Positions 1 to 64,000 of a stretch of 64,000 nt of DNA are shown here, in pieces. The translations under genes and the position numbers were made by a program. The stretch lies in contig JAURJQ010000016.1 of NCBI GenBank assembly GCA_030832185.1, positions 62,001 through 126,000 of the forward strand. The letters are read 5' to 3'. Source of the DNA: Chitinophagales bacterium. GTDB lineage: Bacteria > Bacteroidota > Bacteroidia > Chitinophagales > JADJOU01. Within the stretch, counting starts at the first letter, position 1. The number at the start of each line of letters is the position of its first letter. Below the pieces are notes generated by a model. The model did no database searches, was not told where the DNA came from, and saw only the letters and a list, made by a program, of their open reading frames with translations.

Positions 1-720
1 TCGTCTTCCTTTTTGGGCTGGAAAAATACCAAAAGGCAGATAAATAGGAGTTTGAACGTCACTAATAACCAGATTAGTAGGGCCAGTGACTATCGATTTC
101 TTCGTTGTAAGTTTCAGTTTTTTGGCATTAAAATAAAAATGGGGATGCTCATGGTCGCATGTGGTATACTTAGCTTTAGAAATAAACCAGTTACCTATAC
201 TGTCTTTTTTCACTTCATGCCCATGCAGGAGGGCTTCTTCTTCTTTAGTTACAATGTCGTATACTTTGCCCTTTTTTGTTTTAAAATTATAGAGTAATCT
301 GTCCGTAAAATAGTCTTTCTTATCTTGCTGCATATAGGGCCTTCCTAGCACTGTGTCGCCTTTTTTCAATTGATTTCCAGCTAGTACACCACTCGTCCAA
401 TCATAATCTATGAAGTAGGATTCAATAAGCATATCCGTATACGAAATTTTAGATTCGTTAAAGAGATGCAGCATCTTGGTTCTTATATTGTAAATGATGC
501 TATCCTTAGCCTTATATTCTATTTTAGATCCTATGTCATCATTTGCAGAAATAATAAGACTGGAGTCCATTTGATTTTTAACGGAGTCTTTCGGCTTTAT
601 ACTTTGCGCTTGACTTTGACCTTTAAGATTTGTAAAAATGACAAGAAATGAACAAAATAGTATTAACTTTGTGTTTAAACTAAGAATAAAGCATATAAAT
701 CTTTTGGAGGCAGTAAACAA
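1..720 (-). CDS. lptD: LPS-assembly protein LptD, N-terminal part (runs off the left edge)
   Basis: The minus strand is open from 720 to the window edge, giving about 240 residues. After a signal-peptide-like stretch (KLILFCSFLVIFTNLKGQ), the region beginning SKIEYKAKDSIIYNIRTKM is typical of the OstA/LptA-like N-terminal domain of Bacteroidota LptD. The visible part ends in the motif PIYLPFGIFPAQKGRR, which precedes the beta-barrel. The family inserts lipopolysaccharide into the outer membrane; the barrel lies outside the window. The start is uncertain: the only usual in-frame codon upstream of the signal peptide is TTG at 720. The gene is divergent from the amidase, an arrangement I recall from other Bacteroidota, and the two coding starts nearly touch. 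Identity is confident; the start is not. Confidence 0.85.
   Translation of the reverse strand, partial: MFTASKRFICFILSLNTKLILFCSFLVIFTNLKGQSQAQSIKPKDSVKNQMDSSLIISANDDIGSKIEYKAKDSIIYNIRTKMLHLFNESKISYTDMLIESYFIDYDWTSGVLAGNQLKKGDTVLGRPYMQQDKKDYFTDRLLYNFKTKKGKVYDIVTKEEEALLHGHEVKKDSIGNWFISKAKYTTCDHEHPHFYFNAKKLKLTTKKSIVTGPTNLVISDVQTPIYLPFGIFPAQKGRR
664..671 (+). promoter_or_regulatory. Putative -7 element for the amidase gene
   Basis: TAACTTTG fits the Bacteroidota consensus TAnnTTTG. A transcript beginning about 7 nt downstream would reach the GTG start at 722. It lies inside the proposed first codons of the divergent lptD. No well-placed TTG (-33) is visible, so support is moderate. Confidence 0.35.
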
Positions 721-721
721 A

Positions 722-2641
722 GTGGTAGAGATAATTAAATCTAAATATTTCAGTTTAATAGAGCGGAATATAAATGGCAAATATATTACTAAAATCGCAA
801 TCATTCTTCTTTTTACTCCTCAGCTCTTTGCCCAGGTCGAAGTAGGTAGTCGTAAGATAAAAACCGTGGTCATAGACCCGGGCCATGGCGGAAGAGATCC
901 AGGGGCAGTAGGTAAGATGTCAAAAGAAAAGGAAATTGCTTTAGGAATCTCTCAAAAATTAGGTAAACTGATTAATCAGAGATTTCCTGAGGTTAAAGTA
1001 ATTTATACGCGTAATGATGATCGATTCATAGAACTCTATCAAAGAGCGGAAATAGCGAATAAATCAAAAGCAGATTTATTTATTTCTATTCACGCGAACT
1101 CCTCTGTAAAACAGAGCCCGAGCGGTGTGGAGTTCTGGGTACTAGGTCTGCACAAGTCAGATGAAAATCTAGAGGTGGTTAAAAAAGAGAATGCTGCTCT
1201 ACAGTTTGAGCAAGACGTTCGAAAAAACTATGGATTCGATCCCAATTCGCCTGAAGGATCTATTATTATGACTATGCAGCAGAGTTTATACTTAGATCAG
1301 AGTATACAGCTAGCTAAGCTTATGGAAGCTCGTTTTGTCAAGGAAGATAATCAACTAAATAGAGGTTCAAAGCAAGCAGGCTTTATAGTGCTCTACAAGA
1401 CTTCTATGCCAAGTGTGCTCGTAGAAGTTGGCTTTATTTCTAATGCTGATGAAGAACAATATATATCCAATGAGACAGGACAAAACAAAATAGCTGCCAA
1501 TTTATCTCTAGCTTTTGCAGATTATAAACTGAAATATGAAAGTGGAGCTATAAAGCCGATAGAAGTGTTCAAAAAAACAAAACCTCTAGAATTATCTCCT
1601 CCTATGGAATCTAAAAACTCGGGGCTCTCTTCTACTATCGGTAACAAGTTTTCTCTGGAGTCAAAAGAATATAAACCGATATATGCCGACACTTCAATTG
1701 AGAAATTAAGTAATTCTGAAAACTCAAAGCAACTTTCCTTAATTATCGATGAAACTGATGACAAGAAAAAAAACATAATAGATGAGGATATTGAAAAGTA
1801 CAATGAAGTTAAAAGTTCCTCAATAGAATCAATTAGTCCTAAGACTAATATTGTTCCCGATACAATACCTTCTAGCGGAAAAAAGGTCACAAACATTTCT
1901 CAACCCAAAAAGTCTAATGTCAGTGCAGCTAATTTAGAAGCCAATTCAGATGCGAAAATAATTGTAACTGATGCTGAAATAGAAAGACAAATTAGAAAAA
2001 AAGCTAGTTCAATGGATAGTTCATTAATTGTAGTTAAGCCAGTAAAAAAAGTGATTGGATCGAACAATTCAAAAGTTTCAGGGGTAAAATTAACCAAAGA
2101 TATAGTAAAAAAAGAGATTATTGAGGCCTCACTAAAAAAAATGAATGAACCGCCTAAGACTAATATTATCAAGATCAACACTACTACGCCTGGAAAAATA
2201 AAATTAGAGGATGCTTCAAATAAAATGCCTTCCTATTTAGTAGATAGTGAGGTAAAAAAAGAAATAGTAGATAATGCAAAAAAAATAGATAAAAAACAGA
2301 ATTTAATTGAAGAAAATTCGGCCTTAGAAAAAGTCGCTTCAAAGGAGAAATCTGCATTAAAAAAAGAAAAAACAAATAGCTCTCCTGTACTTTTCACTTC
2401 AATGTCTAGTATAGTATATCGAGTGCAAATAAAAGCTTCTTCTTCAAAATTGAAGTCAGATGATCCTTTAAATGGACTCGATGGGGTTTTAGAAGAAAGT
2501 TTTGAAAATGGACTTTACAAGTATCTTTTGGGCAGCTTTTCCAATGAGAAATCTGCTCAGACTCAACTTGAAAAAATTAGAAACCAAGGGATCAAGGATG
2601 CCTTTGTCGTCAAGTATAAAGACGGTGTACGTATAAAATAA
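722..2641 (+). CDS. N-acetylmuramoyl-L-alanine amidase with C-terminal SPOR-like domain
   Basis: This is a zinc amidase (Amidase_3) that cuts the bond between MurNAc and L-Ala of peptidoglycan, likely in the periplasm at the division site. After a signal peptide ending LLFTPQLFAQ comes VVIDPGHGGRDPGAVG with the first zinc His (about residue 55), then the Glu of KEKEIAL, the His of SIHAN and the catalytic Glu of VLVEVGF. A long Lys/Ser-rich linker of about 270 residues follows. The last 75 residues (YRVQIKAS...KYLLGSF...AFVVKYKDG) look like a SPOR domain that binds denuded glycan. The open frame reaches back to an ATG at 638, but that would put almost 50 residues before the signal peptide and overlap lptD. 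GTG 722 is the last usual start. Even so, the n-region is long, and ATA 770 would give a more normal signal peptide. Confidence 0.85.
   Translation: MVEIIKSKYFSLIERNINGKYITKIAIILLFTPQLFAQVEVGSRKIKTVVIDPGHGGRDPGAVGKMSKEKEIALGISQKLGKLINQRFPEVKVIYTRNDDRFIELYQRAEIANKSKADLFISIHANSSVKQSPSGVEFWVLGLHKSDENLEVVKKENAALQFEQDVRKNYGFDPNSPEGSIIMTMQQSLYLDQSIQLAKLMEARFVKEDNQLNRGSKQAGFIVLYKTSMPSVLVEVGFISNADEEQYISNETGQNKIAANLSLAFADYKLKYESGAIKPIEVFKKTKPLELSPPMESKNSGLSSTIGNKFSLESKEYKPIYADTSIEKLSNSENSKQLSLIIDETDDKKKNIIDEDIEKYNEVKSSSIESISPKTNIVPDTIPSSGKKVTNISQPKKSNVSAANLEANSDAKIIVTDAEIERQIRKKASSMDSSLIVVKPVKKVIGSNNSKVSGVKLTKDIVKKEIIEASLKKMNEPPKTNIIKINTTTPGKIKLEDASNKMPSYLVDSEVKKEIVDNAKKIDKKQNLIEENSALEKVASKEKSALKKEKTNSSPVLFTSMSSIVYRVQIKASSSKLKSDDPLNGLDGVLEESFENGLYKYLLGSFSNEKSAQTQLEKIRNQGIKDAFVVKYKDGVRIK
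778..785 (-). promoter_or_regulatory. Putative -7 element for lptD
   Basis: CAAATATA on the plus strand reads TATATTTG on the minus strand, matching TAnnTTTG, and lies about 58 nt upstream of the TTG start of lptD. It falls within the signal-peptide codons of the divergent amidase, so the two transcription units would overlap at their 5' ends. Confidence 0.35.
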
Positions 2642-2650
2642 GTAAGCACT

Positions 2651-3886
2651 ATGGCTATAGATAGAGTCGAATTTGAGGTCGACAATACCCTTCGTATAAG
2701 AGAACGCGTGGTGCTTGTAGGTGTAGCTCAGTCCAAGGCTGATTTGCCCAGGTTATTGGAATATTTAGATGAATTGAAATTTCTTTCAACTACTGCTAAT
2801 GTAGATCCTATAGAAGTTTTTTATCAATTACTAGAAAAGCCTGATTCGCGGTTCTATGTAGGCAGTGGTAAATTAAAAGAAATCAAAGAATTCTGTAAGT
2901 TAAATTCTATCGACGCTGTTATATTTGATGATGAAATCAGTCCTTCTCAACAGAATAATATCGAAAAAGAATTGCAAATAAAAGTGCTTGATAGAAGTAT
3001 GCTGATCTTAGATATTTTTGCGCAGAATGCAAAAACACAACAGGCAAAAACTCAGGTGGAGTTAGCTCAGACACAGTATCTACTCCCTAGACTAAAAGGA
3101 ATGTGGCAGCACTTAGATAGAATAAAAGGGGGTATAGGTATGCGAGGTTCTGGAGAGAAAGAAATAGAGACAGATAGACGAATAGCTCAAACTAGAATCT
3201 CCAGACTGAAAGAGAAACTTGAAGACATAGCTAAGCAAAATATAACCCAGCGAAAGAATAGGGGAGAGATGATTCGTGTAGCTCTTGTAGGCTATACCAA
3301 TGTTGGAAAAAGTACCATCATGAATCTTCTATCCAAGGCAGATATTTTAGCTGAGGATAAGCTATTCGCCACACTGGATACCACCGTGCGAAAGGTAGTC
3401 ATTGATCATGTACCCTTTTTGTTATCTGATACGGTAGGATTTATTCGAAAGCTGCCGCATCATTTAGTTGAGAGTTTTCAATCTACTTTGGTAGAGTCTC
3501 TAGAGAGTGATATTCTGATACATGTAGTCGATATCTCACATCCACAGTTCGAGGATCAAATTAATGTAGTTAATAGCACACTGCGTCAGCTCAAAGTAGA
3601 TGATAAGCCTACCATCATCGTATTTAATAAAATGGATATGTTTTACAAACTACATTTAGACGAATTTCTTTTTGATGCAGAGAAGCAACTTATCATAGAA
3701 GATTTCAAACAAATGTGGATGTCAAAGACACATGAAAATTGCATATTTATTTCAGCTACGGAGATGGAAAATCTGCAAGAATTTCGTCTGCAATTAATTG
3801 CTATGATTAAAAAGCTTTACACCGAACGCTATCCTTATAAAGCTAAGTTTCAATGGGGATATGATAATTGGGAAACTAATAACTAA
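2651..3886 (+). CDS. hflX: GTPase HflX
   Basis: HflX is a ribosome-associated GTPase that splits stalled or heat-damaged 70S ribosomes. The N-terminal domain includes FYVGSGKLKEI and the ribosome-binding loop KGGIGMRGSGEKEIETDRR (about residues 157-175), followed by a coiled-coil helix. The G domain has GYTNVGKST (G1, about 213-221), DTVGFIRKLPHHLVESFQSTL (G3 and switch II) and NKMD (G4). The length of 411 residues is normal. It starts 9 nt after the amidase stop, so the two genes are probably co-transcribed. No terminator is visible before the convergent tmRNA. Confidence 0.95.
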   Translation: MAIDRVEFEVDNTLRIRERVVLVGVAQSKADLPRLLEYLDELKFLSTTANVDPIEVFYQLLEKPDSRFYVGSGKLKEIKEFCKLNSIDAVIFDDEISPSQQNNIEKELQIKVLDRSMLILDIFAQNAKTQQAKTQVELAQTQYLLPRLKGMWQHLDRIKGGIGMRGSGEKEIETDRRIAQTRISRLKEKLEDIAKQNITQRKNRGEMIRVALVGYTNVGKSTIMNLLSKADILAEDKLFATLDTTVRKVVIDHVPFLLSDTVGFIRKLPHHLVESFQSTLVESLESDILIHVVDISHPQFEDQINVVNSTLRQLKVDDKPTIIVFNKMDMFYKLHLDEFLFDAEKQLIIEDFKQMWMSKTHENCIFISATEMENLQEFRLQLIAMIKKLYTERYPYKAKFQWGYDNWETNN

Positions 3887-3933
3887 TAGTTGAATAAATT
3901 TTCGTTATTAACAATTAGCTATTAGTTGATTAA
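3887..3933. repeat. Word-like intergenic sequence (ctaatag/attagttg motifs)
   Basis: Between hflX and tmRNA the DNA repeats short words, with AACTAATAACTAATAGTTG overlapping the hflX stop, then CAATTAGCTATTAGTTG. Similar words recur in other gaps of this window (25160-25200, 38402-38420, 40801-40840, 42005-42090). Confidence 0.4.
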
Positions 3934-3934
3934 G

Positions 3935-4299
3935 TGGAGCTGCAGAGATTCGAACTCTGGTCCTGAGTGAGCTAAACCATACCTTCTACACGTTTAGTTT
4001 TCTATTGGTTTTTCGATGCCAGAATGGAATAAAACCAACCTCTCTGACACTTATTCTATATGATTTGATAACATGGTATAGACACCCATACTACGAGTCC
4101 AACATTTTATGATGCCTGCTACCACAGCGTCAGACAGACTGAAGGTAGGAGACAGTAGGGCTAAGACTTAGTCTTAGGCAGCTACGGCGTAAGTATTTTC
4201 GCCAATTAAAAAAGTTCAGTATATGGATTTAAGAGTGCTAATACCATCACTCTACATGCCAGTATAATTTGACATCACCAGTCAATTCCAGTCAGCCCC
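3935..4299 (-). ncRNA. ssrA: Transfer-messenger RNA (tmRNA)
   Basis: tmRNA rescues ribosomes stalled on broken mRNA and tags the product for proteolysis. On the minus strand the 5' end GGGGCTGACTGG pairs with the 3' end CAGCTCC to form a 7-bp acceptor stem with one G-U pair. A T-arm-like GAGTTCGAATCTC lies near the 3' end. CCA is not encoded; the DNA after the discriminator A reads CTT. The tag frame on the minus strand at 4203-4174 reads GGC GAA AAT ACT TAC GCC GTA GCT GCC TAA, i.e. GENTYAVAA with a Gly resume codon, as in other Bacteroidota (GENNYALAA type). Length about 365 nt. The gene converges on hflX and is divergent from the downstream dehydrogenase. Confidence 0.95.
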
Positions 4300-4411
4300 A
4301 TTAATTTTTATTAAATATTCAAAGAACAAAGTTTATTATTTTAAATTCGCAGTCGAAAATAACCAATAACAGACTATAAAGGTCTGCATTTTATTTTATT
4401 TATTCGTGATT

Positions 4412-5653
4412 ATGTTGAAGAAGATAGGAATACTTCGTGAGGAGAAGCAACCCGTAGATAAGCGTACCCCTCTGACACCAGAGGATTGTAGCGCGCTGAT
4501 GAAGAGATTCCCTGGCTTAGAAATTTATGCTCAGCCTTGCAGAGATAGATGTTATAGAGATGAAGAATATAAAGCAGCGGGCATTGGTATTCAAGAAAAT
4601 CTATTAGATTGTGACCTATTGTTGGGTATAAAAGAAATTCCGATTCATTGCCTCATGCCTTCTAGGCGATATATGTTTTTCAGTCATACGATTAAGAGAC
4701 AGTTGCATAATCTCAAGTTACTTCAGACCATGTTAGACATGAATATTGAGCTCATAGACTACGAGGCCTTAGAAAATGAAAAAAGAGAGCGAGTTGTAGC
4801 TTTTGGTTATTGGGCAGGTGTAGTAGGAGCTTATAATGCTTTATGGATGACACAGAAGCGCATTTTTAAGAAAACTATGGCACGGCTTTATGAATTAGAG
4901 AATTATAAAGCGGCTAAAGATGGATTAAAGGGTCTTGAATTCGGTCCTTTGAAGATTCTAATTACAGGTACAGGAAGAGTAGCCTCTGGAGCTGTGCAGG
5001 TGATGGAAGATGCTAGTATTCGCAGAGTCACACCGCAAGAATTTTTAAATCAGACATTTAATGAGCCCGTATATGCCCAGTTAGGTTCGGAGGATATGTT
5101 TGTCCCTAAATTCAAGCATATTGAATTTAGTCGACAAGAGTTTCATGAAAAGCCATTGAACTTTAAGTCTAATATGGAGGCCTACACTCAAATAGCAGAT
5201 GTTCTAATAAACGCTATTTACTGGGATCCTAAGGCCCCTCAGCTATTTACTATGAAGGATATGAAAAAATCATCTTTCAAAATTAAAGCTATAGCCGATA
5301 TCACCTGTGATATTGCGCCAGAAGCGTCTATCCCATCTACAGTTAAGGCTACAACTATTCCACAGCCTGTTTTTGGATTTCTGCCACTCCGTGAGAAAAT
5401 GGTAGAACCTTTTATGAAAAGCGCCATTGATGTCATGAGTATACCTAATTTGCCTAGTGAATTGCCAAAGGATGCTTCAAAACATTTCAGTACAAATTTG
5501 TCTAATATTGTGATCCCTGAATTTTTCAAAGAGGATAGTGCTATGCTTAAAGGAGCTCGTGTGATTAAAAATAGACAGCTTACCGAACAATTTAACTATC
5601 TAGAGAGTTATGTCTATGATGATATATACCGCGCTAGTCGTATAAAATCCTAA
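4412..5653 (+). CDS. Lysine-ketoglutarate reductase / saccharopine dehydrogenase-like (AlaDH/PNT fold) oxidoreductase
   Basis: The protein of 413 residues has the alanine dehydrogenase/PNT architecture. From recall it resembles the LKR half of animal AASS along its length: GILREEK at the N-terminus, FFSHTIKRQ, VVAFGYWAGVVGAYNAL, the Rossmann segment LKILITGTGRVASGA (about residues 182-196), LINAIYWDPKAPQL, IADITCDI and NLPSELPKDAS near the end. LKR condenses lysine and 2-oxoglutarate to saccharopine using NADPH. The AASS saccharopine dehydrogenase half is absent here. A GTG lies six bases upstream (4406), but ATG 4412 is the natural start. Substrate is inferred, and another amino-acid dehydrogenase activity is possible. 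A glutaryl-CoA dehydrogenase gene lies at 40.8-42.0 kb. Confidence 0.75.
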   Translation: MLKKIGILREEKQPVDKRTPLTPEDCSALMKRFPGLEIYAQPCRDRCYRDEEYKAAGIGIQENLLDCDLLLGIKEIPIHCLMPSRRYMFFSHTIKRQLHNLKLLQTMLDMNIELIDYEALENEKRERVVAFGYWAGVVGAYNALWMTQKRIFKKTMARLYELENYKAAKDGLKGLEFGPLKILITGTGRVASGAVQVMEDASIRRVTPQEFLNQTFNEPVYAQLGSEDMFVPKFKHIEFSRQEFHEKPLNFKSNMEAYTQIADVLINAIYWDPKAPQLFTMKDMKKSSFKIKAIADITCDIAPEASIPSTVKATTIPQPVFGFLPLREKMVEPFMKSAIDVMSIPNLPSELPKDASKHFSTNLSNIVIPEFFKEDSAMLKGARVIKNRQLTEQFNYLESYVYDDIYRASRIKS

Positions 5654-5896
5654 GATTTAATGCCAATTATGTTTTAGAAGTAAATTGATTTGTATCAACT
5701 AGTTATTTTGAAAATTTCAACGTTTGAATCAATAATCTTATTTTCTTTGGTGCAGAATTAATCTGAAGATTTTTCTTTTTTTTATTCTTACATAGAGTCA
5801 CCTTATTCGTTTTTCTATTTTTAACATTGGATAATATATTAATGATAGGTATATTGTTTTAGTATTTATTAAAATCATTTCAATCCATATCTTATC
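5654..5896. other. AT-rich gap before prfB
   Basis: About 240 bp without a gene. The sequence is AT-rich with T tracts. I see no clear hairpin terminator or RNA gene. Confidence 0.4.
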
Positions 5897-5904
5897 TATA
5901 TTTG
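5897..5904 (+). promoter_or_regulatory. Putative -7 element of prfB
   Basis: TATATTTG matches TAnnTTTG exactly and ends 20 nt before the GTG start of prfB. Confidence 0.5.
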
Positions 5905-5923
5905 CATTTAAATAAGAATTCCA

Positions 5924-7004
5924 GTGAATTTAGAAAATTATAAGAACATAAAAGATAGAATTGCCTCGCTTAGGAGGTATCTTTGACGTCGAGAATCGAT
6001 TATTTAAGATAAAAGAAGAGGAACAATTGACTTTGCGTCCTGATTTTTGGAACGATTCAGCCAAGGCGGAAGCTATACAGAAATCTATTAAGGAAAATAA
6101 AACCTGGGTGGAGGATTTTCAATCTGTGGAGTTCTATATGAATGAAATCGAAATCTTATTAGAGTTTAGAGCAGAGGGAGAGTCAATAAAAGAAGAAGAA
6201 CTCGACCAGCTTTATATTCTATTAGAGAATAACCTTGAGGATTTAGAAGTTAAGTCTGCCTTATCAGATCCAGAGGATACGCTAGGAGTTATATTAAAAA
6301 TCAATGCAGGAGCTGGAGGTACGGAGAGTTGTGACTGGGCATCAATGCTAGAGCGCATGTACATCATGTGGGCGCAGAGCAAACGATTTAAAATCACGGA
6401 GCTGGACCGCAATGAAGGTGACGTGGCGGGCATTAAATCAGTTTCATTGCAGATAGAAGGTCATCTATCTTATGGATTTTTAAAATATGAAAATGGTGTG
6501 CATAGACTCGTGCGTATTTCACCATTTGATAGTAATGCTAAGCGTCATACTTCTTTCGCTTCCGTCTTCGTCTATCCGTTGGTAGATGATACAATTCATA
6601 TTGAAATTAAAGATGCCGATTTAGAAGTCATAACCTCACGCTCTGGAGGCGCTGGCGGGCAAAACGTGAACAAGGTGGAAACTAAGGTACAAATGAAGCA
6701 TTTGCCAACAGGCATTGTTGTAGTATGTCAAGTAGAGCGCTCGCAACATGGAAATAGAGACCGTGCTTTACAGATGCTTCGTTCGCAGCTTTATGAATTG
6801 GAAATTCAAAAAAAGAATGCTGAGCGTGACAAGGTAGAAGCAGGGAAGATGAAAATAGAATGGGGTTCTCAAATTCGTAATTATGTTCTTCATCCATATC
6901 AGCTAGTCAAAGACGCCCGCACAGGCTATGAAACCAGTCAATCTCAAGATGTATTGAACGGTAATCTAGATCCGTTTATGAAGGCCCTATTATTGCATAA
7001 ATAA
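5924..7004 (+). CDS. prfB: Peptide chain release factor 2, with programmed +1 frameshift
   Basis: RF2 reads UGA and UAA stop codons. The main frame lacks a usual start: its in-frame beginning would be at 5961, inside the frameshift region. A short frame begins at GTG 5924 and encodes 20 residues ([20 protein letters not shown]). It ends at CTT TGA C (5981-5987), preceded by AGGAGG. Slipping +1 on CTT continues as [13 protein letters not shown]. The product is about 359 residues, the normal length. The anticodon-mimic motif SPF (VRISPFDSN) and the catalytic GGQ ([11 protein letters not shown], about residues 244-246) are both present. Frameshifting at the in-frame UGA gives the known autoregulation by RF2 level. 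The gene should be annotated as a join at 5983/5985. Confidence 0.93.
5974..5987 (+). promoter_or_regulatory. prfB +1 frameshift site with internal SD-like element
   Basis: AGGAGG TAT CTT TGA C carries an SD-like AGGAGG three bases before the slippery CTT, then the UGA stop followed by C. The layout matches the classical prfB site (AGGGGG TAT CTT TGA C). Confidence 0.9.
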
Positions 7005-7045
7005 GTTATTATCTACTATAATTTTATCTGTTCGGTGAATAAATC

Positions 7046-7053
7046 TATCTTTG
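7046..7053 (+). promoter_or_regulatory. Putative -7 element abutting the nfu start
   Basis: TATCTTTG matches TAnnTTTG and ends only 4 nt before ATG 7058. Initiation about 7 nt downstream would place the transcript start on or next to the start codon, giving a leaderless or nearly leaderless mRNA. Confidence 0.4.
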
Positions 7054-7057
7054 TATT

Positions 7058-7288
7058 ATGAAATTTTCCAAAGCGAATATTGAAGAAAAATTAGACCTTG
7101 TGCGTCCATTTTTAGCTGAAGATGACGGCAATGTAGAGCTTGTAGATATTACTAAGGAAGGACAGGTGCAAATTCGCCTAAAAGGCAATTGCAGCAGTTG
7201 TTCTATGAAAGAAAATACTATAAAATTAGGTATTGAAAATATATTGAAACAGTTCTTTCCTGAGATTTCAGTCGTAGAAGTAAAATAA
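7058..7288 (+). CDS. NifU C-terminal domain protein (Nfu-type Fe-S carrier)
   Basis: This 76-residue protein is a single NifU_C domain. Such proteins carry a 4Fe-4S cluster between two subunits, each giving the two cysteines of a CxxC motif, and pass it to apo-proteins. The motif is C45-S-S-C48 in KGNCSSCSMKENTIK. The usual pattern VRPFLAEDDGNVELVDI precedes it. Length is normal for stand-alone Nfu proteins of this phylum. It is encoded 53 nt after prfB with its own putative promoter. The SUF-related genes sufE and sufT are 3.6 kb downstream. Confidence 0.9.
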   Translation: MKFSKANIEEKLDLVRPFLAEDDGNVELVDITKEGQVQIRLKGNCSSCSMKENTIKLGIENILKQFFPEISVVEVK

Positions 7289-7353
7289 AAAATTTCAGCG
7301 ACATTTTTTGACATCTATTGAGTTCATCTTTGCGATAAATTAATTTTTATCAC

Positions 7354-7527
7354 ATGAACTCTATACATTTCAAAGATTTAATTTTGTACTTCGTTACAGC
7401 CAATGCATTTTTCTTTTTATTACTTCATGCAGACAATGAATTAATGGTACTGCCTTTTGGTATTTTACTTTTGGTTTTATTGTTTGTTTACTTGTTACGG
7501 ATACAGTCAAAGTTTTACTTAAAATAA
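7354..7527 (+). CDS. Small two-helix membrane protein (57 aa), unknown function
   Basis: ATG 7354 opens a 57-codon frame ending in TAA at 7525-7527. The product has two hydrophobic segments, about residues 9-25 (LILYFVTANAFFFLLL) and 31-48 (MVLPFGILLLVLLFVYLL), and a basic tail ending KFYLK, so it is probably an inner-membrane hairpin. Upstream a TTG (about 7308) and CATCTTTG (about 7326-7333) look like a promoter, with one mismatch in the -7 element. I do not recognise a family. That it is a gene is inferred from the promoter, the length and the good membrane pattern. Confidence 0.55.
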   Translation: MNSIHFKDLILYFVTANAFFFLLLHADNELMVLPFGILLLVLLFVYLLRIQSKFYLK

Positions 7528-7547
7528 ACATTGCTTATTTGTTTTTT

Positions 7548-7604
7548 AACCCACGTTAAGCATTAGGCTATGACGAAAGAATAGACTGATGCGTTAAGTG
7601 GGTT
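7548..7604. other. Inverted repeat / hairpin 1
   Basis: AACCCAC (7548-7554) pairs with GTGGGTT (7598-7604). Inside these arms both sides carry TTAA, and then GCAT (7560-7563) faces ATGC (7589-7592), around a loop of about 25 nt. There is no T tract directly after it, so a simple terminator is unlikely. Confidence 0.5.
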
Positions 7605-7612
7605 TAATCACC

Positions 7613-7675
7613 GAAGAGTCAGAGGATAATCGAGGTATTTAGTTGTTTTTTTACTCGGTTGTCCTCTGTATCTTC
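7613..7675. other. Long hairpin 2 (15-bp stem plus 5-bp basal stem)
   Basis: CAGAGGATAATCGAG (7620-7634) pairs fully with CTCGGTTGTCCTCTG (7654-7668) if read as RNA from the plus strand: 15 pairs, two of them G-U. Below a 2x2 internal loop, GAAGA (7613-7617) pairs with TCTTC (7671-7675). The loop is 19 nt and T-rich. The G-U pairs suggest the plus-strand RNA is the folded form. No known RNA family recognised. Confidence 0.6.
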
Positions 7676-7737
7676 ACATTTCGTTTCCTATTTATATTAA
7701 TTCACTAACTTCGTAGGAACATATATAATGTACCTAG

Positions 7738-8241
7738 GTGCCTAAAATTTTACTTTTCTCAGACAGTCACAGTCATATAGAGCCTAAGCTCCATCCATAT
7801 TTGGAGAGTGCGGATGAAATATGGCATGCAGGTGATATAGGGAGTATGCAGGTCGTAGAATGGATGGAAGAGTATAATAAACCTATACGTGGAGTTTATG
7901 GGAATGTTGATTTTGGAGAACTGAAGATGCGCTTTCCTGAAGATAATATTTTCACTATAGAAGATGTGAAAGTATGGATGACTCATATAGGAGGTTATCC
8001 AGGAAGATATAGTTCGAGGGTGAGGTCTTTATTTGCAGAAATACAACCTATGCTATTTATTTGCGGACATTCTCATATGGTGAAATTAGAACAAGATGAA
8101 AAATTAGGTCATTGGGTGTTCAATCCTGGTGCAGCGGGCAATCATGGCTTTCATCAAGTTAAGACTGCTATTAGTTTTGATATTAATCGAAATAATATAA
8201 CGAATGTGGAGGTGATCAATCTCGGACAAAGAGGTACTTAA
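7738..8241 (+). CDS. YfcE/MJ0936-family metallophosphoesterase
   Basis: This is a calcineurin-like phosphodiesterase of the small YfcE family (167 residues, normal). The metal-binding motifs are in order: SDSHSH (D-x-H, about residues 8-13), AGDIG (about 31-35), GNVD (about 54-57), the His in WMTHIGG and GHSH (about 114-117). The conserved NPGAAG near the C-terminus is also typical. Members hydrolyse phosphodiesters in vitro; the cellular substrate is usually unknown. The start is GTG 7738, placing the first beta strand (PKILLFSDSH) at the N-terminus. Confidence 0.9.
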   Translation: MPKILLFSDSHSHIEPKLHPYLESADEIWHAGDIGSMQVVEWMEEYNKPIRGVYGNVDFGELKMRFPEDNIFTIEDVKVWMTHIGGYPGRYSSRVRSLFAEIQPMLFICGHSHMVKLEQDEKLGHWVFNPGAAGNHGFHQVKTAISFDINRNNITNVEVINLGQRGT

Positions 8242-8261
8242 TTTGCTCGTGTAATGATGAG

Positions 8262-8372
8262 AAAATATGTTAATGAATTTGAAAATGTGTCAATTTGAAA
8301 ATGTTAAAACTCTTCTGCGTTCTTTGTGTCTCTGCGGTGAAATTCAAAATTGTAATTCGTGGCTAATATGAA
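8262..8372. repeat. Word-like intergenic repeat (atttgaaaatg and ctttgtgtctctgcggtg)
   Basis: The gap between yfcE and the nudix gene contains the direct repeat ATTTGAAAATGT twice (about 8277-8289 and 8292-8305). It then has TTCTTTGTGTCTCTGCGGTG (8320-8339) and AATTCGTGGCTAATATG. A related phrase occurs at about 23820-23870. Such phrases do not look coding. Confidence 0.5.
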
Positions 8373-8401
8373 AAAAAGTCAATAAATTTAAAGTTCAATT
8401 T

Positions 8402-8950
8402 ATGAATAAACAATCCATTTATACACTCACTCAAAACTATTTAGTTCAGTATCCTGAAGACTCACACGCTCTTCACGTTTTAGATTTTCTAGATAATCAT
8501 GAAAATTTCTGGCAGCGAGATAATGCCTATGGACACATAACTTCATCCGCTTGGGTAGTGAATGAGCCAAGAGATAAAGTTTTATTGACACATCATAAGA
8601 AGTTAGATATTTGGATTCAGCTAGGTGGGCATATAGAGGCAGAAGATAAAACTATATACGAAGCATGCGAACGAGAACTGCGAGAAGAGTCCGGCTTGAA
8701 AGAGTTCAAACTTTTGTCGAATGAGATTTTCGATATCGATGTACATGAATTTCCTCAGTCTGCGAATGGTTTTCCAGAACATTTTCATTTGGATATCCGT
8801 CTTTTATTTCAGGTTAATTCAGATGAAAAAATTAACTTTGACCTTATGGAATCGAATGAGGTCGTTTGGATACCTATAAATGAAGTTGAAAATTATCAAA
8901 ACGCTCGGTCGGTGATGCGAATGGTGGAAAAAGTAAAACTTTATATATGA
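8402..8950 (+). CDS. NUDIX hydrolase
   Basis: A 182-residue Nudix protein; the family hydrolyses nucleoside diphosphates linked to another group. The Nudix box is LGGHIEAEDKTIYEACEREL followed by REESGL. The core REL-REE-SGL is intact. The loop before it is one residue longer than the canonical Gx5Ex7REUxEExGU, so the first Glu is shifted. The N-terminal half (LLTHHKKLDIWIQLGGH) is like the common bacterial group that keeps a His after the double Gly. Its stop overlaps the coaE start (ATGA, 8947-8950), indicating translational coupling. Substrate unknown. Confidence 0.88.
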   Translation: MNKQSIYTLTQNYLVQYPEDSHALHVLDFLDNHENFWQRDNAYGHITSSAWVVNEPRDKVLLTHHKKLDIWIQLGGHIEAEDKTIYEACERELREESGLKEFKLLSNEIFDIDVHEFPQSANGFPEHFHLDIRLLFQVNSDEKINFDLMESNEVVWIPINEVENYQNARSVMRMVEKVKLYI

Positions 8951-9528
8951 AAATAGGTGTCACCGGAGGTATTGGTAGTGGAAAGTCTCTAGTCGTAAAT
9001 GAACTAGAGAGACTTGGCGCACTAGTTTATCATGCCGATAAGAAAGCAAAGGAGCTAGTTTATTTACCTGAGGTCAAAGAACAAATTGTTAATCTTTTGG
9101 GTATTAAAGCATTTGAAAACGATATGTATAATACGCTATATGTGGCGTCTATTGTTTTCGAGGATGAAGAAAAACTTCAGAAATTGAATGCCATCATTCA
9201 TCCTGCCGTATTCCGTGATTTGGATAAATTTTGCCATGAGAATTTAGGTAAAATAATCGTTTATGAGTCGGCCCTGATGATGGAGACGGGGCATACTCAT
9301 TTGTTTGAAAAAGTGATTTTAGTGACTGCTCCGCTTGAGATGAGAATCGAGCGCGTGATGTCGAGAGATCATGTAGATAGAGATTCTGTGCTCAAACGTA
9401 TGGATAAGCAATGGCCAGATGAAAAGAAAAGAGAATTAGCTGATATTATTATTGAGAATATAGATAAGCAGGAAACTTTAATGAAGGTGCGTGAATTATG
9501 GGAAAGTAAATTTAAATTGGGTTATTAA
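8947..9528 (+). CDS. coaE: Dephospho-CoA kinase
   Basis: CoaE phosphorylates the 3'-OH of dephospho-CoA, the last step of CoA synthesis. The P-loop GGIGSGKS is at residues 8-15, followed by LGALVYHADKKAKELV (dephospho-CoA binding), IIHPAVF, the segment VYESALMMETG and the lid region VMSRDHVDRDSVLKRM. Length of 193 residues is normal. It overlaps the upstream nudix gene by 4 bases and is followed 3 bases later by trmH, so the three form an operon. A CoaC gene is found at 60.1 kb. Confidence 0.93.
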   Translation: MKIGVTGGIGSGKSLVVNELERLGALVYHADKKAKELVYLPEVKEQIVNLLGIKAFENDMYNTLYVASIVFEDEEKLQKLNAIIHPAVFRDLDKFCHENLGKIIVYESALMMETGHTHLFEKVILVTAPLEMRIERVMSRDHVDRDSVLKRMDKQWPDEKKRELADIIIENIDKQETLMKVRELWESKFKLGY

Positions 9529-9531
9529 GTT

Positions 9532-10251
9532 GTGATAGTTAAAAGTACGGACTTATATCCTCGTTTTAGGTTAGAGAAAAATTTAGATTTACAAGCTTAT
9601 GTGGAGAGTTTTATGACTTCATCTCGAATACAGAATCTAAAGAACGTATTGGAATATCGTATGCGTCATATGTGTCTGGTCGCAGAGAATTTTATAGACG
9701 AATTTAATGTGCACGCTATGATACGGACAAGTGAATGTTTTGGTTTGCAAGACTTTCACAACATAGGTCAGAAAAATGTCTTAATGAAAAAGAATAAATC
9801 TGTCAATAGAGGAGCTTTTCAATGGACACATATCTATGATTATACAGATTGTCCAGACCCGACATTATCTTGTATTGAGCATCTGAAATCTGGTGGTTAC
9901 AGAGTTTTTGCGACTTCATCTCATCTGAATTCTAATTATACACCAGAATCTATACCTATCGATAGGCCTTTGGCTTTAATTTTAGGTAAGGAGCACGAGG
10001 GTATAAGTGACCTTGCCTTGAAACATTGTGACGGATTGGTTAGTATCCCAATGTATGGTTTTACTGAGAGTTTCAATGTTTCGGTGGCCGCATCTTTATT
10101 GACTCAAACTATAGTAGAACGTATAAGAAAAAGCGATATACAATGGCAGTTTAGCGAAGCAGAAAAAGAAAATTTATACTATGAATGGATATGGAACAGT
10201 ATAAAATATCCCGATAAGCTCTATTATGAATGGTCAGCGATGAAACTATAA
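9532..10251 (+). CDS. SpoU/TrmH-family tRNA 2'-O-methyltransferase
   Basis: A SPOUT methyltransferase of 239 residues, probably TrmH (tRNA Gm18). The three SPOUT motifs are seen: NVHAMIRTSECFGLQ with the catalytic Arg (motif 1), ALILGKEHEGISD (motif 2) and VSIPMYGFTESFNVSVAASLL (motif 3, forming the SAM-binding knot). The start is GTG 9532, three bases after the coaE stop. TrmH itself is the best guess because of the N-terminal helix RLEKNLDLQAYVESFMTS before the RIQNLKNVLEYR segment. A different SpoU target cannot be excluded. Confidence 0.85.
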   Translation: MIVKSTDLYPRFRLEKNLDLQAYVESFMTSSRIQNLKNVLEYRMRHMCLVAENFIDEFNVHAMIRTSECFGLQDFHNIGQKNVLMKKNKSVNRGAFQWTHIYDYTDCPDPTLSCIEHLKSGGYRVFATSSHLNSNYTPESIPIDRPLALILGKEHEGISDLALKHCDGLVSIPMYGFTESFNVSVAASLLTQTIVERIRKSDIQWQFSEAEKENLYYEWIWNSIKYPDKLYYEWSAMKL

Positions 10252-10310
10252 GTTTTCCAAGATAAGTAGTTATAAATTGGTTATTTTTACTCATTCTAAT
10301 TTTTACAGAA

Positions 10311-10811
10311 ATGATTAAGTTTTCCTTATTTTGTATACTTGCATCTTTAGTTTTAAGTTGTGGAGATTCTAATTTTACAATCACTATTCCTAAAGATTGG
10401 GAAATGATAGAGGTATATGGAGATGAGGTGGCTGTTCTTAATGAAGGTGGATATTATGGACTATTTTATGATCGAGATAATCCATTGAAGGATAGTTTTC
10501 TGGAAGAATCAGATGATAGAATTGTAGCCCTAGCTGTTTCTGACCAAATCGCAGTAGGTAAATCCGATGCTTATATTTGGGTGGCAGATAGTAGCTTTAA
10601 ATTGACGCTAACAGAGGATAAGACTGAGAAAAAGAATAAGTATTTCAGAAAGTATGAGGATGAAAATTTTGAAGTAACACTCAATATGAAATTTTGGGAA
10701 CGCATAGATGGTATGGACGAAGAAGATATGTATATTTTTAGAGGTAAAATGAAAGTAACTTCAAAAAAATACAAGAATAGTAAAGAGTATAGAGTCAAAG
10801 GAGGAATTTAA
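10311..10811 (+). CDS. Putative lipoprotein, unknown function
   Basis: A 166-residue protein with a lipoprotein signal peptide (FSLFCILASLVLSCGD; lipobox L-V-L-S-C, Cys 17). After it comes ITIPKDWEMIEVYGDE, a fold often seen in small envelope proteins, then a Lys/Asp/Glu-rich rest with no known motif. Asp-Asp after the Cys region is absent. It is located between trmH and sufE, with 59 nt before it and 66 nt after it; the latter gap holds word-like repeats. I do not recognise the family. Confidence 0.65.
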   Translation: MIKFSLFCILASLVLSCGDSNFTITIPKDWEMIEVYGDEVAVLNEGGYYGLFYDRDNPLKDSFLEESDDRIVALAVSDQIAVGKSDAYIWVADSSFKLTLTEDKTEKKNKYFRKYEDENFEVTLNMKFWERIDGMDEEDMYIFRGKMKVTSKKYKNSKEYRVKGGI

Positions 10812-10860
10812 CAAGTGGTCAGTAATAGGTGGATAGTGGTCACCTTTGAAATCAAAAAAT
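10812..10860. repeat. Short word-like repeat (gtggtca / taggtggatagt)
   Basis: GTGGTCAGTAATAGGTGG followed by ATAGTGGTCA repeats GTGGTCA within 30 bp. Related words occur in the gap at 12430-12523. Confidence 0.4.
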
Positions 10861-10877
10861 CAATAGAAATAGTATAA

Positions 10878-11291
10878 ATGACCTTAGCAGAGCGCGAAGC
10901 AGAACTTACTGAAATATTTGAGTGGATAGAAGATGAAACGGATCGATATGTTCAAATTATGGACTATGGTAAAAAAATGCCTGAGTTTCCTGAATCTGAA
11001 AGAATAGAATCCAATGAAGTCAAAGGCTGTCAGAGTAAAGTATGGCTAACCTATAAATTTGAAAATGGAAAGTTACATTTTCAAGCAGATAGCAATACGG
11101 CTATCACAAAAGGTATAGTTGCATTACTCGTCTTTCTTTGGTCAGATTTATCTCCGAAAGAAATCTCCGAAGCTAGCCTCGATATTCTTGATAAAATAGA
11201 ATTGAGAAAACACCTCACCTCACAGCGAAATAATGGATTGACAGCTATGATACATAAAATGAAGATGGTAGCTAAATTAGCTAATAATTGA
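10878..11291 (+). CDS. sufE: Cysteine desulfuration protein SufE
   Basis: SufE accepts sulfur from the cysteine desulfurase SufS and hands it to SufB. The 137-residue protein has the acceptor Cys51 in SNEVKGCQSKVW, at the same position as in well-studied SufE proteins, and the following region DSNTAITKGIVALLVFLW is typical. The stop (TGA 11289-11291) is followed 14 bases later by the sufT start. The rest of the SUF operon (sufBCDS) is not in the window. Confidence 0.93.
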   Translation: MTLAEREAELTEIFEWIEDETDRYVQIMDYGKKMPEFPESERIESNEVKGCQSKVWLTYKFENGKLHFQADSNTAITKGIVALLVFLWSDLSPKEISEASLDILDKIELRKHLTSQRNNGLTAMIHKMKMVAKLANN

Positions 11292-11305
11292 CTAATAAAC
11301 ACGAC

Positions 11306-11626
11306 ATGACTCAAGAAGAAAGAAACGAACTCAAAGAAAAAATAACCGACGCACTTAAGACTATTTATGATCCAGAAATTCCAGTGGATATCTATGAACT
11401 AGGACTCATTTATGAAGTAAATATAGATGAAAAAGCTCATGTAGAAATCGTGATGACCTTGACTTCACCGAATTGTCCAGTTGCGGGTTCTTTACCTGAA
11501 GATGTGCGAGTTAAAGTGGCAGAGGTAGAAGGCGTGAAAGGGGCTCATGTAGAATTAGTATTCGAACCAGCTTGGGATAAGAGCTTCATGAGTGAAGAAG
11601 CTATGCTGGAGCTTGGATTTTTGTAA
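11306..11626 (+). CDS. SufT-like DUF59 (MIP18 family) Fe-S assembly protein
   Basis: A single DUF59/MIP18 domain (106 residues) with the marks IYDPEIPVDIYELGLIY, the conserved Cys in TSPNCPVAG and the terminal VELVFEPAWDKSFMSEEA. In Bacteroidota this protein follows sufE in SUF operons and helps Fe-S maturation. I chose ATG 11306, which gives MTQEERNELKEKI. TTG 11288, overlapping the sufE stop, is an alternative that adds six residues. Confidence 0.9.
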   Translation: MTQEERNELKEKITDALKTIYDPEIPVDIYELGLIYEVNIDEKAHVEIVMTLTSPNCPVAGSLPEDVRVKVAEVEGVKGAHVELVFEPAWDKSFMSEEAMLELGFL

Positions 11627-11670
11627 TACTGAATTTGATATAGTAACGATTGCGAAGAATAAGTTTAATT

Positions 11671-12429
11671 TTATTTCGTCTTCAATTTTTCTTTTGCTTC
11701 ATTCCATAGCGCATCCATTTCTTCTAAATTCATATCAGAAAGTGGCTTAGTCGCTTGTTCTTCTATATATTGAAATCGCTCTATGAATTTTTGATTAGTA
11801 CGCTGCAAAGCGAGTTCTGGATCTACTTTGGCATATCTCGCGAGATTGATCATGCTGAATAGGACATCGCCCACCTCTTCTTCGATGTCTTCTGATACTT
11901 TAGTTTCTAACGCCTGTTTTAATTCACCAAGCTCTTCATTTAATTTATCCCATACTCCATCGATTGTATCCCATTGAAATCCTATATGAGCGGCTTTATC
12001 TTGTATTCTATGCGCCTTGATCAGTGCAGGCAAGGATTTAGGAACACCTCCTAGAATAGAGGTTCTACCTTCTTTTAGTTTTAATTTTTCCCAGTTTTCT
12101 TTGACTTGCTCTACCGTTAGATCTTGACTAACTTCATATACATGTGGGTGTCTTTGTATCAGTTTATCATTTCCCATTTTTAATATGTCCTCTATGCTAG
12201 TACCATCTTTTTCAGATATAATTTTAGCATAAAAAACGAGATGCAGCATGACGTCAGCCACTTCTTCTTTTAGATTATCTAAATTCATATCTAGGATAGC
12301 ATCATAGAGTTCATATACTTCTTCGATAGTTAAATGGGAGAGACTCTCCAAGGTTTGTTTTTTATCCCAGGGGCATTTCTCTCTGAGATCATTCATTATG
12401 GCTAAAAGTCGATTAAATTCAGAAGACAC
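11671..12429 (-). CDS. mazG: Nucleoside triphosphate pyrophosphohydrolase MazG
   Basis: MazG hydrolyses NTPs/dNTPs to NMP and pyrophosphate, cleaning the nucleotide pool. The 252-residue protein has two MazG repeats. The first has CPWDKKQTLESLSHLTIEE, then EEVYELYDAI and EEVADVMLHLVFYA, the divalent-metal EExxE/ExxD pattern. The second has ELGELKQAL and EEVGDVLFSMINLARY. Start is GTG 12429. Convergent with sufT and separated from it by 44 bp. Confidence 0.93.
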   Translation of the reverse strand: MSSEFNRLLAIMNDLREKCPWDKKQTLESLSHLTIEEVYELYDAILDMNLDNLKEEVADVMLHLVFYAKIISEKDGTSIEDILKMGNDKLIQRHPHVYEVSQDLTVEQVKENWEKLKLKEGRTSILGGVPKSLPALIKAHRIQDKAAHIGFQWDTIDGVWDKLNEELGELKQALETKVSEDIEEEVGDVLFSMINLARYAKVDPELALQRTNQKFIERFQYIEEQATKPLSDMNLEEMDALWNEAKEKLKTK

Positions 12430-12523
12430 AGGTGGATAGTTGAAATAGAAAATATAAATTAAAAAAGCAATTTACTGATTACTGACGCCTGACCACTTTC
12501 TACTTTAAACTTTCCATTACTCT
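12430..12523. repeat. Word-like intergenic sequence
   Basis: Contains CAGGTGGATAGTTGAAATAG and, reading on the minus strand, GTGGTCAGGCGTCAGTAATC. Both share words with 10812-10860. No coding potential or hairpin recognised. Confidence 0.4.
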
Positions 12524-13918
12524 TCATTTACCCTTTCCTTTAAAAAGGATGATAAAAGTATAAATCAAAATTTTAATGTCAAGTATCAAACTCATATTTT
12601 CTATATAAATCATGTCATACTTCAGACGGTGAATCATTTCTTTTACATTTTCGGCATAACCATATTTAACCATCCCTAATGAGGTAATACCAGGTTTTAT
12701 TTTCATCAAGTGTAGATAATAAGGTGCCTCATTGCATATTTGGTCTATAAAAAATTTCCTTTCAGCGCGATAGCCAACTATACTCATTTCTCCTTTTAGT
12801 ACATTAAAAAATTGTGGAATTTCATCTAGGCGCCATTTACGAAGAAATCGCCCTACAGGGGTAATACGAGGATCTACCTTTGAAGCTAGCAGAGGAGTGT
12901 GAGCCTCAGCATTAGAAATCATAGATCTAAATTTGAGAATATAGAATGGCTTAAAATTTTTACCTATCCGCTCTTGACGATAGAATATAGCTCCTCCATT
13001 GGTGATTTTTAATACGATAGCTATTGCTAAATAAATAGGAAGCAATAGTACTATAGCCAAAATAGAAAGGAAAATATCGAGTGTAGATTTGATGTTTTTT
13101 TCAAATAAATGCATATTTTCTGGATAAGCTTCCAGAAATAATGGGCTATGAATATCTGATAGTCGATAACTTTTATTGATAATATCATAAATATCAGCAG
13201 GCGTTTTAACTATGACATTAAACGGGGCTAATTGATTGATGAGTGAATGAATGAATTTATCATCCGTTGAATTAATAATTACTTGATGTATATTATTCTC
13301 TTCTAGGATTGTTTTCAAGTTATTTATCTTACCCATATAGGGCAATTGACAACCATTAGTCATTTCATTAGAAAGAAAACCTATATTCTTAAAACCAAAA
13401 TCTTTGTAATCACATAATTTATCATCGGCATAAATATTGATATCTCTAGAGTTTAAAATAAATATGGAATTGAAAAATCGCTTCTCCTGACTATAGAGAT
13501 ATTTATTGACCGTAAGCACGGTTATTCTAAATTGAGTAGTAATTAAAAATTGCAAAAGAAAGTAGGTCACTACTACATAAAATAGATCTTCTTTAGAATA
13601 ATTATCATCTAAGAAAAATAAAAACATGATGATTACAACACCAATTAATGAAGCGATGGCAGTTTTAACGATTTCCCAAAATCTAGATTTGAAAAACAAC
13701 AAACCATAAAATCCTCCATAGAAGTATAATACTATCCAGAAGACAGGAATAAGGACGATACTATAGTAAAATGTTGTATCAGAAAGAAATTCCTGCAACT
13801 TAATATCATAAGGATATGGAGAAAGTGTCTTTCTATAATAATACAATATAACCCAAGCTGCAGTAGAAGCTATAGTATCTAATAGAAGATAAATGGTGAG
13901 TTTATTCGTATTTTTCAA
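12524..13918 (-). CDS. Polyprenyl-phosphate sugar-1-phosphate transferase (exopolysaccharide initiating enzyme)
   Basis: A 464-residue member of the WcaJ/WbaP type that moves a sugar-1-phosphate from a nucleotide sugar onto undecaprenyl phosphate at the inner membrane, the first step of surface-glycan synthesis. The N-terminus has about four membrane helices, followed by a cytoplasmic CoA-binding-like domain (IFILNSRDINIYADD). One further helix (SILAIVLLLPIYLAIAIVLK) precedes the catalytic domain with YRQERIGKN, ILKFRSM, RKWRLDEIPQFFNVLKGEMS and IKPGITSLG. The start is TTG 13918. No other glycan genes are adjacent, so the end product is unknown. Confidence 0.9.
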   Translation of the reverse strand: MKNTNKLTIYLLLDTIASTAAWVILYYYRKTLSPYPYDIKLQEFLSDTTFYYSIVLIPVFWIVLYFYGGFYGLLFFKSRFWEIVKTAIASLIGVVIIMFLFFLDDNYSKEDLFYVVVTYFLLQFLITTQFRITVLTVNKYLYSQEKRFFNSIFILNSRDINIYADDKLCDYKDFGFKNIGFLSNEMTNGCQLPYMGKINNLKTILEENNIHQVIINSTDDKFIHSLINQLAPFNVIVKTPADIYDIINKSYRLSDIHSPLFLEAYPENMHLFEKNIKSTLDIFLSILAIVLLLPIYLAIAIVLKITNGGAIFYRQERIGKNFKPFYILKFRSMISNAEAHTPLLASKVDPRITPVGRFLRKWRLDEIPQFFNVLKGEMSIVGYRAERKFFIDQICNEAPYYLHLMKIKPGITSLGMVKYGYAENVKEMIHRLKYDMIYIENMSLILDIKILIYTFIILFKGKGK

Positions 13919-13988
13919 TGGGTAGAATCAAGGTAACTAGTTATTCGTTTTATCTATTCCAAACGCTAATTTCGGAGTAAAATTGTAT

Positions 13989-15434
13989 TTATTTATATTT
14001 TATAAACACATTTTTGGTTTCGGTGAAAAAGCGCATAGCTTCAAAACCACCTTCTCTGCCGATACCGCTCTCCTTCATACCACCAAAAGGAGTTCGTAAA
14101 TCTCTGACCATCCATGTATTGACCCAAACTATACCAGAGTCTATACGCTCAGCTACTCTGTGTGCTTTCTTTATATTTTCTGTCCATATAGTACAGGCTA
14201 GGCCATAAGTTGTGCTATTCGCCATTTCGATAGCATCCTCTTCTGTATTGAATGGAATCAGGGTCACGACGGGTCCAAAAATTTCTTCTTGATTCAATCG
14301 GCATAAATGCCCCAAACCCTCTATAACTGTAGGTTCTATAAAAAAGCCATCTCGGCATTCACCTTCTGGTATATATCGCTTGCCGCCAGTGAGTATGGTG
14401 CCACCTTCTTCCTTAGCTAATTTTATATAGCTGAGAATTTTATGCATATGATCTTCACTCACTACAGCGCCTATATTCACGTTGGTTTTGGGGTCACCTA
14501 TAGTCAATTGATTTATTCGAGTTATAAATTCTTCTTTAAACTTAGCATAAATAGTTTTCTGGATAAATATCCTACTTCCACAGAGGCAAATTTGCCCTTG
14601 ATTGGCAAAGGAAGAGCGCACCGTAGTCGCCAGCATATCTTCAAAATCACAATCATCAAAAATGATGTTTGGATTCTTTCCACCGAGCTCTAAAGATACT
14701 TTCTTGAACTGTTTTGCGCATTCTATATTGATAGCTCTGCCAGTCACCGTACCACCTGTAAAGGCAATAGCTTTGACTCGTTTATCCTCTACTATGGCCT
14801 GTCCTACTTTCGCACCTAGTCCGTGTACTATATTTAAAATCCCTTTTGGGAATCCTATTTCTATACATACGGTCGATAACAAATAAGCTGTATATGGAGT
14901 GATCTCAGAAGGTTTCGCCACAACCGTATTCCCAGCAGCTAATGCAGGGGCTATTTTCCAAGTAAATAAATAAAGGGGTAAATTCCATGGCGATATACAT
15001 CCCACGACACCAATGGGTTGTCGAAGAGTATAATTTAATCCTTGGTTGGGCGTATGATGACTCTCACTAGGGAAATTCATCTGTGCAGAAGCAAAAAATT
15101 TGAGGTTAGAAATAGCGCGTGGTATATCACTCTGAGCCGCTAGCCACTGAGGTTTTCCATTATCCATAGATTCTGCTTCTACGAATTCGTTCATTCGAGC
15201 CTCTATGCCATTGGCTAGTTTTAGTAATAGATCAAATCGTTGCTCAAAACTCAATAGTTTCCATGCAGGTAAAGCCTCCTTTGCTGCTTCTATAGCCATC
15301 ATCACATCTTGACTGTCACTATCCGGCAGGGTGCCATAGACTTTGCCGATAGACGGATTCACTACATTGATTATCTTATTGGATAGGGCGTCGCCTAACT
15401 CACCATTTATATAATTTTTTATCGTCATGATCAT
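13989..15434 (-). CDS. Aldehyde dehydrogenase, probably 2-aminomuconic semialdehyde dehydrogenase type
   Basis: NAD(P)-dependent aldehyde dehydrogenase, 481 residues. Visible marks are the NAD-binding FTGGTVTGR, the general-base Glu in LELGGKNPN and the catalytic Cys in GQICLCGSR (about residue 283). The C-terminal NTWMVRDLRTPFGGMKESG with IGREGG then FFTETKNV recalls the ALDH8 / 2-aminomuconic or 2-hydroxymuconic semialdehyde dehydrogenases, which act late in tryptophan (kynurenine) or catechol breakdown. No other kynurenine gene is in the window. Two ATGs (15434 and 15428) are possible starts. A CAAATATA (-7) element lies upstream at 15557-15564. Confidence 0.85.
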   Translation of the reverse strand: MIMTIKNYINGELGDALSNKIINVVNPSIGKVYGTLPDSDSQDVMMAIEAAKEALPAWKLLSFEQRFDLLLKLANGIEARMNEFVEAESMDNGKPQWLAAQSDIPRAISNLKFFASAQMNFPSESHHTPNQGLNYTLRQPIGVVGCISPWNLPLYLFTWKIAPALAAGNTVVAKPSEITPYTAYLLSTVCIEIGFPKGILNIVHGLGAKVGQAIVEDKRVKAIAFTGGTVTGRAINIECAKQFKKVSLELGGKNPNIIFDDCDFEDMLATTVRSSFANQGQICLCGSRIFIQKTIYAKFKEEFITRINQLTIGDPKTNVNIGAVVSEDHMHKILSYIKLAKEEGGTILTGGKRYIPEGECRDGFFIEPTVIEGLGHLCRLNQEEIFGPVVTLIPFNTEEDAIEMANSTTYGLACTIWTENIKKAHRVAERIDSGIVWVNTWMVRDLRTPFGGMKESGIGREGGFEAMRFFTETKNVFIKYK

Positions 15435-15556
15435 TTATTTAATACTCTTATCCTATTTATAAAATTTAGATAGTTAATACTCTTTATTGTATGGTACCGA
15501 TGTAATTTATCTTTCCACTCATGCGGGATTACATAAATATGTGCGGTATTAGTCTA

Positions 15557-15564
15557 CAAATATA
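15557..15564 (-). promoter_or_regulatory. Putative -7 element of the aldehyde dehydrogenase gene
   Basis: CAAATATA reads TATATTTG on the minus strand. It would give a leader of about 115 nt. Confidence 0.3.
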
Positions 15565-15674
15565 GTCTCCAGTTTCTTTACTAGTGCTTAAAAAATGAAA
15601 CCGAGAAATATTAATATTTTTATTAAAATAATGTTCTATGGGATTATTAGCAGGTTGGTTTATTAGATTTTGTT

Positions 15675-15682
15675 TAAATTTG
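15675..15682 (+). promoter_or_regulatory. Putative -7 element of the T9SS type B protein gene
   Basis: TAAATTTG matches TAnnTTTG and lies between the upstream TTG at 15670 and the TTG at 15703, supporting the downstream start. Confidence 0.35.
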
Positions 15683-15702
15683 TAAGTCTATATTTAAAAT
15701 CC

Positions 15703-18700
15703 TTGAAAAAACTTCTTGGCCTTCTTGCCATGCTTTTTTTAACTCAGTTTATTCATGCCACGCACATTGTGGGAGGTATGGTGACATACAAATACCTTGG
15801 AAATAAGCGCTACGTAGTTAGCTTTAAGGTTTATAGAGACTGTAATGGCGGTCAGGCTGCATTTGATGGCGACCCTACTGTACCACCAGGATCATTCAAT
15901 AGGCCTTTTTACTATGTCGTTTTTGATAATCAATCAGGGGCTCGGGTCGATAGCGGTTCGCTAACTTTAATGCGCAAAGATACCGTCCAATCTGTCATAC
16001 AAAATGACTGCTTGGATCCTAAACTGACCTGTGTAGAGCAGGCTTTTTATACCGATACGATTACTGTGCCAGATGAGACGCGCTGGTACTCTATTTATCA
16101 TCAGCGATGCTGCCGAAACAGTGGGATAGATAATCTGCAACCTACACCAGGTGGAGGTGGTGGAGGTGGCGGAAGCTTTCCCGGCATGACGATATACAAT
16201 ATAATACCCCCTTCACAGACTTATCCAAACAATTCTGCTGATTTTAAAGAGTTTCCGCCTTTATTTATTTGCGCCAATCAATCTTTTACCTTTGATCATG
16301 CTGCAGTAGATTTGGATGGAGATGTCCTCAAATACTATCTGGTTAATCCTTTAGATGGTGGCTCACCCAATAACCCGCAGCCAAATTCAAATAATATCTC
16401 CATGATGCGAATTAATGCTAATTTTCAAGCTCCATATAGCTTAGCAAATGTCATGGGGGGGAGTCCAAATGTTGCGATTGATGAAAATACTGGTTTATTG
16501 ACCTGTAAGCCGGATAATGCTGGCAGATTTGTGGTTAGTGTCATGGTCAAAGAATTTAGAGGTGGAGTATGCATAGATTCTTCTATTAGAGATTTTCAAT
16601 TCAATGTATTTGTATGTGACATACCTAAATCTGATTTAATTAACATACCTGGCTCTTATGATCCTGTGACCAAAATGTATGATTATCAGGTAAATTGTAA
16701 AGATAAAAGAATCAGTTTTACAAATTCTAGCACGAACGCTCAGCGTTTCCTTTGGAATTTTGGAGACCCTTCCTCTGGCGCATTGGATACGTCTACTAGC
16801 ACTAATCCTAGCCACGATTATAAAGATACTGGTGTTTATATTGTTACGTTGACTTCTTTTAAAACCTTATTCGATGGGAGGGTATGTAAGGATACTTTAA
16901 GGGTTAAAGTTAGGATTTACCCTACGTTTTATGCAAATTTTAGAATATCGACCAGCCCGCCAAAGTGCCCAGGGGATGTAGTGAATTTTACGGATTTATC
17001 CACTGCCACTTATGGTAATACCATAAAATGGAAATGGCAATTTGGTGATGGACAAATCGATACTATCCGTAATCCTTCTCATAAGTATAGTATCTCAGGT
17101 AACTATACAGTAAAACTCATCGTAGAAAGTAGCAAAAGATGTATAGCGGATACCCAGATTAATTTTAGAGTAGAAAATCGTCCTAATATCTCTGCAACGC
17201 TACCAAATGCGTGTATTGGTCAGCCATTTAAACCCGTATGTAATATAACGATACCCGCTCCTGATGTTATCAGCAGTTTGCGTTGGGCATTGCCTGATAG
17301 GGTAGATGTAAACTGCACGACCACCTACACTCCGCTGACCGCTGCTCCCTTCTCTGTGAAGCTATGGGCGATGACGGATAAAGGTTGTGTCGATTCGCAA
17401 ACATTTAATGTCAACGTCAATAATCTTCCTACTATCACTACCTTCGGTGATACGTTTATCTGCTATGATAGTAAAATACAACTCAATGCTAATGGAGGAG
17501 TATCCTATTTATGGTCTCCATCTGCTCAACTAGACAATCCAAATAGCAAATCTCCTATTGCATCCCCAGTTTATCCAAATTCGAGTAGGTATACTGTGAA
17601 AGGAACAGACGCTCTCGGCTGTTATAATTTTGATTCCGTTCTAGTTTCTTTTCAACTAAAACCATTTATAGATGCAGGAAAAGACACGAATGTTTGTCTA
17701 AATCCAGGTCCGTTTAATAGAGAAACGGTTAGGCTAAATGGGCAAGGTTTTTTTCAAACCTTTTATTGGACACCGCCAGCAGGTCTGGATAATCCAAACT
17801 CCAAAACTCCTTTAGCTAAACCAACTGTTGCGACGGAATATGTATTTAATGGAATAGATCAATTTGGCTGCATAGTGAAAGATACCGTTCGAGTGATTGT
17901 ACTAGATCCAAGTTTGAATTTATTTAGAAAAAATGATACAGTCAAGTGTAGCTATGATACCATTATATTAGAACCATTGGATTTAGGCGATATCACTCGC
18001 TATGCATGGGCTCCTCCTACTTGGATTCACCCAAATGATTTGTTCAAACGAAAGCCAAGAATATACAATCGAGATACATTTATCTATACATTGACTATTG
18101 ATAATTATTGTTATCGGAAATCTGAGAATATTCGTATCGATGTGATTCCGAGTCCTAAAACCAATCTACCACTTTTGGATTCGACCTGTTTCGGCAATAT
18201 CTATAAATTTAACCTCAATACGGACAATACTTATAAGTGGTCAACCACGGATCCAACTATAAATAATAAGTCAATCCCTAACCCAGAAGTGAATCCTAGT
18301 GCTAAGGTTTGGTATTATATCACAGCAACCAACAGTTTCGGTTGTACCGTATCTGAAGGTATGGAGATGATCGTGAATTATCCGCCTAATATTTCTATTC
18401 TAGGTCTTCCGAAGTTTATTTGTTTAGGGGATTCCGCTGAATTAACCGTGGTGAGTAACGCCAATTTAAATACCAAGGCTCGATGGTCCCCAGGTACTTA
18501 TGTTTCTGATTCGCTTTCCAAAAAAGTCTTTTATTATCCGCCGAAAACAGATGATATTTTCCTTAAAGTACTAACTGCAGAGAATTGTTTCACAATACAA
18601 AAGTTGAGAATACCTGTCCAACTGCCTATTAAGCCCAATGTGCAAACGCCAGTGCAAGTCTGCAAAGGTCGATTTACTGAATTGTATGCCTCTGGAGGAT

Positions 18701-19365
18701 TGTATTATCTATGGAAGCCATTCTATAACATGAGTGATAGTCTTACCGATAAACCACAGGTGGCACCAGATTCTAGTTTTACCTATTCAGTTAAAGTAGC
18801 TAATGATTGCTTTTTTGACACAATAGGAGTGCGGGTAAATGTAGATACATTGCCTAAGATTACAACCACACCTGATACAAATATCTACAGAGGAGCAGAG
18901 ATTGAACTCTATGCTTATTCTGCTGCCTCTAAGCTAGATTGGTTTCCACAATCTATAATACCTACAAATCCTTATTTGACTAGTATTCGAGTGCAGCCTA
19001 CCGATAGTACAACATATTATGTGCATGTGGTAGACGGGAACTCTTGTGAAGGGTATGATAGTGTGCGGGTAGGCGTTTATTCTAAGAATGTATTACTTAT
19101 ACCGACTGCATTCTCACCAAATGGCGATGGTATTAATGATGTATTTAAGATAGTAAAGCACCTTAATATTAAAACGCTCAATTATTTTGAGGTCTATAAT
19201 CGATGGGGAGAAAAAATATTCAGTACGACTAATCTAGACCAAGGGTGGGATGGCAGCTTTAAAGGAGAACCTGTTCCTAATGGCTCTTATAATTGGCAGA
19301 TCCAAATCACTAATTATGATAAAGAAAAGATATCGAAGGCAGGAAATATTGATGTCATAAGATAG
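15703..19365 (+). CDS. Large secreted PKD-repeat protein with T9SS type B (gliding-motility C-terminal) sorting domain
   Basis: A cell-surface or secreted protein of about 1220 residues. A signal peptide (LLGLLAMLFLTQFIHA) is followed by the recurrent Bacteroidota opening THIVGGMVTYKYLG and YRDCNGG. A Gly-rich run lies near residue 155. PKD-like repeats follow: FLWNFGDPSSGALDTSTSTN with HDYKDTGVYIV, and WKWQFGDGQIDTIRNPSHKY. Several Ig-like/SprB-like segments with the pattern LWSPSAQLDNPNSKSP come next. The last ~90 residues (IPTAFSPNGDGINDVFKI, YNRWGEKIF, WDGSFKGEPVPNGSYNWQI) form the CHU_C/type B signal for export by the type IX system. The frame extends to TTG 15670, but the promoter element and signal peptide favour TTG 15703. 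Role likely adhesion or motility. Confidence 0.88.
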   Translation: MKKLLGLLAMLFLTQFIHATHIVGGMVTYKYLGNKRYVVSFKVYRDCNGGQAAFDGDPTVPPGSFNRPFYYVVFDNQSGARVDSGSLTLMRKDTVQSVIQNDCLDPKLTCVEQAFYTDTITVPDETRWYSIYHQRCCRNSGIDNLQPTPGGGGGGGGSFPGMTIYNIIPPSQTYPNNSADFKEFPPLFICANQSFTFDHAAVDLDGDVLKYYLVNPLDGGSPNNPQPNSNNISMMRINANFQAPYSLANVMGGSPNVAIDENTGLLTCKPDNAGRFVVSVMVKEFRGGVCIDSSIRDFQFNVFVCDIPKSDLINIPGSYDPVTKMYDYQVNCKDKRISFTNSSTNAQRFLWNFGDPSSGALDTSTSTNPSHDYKDTGVYIVTLTSFKTLFDGRVCKDTLRVKVRIYPTFYANFRISTSPPKCPGDVVNFTDLSTATYGNTIKWKWQFGDGQIDTIRNPSHKYSISGNYTVKLIVESSKRCIADTQINFRVENRPNISATLPNACIGQPFKPVCNITIPAPDVISSLRWALPDRVDVNCTTTYTPLTAAPFSVKLWAMTDKGCVDSQTFNVNVNNLPTITTFGDTFICYDSKIQLNANGGVSYLWSPSAQLDNPNSKSPIASPVYPNSSRYTVKGTDALGCYNFDSVLVSFQLKPFIDAGKDTNVCLNPGPFNRETVRLNGQGFFQTFYWTPPAGLDNPNSKTPLAKPTVATEYVFNGIDQFGCIVKDTVRVIVLDPSLNLFRKNDTVKCSYDTIILEPLDLGDITRYAWAPPTWIHPNDLFKRKPRIYNRDTFIYTLTIDNYCYRKSENIRIDVIPSPKTNLPLLDSTCFGNIYKFNLNTDNTYKWSTTDPTINNKSIPNPEVNPSAKVWYYITATNSFGCTVSEGMEMIVNYPPNISILGLPKFICLGDSAELTVVSNANLNTKARWSPGTYVSDSLSKKVFYYPPKTDDIFLKVLTAENCFTIQKLRIPVQLPIKPNVQTPVQVCKGRFTELYASGGLYYLWKPFYNMSDSLTDKPQVAPDSSFTYSVKVANDCFFDTIGVRVNVDTLPKITTTPDTNIYRGAEIELYAYSAASKLDWFPQSIIPTNPYLTSIRVQPTDSTTYYVHVVDGNSCEGYDSVRVGVYSKNVLLIPTAFSPNGDGINDVFKIVKHLNIKTLNYFEVYNRWGEKIFSTTNLDQGWDGSFKGEPVPNGSYNWQIQITNYDKEKISKAGNIDVIR

Positions 19366-19461
19366 TAAAGGGTAACTTTTGTTTTTTCTAAGTTAGATAA
19401 GAATATTCCCAGATTATCTATCTAGTATAGACTTACTTATTGGTAAAATTTTAGCTCATTA

Positions 19462-19511
19462 AATACAAAACCACCATTTTAATTAACGCTTAAAGTGGTG
19501 GTTTTTGTATT
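19462..19511. terminator. Bidirectional intrinsic terminator between the T9SS protein and icd
   Basis: AATACAAAACCACCA (19462-19476) and TGGTGGTTTTTGTATT (19496-19511) form a long stem with a 19-nt spacer and a T run on the rightward strand. A and T tracts on both sides allow termination of both convergent genes. Confidence 0.75.
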
Positions 19512-19593
19512 GTTGATTTTTAAATACTCTAAATTTTATAGAAAAAAATCATGTTATAAATAGGTGGATTAGACTAATTCATAACAGAATTTA

Positions 19594-20835
19594 TTAAGCG
19601 TTAAGCTTAGCTTTCAATCCCGCATCTATAGCATCTAGAAACTCTTCTGTATACAAATAGTCTGTGCCATGATCTACTTTATTTGATCCTTTTACAATAA
19701 TGGCTAGGTCTTTGGTCATTTTACCAGCTTCTACTGTTTCTACACATACTTGTTCTAACGAAGTAGCGAACTTATCCAATTCTGAATTGCCATCCAATTT
19801 AGCTCGAAAAGCTAACCCTCTTGACCAAGCATAAATAGAAGCTATAGGGTTTGTAGATGTTCTATTTCCTTTTTGATGCTCTCTGTAGTGACGTGTGACA
19901 GTTCCATGTGCTGCTTCAGACTCCATGGTGCTACCATCCGGCGTAATAAGAACTGAAGTCATCAATCCTAATGATCCAAATCCTTGAGCAACAGTATCCG
20001 ATTGAACATCTCCATCATAGTTTTTGCAAGCCCAAACGAAGTTACCATTCCACTTCAGTGCGCTGGCTACCATGTCATCAATCAATCTGTGTTCGTAGAT
20101 GATTCCTACTGCTTCAAATCTTGATTTATAATCTGCCTGATAGATTTCTTCAAAAATATCCTTGAATCTACCGTCATATTTTTTCAATATGGTATTTTTC
20201 GTAGATAAATAAAGTGGCCACTTCTTGGTCAATGCCATATTGAAACAAGAATGAGCAAATCCTTTAATACTCTCATCTGTATTGTACATACAAAGTGCTA
20301 CTCCGTCGCCTTTAAAATTAAATACCTCGAAAGTCTGTGGCTCACCTCCGCCATCTGGCGTAAAGGTCATAGTCAATTTTCCCTTGCCTTTCACCAACGT
20401 ATCGGTAGCTCTATACTGATCTCCGAATGCATGACGACCTACGATAATAGGAGAAGTCCAGTTTGTGACTAATCTAGGGACATTGCTCATAACAATAGGC
20501 TCTCTAAATACTGTACCATCAAGAATATTGCGTATAGTCCCATTTGGTGACTTCCACATTTGCTTTAAGTTAAATTCTTTTACTCTGTCCTCGTCGGGCG
20601 TAATGGTCGCACATTTGATACCTACCCCAAATTCTCTAATAGCATTTGCCGCATCTATAGTTACTTGGTCATTTGTCTCATCGCGATATTCCATCCCAAG
20701 GTCATAGTATTTAATATCTAGATCTAGATAAGGTAAAATTAATTTTTCTTTGATAAATTTCCAAATGACTCGGGTCATTTCATCTCCATCTAATTCTACT
20801 ACTGGGTTGGCTACTTTAATCTTTGTGAAACTCAT
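19594..20835 (-). CDS. icd: NADP-dependent isocitrate dehydrogenase (homodimeric type II)
   Basis: Converts isocitrate to 2-oxoglutarate with NADP in the TCA cycle. The 413-residue sequence matches the eukaryote-like type II enzymes: [19 protein letters not shown] at the N-terminus, the substrate-binding [19 protein letters not shown], the [20 protein letters not shown] metal-site segment and the NADP-binding [20 protein letters not shown] 20835 is the start, and a minus-strand TAGTTTTG lies 43 nt upstream. Works with gltA (31 kb) and sucA (46 kb). Confidence 0.96.
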
Positions 20836-20877
20836 AACTTAGTTTTTTTGATCTATATTTTTATGTTAGAAAGTCAG

Positions 20878-20885
20878 CAAAACTA
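20878..20885 (-). promoter_or_regulatory. Putative -7 element of icd
   Basis: CAAAACTA reads TAGTTTTG on the minus strand, fitting TAnnTTTG, 43 nt before the icd ATG. Confidence 0.4.
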
Positions 20886-20982
20886 AACAAAAAAACGAGA
20901 TTTTAGGTATAAATTCAGACTATTTTTAGTTAATACCCACTAAGAAGTAGATTTGGAAATTATATTGAGTACTTAATAATTG

Positions 20983-21429
20983 TTATAGGCTATTAATCAT
21001 AGCTATATGAGGGATTTGGTCTTCGAGATATTCTTCACCTATTTTTTCAAACCCTAAATCAGCATAGAATTTTAAGAGATAACTCTGTGCTGAGATCTTG
21101 ATAGAATACTTAGGAAAAAGCTCATTACATTTTCGAATAGCTTCTTCCATAAGTATTTTACCTAATCCAAGTTGACGATGGGTTAGTTTATTGCAGACCC
21201 TGCCGATAGAACTATAATCAGTATAAGACACCCCCGGACCAAGCACTCTCGCGTATGCGATAAGTTTACCCTTTTCTGAGCCAAGGAGGTGATAGGCAGC
21301 TATATCTTTATCATCTAAATCTTGATAAACGCAGTTTTGTTCTATCACAAATATCTCTGAACGAAACTTAAGAATCTTATAGAGCTCCAGAGAGGTTAAT
21401 TCTTTAAATGGCTTAAAGTCAAATGTCAT
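20983..21429 (-). CDS. GNAT-family N-acetyltransferase, ElaA type
   Basis: A 148-residue GNAT protein. The ElaA-like features are the start FKPFKELTSLELYKILKFR, the segment IFVIEQNCVYQDLDDKD, and the acetyl-CoA-binding IGRVCNKLTHRQLGLGKIL. Substrate unknown; ElaA is a predicted acyltransferase. It lies 9 bp downstream of the PLP homeostasis gene and is probably co-transcribed with it. Confidence 0.85.
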   Translation of the reverse strand: MTFDFKPFKELTSLELYKILKFRSEIFVIEQNCVYQDLDDKDIAAYHLLGSEKGKLIAYARVLGPGVSYTDYSSIGRVCNKLTHRQLGLGKILMEEAIRKCNELFPKYSIKISAQSYLLKFYADLGFEKIGEEYLEDQIPHIAMINSL

Positions 21430-21437
21430 AATTGATT

Positions 21438-22091
21438 TTAGTTAAATAAAATATTACCAATTCTAAGCCTTGTAGCGCCACATTTCAAGGCGATATTATA
21501 ATCCCCACTCATACCTATGGACATTTCCGACAGTGTCATGTTATAGTCAGAATTTATGGCAGCTAACATAGTTTTCACGCGACAAAACTCCTCTTCTATT
21601 TGGGACTTGTTATCTGTAAAGGAAGCCATAGCCATGATTCCTTGAATCGAAATGTTTGGATAATTCTCTGCCTGGAACTGATCAAAAAAATCTAACATTT
21701 CTTCTGGAGAGAAGCCATATTTCGTCTCTTCTTGAGCCACATACATTTGAATAAAAATTGCAACCTTTTTATTGATTTTACTTGCTTCTTTTTGTATTTC
21801 ATTAAGTAGTTTCATGCTATCCACAGCATGAATGGTCGATACCTTATCTATAATCTGTTTGACCTTATTGGTCTGTAAATGTCCAATAAAGTGCCAATCA
21901 ATATCTTTTGGAAGTATTTCATATTTATCGCAGAGTTCCTGGGCTTTATTCTCTCCAAAGCTCCTTTTGCCCATTGCATATAATTCTGCTAAAGCGTCTA
22001 CAGGTCTCAATTTGGTCACTGCTATCCACTGAGCCCCATATTCTGCACACACATTATCTAGTTTCTGATAGATTGATTGGTTGATATACAT
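21438..22091 (-). CDS. YggS/PROSC-family PLP homeostasis protein
   Basis: A single-domain PLP-binding protein (fold type III) that buffers pyridoxal phosphate; it has no known enzymatic activity. Marks: WIAVTKLRPV with the PLP Lys, the segment RSFGENKAQEL, DWHFIGHLQTNKVKQI, SIGMSGDYNIALKCGATRLRIG near the end. With ATG 22091 it has 217 residues; a TTG four codons upstream (22103) is a less likely start. Confidence 0.92.
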   Translation of the reverse strand: MYINQSIYQKLDNVCAEYGAQWIAVTKLRPVDALAELYAMGKRSFGENKAQELCDKYEILPKDIDWHFIGHLQTNKVKQIIDKVSTIHAVDSMKLLNEIQKEASKINKKVAIFIQMYVAQEETKYGFSPEEMLDFFDQFQAENYPNISIQGIMAMASFTDNKSQIEEEFCRVKTMLAAINSDYNMTLSEMSIGMSGDYNIALKCGATRLRIGNILFN

Positions 22092-22151
22092 TAGTTTATT
22101 CAAATTTTTTAAAATAATCCCAATTGTGGCTATGAATTATGAAATGTCTCG

Positions 22152-22159
22152 TACATTTG
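22152..22159 (+). promoter_or_regulatory. Putative -7 element next to the lipoprotein start
   Basis: TACATTTG fits TAnnTTTG and ends 6 nt before ATG 22166, implying a leader of about zero to one base. Confidence 0.4.
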
Positions 22160-22165
22160 CCATAG

Positions 22166-22486
22166 ATGAGTTTTCAATTTCAAAAATACAAGCTTTTATA
22201 CTACTTCGCGGCTATATTTCTGCTGGCTCTCTATAGTTGTAGTGCTAATCCTAGTCTAAATGAAGAGCGATTTAAAGGGGCCTTGGTTAAAATTCATGAA
22301 TGTGAAGCTTATCACGAGCTCAAATTAGGAAATAATCAACCAGCTTTTATAGAGAGTTGTAAAACTAAAGTACTAAAGGATTTAAGAATTTCTTCTAAGG
22401 ATTTCGAACAAACAACCCAGTACTATAAAGCCCATCCAAAAGAGTTTGAAGTGCTTTATGATTCACTTTTAATTAAAAACCCCTAG
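22166..22486 (+). CDS. Small lipoprotein, DUF4296-like
   Basis: A 106-residue protein with a lipoprotein signal (FAAIFLLALYSCSA; Cys about 25). The rest has the pattern of DUF4296: an N-terminal helix (FKGALVKIHECEAYHELK), then ISSKDFEQTTQYYKAHPKEF and VLYDSLL at the end. This Bacteroidota family is widespread and of unknown function. The stop lies 5 nt before the next gene, so they may form one transcript. Family assignment is from pattern only. Confidence 0.65.
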   Translation: MSFQFQKYKLLYYFAAIFLLALYSCSANPSLNEERFKGALVKIHECEAYHELKLGNNQPAFIESCKTKVLKDLRISSKDFEQTTQYYKAHPKEFEVLYDSLLIKNP

Positions 22487-22491
22487 GACCC

Positions 22492-23343
22492 GTGATTAAA
22501 TTTATAGAGTGTCCGCGCGACGCTATGCAGGGAATCCCCATTTTGATACCTACGGAAAAGAAGATAAAATATATTCAATCTCTCCTAGAGGTAGGATTTG
22601 ATGTGATAGACTTTGGCAGTTTTGTGTCATCTAAGGTCATACCCCAGATGGCTGATACGGCAGAAGTATTGAATGGTCTGGACTTGACCAATACAAAGTC
22701 AAAACTATTGGCTATTGTAGCCAATACTAAAGGGGCTATGGAGGCTTGTCTTCACCCCCAAATAGACTTTATTGGCTATCCATTCAGCATATCCGAGACG
22801 TTTCAACATCGAAACACGAATTCTAGTATCGGGGAGTCCTTTGAACGAGTCAAGGAAATAGCTCTTCTTACTCATGAGAGTGGAAAAGAATTAGTGATTT
22901 ATATCTCCATGGGCTTTGGAAATCCTTATGGAGATGACTTCAATGTAGATATAATCCACCACTGGGTGGAGAAAATAGCTGGACTAGGCGTCAAGATATT
23001 TTCTCTCTCAGATACTATCGGAGTGGCTACTCCAGAGTTAATAACGGAGGTTTTTAAAGGCACTGTTGGTTATTATAATGATTTAGAATTTGGTGCTCAT
23101 CTTCATTCTGCGCCATACAATTGGTTGCCTAAGGTAAAGGCGGCGTATAAAGGCGGCTGTCGTAGGTTTGACGTAGCCATAGGCGGACTCGGAGGTTGCC
23201 CATTAGCCAAAGATGAACTAGTAGGGAATCTAGCCACGGAGTATTTTGTTAACTTTTTCCGGAAACAATTTAAGCCTGAATTTGATGAAAAGGCCTTTGA
23301 GCGATCCCTGCGAATAGCTAATGAGATTTTTCATTTATCTTAA
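22492..23343 (+). CDS. Hydroxymethylglutaryl-CoA lyase
   Basis: A DRE-TIM metallolyase, 283 residues, cleaving HMG-CoA to acetyl-CoA and acetoacetate in leucine breakdown. Seen are IECPRDAMQGIP (the usual E-x-x-R-D-x-x-Q motif, with the R-D pair), VDIIHHWVEK, SDTIGVATPE, the metal-ligand pair FGAHLHSAPYNW (HxH) and the signature AIGGLGGCPLAKDELVGNLATE with the catalytic Cys. Starts at GTG 22492. A CoA-binding protein follows 47 nt downstream. Confidence 0.92.
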   Translation: MIKFIECPRDAMQGIPILIPTEKKIKYIQSLLEVGFDVIDFGSFVSSKVIPQMADTAEVLNGLDLTNTKSKLLAIVANTKGAMEACLHPQIDFIGYPFSISETFQHRNTNSSIGESFERVKEIALLTHESGKELVIYISMGFGNPYGDDFNVDIIHHWVEKIAGLGVKIFSLSDTIGVATPELITEVFKGTVGYYNDLEFGAHLHSAPYNWLPKVKAAYKGGCRRFDVAIGGLGGCPLAKDELVGNLATEYFVNFFRKQFKPEFDEKAFERSLRIANEIFHLS

Positions 23344-23390
23344 TAACTCCAAATTAGAAGTAAATTAACTCATCCTAAAAAACTAGAAGC

Positions 23391-23750
23391 ATGAAACCCA
23401 CTCTCGTTATCGGAGCTTCCGAAAATCCAGATAGATATTCCTACAAAGCTATAGAAATGCTGCGTAACCATCAGCATGAAGTATTTGCATATGGATTAAA
23501 GGTAGGTAGGGTGTGTGATGTAGAATTCATGACAGAAAAAAATCCTGTCAAGGCTCATACCGTAACGCTTTATGTAGGGGCTAAAAACCAAGATACGGAG
23601 CTACGAAGGTATATTTTATCTCTCAAGCCACAGCGGGTTATCTTCAATCCTGGCACAGAGAATCCTCCATGGGAAGCGGAACTTAATGATTATGGTATCA
23701 CCACAGAAGAAGCCTGTACTCTAGTGCTACTCCAAACAGGGCAATATTAG
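23391..23750 (+). CDS. CoA-binding domain protein
   Basis: A 119-residue Rossmann-type CoA-binding_2 protein: TLVIGASENPDRYSYKAIEML, then VFAYGLK, TLYVGAKNQDTELRRYI and IFNPGTENPPWEAEL. Related proteins (YccU type) bind CoA or a nucleotide, but their role is unknown. It follows the HMG-CoA lyase in the same direction with 47 nt between them. Confidence 0.85.
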   Translation: MKPTLVIGASENPDRYSYKAIEMLRNHQHEVFAYGLKVGRVCDVEFMTEKNPVKAHTVTLYVGAKNQDTELRRYILSLKPQRVIFNPGTENPPWEAELNDYGITTEEACTLVLLQTGQY

Positions 23751-23965
23751 ATAGAAGTATAAAGTACAAAGCATTAGGCATTATGATTCAATGTCGTTTA
23801 GTAATGAAAAATTTCGAATCTTCTCTGTGTACCTTTGTGACTTCTCTGTGTGTCTTTGTGTAATAGCGAAATACAGAAAACTCAAGAAAGACATAACTGC
23901 TAAGCCATATCTCTATAGCTATCTACGATGAAATAAATACTAATAAGAAAATTTACTAATCGGAA
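23751..23965. repeat. Word-like intergenic repeat (ctctgtgtacctttgtg)
   Basis: About 215 bp without a gene. Contains TTCTCTGTGTACCTTTGTGA and CTTCTCTGTGTGTCTTTGTG in tandem (about 23819-23860), then TAATAGCG. It shares its words with 8313-8345 and lies between convergent genes. Confidence 0.5.
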
Positions 23966-25159
23966 TTAAGCTTCTAAGTAATAATAAAAGACTTTTTGGG
24001 TTTTATTTTCAATAGGGATAATCATGTTATTACGAATAATATAATCTTCATAGTCTAAGACCCCGCTTTCTTTAGTAGCTATGTGAATAGGGGTGTCAGA
24101 AGAATATGCCGTAACAGTTACCGTATCACTAAAATGAGCATAATTCATTTGCTCATTATTTAAAGTAGAGAGCTTATTAATAGCCGCTTGATATTTTTCA
24201 TGCGTGAAGGTTACTTTATAAAATTCTCTAGCCAAAATACGCTGAGCTAAACTAGAAAGTATTTCATCACTATTATCTTTCATATCTTTTAATACGGTCC
24301 ATACATCGCTATCATCTAATAGCACAAATTGTGCTATGACATCTGGAGTCAATTGACTGCGCTGATCTTCCGCTAATTGAAAGAAAAAATTTAGTCTAGG
24401 ATTGGACGTCGAAATTGTTTGTCCGCTATGAATGAGCTTGAAGATGCGCTCAAGAAACTTTATAAGCATAAACTCTGCACTCATAACTGTTTTATGGAGA
24501 TAGACTTGCCAATACATCAGATGACGGGATAAGAGAAAATGCTGCACACTCATAATACCTTTTTCATGCACCACGATTTGATTATCTACGACGTCTATCA
24601 TAGCTAGAATTCTATCTACACCGATATTGCCCTCCACTACGCCGCTGTAGAAACTATCGCGCTTGAGATAGTCTAGTCGATCCACGTCGAGCTGACTAGA
24701 TATCAATTGATAGAAAAATTTTCGTGGATACTGATTGGTAAAAATTTCTATGGCTAAATCTAAATCACCATGAAATTCTTTATTCATAGCATGCATAAGA
24801 GCCAAGGAAATTTGTTCATGAGATATTTTCTTGAAAAAACTCTTCTCCAAAGCATGCGAAAAGGGCCCATGTCCAATATCATGCAGCAAAATAGCTAAGC
24901 AAGCAGCCTCCTCTTCTTTATCTGAAATTTCCACGCCTTTGACTCTTAGCTGCTCTATAGCTACCTGCATGAGGTGAAAAGCGCCTAGCGCATGATGAAA
25001 TCTACTGTGCACCGCTCCGGGATATACCACATGTGTCAAACCTAGCTGAGCTATATTTCGTAATCGCTGAAAGTAAGGATGATTGATACAGCGCAATGCG
25101 GAGTTATATTTAACTCGAATAAAACCATGAACAGGGTCGTTGATAATTTTGTTGCTCAC
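23966..25159 (-). CDS. HD-domain nucleotide triphosphohydrolase-like protein
   Basis: A 397-residue HD-domain protein related to dGTPase/SAMHD1-like hydrolases. The opening INDPVHGFIRV with the phrase RLRNIAQLGLTHVVYPGAVH and then HSRFHHALGAFHLM is typical. The HD pair lies in LLHDIGHGPFSHALE (about residues 92-106) and a later Asp in SSQLDVDRLDYLKRDSFYSG. The family removes phosphates from dNTPs or other nucleotides; the substrate here is not known. It starts with GTG 25159. A word-like gap precedes it. Confidence 0.9.
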   Translation of the reverse strand: MSNKIINDPVHGFIRVKYNSALRCINHPYFQRLRNIAQLGLTHVVYPGAVHSRFHHALGAFHLMQVAIEQLRVKGVEISDKEEEAACLAILLHDIGHGPFSHALEKSFFKKISHEQISLALMHAMNKEFHGDLDLAIEIFTNQYPRKFFYQLISSQLDVDRLDYLKRDSFYSGVVEGNIGVDRILAMIDVVDNQIVVHEKGIMSVQHFLLSRHLMYWQVYLHKTVMSAEFMLIKFLERIFKLIHSGQTISTSNPRLNFFFQLAEDQRSQLTPDVIAQFVLLDDSDVWTVLKDMKDNSDEILSSLAQRILAREFYKVTFTHEKYQAAINKLSTLNNEQMNYAHFSDTVTVTAYSSDTPIHIATKESGVLDYEDYIIRNNMIIPIENKTQKVFYYYLEA

Positions 25160-25235
25160 TGTATTAACTAATATTTAATATCTAATAAGTAATAACTGAG
25201 ATAGAGGTAAACAAAACGGGATACTTAAAACTTTA

Positions 25236-25892
25236 TCAGCCCGGCAAACGGTTAATATACTTATCCATTTCCTTTATTTGGTTTAGGATCTCCGCTTGTT
25301 TAGGCTTAGCATCTTTAGCTTTTTTAAAATGCGCTTTCGCTGTTTTATGATCTTTTCGTTGAATGAAAATGGAACAGAGCATCAATTGTGCACTAGCCAT
25401 ACTATCAGGATCATTCATACCCTTTGACAAAGCCTCTCTGAGCTTAGGTAGAGCCGATTTATAATCACCTTTTTGAAAGAAAATAGCCCCATGCTGAAAA
25501 ACTACCATCGCATCCATATCCTTCATAGGCATGCCTAGTTCGCTTGATTTTTTTATGAGTGCCTCTGCTTTGGTAAAATCTTTCTGCGATACTGCCATAT
25601 TACTCTGAATCATATAATACATAGAGCGGACTGGCTTAATAAGCAGTGCAGGGTATTTGACCGAATCAATGACCTTCATAGATAGGTCAAAATCACCTTC
25701 CTCTACAGATTTCTGCAATAACCGAATAGGCCCTAATAAAAAATGAGCTAAAAATAGGATAACCCCAACGGTAATCAATATCCAAGCAAAGTCGAATTTA
25801 TCCATAAATCCCCAAACCAAACCAATGATAAGAAGACCTAATGAGATCCAAACTCTATTAAAAACATAAAACTGCAAAAACTTTGTGTTCAT
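25236..25892 (-). CDS. Membrane-anchored TPR protein
   Basis: A 218-residue protein with two N-terminal membrane helices (VWISLGLLIIGLVWGF and WILITVGVILFLAHFLLG) followed by about four TPR-like helix pairs, e.g. DFTKAEALIKKSSELG, GDYKSALPKLREALSKG and KDHKTAKAHFKKAKDAKPK. It probably scaffolds other proteins on the inner-membrane face. A minus-strand TAGTTTTG at 25913-25920 is placed 21 nt upstream of ATG 25892. Function not known. Confidence 0.7.
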   Translation of the reverse strand: MNTKFLQFYVFNRVWISLGLLIIGLVWGFMDKFDFAWILITVGVILFLAHFLLGPIRLLQKSVEEGDFDLSMKVIDSVKYPALLIKPVRSMYYMIQSNMAVSQKDFTKAEALIKKSSELGMPMKDMDAMVVFQHGAIFFQKGDYKSALPKLREALSKGMNDPDSMASAQLMLCSIFIQRKDHKTAKAHFKKAKDAKPKQAEILNQIKEMDKYINRLPG

Positions 25893-25912
25893 TCTTTTTG
25901 AAAATAAGATGG

Positions 25913-25920
25913 CAAAACTA
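25913..25920 (-). promoter_or_regulatory. Putative -7 element of the TPR protein gene
   Basis: CAAAACTA reads TAGTTTTG on the minus strand, 20 nt before the ATG. Confidence 0.4.
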
Positions 25921-25959
25921 TAAAGACTGGACTAAATAAGACTATAAAACTAGCTAAAT

Positions 25960-27666
25960 TTATTGTACTCCGTGCATTCGCTTCTTCAGAAATCCATTTA
26001 ATAAAATAATAACCAATCCAGCAGTAATTGCAAGAACGGTAAATATTAAGAAAAAAGCAGACATCGAATATTCTAAACTTATTTTGTCTATAAGGCTACC
26101 TGTCTTGCCAGCTAACCAGTTAGCTATCGCTGAAGCCGTAAACCAAACGCCAAACATAAGTCCAACATATCTAGCAGGCGATAATTTACTTATATAGGAT
26201 AATCCGACAGGAGATACGAATAACTCTCCAATTGTATGAAACAAATAGGCTATTATTAGCCATACAATACTTACAGAGGCAACAGTAGCACCTTTCTCAA
26301 TAGAAGAAGCTCCTAATGCAAGTATGCCAAAACCTGCTCCAAGGAGAATTAAACCTAACCCAAACTTAATAGGTGCCGATGGATTATACTTGCTAGCCCA
26401 TATTTTAGATACTAATGGGGCAAATAAAATTATAAATAATGAGTTTAAAATTCCAAACCATGAGGCGGGAATTTCTACCTCATTTAATTTTTCTTTTAGA
26501 ACTGTTGCAGAAACCTTTGAAGTAAATTTGTCTGATTCCTCTGGAAGAATATACTTGAAATTACCTTTTTTATCTAAATCCAGTAAATAAATACGTTCAC
26601 CAACTTTTAACTGAACTTCATTTCGAATAGTAGTTTTTTGACCACCCATGTCTACCTCATAGGTTTTGGTATTAAAATCTTTATTGACCATCCATAAAAC
26701 TATACACCATATAATAATGAAACTAACAGATAAAAAGCCATTGGATAGGCTATACTTTCCAAAGGTTTCCTTCACAAGTTTTATCAATACCCAAGTGATA
26801 ACGCCTAAAGGAATAACGGCCATTAAAGCATTGATGATGGAGAACATATGAGCTTGAGAACCACTAAGAATTCTATTCGTATAATCTTTAGCAAAAATTG
26901 TCATAGAACCTCCAGCTTGCTCAAATGCCATCCAGAAAAAGATGGTAGAAATAGCTAAAATTCCTATGACCATCAATCTATCATTTATTACATTCGCGGG
27001 TGTAGTATCTTCCACTATTGATTCTCCAGCAGCTAGTTTTATTGGTTTTAATCCTAAATTTCCAAAAATAGATTGTGCAAACCAGAATTGTAACATTCCA
27101 AAAAACATGAATATACCTGCCAAGCCGAAACCATAACTCCAACCAGCTTTTTCTCCTACATATCCGCAAAGTAGTATGCCCAAAAAGGCACCTGCATTGA
27201 TACCCATATAGAATATGGTATAAGCTGAATCTTTCTTTTCAGGATTATTTGTATATAACCCACCTACTATTGTTGAAATATTCGGTTTAAATAATCCGTT
27301 GCCTATTATTAAGAGAGATAGACCTAAATAAAAGAAAAATTTGGTTTCAAAAGCCATGGAAGCATGGCCAAGTGTCATTATTAATGCTCCTAATACAATT
27401 GCATTTCGATGACCTAAAAAGCGATCTGCTATTAGCCCTCCCAAAATAGGAGTAATGTATACTAATCCAGTGTACCAGCCATAAAGTTCTAACGCATTTT
27501 CCCTAGACCATTCCCAGCCGCCAATTCCCGTGGAGCTTACTAAAAATAAAACTAACAATGCGCGCATACCATAGTAACTAAAACGCTCCCACATCTCGGT
27601 AAAAAATAATACAAAGAGTCCTGCAGGGTGACCAAATAATGGCTGCTTAATATCTGTTTGTGTCAT
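25960..27666 (-). CDS. POT/PTR-family peptide:proton symporter
   Basis: A 568-residue major-facilitator protein of the proton-dependent oligopeptide family, importing di- and tripeptides. Features: FTEMWERFSYYGMRALLVLFL (motif ExxERFxYYG), ADRFLGHRNAIVLGAL, FKPNISTIVGGLY, FYMGINAGAFLG and a C-terminal FHTIGELFVSPVGLSYISKL. An extra soluble insertion of about 90 residues is predicted between two helices of the C-terminal half (segment NTKTYEVDMGGQKTTIRNE to WFGIL), as in other Bacteroidota POT transporters. Start ATG 27666. Confidence 0.93.
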   Translation of the reverse strand: MTQTDIKQPLFGHPAGLFVLFFTEMWERFSYYGMRALLVLFLVSSTGIGGWEWSRENALELYGWYTGLVYITPILGGLIADRFLGHRNAIVLGALIMTLGHASMAFETKFFFYLGLSLLIIGNGLFKPNISTIVGGLYTNNPEKKDSAYTIFYMGINAGAFLGILLCGYVGEKAGWSYGFGLAGIFMFFGMLQFWFAQSIFGNLGLKPIKLAAGESIVEDTTPANVINDRLMVIGILAISTIFFWMAFEQAGGSMTIFAKDYTNRILSGSQAHMFSIINALMAVIPLGVITWVLIKLVKETFGKYSLSNGFLSVSFIIIWCIVLWMVNKDFNTKTYEVDMGGQKTTIRNEVQLKVGERIYLLDLDKKGNFKYILPEESDKFTSKVSATVLKEKLNEVEIPASWFGILNSLFIILFAPLVSKIWASKYNPSAPIKFGLGLILLGAGFGILALGASSIEKGATVASVSIVWLIIAYLFHTIGELFVSPVGLSYISKLSPARYVGLMFGVWFTASAIANWLAGKTGSLIDKISLEYSMSAFFLIFTVLAITAGLVIILLNGFLKKRMHGVQ

Positions 27667-27728
27667 GTTTGGTTTATTTTAAATTAAGTTAAGCTAAGCG
27701 AATATACAGACTTAGATTAAAACTAGAC

Positions 27729-27758
27729 AAAAAAAGGCCACTCCTCGGAGTAGCCTTT
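27729..27758 (-). terminator. Intrinsic terminator after the lipoprotein gene
   Basis: AAAGGCCACTCC (27733-27744) pairs with GGAGTAGCCTTT (27747-27758) except one mismatch. Read leftward it ends in TTTTTTT, so it terminates the gene at 27784-28293. Confidence 0.8.
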
Positions 27759-27783
27759 AAATTTATTGGTTGTTATAAAATGA

Positions 27784-28293
27784 TTATTTTGTAGGAGCCA
27801 TATAATTATTCACTTTTTCAAACCCAAAAAGACTAGCATCTTGGTAAGTTCTTCTAACCCTAACAGGTATTTTTGAAAACGTACCTCTTCCTACTTGAGA
27901 GAAGCTAAGAATGATCTCCCACTTGAATCGAGCGGCAATAGCCACAGCTGTACCAGGGTCAGTAGACTCTTGTCTATATTCTATTTCTATTTCTGGACCG
28001 TTGGCTGTATTTATAATTTTTACGTCTTTCGGTGCGCTTCCAAACCAAGCTCTTCGGTCATCTAAGAAATAATGAGTTATAACAAGTTGACCCGTTGCTG
28101 GGTTAGCTACGGCTTCAAATCTTTCTGATCCTGAAGTAATTTGATCATCTCTGCCAGTTAAAAATCCAGTGACATAGGATAGCTTCCATTCAGCATTTGG
28201 ATCCTGAACTGTAGGAGTAAACTCATTCATATCTCCACAGCTAGAGAAGTTAATAGCAAAAAATAGAATAATTAAGTAAGACAAATTTTTCAT
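27784..28293 (-). CDS. Putative lipoprotein, unknown function
   Basis: A 169-residue protein with a lipoprotein signal (LIILFFAINFSSCGD; Cys about 19). The mature part begins WKLSYVTGFLTGRDD and is beta-rich, with VITHYFLDD and SFSQVGRGTF. I do not recognise a family. It has its own putative promoter (28316-28323) and a terminator, so it is a single-gene unit. Confidence 0.65.
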   Translation of the reverse strand: MKNLSYLIILFFAINFSSCGDMNEFTPTVQDPNAEWKLSYVTGFLTGRDDQITSGSERFEAVANPATGQLVITHYFLDDRRAWFGSAPKDVKIINTANGPEIEIEYRQESTDPGTAVAIAARFKWEIILSFSQVGRGTFSKIPVRVRRTYQDASLFGFEKVNNYMAPTK

Positions 28294-28890
28294 TCGGTTA
28301 ATTTATTTTATACGCAAATATATGAATTTTTAGAAAAAGTGAAAATTTATTTTAACTCATTATCTTAATTGTTGTGTTTCAATATAATCACATGCTAATT
28401 GATTTGAATTAACTATCAATTAGCAGTATAAAGTTAATTTAATCCACTCTATACCTTATAAAATTAAATAATTATACATTCAATATAGTGGTTATACTAG
28501 ACTGTTTTTATCTCCTAAAATTAAATTTATTCATTTTTGCTGAATTTTACCTGGCAAATCGTCACGTTTTGTCACTTTGGTCATATAAGGATGTCTGTTT
28601 AAGAAAAAAAATATATCTGATAAGTTGTATATTTTGAGTATTTTATGGGATATTCTATAACTTAATTTATATCCTTTAAATCAGTGAAAATTACGTGTTA
28701 TTAAGTTTGCTCAAACGAATGCAGCGCTAATAGAAATCTCTATTGTATAATTATGGAGGCATGATCAGTTATAGATACTTACGCGTGTTTAATTTTTATG
28801 TCTTAATATTAATTTTAAGCTTAAATCCAGTTATTATAGACTTTGAACAAAATGTGGATGGTTGGTTGATTTTTCATTTTCATTTTAATG
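28294..28890. other. Long AT-rich non-coding gap
   Basis: About 600 bp between divergent genes, the largest gap in the window. It contains a -7 element for the leftward lipoprotein at 28316-28323, a short repeated word GTCAC (two copies near 28561-28580) and a TACATTTG at 28891-28898. A 48-codon frame (28761-28907) is not convincing. No RNA family, hairpin terminator or mobile element recognised. Confidence 0.5.
28316..28323 (-). promoter_or_regulatory. Putative -7 element of the lipoprotein gene
   Basis: CAAATATA reads TATATTTG on the minus strand, 22 nt before ATG 28293. Confidence 0.5.
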
Positions 28891-28898
28891 TACATTTG
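28891..28898 (+). promoter_or_regulatory. Putative -7 element of the transketolase subunit gene
   Basis: TACATTTG fits TAnnTTTG and ends 20 nt before ATG 28919. It also argues against the in-frame TTG at 28904 as start. Confidence 0.4.
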
Positions 28899-28918
28899 CT
28901 TTTTTGAAACACCCCACC

Positions 28919-29875
28919 ATGAATTTAGATGATATAATCGTATTAGGAGAGAATGATACTCGCTCGGGTTTTGGAGACGCTATGGCAGTCTTGGCCGATA
29001 CTCATCATAATGTAGTCGCTCTCTGCGCAGATCTCACCGATTCACTAAAACTAGGTGAATTTAAGAAAAAAGTGCCTCAACGGTTTATTCAAGCTGGTAT
29101 TGCTGAAGCGAATATGATAGGGCTAGCTGCTGGGCTAGCGATTGCTGGTAAAATTCCTTACGCCACATCGTTCGCCAATTTTGTCACAGGTCGTGTATAT
29201 GACCAAATACGTCAGTCTGTAGCCTATTCTGATAAAAATGTAAAGATTTGTGCATCCCATGCTGGCCTTACCTTAGGTGAAGATGGTGCTACACATCAAA
29301 TTCTTGAAGATATAGGTTTGATGCAGATGTTACCGAATATGACGGTGATTAATACCTGTGACTACAATCAGACCTACCAGGCGACTTTAGCTATAGCTGA
29401 TTTTGATGGTCCGGTTTATTTGAGATTTGGCAGACCTAAGGTGCCTATTTTTATAACGAAAGAATCAAAATTTGAAATAGGAAAAGCATTGAAATTGTCT
29501 GAGGGTAAGGACATAACTATAGTAGCCACGGGTCATTTGGTCTGGGAGGCTATAGTAGCAGCCAAGAAATTGAAAGAGGAAGGTATCTCGGCTGAAGTTA
29601 TTGACATTCATACGATAAAGCCATTAGATGAGCCTGCTATTCTAGAGAGTGTGTCTAAGACTAAAAAAATAGTAGTAGCCGAAGAGCATCAGCGATTGGG
29701 TGGACTAGCTAGTACCATTGCATTGCTATTAGCGGAGGAAATGCCAATACCTATGGCTATTGTCGCTGTTCAAGACAGCTTCGGGGAAAGCGCTACACCA
29801 GCTGAATTGATGAAAAAATATGGATTAGATGCAGATAGTATTTACGAAGCGTGCAAATCAATACTGAATGATTAA
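28919..29875 (+). CDS. Transketolase C-terminal subunit (Pyr + C domains)
   Basis: A 318-residue transketolase half. The Pyr domain has the catalytic Glu in FIQAGIAEANMIGLAAGLA, then the segment ASHAGLTLGEDGATHQILED. The C-terminal domain follows (EGKDITIVATGHLVWEA; VIDIHTIKPLDE; VVAEEHQRLGGL). Split transketolases need an N-terminal TPP-binding (PP-domain) partner of about 280 residues, commonly encoded just upstream; none is present here. The frame reaches a TTG at 28904, but ATG 28919 suits the promoter. Function in the pentose-phosphate pathway is the likely one. Confidence 0.9.
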   Translation: MNLDDIIVLGENDTRSGFGDAMAVLADTHHNVVALCADLTDSLKLGEFKKKVPQRFIQAGIAEANMIGLAAGLAIAGKIPYATSFANFVTGRVYDQIRQSVAYSDKNVKICASHAGLTLGEDGATHQILEDIGLMQMLPNMTVINTCDYNQTYQATLAIADFDGPVYLRFGRPKVPIFITKESKFEIGKALKLSEGKDITIVATGHLVWEAIVAAKKLKEEGISAEVIDIHTIKPLDEPAILESVSKTKKIVVAEEHQRLGGLASTIALLLAEEMPIPMAIVAVQDSFGESATPAELMKKYGLDADSIYEACKSILND

Positions 29876-29951
29876 TATTTAATCTATTTTGTATAATGAT
29901 TTTTTTAATCAATAGAATATTTAAGATTTTAATTAGTTAGACAAATATTCC

Positions 29952-30731
29952 TTGCAATTAGTAGATACCCATTCCCATCTGTATTTATCTTCCATGAAGG
30001 AAGATAGAGCTGAGTGGCTAGAGCGGCTGGCTGAGAATCGGGTCACAAAAGTTATACTGCCCAATATAGATTTAACATCTATAGAGGATATGCATGAGTT
30101 GTGTGATTTAGAACCTCATACATTTTACCCTATGATGGGTCTTCACCCATGCGATGTGAAGGAAAATTATATCCAGGAATTAGATAACATTCATAGTCAT
30201 TTATCCAAAAATTCTGACCGATACTGCGGTGTAGGTGAAATAGGACTAGATTACCATTGGGATCTGACATTCCAAAAAGAACAAATGATGGCTTTGGAAA
30301 TGCAGTTTGAATGGGCAATAAAATATGATAAAGCCGTTTCGATTCACAGCCGAAAATCGAATCAAGACGTCATTCCTTTGATAAATAGTTATGCGAAAAA
30401 AGGCCTAAGAGGCGTCATGCATTGTTTTTCTGGATCGCAGCAGGAAGCTGATAAAATTATAGATTGTGGATTCTACCTAGGCATAGGAGGTGTGCTGACC
30501 TATCCCAAATCTGGATTGCAAGAAGTGGTCAAAAATATAGATCTGAAATATATTGTATTGGAAACGGATTCTCCTTTTCTAGCCCCAGTGCCATACCGTG
30601 GAAAGAGAAATGAAAGCAGCTATATCAAGGATATTGCTCTTTATCTAGCACAGCTAAAAGGAATATCATTAGAAGAGGTAGCTTTAAAAACTACTGAAAA
30701 TGCTCATCTTATCTTTAAACTAAAAAATTAA
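29952..30731 (+). CDS. TatD-family metal-dependent hydrolase (DNase)
   Basis: A TIM-barrel amidohydrolase of 259 residues. Metal ligands: DTHSHLYL (HxH, residues 5-12), CGVGEIGLDYHWD (Glu), SIHSRKSN (His), MHCFSG (His) and VLETDSPFLAP (Asp). TatD proteins are 3'-5' DNases or D-aminoacyl hydrolases. The start is TTG 29952 because no ATG precedes the conserved N-terminal strand. A small membrane-protein frame follows 5 nt downstream. Confidence 0.92.
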   Translation: MQLVDTHSHLYLSSMKEDRAEWLERLAENRVTKVILPNIDLTSIEDMHELCDLEPHTFYPMMGLHPCDVKENYIQELDNIHSHLSKNSDRYCGVGEIGLDYHWDLTFQKEQMMALEMQFEWAIKYDKAVSIHSRKSNQDVIPLINSYAKKGLRGVMHCFSGSQQEADKIIDCGFYLGIGGVLTYPKSGLQEVVKNIDLKYIVLETDSPFLAPVPYRGKRNESSYIKDIALYLAQLKGISLEEVALKTTENAHLIFKLKN

Positions 30732-30736
30732 ATACT

Positions 30737-30904
30737 ATGTCTCGTCCTATCTTTTATGGTTGGTTATTTGTTTTAGTTATTTTATTCGTCACAGTCTTAT
30801 TCCAGCTCATCCGATTTGGTTTCACCTTAAGGACTATGCTCGGCTTATCCATAGGCATAGGAGGCTTGTTCTTTCTTAAGTATTATAAATCAAAGGTTCA
30901 ATAG
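30737..30904 (+). CDS. Small two-helix membrane protein (55 aa), unknown function
   Basis: ATG 30737 opens 55 codons to TAG 30902-30904. The product has a strongly hydrophobic helix (YGWLFVLVILFVTVLFQLI, about residues 7-25) and a second one (MLGLSIGIGGLFFLKYY). The tail is basic. It starts 5 nt after the tatD stop and could be co-translated. No family recognised; a hypothetical gene. Confidence 0.5.
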   Translation: MSRPIFYGWLFVLVILFVTVLFQLIRFGFTLRTMLGLSIGIGGLFFLKYYKSKVQ

Positions 30905-30932
30905 AACTTTTTTTTGGTAAGAAAGTTGGTAC

Positions 30933-30961
30933 TTGTTTTAGAAAAAAAATAAGTATATTTA
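30933..30961 (+). promoter_or_regulatory. Putative promoter of gltA
   Basis: TTG (30933-30935), an 18-bp spacer and TATATTTA (30954-30961) resemble the -33/-7 Bacteroidota layout, with one mismatch in the last base. Confidence 0.4.
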
Positions 30962-30991
30962 CCACATAATTATTTTACAACTTAAATCTAT

Positions 30992-32281
30992 ATGTCAAAC
31001 GTAGCAAAACTAGAATATAACGGTCAGGTATATGAATTACCTATTATTACAGGGACGGAGAATGAATCTGCAGTGGATATCCGCAAATTAAGAGATACAA
31101 CAGGTTTAGTGACTTTTGACGATGGTTATAAAAATACTGGTTCTACTAAGTCCAAGATAACTTTTATTGATGGAGATAAGGGAATCCTGCACTATAGAGG
31201 CTATGGTATAGAAGAATTAGCTGAGAAAGCTGAGTTTATGGAAGTAGCCTACCTACTCATTTATGGTAAGCTACCGAATGAAGCTGAATATATAGAATGG
31301 AAAAAACAAATGACTAGACACAGTCTAGTCCACGAAGATGTCAAAAAAGTATTTGATGCTTATCCTACAGGTGCTCATCCAATGGGTCAGTTGATGACTA
31401 TGGTCGGAATGATGTCTTCGTTCTACCCAAATAGCCAAGATCCTCAAAAAATGGAAGAGGATAGAAATCTAACCATAATTCGAGTCATGTCTAAGATGCC
31501 AAATCTCTGTGCTATGATGTATAAAAAGAGAATTGGTCATCCTGTTATGTATCCCACGAATGAATTAAGATATGTAGAGGATTATCTATCTATGACTTTT
31601 GGAAATCCGTGTGAGAAATATACGGTAGATCCTGTTATAGCTTCTGCTTTGAATAAACTTTTAATTCTTCATGCGGATCATGAACAAAACTGTTCTGCCT
31701 CAACTGTGAGAATGGTAGGCTCTGCAGGTACCAATTTGTGGGCAACCATTTCCGCTGGAATAGCTGCTTTATGGGGACCAAGTCATGGAGGTGCCAATCA
31801 AGAAGTATTGGAAATGCTCCAAGAGATTAAAGACTCAGGAATAACTACAAAGCAATATGTAGAAAAAGTGAAAAATAAGGAAGCAGGTGTTCGATTGATG
31901 GGCTTTGGACATAGAGTTTATAAAAACTTTGATCCACGAGCTACTATTATTAAAAAATCAGCTGACGATGTATTGAAAAAGCTGGGTGTAGTCGATCCAT
32001 TGTTAGATATAGCGTTAGAGTTAGAACAAATGGCTTTGAGTGATAGTTATTTCGTAGAGCGTAAACTCTATCCAAATGTTGACTTTTACTCTGGTATTAT
32101 ATATAGAGCATTAGGATATCCTACTGATATGTTTACTGTGTTATTCGCTCTTGGAAGACTTCCAGGATGGGTGGCTCAGTGGAAAGAAATGGTAGAAGAA
32201 AAGCAACCTATCTGTCGTCCAAGACAAATTTATATGGGAGAAACACCGAGAGCATATCAATCGACCAAAGATAGAAAATAA
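30992..32281 (+). CDS. gltA: Citrate synthase
   Basis: A 429-residue type II (hexameric-type) citrate synthase that condenses acetyl-CoA and oxaloacetate. Key motifs: FIDGDKGILHYRGYGIEELA, LILHADHEQNCSASTVR (His of the active site), WGPSHGGANQEVLEML (active-site His) and MGFGHRVYKNFDPRA, with the catalytic Asp in the YPNVDFYSGIIYRALG region. Length is normal. The other TCA enzymes icd and sucA are in this window but not linked. Confidence 0.97.
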   Translation: MSNVAKLEYNGQVYELPIITGTENESAVDIRKLRDTTGLVTFDDGYKNTGSTKSKITFIDGDKGILHYRGYGIEELAEKAEFMEVAYLLIYGKLPNEAEYIEWKKQMTRHSLVHEDVKKVFDAYPTGAHPMGQLMTMVGMMSSFYPNSQDPQKMEEDRNLTIIRVMSKMPNLCAMMYKKRIGHPVMYPTNELRYVEDYLSMTFGNPCEKYTVDPVIASALNKLLILHADHEQNCSASTVRMVGSAGTNLWATISAGIAALWGPSHGGANQEVLEMLQEIKDSGITTKQYVEKVKNKEAGVRLMGFGHRVYKNFDPRATIIKKSADDVLKKLGVVDPLLDIALELEQMALSDSYFVERKLYPNVDFYSGIIYRALGYPTDMFTVLFALGRLPGWVAQWKEMVEEKQPICRPRQIYMGETPRAYQSTKDRK

Positions 32282-32289
32282 GATAGATT

Positions 32290-32661
32290 ATGGAAAAATT
32301 TCAATTCTTATTAAGTCTTAAAACAATTATTTTTTATGGCCCCTTCTTCTTAAGTGGCCTCATTTTGAAGTTCTATCCACCTGCAAAAAATAAATTCTAT
32401 GGGTTCAGGACAAATTTAGCTTTAAAGAATGATTATAACTGGTTCTATGCTCAAAACGTCGCAAGTAAGTATATCATTATATTTGCTCCTTTATTCTTCT
32501 TTATCTCGATTCTAATTAAGTATTTGACAGGTTTTATGTTTCAAGCTATTGTGCTCTACACTATCATTGATACCTTGATGCTTATAGTCGCTACGGTCAT
32601 GATATTCTTTCTGACAGAGGATAATCTGCGACACATGTGGAAGGAAAAGAATCAAAAATAG
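32290..32661 (+). CDS. SdpI-family membrane protein
   Basis: A 123-residue membrane protein with three helices (TIIFYGPFFLSGLILKFYP; IIIFAPLFFFISILIKYL; FQAIVLYTIIDTLMLIVATVMIFF). The segment FYGFRTNLALKNDYNWFYA is the SdpI signature (G-x-R-T ... W). Bacillus SdpI protects against the SdpC toxin, but most family members have unknown roles. No toxin gene is adjacent. Eight bases after gltA and followed 3 bases later by lplA. Confidence 0.75.
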   Translation: MEKFQFLLSLKTIIFYGPFFLSGLILKFYPPAKNKFYGFRTNLALKNDYNWFYAQNVASKYIIIFAPLFFFISILIKYLTGFMFQAIVLYTIIDTLMLIVATVMIFFLTEDNLRHMWKEKNQK

Positions 32662-32664
32662 CAG

Positions 32665-33558
32665 ATGAATGCTAAGCAGCTCTGTTATTATATTTCGGAC
32701 TCTTTTGATGTATATTCGAATCTAGCTCTTGAAGAGTATTTTGTTCGTAACTATGATTTTACTAATATCTGTTTATTGCTTGTTTACAGGAATTCATCTG
32801 CTATTGTTTTAGGAAAAAATCAGAACTTTTTTCAAGAAATATATCTTAATTCTTTCTTAACGTCTGATTATCGTTTAGCACGACGCATAAGTGGCGGTGG
32901 CACAGTAGTCCATGATATAGGAAATGTCAATTTTGCTTTTTTTGAAAAGCATGATTTGAAAAATGTAAATAGCTATGCGTCGTCAACCATGCGTATGACT
33001 CAAGTATTAAATCAACTCGGGATAGGAGCCACTATGAATGAACGCAATGCTATCATTCTCGATAATGGAAAGAAAGTAAGCGGAAGTGCTCAGTTTTCAT
33101 CTAGTCAAGCAATTTTGAGTCATTTTACTTTGCTATACGCCTCTAACCTAGATAAAATAGATGATTTAATACGACCAAATAAATTTAAAATTACTACAAA
33201 AGCTAGTCCAAGTGTACGGTCTAGCATTGATAATCTCCAAAATCACACAACTATTTCTATTGATGATTTTATTATGCAAAGTATAGAAATCCTCGGTTAT
33301 GATCAGATTTTGAAATTGGAAAAAACAGAATTGAAAATTGTAGAGCATCTGAGAAATGAAAAATACAGCAGTCCTCAATTTTACTTTGATACAGCTTGTT
33401 CTGGCCACTTACAGAACCAGAAATTATCAATAGAACTCGAAAAAGGTCATATAAAGAGGTTAGAAGGCCTAGCGTCTGAAAATTACTTAAATCGCAGATT
33501 ATTCCATACAGAATTCGATAGAGCAGATGCTATTTGGCAAGCTTTACTCCACGACTAA
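32665..33558 (+). CDS. lplA: Lipoate-protein ligase A family protein
   Basis: A 297-residue LplA/LipB-fold ligase attaching lipoate to lipoyl domains such as those of PDH and OGDH. Marks: CYYISDSFDVYSNLALEEYF, VLGKNQNFFQE, RRISGGGTVVHDIGNVNFAF (lipoyl-AMP-binding RRxSGGGxVxHD), and GKKVSGSAQFSS with the conserved Lys. A C-terminal accessory region is shorter than in E. coli LplA. The stop lies 15 bases inside the convergent T9SS gene. pdhA and sucA users are elsewhere in the window. Confidence 0.9.
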   Translation: MNAKQLCYYISDSFDVYSNLALEEYFVRNYDFTNICLLLVYRNSSAIVLGKNQNFFQEIYLNSFLTSDYRLARRISGGGTVVHDIGNVNFAFFEKHDLKNVNSYASSTMRMTQVLNQLGIGATMNERNAIILDNGKKVSGSAQFSSSQAILSHFTLLYASNLDKIDDLIRPNKFKITTKASPSVRSSIDNLQNHTTISIDDFIMQSIEILGYDQILKLEKTELKIVEHLRNEKYSSPQFYFDTACSGHLQNQKLSIELEKGHIKRLEGLASENYLNRRLFHTEFDRADAIWQALLHD

Positions 33559-35409
33559 CTTCTTCGTGATATCAGTTTTTTTATTTCCATATATCCTTAA
33601 AAAATAAACCCCTCGGTCTAGATCATTCGGGCGGAAGCTAAATTCATTTCTACCTTGATGCGCTGCAGTTTCTAGTAGTTTAACTACTTGTCTACCCTGC
33701 ATATCATATATATCAAAATGAAGGTATTCCTTTTCTTTTAATTCGAAAATTACCTGAAAAATATTGTCAAGAATAGGATTAGGCTTGATTTGAATCGAAT
33801 GATTTCTATCATTAGATAGTATTGAGGTGGTAGGTTTGATTCCTTTTACGGTATCATTTATTTCGAGTTTGGCTATATAGGTTCCCATTCTGCTATTCGT
33901 TTTTCCAAAAGAGTTTACAAGAATTACCTGCGTTGGACTCTGATGCAGGGTTTGTACATTAGAATAGTCCCCCCATCGCTCGATAGAATCCGAAATTTGA
34001 TTGATAAGATTTTCGCCCTCTTTGACTATAAGTAGTTTAGAAAAATTGTCTTTCGCATCCTTATATATAACCGATGTCCCCGGAAAACTATCTATTCTGC
34101 AATGTGAAAAAGCATATACAACCTTATGGTCTAGTTCATTTTCTCCTACATAAGCCATACTCGGGTATCCAAATTCCATTCCTGGCTGATCCAATAGTTT
34201 GGTTTCCACTTTTGGATTTAAAGAATTTACATTTTTAATAGAACCTAGAAATACAGTAGCGGTAAAATCACTTGGTAAAATAGAATTAGATCCGAAATGA
34301 ATATGATTGTTTTCATATATGGCGGCTAAAACTCTGGCATCATTGGTCATCAGTTGTTGGATTTTTCCAGCTACCTTCTTTTGAAATGCATTCGGAGGAA
34401 AACCATATTTTATGGGTGATTTAAGGACTTTTTGTTTTAGTTGAGCTTTTCCTGAAGCATATGTATTATTGATCTCTAAAAGAAAGATAGTGTCATTAGA
34501 ATTAGCTACATTCCGAACGGATAAAAAGTACATATTACTGTCAGGGCTGGCAGTTTGATATTTGGCCGGACAGATATTTCTAAGATTTCCACCATTGTGT
34601 TTTATATCGCTCCATAGGGTGAATTTAAGAGCGTCTCCATCATATCCTTTTTGCTTATCTAGCTGCCAGATGACCGATTGCTTAAATCCAACAGACCAGT
34701 GAATATTGTCTTTTACTTGATTAAATGTGATAAATAAGTCTTTATTACTGAGTGAAATGATTGGATAATCACTCCAGGTAGAATCATTAAATGATGCTCC
34801 ATTGAGGATGTAAAAATTCCAAGAGTCAGCAGGATTATTTGTCTTTGTAAAACCTACTATAATTTTGTTTGTAGTGCTCAATGAACCTGTGAACCATACA
34901 ATGACATATCTATCCATCTGCGCGTCATATAGCAGTCTTGGATCTGAATTCATGGTAAATGTCCCCATCCTAGAAGCTAAAGCAGCTAGTGATCTAGTGG
35001 CTATACTAACACCATTTGAATTGTAAATTTGAATATTAGAATTGACTGCACTCACTATGGTGCCATCTAATCCTACGGCCACATCATTATCGCTCGGGAT
35101 ACTACTGGCTAGATTTCCTTCGAACTGTTGGATTATTTTTGGACTGACGGCTTCGTCGCCATTTCCGCTTTTTTTTTTAGCTTGATTCGCTTTTATTCTT
35201 TGTTTATAAAGCTCTTCCTTTTTATTTCCATATTCTGAAGCTGGTATAGGCTGCTGATCCAACAAATTTAAGTTGGGAGCAAAATCCTTGATTGCAGTAT
35301 CAGAAAGCTTAATTTCTTTAGCTAGCAGTGCCGCACCGTCCGTCTTGGTTTGCGCTACTAATGTAGAACCAAAACAAAAAACAATAAGGCATAAAATAGT
35401 TCTAAGCAT
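33544..35409 (-). CDS. Secreted protein with T9SS type A sorting domain
   Basis: A 621-residue exported protein. Signal peptide: LRTILCLIVFCFGSTLVAQ. The body begins LNLLDQQPIP and has segments such as VAVGLDGTIVSAVNSNIQIYN and SDYPIISLSNKDLFITFNQV. This looks like a beta-propeller-type surface or secreted protein; no catalytic motif is recognised. The C-terminal 80 residues (SIQIKPNPILDNIFQVIFEL, YDMQGRQVVKLLE, NDLDRGVYFLRI) are a type A Por-secretion signal. The 3' end overlaps the convergent lplA by 15 bases. Ligand and role unknown. Confidence 0.85.
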   Translation of the reverse strand: MLRTILCLIVFCFGSTLVAQTKTDGAALLAKEIKLSDTAIKDFAPNLNLLDQQPIPASEYGNKKEELYKQRIKANQAKKKSGNGDEAVSPKIIQQFEGNLASSIPSDNDVAVGLDGTIVSAVNSNIQIYNSNGVSIATRSLAALASRMGTFTMNSDPRLLYDAQMDRYVIVWFTGSLSTTNKIIVGFTKTNNPADSWNFYILNGASFNDSTWSDYPIISLSNKDLFITFNQVKDNIHWSVGFKQSVIWQLDKQKGYDGDALKFTLWSDIKHNGGNLRNICPAKYQTASPDSNMYFLSVRNVANSNDTIFLLEINNTYASGKAQLKQKVLKSPIKYGFPPNAFQKKVAGKIQQLMTNDARVLAAIYENNHIHFGSNSILPSDFTATVFLGSIKNVNSLNPKVETKLLDQPGMEFGYPSMAYVGENELDHKVVYAFSHCRIDSFPGTSVIYKDAKDNFSKLLIVKEGENLINQISDSIERWGDYSNVQTLHQSPTQVILVNSFGKTNSRMGTYIAKLEINDTVKGIKPTTSILSNDRNHSIQIKPNPILDNIFQVIFELKEKEYLHFDIYDMQGRQVVKLLETAAHQGRNEFSFRPNDLDRGVYFLRIYGNKKTDITKKLVVE

Positions 35410-35560
35410 AAGGCTATTTTTAATAATTTAGAAGTAAATATAATAGTTTTAGGTTAAACATATCTTTTCTATACTAAAAATATAGAGAGTATAGCAACCC
35501 ATCCTTGGTTTTTTTTAGTCTTTATGGAATTTAAAAGTATGGAATTTTGGTAACTTGGGT

Positions 35561-38401
35561 TTATTCAAACAAAAACTCAATATCTTCTTCATTTAGATTT
35601 TTTACAAAACCTTCATCCTCGGAGATGAGTTCTTCGCTGAGTTGAAGTTTTTTTGTTTGAAGTTGGATGATTTTTTCTTCGATGGTGTCTCTGCAAATCA
35701 TACGATAAGCGAAGACATTTTTATTTTGACCTATTCGATAGACTCTATCAATGGCTTGGTTTTCTACTTGTCTATTCCACCAAGGGTCGATGAGAAATAC
35801 ATAGTTGGCTTCAGTCAAAGTAAATCCGGAATTTCCCGCTTTCAAACTCAGAAGAAATACACGTACAGGATTTTCTTTATCTTGGAATTTATTGATTTGT
35901 TCTTGTCGTTTGATTTGTGGAGTGCTACCATCGATGAGATAGTAGGCAATTTCCCTGTCTTTTAATTGTTGACCTATTTTGTCTAATGCTCCTAAAAACT
36001 GAGAGAAAATTATAACTTTATTATGCACTAAATTCCCTTCTAATTCTTCAATTAAGGTATTGATTTTTATCGATTCTTCCGTTTGGTGTTCATAGTCTTC
36101 TATAGGCACAGGTGAACTACAGAGTTGACGCAATTTCTGAATCCCAGCCAACACATTCATCTTAGACTTCCCTAATCCTTCTGATTTGATACTGACGAAA
36201 AGAGAGTTTTTTATATTGTCTTTGACTTCGTTATAGTAGCGTTTTTGTGCACTGCCCATTTCACACCAGATAATAGATTCCGTTTTAGAAGGCAAATCTT
36301 TTGCTACTTGTTCCTTCGTTCGTCTCAATAAAAATGGACTCGTCACGCGTTTGAGTTGTTCTATTTTTTCTTTGTCCTTATCACGGTCTATCGGATGCAC
36401 ATACTCTTTGGAGAAAAATTCCTGGCTACCGAATAGTTGGGGAACGATGAATGATAATTGTGGAAACAAGTCCAACGTGTTATTCATTATAGGCGTACCG
36501 CTCAAGATAATTTTCGAATCAGCTTGAAGTCTCAGCACAGCCTTTGAAACCTGAGCTGTTGGGTTTTTTATATTGTGACTCTCATCTAATACAATCGTCG
36601 AGAATTGTAGTCCTTCTAGCAGATCTATATCTGCTCTGGCAGTACCATAGCTGGTTATTAAAATATCCGCTTGATTGGTAGCAAGGTCTTCTATATTTCT
36701 ATTGGATTGATGATAGACATGGGTTTTGAGTTCCGGTGCGAATTTTTCTATCTCTATTTTCCAGTTATACATTAGAGAAGAAGGGGAGATGATGAGTTGA
36801 ATGGTATTCGGGCTTTGTTTCTTTTTGTAATCCAGAAAACAAATGGTCTGTAAGGTTTTCCCTAAACCCATGTCATCTGCTAGGCAAGCACCTGCGCCTA
36901 TTTTACCCAGAAGGACCATCCACTCAAAACCTTTTTGCTGATAAGGTCGAAGCGAAGCCTTGACATCATTCGATATGGGATAAATAATCTCATCGCTCAT
37001 CTGCCATTGATTCCATTTTTCCCACCAATCCTCTTCTATAACATGTTCTTGAGAATCGTCTTTAAATTCGGATAATGATTTATTGAAAATTAAAATCCAC
37101 TTGGGTACCGATAAAACATCTTTTTGTATTCGGCTATGTTTGACTAAGAGTCCATACTTTTCAAGCCACTCATCGGTTAAAACCCCAATTGTATTGTCCG
37201 AGAGTAAAATACTCTTCTGCTTTGCCTGTAAGGCTTTTTGGAGCTCTAAATTATCGACATGTTCCTCTCCAAAATTGACCTTTAATTGAATAGAAAGCAA
37301 ATTGTTTTCTAAACCTAATATGGAGTAATTTGTTTCTATAGTATAACTAGAATAGCGAAAATTTCGCAACATATCCATACCAATGATATCCACGTTTTTC
37401 GATAGCATATCATGGTAAAATTTCAAGAACCAATTTTTCTTTTTAGCTTCAGCGATAGAGAGATAATAATAACCATTCAATTGTTTTTCAAAACCTGGAT
37501 TGGACGATTGAATCTCATTGTTAAAAATGGATTCTCCTTGAAGTGAGCGTTTTACATAAATTTTAACTCCATTTTTATATAAGATATTTTCAGGTTTATA
37601 TGCACCATCTATCACTATGTCATCATAGTTAAACTGTGGATGTAGCAAAAGAAAATCGGAGGATTCTGTCAAGTATAATTGATAGCTTGGCTCCACTTCT
37701 ATGTGTTCTTCAGGGAAATGTTTATGGCGCTCTATGGCGTATTTTTTTTCTAAATCCATCAAAATATCCTCAGAAAAACCTACCGCATCGTAGTTGTATT
37801 TTTCAAAATCAATGCTCTTGAGTCTCGTCAGTGTTTGAAAGTCTGTATTGTTGAATACGAAATACTCGGTGCCTTTGATAACGAGAAATTCGAATATTTC
37901 TAAATCCTTATCAGCATACTCATCATTTTCGAGATATACATATTTTTTAAGATGCAGTTTACCATCTTCATCTTTGATAACCTCAAATCTCAATCGAGGT
38001 TCATGAAAGTTTATTGATAAAGGTATATTGCGAATATTCCCTTCTTTAAACTGATGCTTAAAAGTGATTTTACATTCCCATTGATTTCTTCTTATCTGAT
38101 TAAAGGTGTCGAAGACATATTTGGACATATACTGATTCACATAAGCAGTGAGTCCAGTGGTTAAGCCAAGTTTTTCATAATTCTCTTTGTGCTGAGCTAC
38201 TAGTTTTTGGTATTTTTTAAATTCAAAATTCTCCGCAATCAAGTTCCAACTATTCAATTTATATCTCCCCATCACGGCACGATTTGGGATAGGTTCGGTA
38301 TGATAGTCTACCTTGTCATCCTTTCGCGTAACAACCAATATCTCAAATGGATTTTTGAGGTCTAAGAAGGCTTGGGTGGTGAAGGAGAGGCGGAGATCCA
38401 A
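35561..38401 (-). CDS. SNF2/Rad54-like DEAD/DEAH helicase
   Basis: A 946-residue protein with a helicase core after a long N-terminal region of about 480 residues. Motif I is LADDMGLGKTLQT (about residues 505-517). Motif II is DESHN (about 604), motif III SGTPIMNN, and the C-terminal helicase domain has VIIFSQFLGALDKI, RVFLLSLKAGNSGFTLTEAN and the arginine-finger segment QAIDRVYRIGQNKNVFAYR. SNF2 ATPases move along double-stranded DNA. The N-terminal half contains several patterned blocks but no recognisable domain. It starts at TTG 38401. The only defence-like context is an unknown 227-residue gene upstream. Confidence 0.9.
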   Translation of the reverse strand: MDLRLSFTTQAFLDLKNPFEILVVTRKDDKVDYHTEPIPNRAVMGRYKLNSWNLIAENFEFKKYQKLVAQHKENYEKLGLTTGLTAYVNQYMSKYVFDTFNQIRRNQWECKITFKHQFKEGNIRNIPLSINFHEPRLRFEVIKDEDGKLHLKKYVYLENDEYADKDLEIFEFLVIKGTEYFVFNNTDFQTLTRLKSIDFEKYNYDAVGFSEDILMDLEKKYAIERHKHFPEEHIEVEPSYQLYLTESSDFLLLHPQFNYDDIVIDGAYKPENILYKNGVKIYVKRSLQGESIFNNEIQSSNPGFEKQLNGYYYLSIAEAKKKNWFLKFYHDMLSKNVDIIGMDMLRNFRYSSYTIETNYSILGLENNLLSIQLKVNFGEEHVDNLELQKALQAKQKSILLSDNTIGVLTDEWLEKYGLLVKHSRIQKDVLSVPKWILIFNKSLSEFKDDSQEHVIEEDWWEKWNQWQMSDEIIYPISNDVKASLRPYQQKGFEWMVLLGKIGAGACLADDMGLGKTLQTICFLDYKKKQSPNTIQLIISPSSLMYNWKIEIEKFAPELKTHVYHQSNRNIEDLATNQADILITSYGTARADIDLLEGLQFSTIVLDESHNIKNPTAQVSKAVLRLQADSKIILSGTPIMNNTLDLFPQLSFIVPQLFGSQEFFSKEYVHPIDRDKDKEKIEQLKRVTSPFLLRRTKEQVAKDLPSKTESIIWCEMGSAQKRYYNEVKDNIKNSLFVSIKSEGLGKSKMNVLAGIQKLRQLCSSPVPIEDYEHQTEESIKINTLIEELEGNLVHNKVIIFSQFLGALDKIGQQLKDREIAYYLIDGSTPQIKRQEQINKFQDKENPVRVFLLSLKAGNSGFTLTEANYVFLIDPWWNRQVENQAIDRVYRIGQNKNVFAYRMICRDTIEEKIIQLQTKKLQLSEELISEDEGFVKNLNEEDIEFLFE

Positions 38402-38422
38402 ATTTTAGTTATTAGTTTGTGT

Positions 38423-39106
38423 TTACTTAAAAAGGTAAGAAAAGAGTTCCATATCACTTGGGTCTTTTTCAAAGTAATTTAGTTTCCATTCTCCATTTAC
38501 ATTTACGAAATGATATTGTACGTAGTCCCAAGAAGTTGATGTGTCTTGTTTTCTTAAAGGTCTGTCCTTAAATTTGAGATAATCTACTCTTCTTTCAAAA
38601 CTAATAATATCCAGAACATTATTTAATTCATCAAAATATAACAATCTATTACGTCGATATTCATATACTTCTATAACTTTTGTCATTTGAACGGATGTCC
38701 AATAATTAATTCTATTTATATAGCTTTGATAAAACCCACTAGTAGATATCTCAGCCAATTTATGAGAATTTGACACAGAATGAAATTCATTGAAAATTTT
38801 AATTTTTTCTTGAAGAGAAATTAGCAATTCAGGATTTATTTTATTTCTATTTTTAAATGATATTAGATAAGTCAACCAATTAGGCATAAATGCATAAACA
38901 ATAAAGAATAAACAAATTAAATTTAAAAACAACTCAGCATTAAAAGCAGATTGCCAGCTAACTTCTGTTCTGCTTCTTGAACCATAAACATATCTTATAT
39001 GACTTACATCTCCATTGTTGTTTATGTAATCAGCTAACTTGAGCGATAATCTAATAATACAATAGAAGCAACCATAAGCTAGAGCAATGATTTCTTTAGT
39101 GTTCAT
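38423..39106 (-). CDS. Hypothetical membrane-anchored protein
   Basis: A 227-residue protein. A hydrophobic segment AFNAELFLNLICLFFIVYAF (about residues 54-73) is the clearest membrane helix. The C-terminal part (DYVQYHFVNVNGEWKLNYFEKD) looks like a small beta-structured domain, and the middle is rich in Asn, Lys and Ile. It lies between cysD and the SNF2 helicase. The codon use looks more AT-rich and less biased than its neighbours, so it may be acquired; I could not calculate this. No family recognised. Confidence 0.55.
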   Translation of the reverse strand: MNTKEIIALAYGCFYCIIRLSLKLADYINNNGDVSHIRYVYGSRSRTEVSWQSAFNAELFLNLICLFFIVYAFMPNWLTYLISFKNRNKINPELLISLQEKIKIFNEFHSVSNSHKLAEISTSGFYQSYINRINYWTSVQMTKVIEVYEYRRNRLLYFDELNNVLDIISFERRVDYLKFKDRPLRKQDTSTSWDYVQYHFVNVNGEWKLNYFEKDPSDMELFSYLFK

Positions 39107-39130
39107 TTTTTGTAAAGTGTAGAATTAAAA

Positions 39131-40036
39131 TTAAAAGTACCCTTCCTTCTTTCTGTCTTCCATAGCGGTTTCTGAGCGTTTGTCGTCGGCTCGAGTGCCA
39201 CGCTCAGTGGAGAGAGAAGCAGCTATTTCTTGAATAACTTCGTCTAGGTTAGATGCTTCCGAAAGATATGCACCAGTAATGGTAATATCACCCATAGTGC
39301 GAAAGCGAATCAACTTTTCTTCGATGATTTCGTTTTCTTTGGTTTGGGTAAATGGACTTTCAGAAAGCCAGGTTCCATCGCGGTTAAATACTCTTCTCTT
39401 ATGCGCAAAATAGAGTGAAGGCAATTGAATTTTTTCTTTAGCTATGTATTGCCATACATCGAGTTCGGTCCAGTTCGAGATAGGGAAGACTCGGAAATGC
39501 TCACCTAAGTGTTTTCTGCCATTAAATATATTCCAAAGTTCAGGACGCTGGTTTTTAGGATCCCACTGACCGAATTCATCCCTGTGAGAAAAGAATCGCT
39601 CCTTGGCTCGCGCTTTTTCTTCATCACGTCTCGCACCGCCTATGAGAGCGTCAAACTTATGTGTCTCGATGGCTTGCAAAAGAGTAGGTATCTGAGCTAT
39701 ATTTCGAGAAGCATTGACTCCTTTTTCGTCATTAGCTATGCCTTTGTCTATCATATCCTGCACATGACCTACTATTAGACGAGCATTGAAATCTCTGGCT
39801 AGCTGATCGCGATAATCAAGCGTCTCTTGAAAATTGTGCCCTGTATCGATATGCAAAAGTGGAAATGGGATATTAGCAGGGTAGAAGGCCTTTCTAGCTA
39901 AATGGCTGACAACTATACTGTCCTTACCTCCAGAAAACAGGATAGCAGGATTTTCAAACTGAGCAGCTACCTCTCGGATGATAAAAATGGCTTCTGATTC
40001 AAGTTCTTCTAAATGATTGAGGGCGTAGGTGGACAC
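39131..40036 (-). CDS. cysD: Sulfate adenylyltransferase subunit 2
   Basis: CysD is the PP-loop subunit that makes APS from ATP and sulfate with the GTPase CysN. The PP-loop FSGGKDS is at residues 34-40. DALIGGARRDEEKARAKERFF, FRVFPISNWTELDVWQYI and the C-terminal ETAMEDRKKEGYF are typical. Length of 301 residues is normal; it starts at GTG 40036. A CysC gene lies upstream with a 135-bp gap. CysN is not in the window. CysDN often sits in one operon, so this is unusual. Confidence 0.93.
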   Translation of the reverse strand: MSTYALNHLEELESEAIFIIREVAAQFENPAILFSGGKDSIVVSHLARKAFYPANIPFPLLHIDTGHNFQETLDYRDQLARDFNARLIVGHVQDMIDKGIANDEKGVNASRNIAQIPTLLQAIETHKFDALIGGARRDEEKARAKERFFSHRDEFGQWDPKNQRPELWNIFNGRKHLGEHFRVFPISNWTELDVWQYIAKEKIQLPSLYFAHKRRVFNRDGTWLSESPFTQTKENEIIEEKLIRFRTMGDITITGAYLSEASNLDEVIQEIAASLSTERGTRADDKRSETAMEDRKKEGYF

Positions 40037-40077
40037 TGGATTAATATTGAATTTTAAATTCTTAATTTTGAATTCTG

Positions 40078-40085
40078 CAAATATA
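40078..40085 (-). promoter_or_regulatory. Putative -7 element of cysD
   Basis: CAAATATA reads TATATTTG on the minus strand, 41 nt before the cysD start, so cysD may have its own promoter apart from cysC. Confidence 0.4.
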
Positions 40086-40171
40086 GAGATTATTCAATCC
40101 AGAATTAGAATATAAGATAAATTGAACCCCACGCTTTTTTCTTAGTAATTTATCTACTTGTAATTATAGAT

Positions 40172-40738
40172 TTACGATAAAATTAAGCGCGCTCCTTCCT
40201 TCACATTTATTATATCTGTATCTATGATTAAATCTGCTTTTTCAGATTCTTCAAACTCTGAATTGATGCCTGTCAAATTCTCCATTTTACCTTCCAATGC
40301 TTTTTTGTAAAATCCCTTTGTGTCTCTTTGGATAAGCGTTTCAATGGACGTTTTAATATAAATTTCAGTAAAGTCTTTGCCTATAATTTCTCTAGCTAGA
40401 TCTCGCATAGATTTCAGTGGACAGACAAAACAGCAGATAACTATGGATCCATTTTGCACGAGTATTTTTGCAAGTTCTGCAGCTCGGCGGATATTTTCGA
40501 GTCTATCTTCAGTTGAGAATCCCAAACCTTGATTTAAACCTGAACGAAGATTGTCTCCATCAAGAACGATAGTGAATTTCCCAAGATCATGCAATTGCTT
40601 TTCTAATTCAATGGCAATCGTCGTCTTACCACTACCGCTTTGACCATAAAGCCAATAAACACGACCTGATTGGTTGAGAAGTGTTTCTTTAGATTCTCTT
40701 GAAACTAGTTTGTCGAAAACGGGATAAATATTTTCCAT
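40172..40738 (-). CDS. cysC: Adenylylsulfate (APS) kinase
   Basis: CysC phosphorylates APS to PAPS for sulfation or sulfate reduction. The P-loop GQSGSGKT is at residues 32-39. The segment VLDGDNLRSGLNQGLGFS and FVCPLKSMRDLAREII are the family's APS-binding motifs, and IYIKTSIETLIQRDTKGFY with KKALEGKMENLTGI follows. The last 40 residues form the lid (ADLIIDTD). Length of 188 residues is normal. Confidence 0.93.
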   Translation of the reverse strand: MENIYPVFDKLVSRESKETLLNQSGRVYWLYGQSGSGKTTIAIELEKQLHDLGKFTIVLDGDNLRSGLNQGLGFSTEDRLENIRRAAELAKILVQNGSIVICCFVCPLKSMRDLAREIIGKDFTEIYIKTSIETLIQRDTKGFYKKALEGKMENLTGINSEFEESEKADLIIDTDIINVKEGARLILS

Positions 40739-40794
40739 TTCTAAGATTGAAAATTTGACAAATTAAATACTTTCAAAAGAATACATATTCTTTA

Positions 40795-40835
40795 TAGACG
40801 TAAAAAACTAGAAACTTGCAACTAGAAACTCGCTA
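40795..40835. repeat. Word-like intergenic sequence
   Basis: AAACTAGAAACTTGCAACTA then GAAACTCGCTACTAAG repeats the word AAACT.G and ACTAGAAACT. Not coding. Confidence 0.4.
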
Positions 40836-42002
40836 CTAAGTAAACGCATTTATACCAGTAATATCATTTCCAGTAATCAAAAGATGCACATCATGGGTTC
40901 CCTCATAAGTAATGACCGATTCAAGATTGGCAGCGTGGCGCATAAATGGAAATTCGCCCATAATACCCATTCCACCCAGAACTTGCCTAAGTTCGCGAGC
41001 TACGGTTATAGCTGTGTGCACATTGTTCCGCTTAGCCAAAGATATTTGGGCTGGTGTGGCTCTATTTTCATTTTTCAAAACGCCTAATCTCCATGCGAGT
41101 AATTGTGCTTTGGTGATTTCGGTGATGGCTTCTGCTAGTTTCTTTTGCTGTAATTGGAAACCACCAATCGGTCGACCGAATTGCTCTCTTTGTAAAGAGA
41201 ACTTTAAGGCTACTTCATAGCAATTAATCGCTGCACCTAATACACCCCAAGATATACCGTATCTTGCAGAATTCAAACATGAAAGTGGACCTTTTAGACC
41301 TTTGATATTCGGGAAAACATTTTCTTTAGGGACTTTCACATTGTCAAATACAAGCTCACCTGTGGCACTAGCTCTGAGTGACCATTTATTATGTGTTTCG
41401 GGTGTGGTAAATCCTTCCATACCTCTTTCTACCACTAATCCTCGGATATCTCCTGCTTCATCTTTGGCCCAAACCACAGCAATATCTGCTAGTGGGGAAT
41501 TCGTTATCCAAAATTTAGCACCATTAAGAATCACATGGTCATCTGCATCTATAAATTTCGTCTCCATTCCATTGGGATTGGAGCCATGGTTAGGTTCTGT
41601 CAATCCGAAACAACCTATCATGTCACCAGAAGCTAGCTTAGGGAGGTATTTACGCTTTTGTTCTTCGCTTCCATAAGTAAATATCGGATACATGACCAAG
41701 CTAGATTGCACTGAAGCCGCTGAACGCACAGCACTATCTCCTCGCTCTAATTCTTGCATTATGATTCCATAGGCTATTTGATCCATTCCGGCTCCACCGT
41801 ATTCCTCAGGAATATAGGGACCTAGAGCTCCTATAGAACCTAATTGTTTCATTAAATTAGGAATAGGAGTATGCTTATGGGCATGGTCGTCTATAAGCGG
41901 CATGATTTCTTTATCTACAAAGTCTCGGACCGTCTGACGAATCATTTTATGCTCATCTGTCAGTAAATCATCAATCTGGTAGTAATCTGTGGTATTGTTC
42001 AT
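40836..42002 (-). CDS. Acyl-CoA dehydrogenase, glutaryl-CoA dehydrogenase type
   Basis: A 388-residue flavoprotein. Marks: LPKLASGDMIGCFGLTEPNHGSNP (FAD and substrate loop), MEGFTTPETHNKWSLRASATG with the Glu/Arg of glutaryl-CoA enzymes, FSLQREQFGRPIGGFQLQQ and the catalytic Glu near the end in ITYEGTHDVHLLITGNDITG. The last motif is typical of glutaryl-CoA dehydrogenase, which makes crotonyl-CoA in lysine and tryptophan breakdown. An in-frame TTG (42020) lies upstream of ATG 42002. A word-like gap separates it from nuoG. Confidence 0.88.
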   Translation of the reverse strand: MNNTTDYYQIDDLLTDEHKMIRQTVRDFVDKEIMPLIDDHAHKHTPIPNLMKQLGSIGALGPYIPEEYGGAGMDQIAYGIIMQELERGDSAVRSAASVQSSLVMYPIFTYGSEEQKRKYLPKLASGDMIGCFGLTEPNHGSNPNGMETKFIDADDHVILNGAKFWITNSPLADIAVVWAKDEAGDIRGLVVERGMEGFTTPETHNKWSLRASATGELVFDNVKVPKENVFPNIKGLKGPLSCLNSARYGISWGVLGAAINCYEVALKFSLQREQFGRPIGGFQLQQKKLAEAITEITKAQLLAWRLGVLKNENRATPAQISLAKRNNVHTAITVARELRQVLGGMGIMGEFPFMRHAANLESVITYEGTHDVHLLITGNDITGINAFT

Positions 42003-42097
42003 TTTTTTAGTTATTTGCAACTAGTTATTATTGATTAGGCTTTGAATTGAAGAATATATACTAATCACTAGGAGCTAGTTACTAGTATATATTCTTT
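42003..42097. repeat. Word-like intergenic sequence (actagt)
   Basis: Contains GCAACTAGTTATTATTGATTAG, and ATACTAATCACTAGGAGCTAGTTACTAGTATATATTC. ACTAGT and related words recur, and some pairs form short palindromes. No coding signal. Confidence 0.4.
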
Positions 42098-43051
42098 TTA
42101 AGAAGTTAAAACTGGAACTGTATTTTCTTCGTAGTGATTCAGACTCTGCACAGATTGTTTATCTATTTTACGAGGGCCTTCTATTATCCAGTCGGCATTA
42201 TTTTTTTTCTCAAATCGGCAGGTATTGCATATCCAATTTTCTACCTCGCCCCATTTGTCTTTGCGAGCTGATACTCGGATTATCTCGTCTCCTTGTTTAC
42301 TCACTACAGTTTTACCGCAGCATTTATCGCAGTCTCTATGCGCATCAAATTGATTGGTAAACCAAACTCTTGATTTAAATCTAAATGTTCTATCAGTTAA
42401 TGCACCTACAGGACATACATCTATTATATTTCCTATAAATTCATTGTCCAGAGATTCACTAATCAAGGTGCTAATTTCTGCTTTATCGCCGCGGAAAAGC
42501 ACGCCATGTTCTCGTTTATCGCATAGCTGATTGGCAGCAAATACGCAACGATAGCAAACGATACATCGTTCCTTATTGAGTGAGATATAGTCTCCGATAT
42601 CTTCTTTTTCAAATTCCTGACGCTTGAAATCATATCGACTACCAGCCTTACCATGCTCAAAGGCGAGATTTTGAAGGTCGCATTCGCCTGCTTGGTCACA
42701 GACAGGGCAATCTAAAGGGTGATTGATCAATAAAAGCTCTGTGACTCCAGCTCTAGCCTCTTGTACTTTAGCACTTGATTTTACTTCTACTACCATACCG
42801 TCCATTACGGTGGTTTTGCAAGAAGGCATTAACTTAGGCATAGGACGTGGATCTTTCTCGCTACCTGCAGCTACTCTTACTAGGCAGGTTCTACACTTAC
42901 CTCCAGACTCTGTCAATGGGGTATAAAAACACATAGCTGGCGGCACGCTTTCATTGTCTAGCATTCTAGCAGCTTGTAATATAGTAGTGCCAGGTGGAAC
43001 CATAATATCTACTCCATCTATTGTCACCTTTACATTTTGAACATCACTCAT
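42098..43051 (-). CDS. nuoG: NADH-quinone oxidoreductase subunit G-like Fe-S protein (short NuoG)
   Basis: A 317-residue N-terminal-type NuoG. A 2Fe-2S ferredoxin domain has Cys41, Cys53, Cys56 and Cys78. The His-Cys3 4Fe-4S motif lies in NHPLDCPVCDQAGEC. A 4Fe-4S motif lies in ERCIVCYRCVFAANQLC and DVCPVGALTD. Downstream, DCDKCCGKT and WICNTCRFEKKNN carry further Cys pairs. The molybdopterin-like domain of long NuoG is absent, as in many Bacteroidota. The gene passes electrons within complex I. It is alone: no other nuo gene is in the window. Confidence 0.9.
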   Translation of the reverse strand: MSDVQNVKVTIDGVDIMVPPGTTILQAARMLDNESVPPAMCFYTPLTESGGKCRTCLVRVAAGSEKDPRPMPKLMPSCKTTVMDGMVVEVKSSAKVQEARAGVTELLLINHPLDCPVCDQAGECDLQNLAFEHGKAGSRYDFKRQEFEKEDIGDYISLNKERCIVCYRCVFAANQLCDKREHGVLFRGDKAEISTLISESLDNEFIGNIIDVCPVGALTDRTFRFKSRVWFTNQFDAHRDCDKCCGKTVVSKQGDEIIRVSARKDKWGEVENWICNTCRFEKKNNADWIIEGPRKIDKQSVQSLNHYEENTVPVLTS

Positions 43052-43088
43052 GATTTCTATTCAATTTTATATTAACCCGAATTGTCTA

Positions 43089-43096
43089 CAAATATA
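43089..43096 (-). promoter_or_regulatory. Putative -7 element of nuoG
   Basis: CAAATATA reads TATATTTG on the minus strand, 37 nt before ATG 43051. Confidence 0.4.
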
Positions 43097-43243
43097 TTGA
43101 TTTTAGCTAAAATTGCGCTTATTTCCTTAGGGTAGTACTTTGATTTAGCTAATAACAAACATATCAGCTTTATTTCTATTTTAGACGGATTCTTGAATTA
43201 TAATTTATTAACTAATTTAGCGTTTTTAACTAAATCATTCTTT

Positions 43244-43519
43244 ATGCTGAAATACAGTCTTTTCGCTCTATGCTTTTTAGGTTTGTCCTGTGCTAAAAAA
43301 TTGAAAATTATAGAGAAGGAACAGGTTCTCTTTACAATAGAATCATTCCCTAAAAACGATACGACTATCATGGTCAAAGATTTTTTTATAAAGTACCGTG
43401 GGGAAGGACCATACATAATTGGAGAGATTGAATCCCCTTTTACAGAAGGACATGGTAATTTTAAATCATCTAGCTCTGTAACGATTGATTTGTCAGAAGG
43501 TAAATTATCTATTTATTAG
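43244..43519 (+). CDS. Small lipoprotein, unknown function
   Basis: With ATG 43244 the product is 91 residues and starts with a lipoprotein signal (YSLFALCFLGLSCAK; Cys about 16). An upstream start at 43193 would put the signal peptide in the middle. The rest is Lys-rich, with YRGEGPYIIGEIESPF. No family recognised. Its 3' end overlaps the convergent LolA-like gene by 11 bases. Confidence 0.6.
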   Translation: MLKYSLFALCFLGLSCAKKLKIIEKEQVLFTIESFPKNDTTIMVKDFFIKYRGEGPYIIGEIESPFTEGHGNFKSSSSVTIDLSEGKLSIY

Positions 43520-44189
43520 AAGTTTTTCCTAAGATTTTCTTAGGGAAAAAACTATCCGCTATTGGTGTATTTATTTGATAATTGGTGTATAGCATAGTAA
43601 TAGTACCTATTTTTTCTTCTTTAGTTTCTTTTTTAGGACCTAGTCCTTTGCCTTTAGGGGCTTTAAAATTTTCAATATAAAAGATGACCTTATCAGGCAA
43701 TCCATAAGTTAGCATGGTTTTAAAATAATTTTCCATCTTGACTGTACCCCTTCGCGTGGTTAATTCTACCTTGTAGGGGCAGTTGTTCGTTTGGCTTAGC
43801 CATAATTTTCCTAAAATAAAATCTGCTTCTCCATTTGGAATGATATTGATAACATGACATTTCATTCCATTGACAGTTTCTGTAGAATTTAGGACCACAT
43901 TATACTTGGTTTTATCTCCTAGATAACTATATATTTTCATCGGATTTTCATTCGGTATAAAGGCGATTCCATCTACTTTCACACGATACTTGTCAGGTGA
44001 TTTATAATATACTTTTCCATTTAAATCTTTGATATTGACCGTGGGAATATCAAATTTAAAGCTGATATCACTTGAATAGCTAGCTAGTTTTTGAAATTGA
44101 GAATACGATTTTTTGACTATATCTGCAGCAGACTGCCCACTAATAGACTGTGCATAGAATATTGAAATGAGAATAAGTAAACGCATCAT
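43509..44189 (-). CDS. LolA-like outer-membrane lipoprotein carrier
   Basis: A 226-residue periplasmic protein. A signal peptide (LLILISIFYAQSISG) precedes a LolA/LolB-fold domain: ADIVKKSYSQFQKLASYSSDISF, GKVYYKSPDKYRVKV, VNGMKCHVINIIP, ILGKLWLSQTNNCPYKVEL. The last 40 residues carry a Lys/Gly-rich linker. It probably shuttles lipoproteins or lipids. The start overlaps the upstream ABC permease stop by 4 bases (translational coupling), tying it to that transporter. Confidence 0.75.
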   Translation of the reverse strand: MMRLLILISIFYAQSISGQSAADIVKKSYSQFQKLASYSSDISFKFDIPTVNIKDLNGKVYYKSPDKYRVKVDGIAFIPNENPMKIYSYLGDKTKYNVVLNSTETVNGMKCHVINIIPNGEADFILGKLWLSQTNNCPYKVELTTRRGTVKMENYFKTMLTYGLPDKVIFYIENFKAPKGKGLGPKKETKEEKIGTITMLYTNYQINTPIADSFFPKKILGKTSNK

Positions 44190-45022
44190 TGTGTGATATC
44201 TTTTTTTGTAAAGGAAAAGAAAGCTATCGTCAGAAAACTGAACAAATAGATCATCAAAATATAAAGTGATTTGTACATTTCGTTGTAGTTCGGATTCAAC
44301 TCAAAACTATAGATCCATAGACTCATGTGCTTAGTAAAAAGTATTTCCTGAATAGGCGCGAATAGCTCGAAAGTCAAACTGCCGAAGATAAGAAATACTA
44401 TATTAATCACCATAGTGATAACAATAGGTGCAATAGAATTTTCCATGAAGCTAGAAAACATAAATGCTAGATTGCTTATGACTGTCAAGCTAATATAAGA
44501 AAGTGCAATGCCATAGGTGAATCTAGTCAAGAGTTCTTCTTTGCCTAATATAGATATCTCATCGCCGTAGACTGCTATATCTCCATTTCCAAAAAGTAGT
44601 CGAGAAACGATTAACCCGAATATATAAATCACCAAAACTACAATGAGTAGATAAATTTGATTAGCTATGAATTTAGCGAAAAATAGCTTCCATCGGGGAA
44701 TAGGTTTGACCATCAAGGCTCTAATAGTTCCCGAATTCATTTCTCCGGAAATAGAATCCCCTGATACTAATGCCACTATTATGGGAAGGTGTACATAAAG
44801 CATTTGCATGACGAAGTAGCAAACCATATTGCCATTTAAGCTGAGATTTTCTACCGTAATAGCCTCACCCATCAAAGATCGAATACTGCCACCAACCTCG
44901 TCTTTATTGGCATAGAATCCAAATTGTATTAAGGCGATAAGAATGACAATAGCGATAAGACCAATATAGGTTCTAGGTTTGGCAAAGGTTTTATATAGCT
45001 CAACGTAGATTATATTTCCCAT
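44186..45022 (-). CDS. ABC transporter permease (ABC-2 type)
   Basis: A 278-residue integral membrane protein with about six helices, e.g. YIGLIAIVILIALIQFGFY, IVVLVIYIFGLIVSRLLFG and TIAFFSF near the end. The cytoplasmic SGEMNSGTIRALMVKPIPRW is the coupling element for the ATPase. It starts 1 base downstream of the ATPase gene's stop region and forms a three-gene operon with it and the LolA-like gene. Substrate unknown. Confidence 0.87.
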   Translation of the reverse strand: MGNIIYVELYKTFAKPRTYIGLIAIVILIALIQFGFYANKDEVGGSIRSLMGEAITVENLSLNGNMVCYFVMQMLYVHLPIIVALVSGDSISGEMNSGTIRALMVKPIPRWKLFFAKFIANQIYLLIVVLVIYIFGLIVSRLLFGNGDIAVYGDEISILGKEELLTRFTYGIALSYISLTVISNLAFMFSSFMENSIAPIVITMVINIVFLIFGSLTFELFAPIQEILFTKHMSLWIYSFELNPNYNEMYKSLYILMIYLFSFLTIAFFSFTKKDITQ

Positions 45023-45023
45023 T

Positions 45024-45932
45024 TCAATTCTCCGTTAATTTTAAAAATAAATCTTCTAGTTTTTTTCTTGTATAGAAGCTGATTATCGGCTCATCCATGA
45101 GAATAATATCCTTATGCAATTGAGGAATAGCTTTCATAGTTGATTTTAAAGTGACTAGATTTTCTGCCTGTGATTCAATATCCGAAGCATAGGACGATTG
45201 TTTTATTTTCTCTATCAACTTAGCTGGCTCTGTCGTCTCAATATTGACCATGACTTCTGAGCCATGGAGAAGTTCGTCTGCACTACCCTGTATCACATTC
45301 ACACCTCGATCAATGATGATCATACTATCTACTATACGTTCGACCTCTGATAAAATATGCGATGAGATGATGATGGTCTTCTTAAGTTCATTTTTCATTT
45401 TGAGAATCAAATTTCTCAATTCTATCATGCCACGGGGGTCTAGACCATTTGACGGCTCATCGAGTATAATGATTTCAGGATTATGGATTAAAGCGGCGGC
45501 CATTCCAAGTCTTTGCTTCATTCCTTGTGAGCAGGCCTTAAATTTCACTTTTTCTTTACCCTTCAAACCTACTAAATCTAGGCATGCATAAATTTCTTCT
45601 TGATTCGGATTCTTTCCATAGAGCATGGCACTGAGTTTGAGATTGGTTTCTAGGCTCATCGCTTTATAAAAGTCAGGCTTCTCGACTATGCATCCCACAG
45701 AACTCAGAAACTCGCTTCTACATTCATTGATGTTTTTTCCTTTAAAAAGAATTTCTCCACTATCTGGTTTGATAAGGGTTAGCAAACATCGAATCGTGGT
45801 GGATTTTCCTGCTCCATTGCAGCCGAGAAATCCAAAGATTTCACCCTCATTTACACTGAGACTTATCCCATTTAATGCCTTAAATTTCTTAAATGCCTTA
45901 TGGAGGTTTTTAATTTCGATTATGGGAGGCAT
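45024..45932 (-). CDS. ABC transporter ATP-binding protein
   Basis: A 302-residue ATPase with Walker A GCNGAGKST (about residues 37-45), signature CSQGMKQRLG, Walker B IIILDEPSNGLDP and switch ISSHILSEVERIVDSMIII. The C-terminal extension (GSEVMVNIETTEPAK...KKLEDLFLKLTE) is typical of the CcmA/NatA-like type. It is the first gene of the transporter operon. Confidence 0.93.
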   Translation of the reverse strand: MPPIIEIKNLHKAFKKFKALNGISLSVNEGEIFGFLGCNGAGKSTTIRCLLTLIKPDSGEILFKGKNINECRSEFLSSVGCIVEKPDFYKAMSLETNLKLSAMLYGKNPNQEEIYACLDLVGLKGKEKVKFKACSQGMKQRLGMAAALIHNPEIIILDEPSNGLDPRGMIELRNLILKMKNELKKTIIISSHILSEVERIVDSMIIIDRGVNVIQGSADELLHGSEVMVNIETTEPAKLIEKIKQSSYASDIESQAENLVTLKSTMKAIPQLHKDIILMDEPIISFYTRKKLEDLFLKLTEN

Positions 45933-46075
45933 AAGTAATTTTGCGTTATTGTTTTAAGTATTAATTCTTTGTTTGATAGAATTAATAAACGCATATTTTT
46001 CATTGTTTTAAGTTATATATTTTAATAGTTCCCAAAAGGTTAATTACTTAAAATTAATCGTTTAAAAATTCAAAA

Positions 46076-48799
46076 TTAATTAAACGCTCTATCCAACAAA
46101 TCCTGCAATTCTAGCAAATGCTGTTTTTTGTTTCCTGTGGCAGGGGAAGAAGAGGTTTTGCGTGCAACAACTTTGTAAACGACTTCACCTTTCATTCGAT
46201 ATTGTCTGTCCAGAAGATAAGTCCAGGCGCCCATATTGGCGGGTTCTTCCTGTACCCAAACGTGCTCCGCTTTTTTATATTTTTCAAATACACCTTCCAC
46301 CTGGTTGATAGGAATAGGGTAGAGCTGTTCCAATCGAACGATGGCTATGTCATCGCGCTTGTCGGCTTCTCTTTTAGCTAAGAGTTCGTAAAAAATTTTA
46401 CCAGAACAGTGCAGCACGCGTTTTACTTTTTTGACATCAGCTTTTGCATCATCTATGAGTTCTTGAAATTCTCCATTCAAAATGTCATCCACTGGACTGA
46501 CACAACTCGGGTGTCGCAATAATGATTTAGGAGACATAATTACGAGAGGAATTCTAAAATTCCTGGCCAATTGACGGCGAATAGCATGAAAATAGTTGGC
46601 AGGTGTGGTGATATTACAGACTTGAACGTTGAACTCTGCACATTGCTGCAGGAAGCGCTCCATGCGGGCACTGGAGTGCTCAGGCCCCTGGCCTTCGTAA
46701 CCATGTGGTAATAGTAAAACCATACCAGAATTGATTTTCCATTTGGTTTCACTCGACATCAAAAACTGGTCAATAATGATTTGTGCTCCATTAGAAAAGT
46801 CGCCGAACTGCGCCTCCCATATCACTAAGTTATCAGGACTCGCTATGGAATACCCGAAATCAAATCCTAAAACCGCATATTCAGACAATAAAGAATTGAA
46901 GATATGCGCCTGTGCTTGTTTGTCTGAGATAGCATTTAGTCGATTGTGTTCTTGGTTATTATTTTGGTCAAATATGCATGCATGTCTATGGGAGAAGGTT
47001 CCGCGTTTGACATCCTCTCCAGATAGTCGCACTATTTTCCCTTCTTTTAATAATGAACCATAAGCCAATAATTCACCTGCCTGCCAATCTAATTCTCGCT
47101 TTTCAAGCATTCGGGTTTTCCAGTCAGCCATTTGTTTTTCTATCTTTTTCAAAGGAGAAAAATTAGCTGGTATATTAGTGATTTTATCCGCTATTAATTT
47201 AAAATCCGCTTCTGAAATCGCTGTATTAGGACTTTTTTCAAAATCCAAGGCTCTCGCTTTTTGTAAATTTAGCCAAGCCTTTTCGTGTGGACGATAGACA
47301 TAGTCCTTGGTCTCTTCCTTGACCTTGTTTAATTTATCCTGTAAATCTTCGTAAAGTTCTTTGTCGAGTTTCTTCACCATATCGGCCTCAACCGCTCCTT
47401 GATGGGAGAGATAATCAGCATAGACATCTCTAGGATTCTTTTTCTTCGCTATGATATTGTATAATTCTGGTTGAGTGTATTTAGGGTCGTCACTTTCGTT
47501 ATGACCATGCTTGCGATAGCAAACCATATCGATAAACACATCTTTTTTGAATTTCATTCGGTATTCTGTCGCTACCTCACAAGCAAAAATAACATCCTCT
47601 ACACTATCCCCATTGACGTGGAATACGGGGCAATTCAGCATAGAAGCAATAGCTGTGCAATAATCCGAAGAACGCGCATCATCCCAGTCGGTGGTAAATC
47701 CTATTTGATTATTGATGACGAAATGGATAGTTCCGAAATTGCGATAACCCTTGAGTTGCGACATTTGAATAACTTCCTGACCGATTCCCTGACCAGCTAC
47801 CGCAGCATCTCCGTGAATAATAATAGGCAAGACTTTCGAATAGTCCGATTGATATTCTATATCAGCCTTCGCTCTAGAAAATCCTAGCACGACTGGGTTT
47901 ACAGCCTCAAGATGAGAAGGATTCGCTAATAAATTGACATATAAATCTCCTTGTGATGTAGGCCACATGGAGGAGAAACCCTTATGGTATTTTACATCGC
48001 CATCCCCTGCAGCGGAGTCTATATTGGTGCCTTCAAATTCTGTAAAAATCTCTTCATAGGTTTTTTTCATTATATTGACCAAGACATTGAGGCGACCTCT
48101 ATGTGCCATTCCTATGACGACTTCCTCAGTGCCTAGTTCACCTGTCTTGTCTATGATAGCCTCTAATGCTGGAATAGTGCTTTCTCCGCCCTCAATGGAA
48201 AACCGCTTCTCACCTATAAATTTCTTGCCGAGAAATTCCTCGAAAACCACAGCTCTATTTAGAGATTTTAAGGCTTTGTGTTGTTTTTCGGAATTAAATT
48301 TTTTATCTAAATATCGCTTCTCTGCTACATCTTTTAACCACTGGTATTCTTCCTCATTGCGCACAGACTGTAGTTCGAAGCCTATCTTATTTACATAAAT
48401 TTTATGCAAGCGGTCTAGAATAGCTTGTAAACTCGCCTGACCTAGTCCTAGTTCACTTCCTACAGCATAAGTCTTAGTCAAATCAGCTTCAGTTAATCCA
48501 AAATGAGAAAGAGAAGTATTAAAACCTCGGTCTTTTCTTTTGCGTAGAGGATTTGTATCTGCTATTAAGTGAGCATAATGCCTGTAATATTGAATCAGGT
48601 GAAATACTTTGAATTCATCCGATGAAAAACTGGAAGAGCTGCTACCACCGATTGTTTCTCGTCCTACTGCAAAGTCAAATCCGTCAAAGAATTTTCTATA
48701 TTCTGGATCAATGGAGGAAGGATTCGATTTATAATCATTGTAAAGTCCTTCTATCACAGAAGGATGGGCATTGGAAATAAAAGAAAAATTGCTTGTCAT
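46076..48799 (-). CDS. sucA: 2-oxoglutarate dehydrogenase E1 component
   Basis: A 907-residue TPP enzyme that decarboxylates 2-oxoglutarate. Marks: EAIIDKTGELGTEEVVIGMAHRGRLNVLVNIM, GDAAVAGQGIGQEVIQMSQL (TPP-binding), VFHVNGDSVEDVIFACEVA, YRKHGHNESDDPKYTQP and GYEGQGPEHSSARMERFLQQ. Length is normal. sucB (E2) is not adjacent. A TAGATTTG element lies 36 nt upstream of ATG 48799. Confidence 0.96.
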   Translation of the reverse strand: MTSNFSFISNAHPSVIEGLYNDYKSNPSSIDPEYRKFFDGFDFAVGRETIGGSSSSSFSSDEFKVFHLIQYYRHYAHLIADTNPLRKRKDRGFNTSLSHFGLTEADLTKTYAVGSELGLGQASLQAILDRLHKIYVNKIGFELQSVRNEEEYQWLKDVAEKRYLDKKFNSEKQHKALKSLNRAVVFEEFLGKKFIGEKRFSIEGGESTIPALEAIIDKTGELGTEEVVIGMAHRGRLNVLVNIMKKTYEEIFTEFEGTNIDSAAGDGDVKYHKGFSSMWPTSQGDLYVNLLANPSHLEAVNPVVLGFSRAKADIEYQSDYSKVLPIIIHGDAAVAGQGIGQEVIQMSQLKGYRNFGTIHFVINNQIGFTTDWDDARSSDYCTAIASMLNCPVFHVNGDSVEDVIFACEVATEYRMKFKKDVFIDMVCYRKHGHNESDDPKYTQPELYNIIAKKKNPRDVYADYLSHQGAVEADMVKKLDKELYEDLQDKLNKVKEETKDYVYRPHEKAWLNLQKARALDFEKSPNTAISEADFKLIADKITNIPANFSPLKKIEKQMADWKTRMLEKRELDWQAGELLAYGSLLKEGKIVRLSGEDVKRGTFSHRHACIFDQNNNQEHNRLNAISDKQAQAHIFNSLLSEYAVLGFDFGYSIASPDNLVIWEAQFGDFSNGAQIIIDQFLMSSETKWKINSGMVLLLPHGYEGQGPEHSSARMERFLQQCAEFNVQVCNITTPANYFHAIRRQLARNFRIPLVIMSPKSLLRHPSCVSPVDDILNGEFQELIDDAKADVKKVKRVLHCSGKIFYELLAKREADKRDDIAIVRLEQLYPIPINQVEGVFEKYKKAEHVWVQEEPANMGAWTYLLDRQYRMKGEVVYKVVARKTSSSPATGNKKQHLLELQDLLDRAFN

Positions 48800-49144
48800 A
48801 ATGAAGCCTATCGCTTGAAAATATTATAAAAAGCAAATCTAAAGATTATTTATTGGATTAGGAAATGAAGTGTAGGTATTTAATACTATTTATGATTTAA
48901 AAATAAACCAATCAATTTTATGTATTATTTCGTGCTAATTTATATTAGTTCATTTTTTTTTAGCTTTTACAAAAATTTATACGATTTAATAATAATTTGG
49001 TTAGAATAGATCTTTCAAACTTAAGCTTAACATTAAATCAATAGAACTTGGGAGCATAGTTTTTACTGGAAGTAGAAATTAAAAGACACTAAATTATTAA
49101 AAAATAAAAAGGTAATAAGGTTCTAATTTCAAATATGTAATTTC
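48800..49144. other. AT-rich gap between sucA and recF
   Basis: About 345 bp with no gene. Contains the sucA -7 element (48835-48842). The part near 49000-49140 is AT-rich, with no hairpin or RNA recognised. Confidence 0.4.
48835..48842 (-). promoter_or_regulatory. Putative -7 element of sucA
   Basis: CAAATCTA reads TAGATTTG on the minus strand and fits TAnnTTTG. Confidence 0.45.
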
Positions 49145-50194
49145 TTAATTAATCTCCCATATTTTAATCGACTGACAGGAGACGAAACTAGCAGGCGAAG
49201 TATCGGTAATAAACCACTGCTCAATAAATGTTAGAGACTGCATGAGATTTAACAGTTGCATTCTTCTAGTTTCATCCAGTTTGTCTGAGAAATCATCTAG
49301 TAGAAATATGATATTTTTGCTTGTCTTAGAAGCCATAAACTCAGCTTGCGCTATTCTCAAGGAATAGAGTAGGCTTTTTTGCTGTCCTTGGCTTGCTATT
49401 TTTTTTATATCGACCTCAGACATCTCTATTTTGAGATCATCGCGATGTATTCCTACTGTACTGCGTTTGAGGATCTTGTCTTTTTCATACCGCTGGCGAA
49501 GAAGGGTTAGATAATCATGGTCTATAAGTTGACTGCTATAGGTTATGGTTATATTCTCGTCACTGAGGGCTATAGCTTGGTACCATTTCGTGATATATTG
49601 ACCTAGCTCACGAATTGCTTTCTTCCTTTGTTCAAAAATATAGCTACCAAGTGCTACTAAATTCTCATCATAGTAGCTGAGCAGAGCATGGTCAATTACT
49701 TCACTTGTTTTCAAATGTGCATTGCGCTGATCTAGAAAGTGATTGTATTCATTTAATTTTGTCAGATAGATTTTATCATAAATAGATATGGTGTAATCGA
49801 TCAGTTTTCGCCGCTCTTCGCTGCCGTCGTGCAATAGAAATGTATCCGATGGGCTAGATAGTACCAGTGGTAGATGACCGAAGTATTCTGAATATTTAGT
49901 GACTTTGACTCCTTTGATTTCGATACTTTTTTGTCTCAACGCGTATTTGATCACCATATCGTAGTTATCTGAGAATTGGCCTAAGAGTCTAAAAAATCCA
50001 TGACCATGACCTATATTTAATTGATCTGCACTTTGCAGATGGCTGCGAAAGACAGAAAGATAATAAATAGCGTCAAGGATATTCGTTTTTCCAATCCCAT
50101 TTTTTCCTATAAATATATTGATCTTTTGACTAAAGTCAAATACTAACTGTCTATGGTTTTTGAACTGTACTAATTCAAGTCTTTTTAGAAACAC
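49145..50194 (-). CDS. recF: DNA replication and repair protein RecF
   Basis: An SMC-like ATPase that loads RecA at gaps. The 349 residues begin MFLKRLELVQFKNHRQLVFDF, with Walker A GKNGIGKT at about residues 30-37. SASQGQQKSLLYSLRIAQAEF-type signature (IASQGQQKSLLYSLR) and Walker B IIFLLDDFSDKLDETRR follow. The start is GTG 50194. It is divergent from pdhA, with only 62 bp between them. Confidence 0.93.
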   Translation of the reverse strand: MFLKRLELVQFKNHRQLVFDFSQKINIFIGKNGIGKTNILDAIYYLSVFRSHLQSADQLNIGHGHGFFRLLGQFSDNYDMVIKYALRQKSIEIKGVKVTKYSEYFGHLPLVLSSPSDTFLLHDGSEERRKLIDYTISIYDKIYLTKLNEYNHFLDQRNAHLKTSEVIDHALLSYYDENLVALGSYIFEQRKKAIRELGQYITKWYQAIALSDENITITYSSQLIDHDYLTLLRQRYEKDKILKRSTVGIHRDDLKIEMSEVDIKKIASQGQQKSLLYSLRIAQAEFMASKTSKNIIFLLDDFSDKLDETRRMQLLNLMQSLTFIEQWFITDTSPASFVSCQSIKIWEIN

Positions 50195-50227
50195 AAAAAA
50201 ATTCTATCTAAAGAAGCGTAAATATTT

Positions 50228-50235
50228 TAGTTTTG
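50228..50235 (+). promoter_or_regulatory. Putative -7 element of pdhA
   Basis: TAGTTTTG fits TAnnTTTG and ends 21 nt before ATG 50257. Confidence 0.45.
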
Positions 50236-50256
50236 CAATCTGATTTTTAAATCTGT

Positions 50257-51264
50257 ATGACAAAAACGGTTGCAAAAGCAAACATAACGAAAGAAACTTA
50301 TCTAGAGTGGTATGAATTGATGCTACTCCTAAGACGATTTGAGGAAAAGGCAGGCCAGATGTATGGCCTTCAAAAGATTAGAGGCTTTTGCCATCTTTAT
50401 ATAGGGCAGGAAGCATTGGCAGCAGGTATTCATTCTGCTATGCGCAAGGATGATAATTTGATCACGGCTTATAGAGACCATGCCTTGGCTATCATGAAAG
50501 GAATTTCACCCAATGCTGCTATGGCAGAGCTATATGGTAAAGCGACTGGAAGCACCAAAGGAAAAGGAGGTTCAATGCACTATTTTTCTAAGGAACATCG
50601 TTTTTTTGGCGGACACGGTATCGTAGGCGGTCAGATAGGACTTGGTGCGGGTATTGCTTTTGCTGATCAATATCAGGGAAACGACCGAGTGACGGTGACT
50701 ATGTTTGGAGACGGTGCTGCGCGTCAAGGGATGCTTCATGAAACCTTCAATATGGCTATGACATGGAAATTGCCCGTCATTTTTATATGTGAAAATAATG
50801 GCTATGCTATGGGAACCTCGGTCGCCAGAACTTCCAACGTTCAGGATATGTCAAAGTTAGGAGCAGCATATGAAATGCCGTCATACAATGTAGATGGAAT
50901 GAAGCCTGAAACCGTTCATAATGCTTTACTAGAAGCTGCTGAGCGTGCTAGAAAAGGAGCTGGTCCTACGTATCTAAATATCATGACTTATAGATACAAA
51001 GGTCACTCAATGAGTGATCCTCAGAAATATAGAACCAAAGAGGAGGTGGCAAAATATCAAGATATTGACCCATTGACCACTACTTTAAATACTATACTGA
51101 AAAATAAGTATGCCAATCAAAAATGGGCAGACGAAATAGAGGATAAGGTAAACAAAATTGTACAAGAAAGCGTTGACTTTTCAGAAAATAGTCCATGGCC
51201 AAATGATGATGAACTATATAAGGATATCTATGTGCAAGAAGATTATCCATTTATGAAGGACTAA
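50257..51264 (+). CDS. pdhA: Pyruvate dehydrogenase E1 component, alpha subunit
   Basis: A 335-residue TPP enzyme subunit. Marks: MLLLRRFEEKAGQMYGL, GFCHLYIGQEALAAG, STKGKGGSMHYFSKEHRFFG, GDGAARQGMLHETFNMAMTW (TPP-binding GDG, about residue 153) with ENNGYAMGTS, and the phosphorylation-type loop YRYKGHSMSDPQKYRTKEEV. It acts with PdhB to decarboxylate pyruvate. pdhB is not adjacent; the next gene is a TPR protein. Lipoate for the complex may come via lplA at 32.7 kb. Confidence 0.95.
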   Translation: MTKTVAKANITKETYLEWYELMLLLRRFEEKAGQMYGLQKIRGFCHLYIGQEALAAGIHSAMRKDDNLITAYRDHALAIMKGISPNAAMAELYGKATGSTKGKGGSMHYFSKEHRFFGGHGIVGGQIGLGAGIAFADQYQGNDRVTVTMFGDGAARQGMLHETFNMAMTWKLPVIFICENNGYAMGTSVARTSNVQDMSKLGAAYEMPSYNVDGMKPETVHNALLEAAERARKGAGPTYLNIMTYRYKGHSMSDPQKYRTKEEVAKYQDIDPLTTTLNTILKNKYANQKWADEIEDKVNKIVQESVDFSENSPWPNDDELYKDIYVQEDYPFMKD

Positions 51265-51327
51265 AATCCAAGTAATTGTATTCTGAAAAACTCAACAAAC
51301 TGTCATCTGAACAAACTAAAATTAAAT

Positions 51328-51969
51328 ATGGACAACATCAATTTAAACGACTGGACAAATAAACTGAAACAAAATCAAAAGCCTATCACGATAGGATTGA
51401 GTCTAATTGCGGTTATTATTTTAGGAGGCTATTATTTTACGCAAATTTTCTTGCCTGAACGGGAAGCAGAAGCACAAGACAATTTGTTTATGGCTCAGAT
51501 TAATTTTGAGAAGAAAAATTATGACCTTGCTCTCAATGGGGATGTCAAATCTAAAGGATTTAATTATGTAAAAGATAATTATACTTTTACTAAAGCTGCA
51601 GATCTTGCCGGTCTCTACGCCGGTCTGTGCAACTTGAATCTTGGAAAGTTTGATAAAGCAATAGAAGATCTCAAAGGCTATTCTACCAATGTAGAAGAAA
51701 TACAGGCTGTGGCTCATAGTGCATTAGGAGATGCTTATTCAGAAAAAAACAATATGTCAGAGGCTGCTGCGTGCTACGAAAAGGCTGCTAAAGCCACAAA
51801 AAATACTGCACTAGCGCCTCGATTAATTTTAAAGGCTGGTAAGGCATTCGAAGTTAATAAAAATAACGAGAAAGCTCTGGAGATGTATAAATATCTAGAG
51901 CAAGAATTTCCAGGGGCAGAGGAGACACAATTTACACAATTGCTGATAGCCAAGCTCGAGTCCATTTAA
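51328..51969 (+). CDS. Membrane-anchored TPR protein (YfgM-like)
   Basis: A 213-residue protein with a cytoplasmic N-terminus, one helix (ITIGLSLIAVIILGGYYF, about residues 21-38) and an exported TPR part: FEKKNYDLALNGDVKSKGF, LAGLYAGLCNLNLGKFDKA, AVAHSALGDAYSEKNNMSEA and APRLILKAGKAFEVNKNNEKA. The layout resembles YfgM, which assists periplasmic folding. Function here not shown. Confidence 0.75.
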   Translation: MDNINLNDWTNKLKQNQKPITIGLSLIAVIILGGYYFTQIFLPEREAEAQDNLFMAQINFEKKNYDLALNGDVKSKGFNYVKDNYTFTKAADLAGLYAGLCNLNLGKFDKAIEDLKGYSTNVEEIQAVAHSALGDAYSEKNNMSEAAACYEKAAKATKNTALAPRLILKAGKAFEVNKNNEKALEMYKYLEQEFPGAEETQFTQLLIAKLESI

Positions 51970-51990
51970 TATCATTTTTATACTGTAAGA

Positions 51991-52476
51991 GTGAAGTCTA
52001 GCTTTGATATTCATACTGAGTTAGCAGATTATGATTTCTCTGAAATTTCTATAGCTATAGTGCAGAGTAAATATCATAATGATATAACGGATGCTTTGTA
52101 TCAAGGTGCAGTTGACGTTCTTAAATTTTATAAGGTCGGCGAAATTTTTCATAGGACCGTGGCTGGAGCATTTGAACTTATATATGCTGCCACTGATCTA
52201 GTCTATAATGATGAGCTTATGCTAGATGGCATCATCACGCTCGGCTGCGTTATAAAAGGCGATACCGATCATGATCAATATATCAATCAAGCCGTGACAG
52301 AAGCTATTGCTAAGCTTACCTTAGAATCTTGTTCCCCTATCAGTTTAGGTCTATTGACTGTCAATACCAAAGAGCAGGCTCTAGAACGTGCAGGTGGGGT
52401 GCATGGAAATAAAGGAAAAGAATCAGCACTAGCTTTACTGCATTGCATTGCAGCGGAAACAAACTTAGTTCTCTAA
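51991..52476 (+). CDS. ribH: 6,7-dimethyl-8-ribityllumazine synthase
   Basis: RibH makes the riboflavin precursor lumazine from 5-amino-6-ribitylaminouracil and a butanone phosphate. Seen: EISIAIVQSKYHNDI, HRTVAGAFELIYAA (substrate loop), GCVIKGDTDHDQYI with the catalytic His, and SLGLLTVNTKEQALERAGG. The 161 residues form the usual subunit of an icosahedral or pentameric capsid. Start GTG 51991 lies 21 nt after the TPR gene. Confidence 0.94.
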   Translation: MKSSFDIHTELADYDFSEISIAIVQSKYHNDITDALYQGAVDVLKFYKVGEIFHRTVAGAFELIYAATDLVYNDELMLDGIITLGCVIKGDTDHDQYINQAVTEAIAKLTLESCSPISLGLLTVNTKEQALERAGGVHGNKGKESALALLHCIAAETNLVL

Positions 52477-52493
52477 TTTTTAAATAAAAACAG

Positions 52494-53315
52494 GTGAATG
52501 TTTACGAAAGCGCTTTAGAATGTGCTCATGTCATAAAGGCAAAGTTTTCCGGTACTATAGATTTTGCAGTCGTTTTAGGCTCAGGCTTGTCAAATTTTGA
52601 GCGTGAAATAGATATTATTTGTAGTTTTGATTATGCAGATTTACCTCATTTCCCTCTTTCAACTGTGTTAGGACACAAGGGGAAATTAATTATAGGTAAG
52701 GTCAAAGGTAAAATCGTGATTTGTCAGAGTGGTCGTTTTCATTACTACGAAGGTTATTCTGTAAATCAGGTTACATTTCCAATTCGTGTATTCAAGCTTT
52801 TAGGTATAGAAAAACTTATAGCAACCAATGCTGCAGGAGGTTTGAATCCAAATCAAGAGGTCGGTGATATAGTTATTTTGAAGGATCATATCAATATGCA
52901 ACCAGAGCATCCTTTAAGAGGAAAAAATGACGACCGATTTGGACCTCGATTTCCAGATATGATGCATGCTTATTATCCAGATTTTTATAACAAAGCGTTA
53001 AGCTATGCTCGATCGAAAAATTATAGGTGTGAGCTAGGAGTATATGTCGGTGTACAAGGCCCTACCTTTGAAACTCCTGCTGAATATCAAGCTTTTCACC
53101 GCATGGGTGGTGATGCCGTGGGCATGAGTACAGTTCCAGAAGTTATAGTAGCTAATCATATGTCTATGAAAGTGTTAGGAATATCTATTATAGCAGATTG
53201 TGGTTACCCACTTGAAAAATTAAAGGTCATTAGTCATCAGGAAGTGTTGGAGAAATCTGCTGAAGCTGAGCCTAAAGTGACAGATATTGTTACCTATGTT
53301 ATTGAAAATTTCTAA
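52494..53315 (+). CDS. Purine nucleoside phosphorylase (type I)
   Basis: A 273-residue trimeric-type PNP that splits purine nucleosides with phosphate. Marks: DFAVVLGSGLSNFE (phosphate loop), GHKGKLIIGKVKGK, QSGRFHYYEGYSVNQVTFP, LIATNAAGGLNPNQEVGDIV, GVYVGVQGPTFETPAEYQ and VGMSTVPEVIVANHMSMKV. Start is GTG 52494. 17 nt after ribH, so they may be one transcript. Confidence 0.94.
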   Translation: MNVYESALECAHVIKAKFSGTIDFAVVLGSGLSNFEREIDIICSFDYADLPHFPLSTVLGHKGKLIIGKVKGKIVICQSGRFHYYEGYSVNQVTFPIRVFKLLGIEKLIATNAAGGLNPNQEVGDIVILKDHINMQPEHPLRGKNDDRFGPRFPDMMHAYYPDFYNKALSYARSKNYRCELGVYVGVQGPTFETPAEYQAFHRMGGDAVGMSTVPEVIVANHMSMKVLGISIIADCGYPLEKLKVISHQEVLEKSAEAEPKVTDIVTYVIENF

Positions 53316-53324
53316 TAGAATATT

Positions 53325-55205
53325 TTGATAATAGAACGTTTTATTAGAGAAAAAAATTCATTTCGATTTATCGTATTAGTTTTTTGCATATTCGGCTATA
53401 CTTCTGGATTTTTTGCCCAAAACTTTGTCAAAAAGGATACCTCGGAATTGATTCCTTTTATATATAAATATTACTACTATCCTGCAATGGATACCTTTTC
53501 TAAACAACCCGATCGTTTATTATTTAATCATAGAATAAATCCTTTTGGTCAAAATCAGAATTTTTCAGGTCTGACAGGAACGCTAGGTTCTACTCTGGTG
53601 CCAGTCTTAGTTGATAATGCGTTTTATCAGAATATCAAACTAGGACGAGCCATTAATGACCCCTATTTCTATACAGATAAATCCATACCTTATTACGCTT
53701 TAAATAAGCCATTGAGTGAATTGGACTTTACATTTTTCGGTAACGGAAACGAAGAATTCAGGGGATTTCTCTCACAGAATGTAAGTAAAAAACTGAATCT
53801 AGGAATTGGTATTAGACGAACGAATAATAAAGGTTATTTTTTACAACAAGAAAATACACATAGCAATTTTTATATTCATTTTGTTCATGACGCAGAGCGC
53901 ATTCGCACGAATCTTGAGTTTGTATTTAATGAAATGAATCTTAAGGAGAGTGGTGGATATAAACCAGATATTTTTCAAAGTGGTCTAGTTCCAGGACAAT
54001 GGTTGGCAGCTAATCCTAGCTTGGCAGTAGCTAAAAATCAGTTAAAGAATTATCAATTGAATTTTAGGTATCGATATCTTATTTTGGGAGCTAAGCCATC
54101 TATAGATAGTCTACTCTTTCTCCCAAAAAAGTCAAGCTTGTACATAGATCATCAGTTTCAGCGTTTTTCTGATAGGCAGTTTTACTCAGACACGTTTAAT
54201 GCTTCATCAAGACAGGAGTACGGGATATTGGCAAACGGCACGGGCAATATATTCAATAGTTTGTATCTGCAATCAGGCCTACTAACTAATTTTCGGATTA
54301 CCTATGCACTGCAGGGATTAAGTGTTAGTGGTTATACCATTTTCTCTGATAATAGTATTGAGGTTGGTCAGCAGTTTGGTCATTACATAAGGTCCTATGA
54401 CTACTTAAATCTTGGGATTGGCGGAGACGTATCCTACCAATGGAAAAAAGATATAAAAATTGTAGGTAAAGGTTATAAGTCATTTTTAGGTTATACTGAG
54501 AATGATTTCTATCTAAGAGGTGAATTGCAAGGAAAGCATAAATCGGCAGATTGGCAAGCATGGGCTGATTATAGTCATCAGAAGCCATCTTTGATTTCCA
54601 GCATAGTTTATGGTACGTCTATCGATACACTCTATGCATTAAATACACAAAAAACACTTGAAACTGGCTTATCATTTAATCTAGATAAACATAAATTCTC
54701 TGGAAAGGTCCAGTATTTTATGACAGAAGATTTTCTCACTTATGATAGTCTTCAACGACCTATTCAGCTAGGAAATAATTATTTTCAAATCTATTTTAAA
54801 AAGGAATGGAGTTTTAAATCTTTCTATTTTCCTACGGAGGTATTTTTTCAGAATTCTTTGTTTCAGCGCGGTATGCTCCGACAGATGTTAGCATTTAAAA
54901 ATAAACTTTTCAACGAGAAAAATAATGTTCTCTTGGGTGCCGAGTTGAGTTTAAATTTAGGTTATCTCGGAGCTAGGTATAGCAGTTTTTTTATGCAACC
55001 TATTTTTAGCGCCGTTATGCCGCAGGCAGAGATATATCCTAAGGTGGATTTATTTGCAACCTTTAAGATTTCAAAAGTTCATTTATCGCTGGTCTTCGAA
55101 AATTTTTTGAGTACCTATCTAAAGACAGGGGTGAGTTATCTTAATTATCATCCGATAGCGCCAAGCGCCTTTTACCTCAGAATGAATTGGAGATTTTTAG
55201 AGTAG
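53325..55205 (+). CDS. Putative outer-membrane porin (Porin_10-like)
   Basis: A 626-residue beta-barrel protein. Signal peptide: FIVLVFCIFGYTSGFFAQ. The mature part opens NFVKKDTSELIPFIYKYYY and has alternating hydrophobic beta strands (FRGFLSQNVSKKLNLGIGI, YNLNFRYRYLIL-type segments) ending in aromatic MNWRFLE, which is a normal barrel C-terminus. This corresponds to the Bacteroidota putative-porin family. Start is TTG 53325, 9 nt after the phosphorylase stop. Substrate unknown. Confidence 0.82.
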   Translation: MIIERFIREKNSFRFIVLVFCIFGYTSGFFAQNFVKKDTSELIPFIYKYYYYPAMDTFSKQPDRLLFNHRINPFGQNQNFSGLTGTLGSTLVPVLVDNAFYQNIKLGRAINDPYFYTDKSIPYYALNKPLSELDFTFFGNGNEEFRGFLSQNVSKKLNLGIGIRRTNNKGYFLQQENTHSNFYIHFVHDAERIRTNLEFVFNEMNLKESGGYKPDIFQSGLVPGQWLAANPSLAVAKNQLKNYQLNFRYRYLILGAKPSIDSLLFLPKKSSLYIDHQFQRFSDRQFYSDTFNASSRQEYGILANGTGNIFNSLYLQSGLLTNFRITYALQGLSVSGYTIFSDNSIEVGQQFGHYIRSYDYLNLGIGGDVSYQWKKDIKIVGKGYKSFLGYTENDFYLRGELQGKHKSADWQAWADYSHQKPSLISSIVYGTSIDTLYALNTQKTLETGLSFNLDKHKFSGKVQYFMTEDFLTYDSLQRPIQLGNNYFQIYFKKEWSFKSFYFPTEVFFQNSLFQRGMLRQMLAFKNKLFNEKNNVLLGAELSLNLGYLGARYSSFFMQPIFSAVMPQAEIYPKVDLFATFKISKVHLSLVFENFLSTYLKTGVSYLNYHPIAPSAFYLRMNWRFLE

Positions 55206-55288
55206 ATAGCAATGGAAATAAAATATCAATCCTATTTATTTAGCTATATTTGTAGCTTTATTAAAAAAAACAGAAAGTAACTAGTCAG

Positions 55289-57235
55289 ATGATAAAGATT
55301 ACATTTCCAGATGGAAATATCCGAGAGTACGAAGCTGGTGTATCTCCTATGCAGATAGCAGAGAGTATCAGTATGGGATTGGCTAAAAAAGTTTTGGTGG
55401 CCGAGGTAAATGGAAAAGTATGGGATCTGACAAGAACCCTTGCGGCAGATAGTTCATTGAAATTATTTACCTGGGATGATAAGGAAGGAAAAGAAACTTA
55501 CTGGCACAGTTCAGCTCACTTGATGGCTGAAGCACTTGAGGCTTTATATCCCAACGTGAAATTAGGGATAGGTCCTCCGATAGATTATGGATTTTACTAT
55601 GATATAGATCTAGGAGAGGGTAGAACCATAGTGCCTGAAGACCTCATAGCGATAGAAAAGAAAATGGCTGAATTAGCTGCAAAGAATAATGCATTTGAGC
55701 GTTCTGAAGTTTCCAAGAATGAAGCCATTGTCTATTTTAAAGAAAAGTCAGACCCCTATAAGTTAGAACTACTTGAAGGCCTCAATGATGGTGAAATTAC
55801 ACTTTATAAGCAAGGGGATTTTACAGATTTATGTCGTGGACCACATATTCCTCATACAGGCTATATTAAAAGCATAAAGCTTCTCAATATAGCGGGCGCA
55901 TATTGGCGTGGAAATGAAAAAAATCCTATGATGACTCGTCTCTATGGTATTACGTTTCCTAAACAAGCAGAGCTAGATGACTACCTAACCATGATTGAAG
56001 AAGCTAAAAAGCGAGATCATCGGAAGATTGGCAAAGAGTTGAGCATATTTGCCTTCGATGATATGGTAGGGCCTGGTTTACCATTGTGGCTGCCAAATGG
56101 AGGCATTATGATAGAAGAATTGGAGCGATTAGCTAAAGAAGATGAAGAAGCACACGGTTATCATAGAGTAGTGACACCGCATATAGCTAAGGAAGAATTG
56201 TATCTGACGAGTGGGCACCTGCCATACTATGCTGAGGGTATGTTTCCCCCAATGGAAATGGATGGCACCAAGTATTATTTAAGAGCGATGAATTGCCCGC
56301 ATCATCACAAAGTATTCGATGCAGAGCAGAAGTCGTATAAAGATTTACCCTTTAGACTAGCGGAGTATGGCACTTGCTATCGATACGAAGATAGTGGTGC
56401 ACTTTTTGGAATCATGCGCTCTAGAGTATTGCACATGAATGATGCTCACATCTACTGTACCAAACATCAGTTTTTTGAAGAATTTTCAAAGGTTAATTTA
56501 CTATATCAAAAAAACTTTGAATTATTCGGCGTCACGGACTATAAAATGCGTTTATCTCTTCATGAGCCTAGTAAATTAGGTCAGAAATATGTCAATAATC
56601 CAGAATTATGGCTAGAGACCGAGGATATGGTCCGAAAAGTGCTTTTAGAGCTGGGTGTCCCATTTGAAGAGGTTGCAGATGAGGCTGCGTTTTATGGTCC
56701 GAAAATCGATGTAGAAATGAAATCAGCCATAGGTCGCTGGTTCACTATGGCTACTAATCAGGTAGATTTTAGTTCGGCTGAGAAGTTTAAATTAGCGTTT
56801 AAAAACTCAAACAACGAAGAGGAAAGGCCACTAATTATACATAGAGCGCCACTAGGCACGCACGAGCGTTATATAGGTTTTCTTATCGAGCATTTTGCTG
56901 GGAATTTCCCTACATGGCTGGCTCCACAGCAGGTAGCAGTTTTGCCTATTTCCGATAAATTTATGGACTATGCTAATGCAGTCAATAAACAACTGAAGGA
57001 AGCAGGTATTCGTTCGAAAGCAGATGATAGAAATGAAAAAATAGGTAAAAAAATCCGAGATGCTGAGATGCTGAAAGTACCTTATATGCTAGTCATAGGT
57101 GAGAAGGAAGCAACTGAAAATAAAGTCTCTGTTCGCATTCACGGTCAAGGAGATAAAGGTATGTTGCCTCTTGAGGATGTCAAGTTAAAGCTTGTAGAAG
57201 AGATTAAAGCACGTTCTTTAGAACATATTTTATAA
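55289..57235 (+). CDS. thrS: Threonyl-tRNA synthetase
   Basis: A class II synthetase of 648 residues. An N-terminal TGS domain (ITFPDGNIREYEAGVSPMQIA) precedes the editing domain with the metal-binding HSSAHLMAEAL (HxxxH) and DLCRGPHIPHTG. The catalytic core has motif 2-like YRYEDSGALFGIMRSR, the zinc-binding Cys in AMNCPHHHKV and motif 3 IIHRAPLGTHERYIGFLIEH. A C-terminal anticodon-binding domain follows (VAVLPISDKF, DDRNEKIGKKIRDAE). infC starts 17 nt downstream. Confidence 0.97.
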   Translation: MIKITFPDGNIREYEAGVSPMQIAESISMGLAKKVLVAEVNGKVWDLTRTLAADSSLKLFTWDDKEGKETYWHSSAHLMAEALEALYPNVKLGIGPPIDYGFYYDIDLGEGRTIVPEDLIAIEKKMAELAAKNNAFERSEVSKNEAIVYFKEKSDPYKLELLEGLNDGEITLYKQGDFTDLCRGPHIPHTGYIKSIKLLNIAGAYWRGNEKNPMMTRLYGITFPKQAELDDYLTMIEEAKKRDHRKIGKELSIFAFDDMVGPGLPLWLPNGGIMIEELERLAKEDEEAHGYHRVVTPHIAKEELYLTSGHLPYYAEGMFPPMEMDGTKYYLRAMNCPHHHKVFDAEQKSYKDLPFRLAEYGTCYRYEDSGALFGIMRSRVLHMNDAHIYCTKHQFFEEFSKVNLLYQKNFELFGVTDYKMRLSLHEPSKLGQKYVNNPELWLETEDMVRKVLLELGVPFEEVADEAAFYGPKIDVEMKSAIGRWFTMATNQVDFSSAEKFKLAFKNSNNEEERPLIIHRAPLGTHERYIGFLIEHFAGNFPTWLAPQQVAVLPISDKFMDYANAVNKQLKEAGIRSKADDRNEKIGKKIRDAEMLKVPYMLVIGEKEATENKVSVRIHGQGDKGMLPLEDVKLKLVEEIKARSLEHIL

Positions 57236-57252
57236 CATTAAAAATAAACAAT

Positions 57253-57810
57253 TTGCAAAAAAAACCATTCATTAGGAGTCCTAGATTTATCAAAAAAGAA
57301 GATGAGCATAGGATCAATGCTAGAATCACCAATGAAAAAGTAAGACTAGTAGGGGAAAATGTAGAGCCGGGTATTTATGACACTGCGAAGGCTATGGCCA
57401 TGGCAGAGGAGCAAGAACTGGATCTTGTAGAAATATCTCCCAATGTAGATCCACCTGTCTGTAAAATCGTAGATTATAAGAAATTTCTCTACGAACGAAA
57501 AAAGAAGGAAAAAGAAATAAAAGCGAACACTGTCAAAGTTTCGATTAAAGAAATTCGGTTTACTTCGAATACAGATGAGCATGATGTCGATTTTAAATCT
57601 AAACATGCTGCAAAATTTCTACAGGAGGGAAATAAGGTAAAGTGTTTTGTGATGTTTAGAGGACGAGATATTGTTTTTCAAGATAGAGCTAAGGATTTAT
57701 TGAACGGTTTCGCTGAAAAGCTAGAGGATTGTTCTACCGTAGAGTCCGAGCCTAAAACTGAGGGCAGAAGAATGTTTATGACTTTGGCTCCAAGAGCCAA
57801 GAAAAAATAG
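57253..57810 (+). CDS. infC: Translation initiation factor IF-3
   Basis: IF-3 keeps 30S subunits free and checks the start codon. 185 residues: the N-terminal domain has NARITNEKVRLVGENVEPGIYD and LDLVEISPNVDPPVCKI, a Lys-rich linker follows (FLYERKKKEKEIKAN) and the C-terminal domain has KEIRFTSNTDEHDVDFKSKHA and VMFRGRDIVFQD. The start is TTG 57253; no in-frame ATG lies upstream. A weak start for infC is known elsewhere because IF-3 represses its own non-AUG start. Confidence 0.96.
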   Translation: MQKKPFIRSPRFIKKEDEHRINARITNEKVRLVGENVEPGIYDTAKAMAMAEEQELDLVEISPNVDPPVCKIVDYKKFLYERKKKEKEIKANTVKVSIKEIRFTSNTDEHDVDFKSKHAAKFLQEGNKVKCFVMFRGRDIVFQDRAKDLLNGFAEKLEDCSTVESEPKTEGRRMFMTLAPRAKKK

Positions 57811-57832
57811 ACTGCCAAGTTGAGCGTTTCGG

Positions 57833-57848
57833 AGTCTAGTTTTAGACT
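57833..57848 (+). other. Short hairpin after infC
   Basis: AGTCTA (57833-57838) pairs with TAGACT (57843-57848) across a GTTT loop, followed by a T-rich stretch. It may attenuate transcription into rpmI or do nothing. Confidence 0.3.
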
Positions 57849-57887
57849 TAGTTTTCAAGTTTTCCATACTGAATTGTTTTTTTTTAT

Positions 57888-57895
57888 TATATTTG
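57888..57895 (+). promoter_or_regulatory. Putative -7 element of rpmI-rplT
   Basis: TATATTTG fits TAnnTTTG. A TTG (57874-57876) lies only 11 bp upstream, so the -33 box is uncertain. It suggests an internal promoter for the L35-L20 genes. Confidence 0.4.
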
Positions 57896-57928
57896 CACTC
57901 CAATTTTAAAGAATTATAATATTATATT

Positions 57929-58123
57929 ATGCCTAAAATGAAGACCAATTCCAGTGCTAAGAAGAGATTTAAGGTAACTGGTACAGGTAAAATCAAGAGA
58001 AATAAAGCCTTCAAAAACCACATTTTGACCAAAAAAACAAAGGTGCAGAAGAAGAGATTGACTAAAAAAGGTCTTGTTCATAAGAGTGACATGAAAAGAG
58101 TTAAGCTTTTATTAGCTCTTTAA
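57929..58123 (+). CDS. rpmI: 50S ribosomal protein L35
   Basis: A 64-residue basic protein: [42 protein letters not shown]. It is normal in length and position between infC and rplT. Confidence 0.95.
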
Positions 58124-58211
58124 TCATTAAAATCCATCGTATAGTTCAGTGCGTTTTAGTTGCCTGCCTATACTTATTATTAATAATTTCAACCAAAAAA
58201 ACTAAAAATCT

Positions 58212-58559
58212 ATGCCACGTTCAGTAAATAGTGTAGCTTCTAGAGAAAGAAAAAAGAATGTTTTAAAACACGCCAAAGGCTTCTTTGGTAGAAGAAAAAA
58301 CGTATGGACTGTAGCGAAGAACGCAGTCGAGAAAGCATGGCAGTATGCATACACTGGCCGTAAGTTAAAGAAAAGAGATATGAGAACTCTTTGGATAGCA
58401 CGTATTAACGCTGCTGTGAGAGAGCATAACTTATCTTATTCAAAATTTATTAATCTTTGCTCTATAAAAGGTATCGAGATGAATAGAAAAGCTATGGCAG
58501 ATCTAGCTTTAAATAATCCAGATGCTTTCAAAGCCCTAGTTGAAAAGGCTAAAGGGTAA
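58212..58559 (+). CDS. rplT: 50S ribosomal protein L20
   Basis: A 115-residue protein, [60 protein letters not shown] and [16 protein letters not shown]20 represses its own operon in other bacteria; no conserved leader is recognised here. The gene ends before an intrinsic terminator. Confidence 0.97.
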
Positions 58560-58584
58560 AAGGACTTTATAACATATTCTATAG

Positions 58585-58611
58585 AAATCCACTCAATGAG
58601 TGGATTTTTTT
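58585..58611 (+). terminator. Intrinsic terminator after rplT
   Basis: AAATCCACTC (58585-58594) and GAGTGGATTT (58598-58607) form a perfect 10-bp stem with the loop AAT, then a T run (to 58611). Confidence 0.9.
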
Positions 58612-58673
58612 GTAACTGAAACTCAAATTACCATCAATTAATTTTTTTTAAATTAATCCTAGGAATAAATAGT

Positions 58674-58681
58674 TAACTTTG
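58674..58681 (+). promoter_or_regulatory. Putative -7 element abutting the bamD start
   Basis: TAACTTTG fits TAnnTTTG and ends 7 nt before ATG 58689. Initiation at the usual spacing would fall on or next to the start codon, implying a leaderless mRNA. Confidence 0.4.
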
Positions 58682-58688
58682 TAGCTTG

Positions 58689-59807
58689 ATGTTTAAAATC
58701 CGATATTTTATTTTTTTACTGGTTATTAGTACGGTCTTTTCTTGTAAAGATGCACAGTATGTTATTCGACAGACTGATAAGAACGTAAAATATAAATATG
58801 CTATGGATTGGTATATGAACAAAAAATATATGGAAGCTATTCCTGTAATAGAAAATGTCATGCCTAGCTATAAAGGAACTGACACGGCAGCTAATCTCTA
58901 TTTTATGTTAGCGGACTGTTATTATTTAAATAAGGAGTATGCAGTAGCCGCTTATCATTTTAAAACGTTTCGAGATATATATCCGAGAAGCTACAAGTCG
59001 GAAGTAGCTGCATTTAAAATAGGCGAGTGCTATAAGAATGAAATTCCAAGGCTAGAGCTCGAGCAAACAGATAACGAAAAAGCGATAAATTATTATCGAG
59101 CTTTCATAGCTGAATACCCTAAGAGTCCTATGGTAGAGCAGGCTAATGCTGAAATAGAAAAGCTCAATGTTAATCTAGAACAAAAGGCACTATTAGCTGC
59201 TGATTTATACTATAAAACTGGAAACTATAGAGCGGCTGCAGTAACCTATAAGAATGTATTGAATCAGTATCCAAAAATTAAATCCTATGAAAGCCTTTTT
59301 TATAAAATAGGAGTAGCTCATTTTAAGTTTGCTGAAAAGAGTATTCTGTCTAAGCAGGCTGAGCGATATGAAGTAGCTCTCAATGAGTGCCAAAATTTTG
59401 TCAATAGATTCCCAAATAGTAAATATTCACCAGAACTGATATTGATTCAAGATAAATGCAGAGTGAATATTTTACTATCTTCTCTTCGCAATGCAAGTTC
59501 TAATTTTTATCTTGAAGAAAGACCTCTTTATTTTAGCCAATCATTGGAGCTATATGAAGAATACCTGCCAGAAATAAAAGAAGTCCCAAGGGAATTACAT
59601 AGTTATAAAGACAAATGTTACTTAGGCGTCATTCAATCCTACTATTATCTATTGGATGGTGTTAAAGATAAAGATCTCTTGGCCGAGCGACAGAATCAAT
59701 TTCAAGATAATTATTACAAACTGATTAATAAATTTACGAATAACAGCTCAGAGCTGCGTCAAGCGGAGGAATTATTTAAAAAAGTAAATCAAATAACTAA
59801 ATCATAA
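58689..59807 (+). CDS. bamD: Outer membrane protein assembly factor BamD
   Basis: A lipoprotein (FIFLLVISTVFSCKDA; Cys about 19) with TPR-like helices, part of the Bam complex that inserts beta-barrel proteins. Typical segments: YAMDWYMNKKYMEAIPVIEN, AANLYFMLADCYYLNKEYAVAAYHFKTF, SYKSEVAAFKIGECY, AINYYRAFIAEYPKSPMVEQA. The 372 residues are longer than E. coli BamD (about 245) because of a C-terminal extension. TTG 58686 is the codon before ATG 58689. rpoZ starts 3 bases after its stop. Confidence 0.88.
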   Translation: MFKIRYFIFLLVISTVFSCKDAQYVIRQTDKNVKYKYAMDWYMNKKYMEAIPVIENVMPSYKGTDTAANLYFMLADCYYLNKEYAVAAYHFKTFRDIYPRSYKSEVAAFKIGECYKNEIPRLELEQTDNEKAINYYRAFIAEYPKSPMVEQANAEIEKLNVNLEQKALLAADLYYKTGNYRAAAVTYKNVLNQYPKIKSYESLFYKIGVAHFKFAEKSILSKQAERYEVALNECQNFVNRFPNSKYSPELILIQDKCRVNILLSSLRNASSNFYLEERPLYFSQSLELYEEYLPEIKEVPRELHSYKDKCYLGVIQSYYYLLDGVKDKDLLAERQNQFQDNYYKLINKFTNNSSELRQAEELFKKVNQITKS

Positions 59808-59810
59808 ATT

Positions 59811-60137
59811 ATGAGTAAAATAGCTGACTATCAACAATCTACAACGACAGGTGTCATTGGAACCCAAAACTTAGATGAAATTTTTAGTAATACTGGAAAC
59901 CTCTATCAATCAATTGTAATCATAGCTAGGAGAGCGAATCAGATAGCCAACGAATTGAAGACAGAGCTTCATTTTAAGTTGGAAGACATGCGAAAAATCA
60001 CTGACGAGATAGATGAAATAACAGAAAGTCGCGAGCAAATAGAGTTATCTAAGAAGTATGAAAAATTAGCGCATCCTACTTTGATTGCTACAAGTGAATT
60101 TCTAGATGGCAATCTAGAATATAAGCAGCTAGATTGA
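59811..60137 (+). CDS. rpoZ: DNA-directed RNA polymerase omega-like subunit
   Basis: A 108-residue protein carrying the Bacteroidota omega pattern: LDEIFSNTGNLYQSIVIIAR with RANQIANELKTEL, then a helix-rich tail. Omega assists folding and assembly of the beta-prime subunit. It lies in the bamD-rpoZ-coaBC order often seen in the phylum, supporting identity. Confidence 0.85.
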   Translation: MSKIADYQQSTTTGVIGTQNLDEIFSNTGNLYQSIVIIARRANQIANELKTELHFKLEDMRKITDEIDEITESREQIELSKKYEKLAHPTLIATSEFLDGNLEYKQLD

Positions 60138-60149
60138 TAGTCTCAAAGA

Positions 60150-60692
60150 ATGATTTCCTTAGAGGGTAAAAAAATATTACTTGGAGTTACAGGTAGTATA
60201 GCAGCCTACAAGTCTTGTTTTCTTATACGTGAATTAATCAGGGCAAAGGCAGAGGTGAGGTGTGTGGCTACAAAATCTGCACTTGATCTTGTAGGTGGTA
60301 TAACTTTTTCTACCCTTTCTAAAAATGAACTAGTTTCAGATCTGAATTTTGAAAATAACTGGAATAATCATGTTGACCTAGGTTTATGGGCCGATGCAAT
60401 GATTATAGCCCCAGCTTCTGCCAATAGTATAGCTAAGGCAGCTAATGGTATTTGCGATTCTGCTCTCATGGCCGTTTATTTATCTGCAAAGTGCCCTGTG
60501 TTCTGGGCTCCTTCTATGGATTTAGATATGTGGAATCATCCCGCTACTAAAAGTAACATTGACAAACTTATTACTTATGAGAATAAAATTATTCCTGTAG
60601 GAGAGGGAGAATTGGCTAGTGGACTTATTGGTAAAGGTAGAATGGCGGAAGTCATTGATATTATAGAATTCTTACGTTATAATATTTTATAG
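60150..60692 (+). CDS. Phosphopantothenoylcysteine decarboxylase, stand-alone CoaC
   Basis: A 180-residue flavoprotein (CoaC half of Dfp). Marks: KKILLGVTGSIAAYKSCFLIR, the active-site region NNHVDLGLWADAMIIAPASA, the PSMDLDMWNHPA loop and EGELASGLIGKGRMAEV. It decarboxylates phosphopantothenoylcysteine in CoA synthesis. In most bacteria CoaC is fused to CoaB (total about 400 residues). Here the reading frame ends right after the CoaC domain and the next 170 bases hold no CoaB. The synthetase must be elsewhere or absent. Confidence 0.88.
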   Translation: MISLEGKKILLGVTGSIAAYKSCFLIRELIRAKAEVRCVATKSALDLVGGITFSTLSKNELVSDLNFENNWNNHVDLGLWADAMIIAPASANSIAKAANGICDSALMAVYLSAKCPVFWAPSMDLDMWNHPATKSNIDKLITYENKIIPVGEGELASGLIGKGRMAEVIDIIEFLRYNIL

Positions 60693-60750
60693 ACGTTTCT
60701 ATATTTAAAGGTTCAATTCTAAACGATTATTAGACCCAATGGGACTTATA

Positions 60751-60835
60751 TTTTCTTTAAAGACGATAGTCCATTTTAGTACTTATCCATTTAGTTACCA
60801 AACTCTAATCTTTTTATTCGTCTTTTTAAAGAAAA
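60751..60835. terminator. Long inverted repeat between convergent genes
   Basis: TTTTCTTTAAAGACGA (60751-60766) and TCGTCTTTTTAAAGAAAA (60818-60835) are inverted copies differing by two inserted bases, separated by 51 bp. It lies between the convergent coaC and transketolase-like gene and may work as a terminator in both directions. Confidence 0.4.
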
Positions 60836-60864
60836 CTTGTTTTTAAAACATAAAAATGATTAGC

Positions 60865-61761
60865 TTAGATTTCTTTCCTTATTCTATCGGCTAGTTTTTG
60901 ACCAGCAAATCCTTCGTAGTCTAATACTTCGGATAGCAGTCCTGGCTTAAACCAACGTTCGCCCATAGAAATACTTTGCAGGGGAGACATCTTTTGATTT
61001 CTAGCTAAGATTTCACATACTTTGGAATATAAGCCACCAGTACTAAAGTGATCTTCAATCATCACTAGTTTACTAGTGGTTTCGGTTAATTGTAATATAC
61101 ATTTCTCATCGATAGGCTTTAAGGAGCGCATATTGATAAGTCCTATAGAAAGTCCATCTTTCTCTAAAATTTCCTTGGCTACAAGAGCTTCTTCTAATAG
61201 AAAACCATAGACCAATAGTGTTAAATCTTTACCTTGGGCTAAAATTTCCGCTTTACCTATTTCGAATGGTTGTTTGTGCTCTATTTTCGCGGGTCTAGGA
61301 TTGACTCTTAAATAAGTAGGATGCGGAGAATCCCAGATGGTCTCCAGCATTAAGCACATATCGTCATTATCAGAAGGGCAAAATACCTGCATGCCCGGTA
61401 TCAAACTCATAAGTCCTACATCTTCTAGAGACTGGTGAGTAGGACCATTTCCATCTGATAAAAATCCTGGAATCCAGCCACTAAGCTTTATTGGCAAATT
61501 TGGTATTCCAATATCATTGCGAATAAACTCATAAGCTCTGAATAACAAAAAGTTTGTAAGCGCATGACAGATAGGTTTTCTGCCGCGAAGTGCCATACCA
61601 GCAGCCATTGCTATCATATTCTGTTCGGTGATTCCAACATCTATAAACCTATCTCCAAGCAAGGGAGGAAGATCTCGAACCACAGCTCTATTTTCTGCAG
61701 TAAAAACTACTACATTTTCATCTTTTAATGCGTAGTTTTTTATTATTTCTGGATAATTCAT
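60865..61761 (-). CDS. Transketolase C-terminal-like protein
   Basis: A 298-residue Pyr + C-domain transketolase half. GITEQNMIAMAAGMALRGRK carries the catalytic Glu, then GNGPTHQSLEDVGLMSLIPG. The C-terminal domain follows (KDLTLLVYGFLLEEALVAK, NMRSLKPIDEKC and MIEDHFSTGGLYSKV). The loop SGWIPGFLSDGNGPTHQ differs from the other copy (28919) and from housekeeping transketolase. No PP-domain partner is present. It starts at ATG 61761, 24 nt after infB on the same strand. Substrate unknown; it may form sugars for a surface glycan or secondary product. Confidence 0.8.
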   Translation of the reverse strand: MNYPEIIKNYALKDENVVVFTAENRAVVRDLPPLLGDRFIDVGITEQNMIAMAAGMALRGRKPICHALTNFLLFRAYEFIRNDIGIPNLPIKLSGWIPGFLSDGNGPTHQSLEDVGLMSLIPGMQVFCPSDNDDMCLMLETIWDSPHPTYLRVNPRPAKIEHKQPFEIGKAEILAQGKDLTLLVYGFLLEEALVAKEILEKDGLSIGLINMRSLKPIDEKCILQLTETTSKLVMIEDHFSTGGLYSKVCEILARNQKMSPLQSISMGERWFKPGLLSEVLDYEGFAGQKLADRIRKEI

Positions 61762-61785
61762 GATTATCTATTTTTAGATCAGATA

Positions 61786-64000
61786 CTAATTTACAGTCAG
61801 TTTTCTCTTGATTTCGATTTCTTCATACGCTTCTATAATATCACCTACTTGAATATCATTGAAATTGTCAATGTTAAGGCCACAATCTTGTCCATGGATG
61901 ACTTCTTTGACATCATCTTTAAATCTCTTAAGAGAGGCTAACTTACCTGAATGCACAACGATGCCTTCTCTTATGATTCTCACTTTGGACGTTTTCGTTA
62001 CCTTTCCATCTGTCACATAGCATCCCGCTATGGTACCAATCTTAGTGATTTTAAAGATTTCTTTTATCTCTATGTTACCTGTTACTTTTTCCTCTACTGT
62101 TGGCTCAAGCATACCTTCCATGGCAGCTTTGATTTCATCTATAGCCTGATAAATAACGGAGTAATGTCGAATATCAATACTTTCTCTTTCTGCTATAGCT
62201 TTGGCTTGAGCAGAAGGCCTTACTTGGAATCCAATTATAATAGCATCCGAAGCCGAAGCTAATAATACATCTGATTCTGTGATGGCTCCTACCGCTTTGT
62301 GCAGAATATTCACCTGTACTTCTGGAGTAGATAGTTTGGTCAATGAATCTGAAAGTGCTTGAACTGAACCATCCACGTCACCTTTGATGATGATGTTGAG
62401 TTCTTTAAATGTACCTAGAGCTAATCGTCGACCAATTTCATCTAGTGTGATATGCTTTTTAGTTCGTATTCCTTGCTCTCTTTCTAATTGAGATCGTTTG
62501 TAGGCTATATTTTTCGCTTCTTGTTCGTCTGCAAATTCTCTAAATGTCTCTCCAGCAGAAGGAGCACCATTTAGTCCTAGAATTTGAACGGGCTCGCCAG
62601 GATAGACTTTAGTCACTTTAGTTCCTGTATGATCATACATGGCCTTTATTTTCCCATAGTTAGAACCTACTACTAAGAAATCTCCTATATTAAGAGTACC
62701 TGATAAAACTAGTACTGTGGCTACATAACCTCTACCTTTATCAAGAGAAGCTTCAATAACTGTTCCTGTAGATAATTTTTTAGCATTAGCTTTGAGCTCG
62801 AGCATATCCGCTTCGAGAAGTATTTTCTCTAAAAGTTCTTCTATACCCAATCCTGATTTTGCAGATATTTCTTGATCCTGAAATTTACCTCCCCAGCTTT
62901 CTACAAGGATATTCATCTCAGATAATTGAGTCCGAACACCTTCAGGGTTAGCCCCCGGTTTATCTATTTTATTGATAGCAAATATCATAGGCACATTAGC
63001 CGACTGCGCATGACTAATAGCTTCCCGAGTTTGCGGCATTACCTTATCATCTGCTGCCACAACTATGATCGCCACGTCGGTTAATTTAGCTCCTCTGGCA
63101 CGCATCGCCGTAAATGCCTCGTGACCTGGAGTATCTATAAAGGTAATTTTTCTATCATGTTTAGGGACTTTTACGTCATAGGCACCAATGTGTTGTGTGA
63201 TTCCGCCAGCTTCCTTATTAGCTACATTTGCATTTCGAATATAATCTAGTAGCGAGGTTTTACCATGATCTACGTGTCCCATAATTGTAATAATAGGAGC
63301 TCTAGATGTTAGGTCTTCAGGATTGTCCTCTTCCTCTTCTATTTCTGTGCTATCTTCTACAGAAATGAATTCTACTTCATAATCATATTCTGAGGCTAAT
63401 AGCTCAATTATTTCAGCGTCTAGTCTTTGGTTTATCGAAACGACTAACCCCATACCAAAACAGAAAGTTATAAGCTCTGTTGGCTGCTTATTCATGAGTG
63501 ATGCTAACTCGCTGACAGTTATAAATTCTGTAATTCTTAACTTACCATCATTTTCAAAATCAGCTAGTTGTTGGGCTTTTTCAGCATGGTCATCTCTTTT
63601 CTTCTTGCGGAGTTTCTGACGCAGATTTTTGGGAACCTGCACCTGAGCTTGTTTTTCGGGTCTTTTTGGTCCATCTGTGACCGTTTCTTTTTCGAATTTA
63701 TCTTTCTTCTTTTTCTTATCAAAGAAGAATTTTGCTTTATCAGGTTCACTGCCTATGACTACCCGTTGCTTCTCAGGACTTGTTTCATTAATTCTTGACC
63801 GTTTCTTTTTAGCATCTATATCATCCTCCGTTTTTACTTTTTCTACTATGGGTCTCTTAGGCGGCTCTTCTTTCTTTTCCTTTTTAGGTTTTTCCTTTTT
63901 TTCTGCGGCGAGACTTTGTAGATCTACTTTTCCTAGTTGTTTTAGCCCTTCTATTTTCTGGAATCTGGTTTCTATATGCTCTACAGATTCGTCCTCTTCT
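61786..64000 (-). CDS. infB: Translation initiation factor IF-2 (runs off the right edge)
   Basis: The frame is open from 61786 to the window end. The visible part is about 738 residues, with the C-terminus at 61786. The right-edge part is a Lys/Glu-rich N-terminal domain ([33 protein letters not shown]). Then come the conserved IF2_N segment [20 protein letters not shown] and the GTPase core: [20 protein letters not shown] (G1), [11 protein letters not shown] (G2), [17 protein letters not shown] (G3), NKIDKPGAN (G4) and [13 protein letters not shown] (G5). Domain III and C2 follow ([31 protein letters not shown]). The true start is outside; an internal GTG at 63642 is not the start. Confidence 0.96.

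Follow-up and report, generated by a model that had tools for sequence, protein, structure and literature searches.

A prfB frameshift site with an internal Shine-Dalgarno sequence in a Bacteroidota lineage that hardly uses SD, and its comparison with the 16S rRNA tails of relatives

The prfB locus

The 64,000-nt stretch of Chitinophagales DNA analysed here (the window) carries on its forward strand a prfB gene that is coded across two overlapping frames. A leader of 20 codons with a GTG start (5924–5983) runs into an early frame-0 stop TGA at 5984–5986, and the body of the protein (5985–7004), beginning with GAC (D-V-E-N-R-L...), is encoded in the +1 frame. This +1 frame was identified as RF2 based on the NCBIfam model TIGR00020 (prfB, 459 bits, cut-off 370).

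The frameshift site AGGAGGTATCTTTGAC was detected at 5972–5987 with 0 mismatches in a motif search of the window. It comprises an internal SD-like AGGAGG (5972–5977), the 3-nt spacer codon TAT for Tyr (5978–5980), the slippery CTTT (5981–5984) and the weak stop context TGA-C (5984–5987), which is read by RF2 itself. The SD-like element was assigned by the motif search together with the 3' end of the genome's own 16S rRNA (L253); it sits 3 nt before CTT, and its predicted duplex with the 16S tail of the genus amounts to -13.3 kcal/mol. The stretch AGGAGGTAT (5972–5980) and the 16S tail of the same genome, AUACCUCCU, are predicted to be able to form 9 bp. AGG AGG TAT CTT TGA C remains the sole match in the window even if 3 mismatches are allowed, and according to base composition about 3e-5 copies of the exact 16-nt site would be expected by chance. 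The preliminary description of this DNA had recognised a near-copy of the classical prfB site with an SD 3 nt before CTT-UGA-C, in agreement with the exact motif and with RF2 in the +1 frame. Its sequence was correct, but its interval of 5974–5987 started 2 nt late and clipped two bases of the AGGAGG, the true start being 5972.

No stimulatory RNA structure was detected around the prfB site (5924–6060, z = -0.69). A tmRNA gene with the tag GENTYAVAA (Rfam RF00023, 127.7 bits; ARAGORN agrees) was found on the reverse strand at 3932–4299, approximately 1.6 kb upstream of prfB.

Leader and slippery stop are retained in three genomes of the same genus (G037, G003 and G024), in which the leader starts with GTG or ATG. 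The leader plus the site are identical between the window and G003 at 60/65 positions, compared with 26/63 in the 63 bases upstream, and the codon changes within the leader are restricted to K-K, I-L and I-M plus the start codon. G024 has AAGAGG where the window has AGGAGG. No frameshift would be required if TTG 5961 or a later codon were the main-frame start of RF2, and a main-frame ORF of 347 aa does open at TTG 5961. However, residues 1–8 of this ORF (MPRLGGIF) are the SD and the slippery site read out of frame, the conservation within the genus tracks the 0-frame leader with substitutions that are synonymous or conservative there, and many relatives have an in-frame main-frame stop at the equivalent place. 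A start at TTG 5961 was therefore ruled out by the leader conservation among the same-genus genomes, and hardly any credence can be given to a main-frame start. An ungapped main-frame start had been named in the preliminary description as one of the findings that would overturn its reading. Judged from these alignments, the true leader is the 0-frame one beginning at GTG 5924.

Translation initiation in the host

The use of SD in the host was surveyed over 384 kb of the genome, which gave 241 ORFs with 150 or more codons. The first ATG was taken as start, so that start positions are approximate. GGAGG was found at -20 to -4 before the start in none of them (0/241), and the strongest upstream duplex reached -8.6 kcal/mol in a distribution hardly above that of shuffled sequence, compared with predicted duplexes of -13.3 kcal/mol for the prfB site and -15.8 kcal/mol for rpsU. 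The earlier suggestion that this lineage hardly uses SD is thereby borne out. In-frame AGG-AGG was likewise absent from the 241 ORFs, which is not significant alone as about 0.7 occurrences would be expected from the AGG frequency. Of the stops, 64% are TAA, 27% TAG and 9.5% TGA.

A search of the host's own genome with the Rfam 16S model gave no match, and a DNA search located the last 30 bases of its 16S rRNA at a contig edge (L253; GGAATACCTCCTTTTTAG). The tail GGAATACCTCC contains the canonical CCUCC. Residue 54 of bS21 is Tyr in this genome; in Flavobacterium johnsoniae the 16S tail is redirected by this residue, which stacks on A1534 (PMC9976891). Furthermore, rpsU of the host (L003 1501–1656, G000:C10:28708–28863, reverse strand) carries an extended SD, AAAAAAAGGAGGTATTTTAATATG, as in the published bS21 autoregulation. 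This element (AAAAAAAGGAGGTATT) may form approximately 13 bp with the host's own 16S tail, the strongest duplex computed. Initiation at rpsU does use the anti-SD (PMC9976891). Feature by feature the host agrees with the SD-scarce Bacteroidota type with canonical CCUCC, and by analogy its tail is presumably occluded by bS21, bS18 and bS6.

The prfB site across the order

Of 198 genomes of the order, 197 gave a match to RF2 or a relative (E <= 0.001), some of the matches being RF1 only. The prfB start was readable at 109 of 110 loci, the remaining locus being cut by a contig end. These 109 genes represent the better-scoring RF2 matches and are therefore a biased sample of the order; an extra set was examined separately. 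A comparison of prfB from many Bacteroidota for AGGRGG-TAT-CTT-TGA had been proposed in the preliminary description. The frameshift site is present in 101 of the 109 genes, with CTTT invariant (101/101) and AGGAGG exact in 66. At the stop, 97 sites have TGAC, three TAAC and one TGAG, and the spacer codon is mostly TAT (56) or TTT (42). The predicted duplex with ACCUCCUUUU was -6 kcal/mol or better in 89/101 sites and at or below -10 kcal/mol in 77/101. Pairing with CCUCC is weak in 12 of the 101 frameshift sites, which indicates that the SD is not indispensable in the order.

The other eight readable prfB genes have no frameshift. Neither AGGAGG nor CTTTGA is present in these eight order genomes; the encoded peptide is similar and is specified by other codons.

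In family f13 three of the four frameshift-bearing genomes use CTT TAA C (L166, L173, L187), and TAA can also be read by RF2. The sole TGAG context among the 101 sites occurs in the family of the window (L088, G050; GGG AGG TAT CTT TGA G). In two genomes of the genus g25 (G026 and G073, family f22; 95% and 72% complete) an RF2 match was not found, just RF1 and small relatives. A recoding of UGA in this genus was considered and rejected, since TGA still serves as stop and no conserved frame with an internal TGA was detected. The genetic code of g25 thus looks standard, and an assembly gap is the likeliest reason for the missing RF2.

Co-variation of the prfB SD with the 16S anti-SD

The comparison was confined to genomes in which both the 16S tail and prfB could be read, since most metagenome assemblies lack the 16S rRNA. 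Lineages whose anti-SD is altered were sought by pattern, and those with the canonical one were drawn from the order sample. When 46 further genomes were searched by pattern for 16S tails, all eight matches fell outside 16S genes; the pattern match in G214 was dropped because it lies outside a 16S context.

Canonical CCUCC was found in 17 genomes of six lineages (f1, f3, f7-g26, f15-g29, f18 and f20), of which 16 genomes in five lineages have AGGAGG. The exception is f15-g29 (G030), which combines CCUCC with the weak SD AAGCGG. Among the eight lineages with an altered anti-SD, three have no frameshift (f43 with UCUCA, a combination already known from Weeksellaceae, f30 with UCUCC and f7-g42 with UCUCU). 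Two lineages with UCUCC carry a matching AGGAGA, namely f7-g8 (AGG AGA TTT CTT TGA C) and f86 (AGG AGA TGT CTT TGA C; a second 16S copy has UCUCU). The remaining three have no usable SD: AAG CGG in f15-g16 and GGT AAG in f90, both with UCUCC, and AAA CAA in f17-g44 with CCUCU. AGGAGG is hence retained in 0/8 altered compared with 5/6 canonical lineages (Fisher p = 0.003), in a small test with few lineages, partly incomplete genomes and sister genera within f7 and f15 counted apart.

The last A of AGGAGA is predicted to pair with U1535, resulting in -10.2 kcal/mol (f7-g8) and -12.0 kcal/mol (f86) with the lineage's own tail as against -8.6 and -8.2 kcal/mol with the canonical tail. In f17-g44 rpsU has AAAGAGGT, the complement of the altered tail ACCUCUUU; a co-variation of this kind has already been published for rpsU. 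AGGAGA also occurs in three genomes outside the two matching families (G046 and G059 of f19, G079 of f18), where it may accompany CCUCC. Moreover, f15-g29 lost its SD under canonical CCUCC, so that SD loss is not solely a reply to anti-SD change and relaxed selection also happens.

Apart from the UCUCA group, altered cores (UCUCU, UCUCC, CCUCU) were observed in several families of Bacteroidota. The corresponding loci are L217 (G053), L216 (G040), L240 (G015), L242 (G073), L255/L256 (G183, G057), L267/L271 (G372), L268 (G450) and L259–L266 (f30).

The loss of AGGAGG, or its replacement by a matching sequence, in lineages with altered anti-SD supports a real SD/anti-SD pairing at the prfB site. 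We slightly favour the view that in Bacteroidota the SD of prfB evolves together with the 16S anti-SD, a change of the anti-SD to UCUCC, UCUCU, UCUCA or CCUCU being followed by a matching AGGAGA (for UCUCC, in two families), by an SD-less site or by loss of the frameshift.

Proposed regulation and alternative explanations

The site in the window is almost certainly the classical programmed +1 frameshift by which prfB is autoregulated. The ribosome would translate 20 codons until CUU occupies the P site and UGA-C the A site, the spacer codon UAU then being in the E site. With plentiful RF2, translation would terminate at UGA. If RF2 is scarce, the ribosome would pause, the peptidyl-tRNA-Leu would slip from CUU to UUU, and translation would yield full-length RF2. 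The AGGAGG three bases upstream may pair with the 16S tail once the tail exits the bS21/bS18/bS6 pocket, thereby pushing the slip. In ribosomes of this kind such help is probably occasional, and the SD would consequently tune the shift rather than enable it. That this organism does frameshift, how often, and what the SD contributes are what we infer from these features.

It might be argued that AGGAGG has no role, being simply inherited or held in place by the leader's Arg-Arg, and that CTTT-TGA-C and slow termination suffice. The 12 order members that frameshift with weak or no pairing fit this view, as do several Flavobacteriaceae that have AGGCAC or AGGCAA upstream of an intact CTTTGAC, and a passage in Prince et al. 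2025 in which the frameshift efficiency in F. johnsoniae is given as low (PMC12421855). However, 66 of the 77 order sites encoding Arg-Arg use AGG-AGG despite the rarity of AGG in the genome of the window (2.75 per 1000 codons, compared with 15.7 for AGA), and the relatives without frameshift employ other codons. The nucleotides, beyond the amino acids, thus go with the frameshift. Furthermore, AGGAGG was never seen together with an altered anti-SD, two such lineages having AGGAGA instead. Taken together, a site without any function of AGGAGG seems unlikely. That the internal SD is a pausing or re-initiation element rather than a frameshift stimulator might be suspected from the long ribosome pausing noted at the F. 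johnsoniae site by McNutt et al. 2021 (PMC8710568), but appears highly improbable given that the sites that keep the SD share both its 3-nt distance from CTT and the +1 register of RF2.

The preliminary description suggested that the anti-SD can still act in elongating ribosomes for frameshifting and not in initiation. The first part gains support from the comparison set, in which AGGAGG is kept just where the anti-SD is canonical and AGGAGA accompanies an altered one in two lineages. The statement as a whole is too absolute, since initiation at rpsU uses the anti-SD, the shift in F. johnsoniae is reported as low and 12/101 sites of the order pair weakly.

Relation to known systems and implications

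The prfB frameshift has been reported from 523 of 726 Bacteroidia, and the same AGGAGGUAUCUUUGAC has been described in F. johnsoniae by McNutt et al. 2021, who remark that its absence from Bacteroidia would be expected (PMC8710568). Across bacteria, Prince et al. 2025 found a premature prfB stop in 64% of 12,753 genomes (PMC12421855). The window and F. johnsoniae share the identical 16 nt, the gene, the SD-scarce ribosome type, with an anti-SD presumably occluded in the window's lineage as well, and the paradox. The window differs in having its own 20-residue leader peptide with a GTG start and, owing to its 16S tail AAUACCUCC, in that the pairing can take in UAU and reach 9 bp. In comparison to E. 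coli prfB (AGGGGGUAUCUUUGAC) the order of SD, 3 nt, CUU, UGA and C as well as spacing and slip are equal, but E. coli has AGGGGG instead of AGGAGG, and its initiation uses SD, which the lineage of the window hardly does.

Naeem and colleagues reportedly found in 2024 an efficiency of about 7% in F. johnsoniae compared with about 50% in E. coli. In their work bS21 mutations are said to raise frameshifting and an SD-less site to work equally well, with SD loss reportedly costing some fitness under streptomycin. The passage of Prince et al. 2025 that cites Naeem et al. 2024 (RNA 30:136-148) describes frameshifting in F. johnsoniae as low and gives a figure of 7% for RF2-specific stops (PMC12421855). 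Removal of the frameshift in F. johnsoniae had no obvious fitness cost (PMC8710568).

Weeksellaceae, which have the anti-SD UCUCA and no prfB frameshift, were taken as a hint that pairing matters (PMC8710568). G218 and G483 resemble them in both respects, their family name being assigned by inference, whereas the lineage of the window has canonical CCUCC and kept the frameshift.

Since sequence, paradox and survey, together with an inference of the same kind as in the preliminary description, are already contained in McNutt et al. 2021 (PMC8710568), the site in the window is a further example of the described case: one more textbook regulatory site, in a type of lineage where its presence had already been called puzzling. 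The co-variation in lineages with altered tails is the sole candidate for a new element beyond the published prfB case, and the comparison of relatives gives the puzzle of the prfB SD a testable form. If the co-evolution is true, prfB would be kept under selection for direct pairing with 16S rRNA in elongating ribosomes, though initiation mostly ignores SD. Altered 16S tails with matching or lost prfB sites would then represent natural compensatory mutants in which pairing during elongation could be tested, and with it whether an occluded anti-SD reaches the mRNA in elongating ribosomes.
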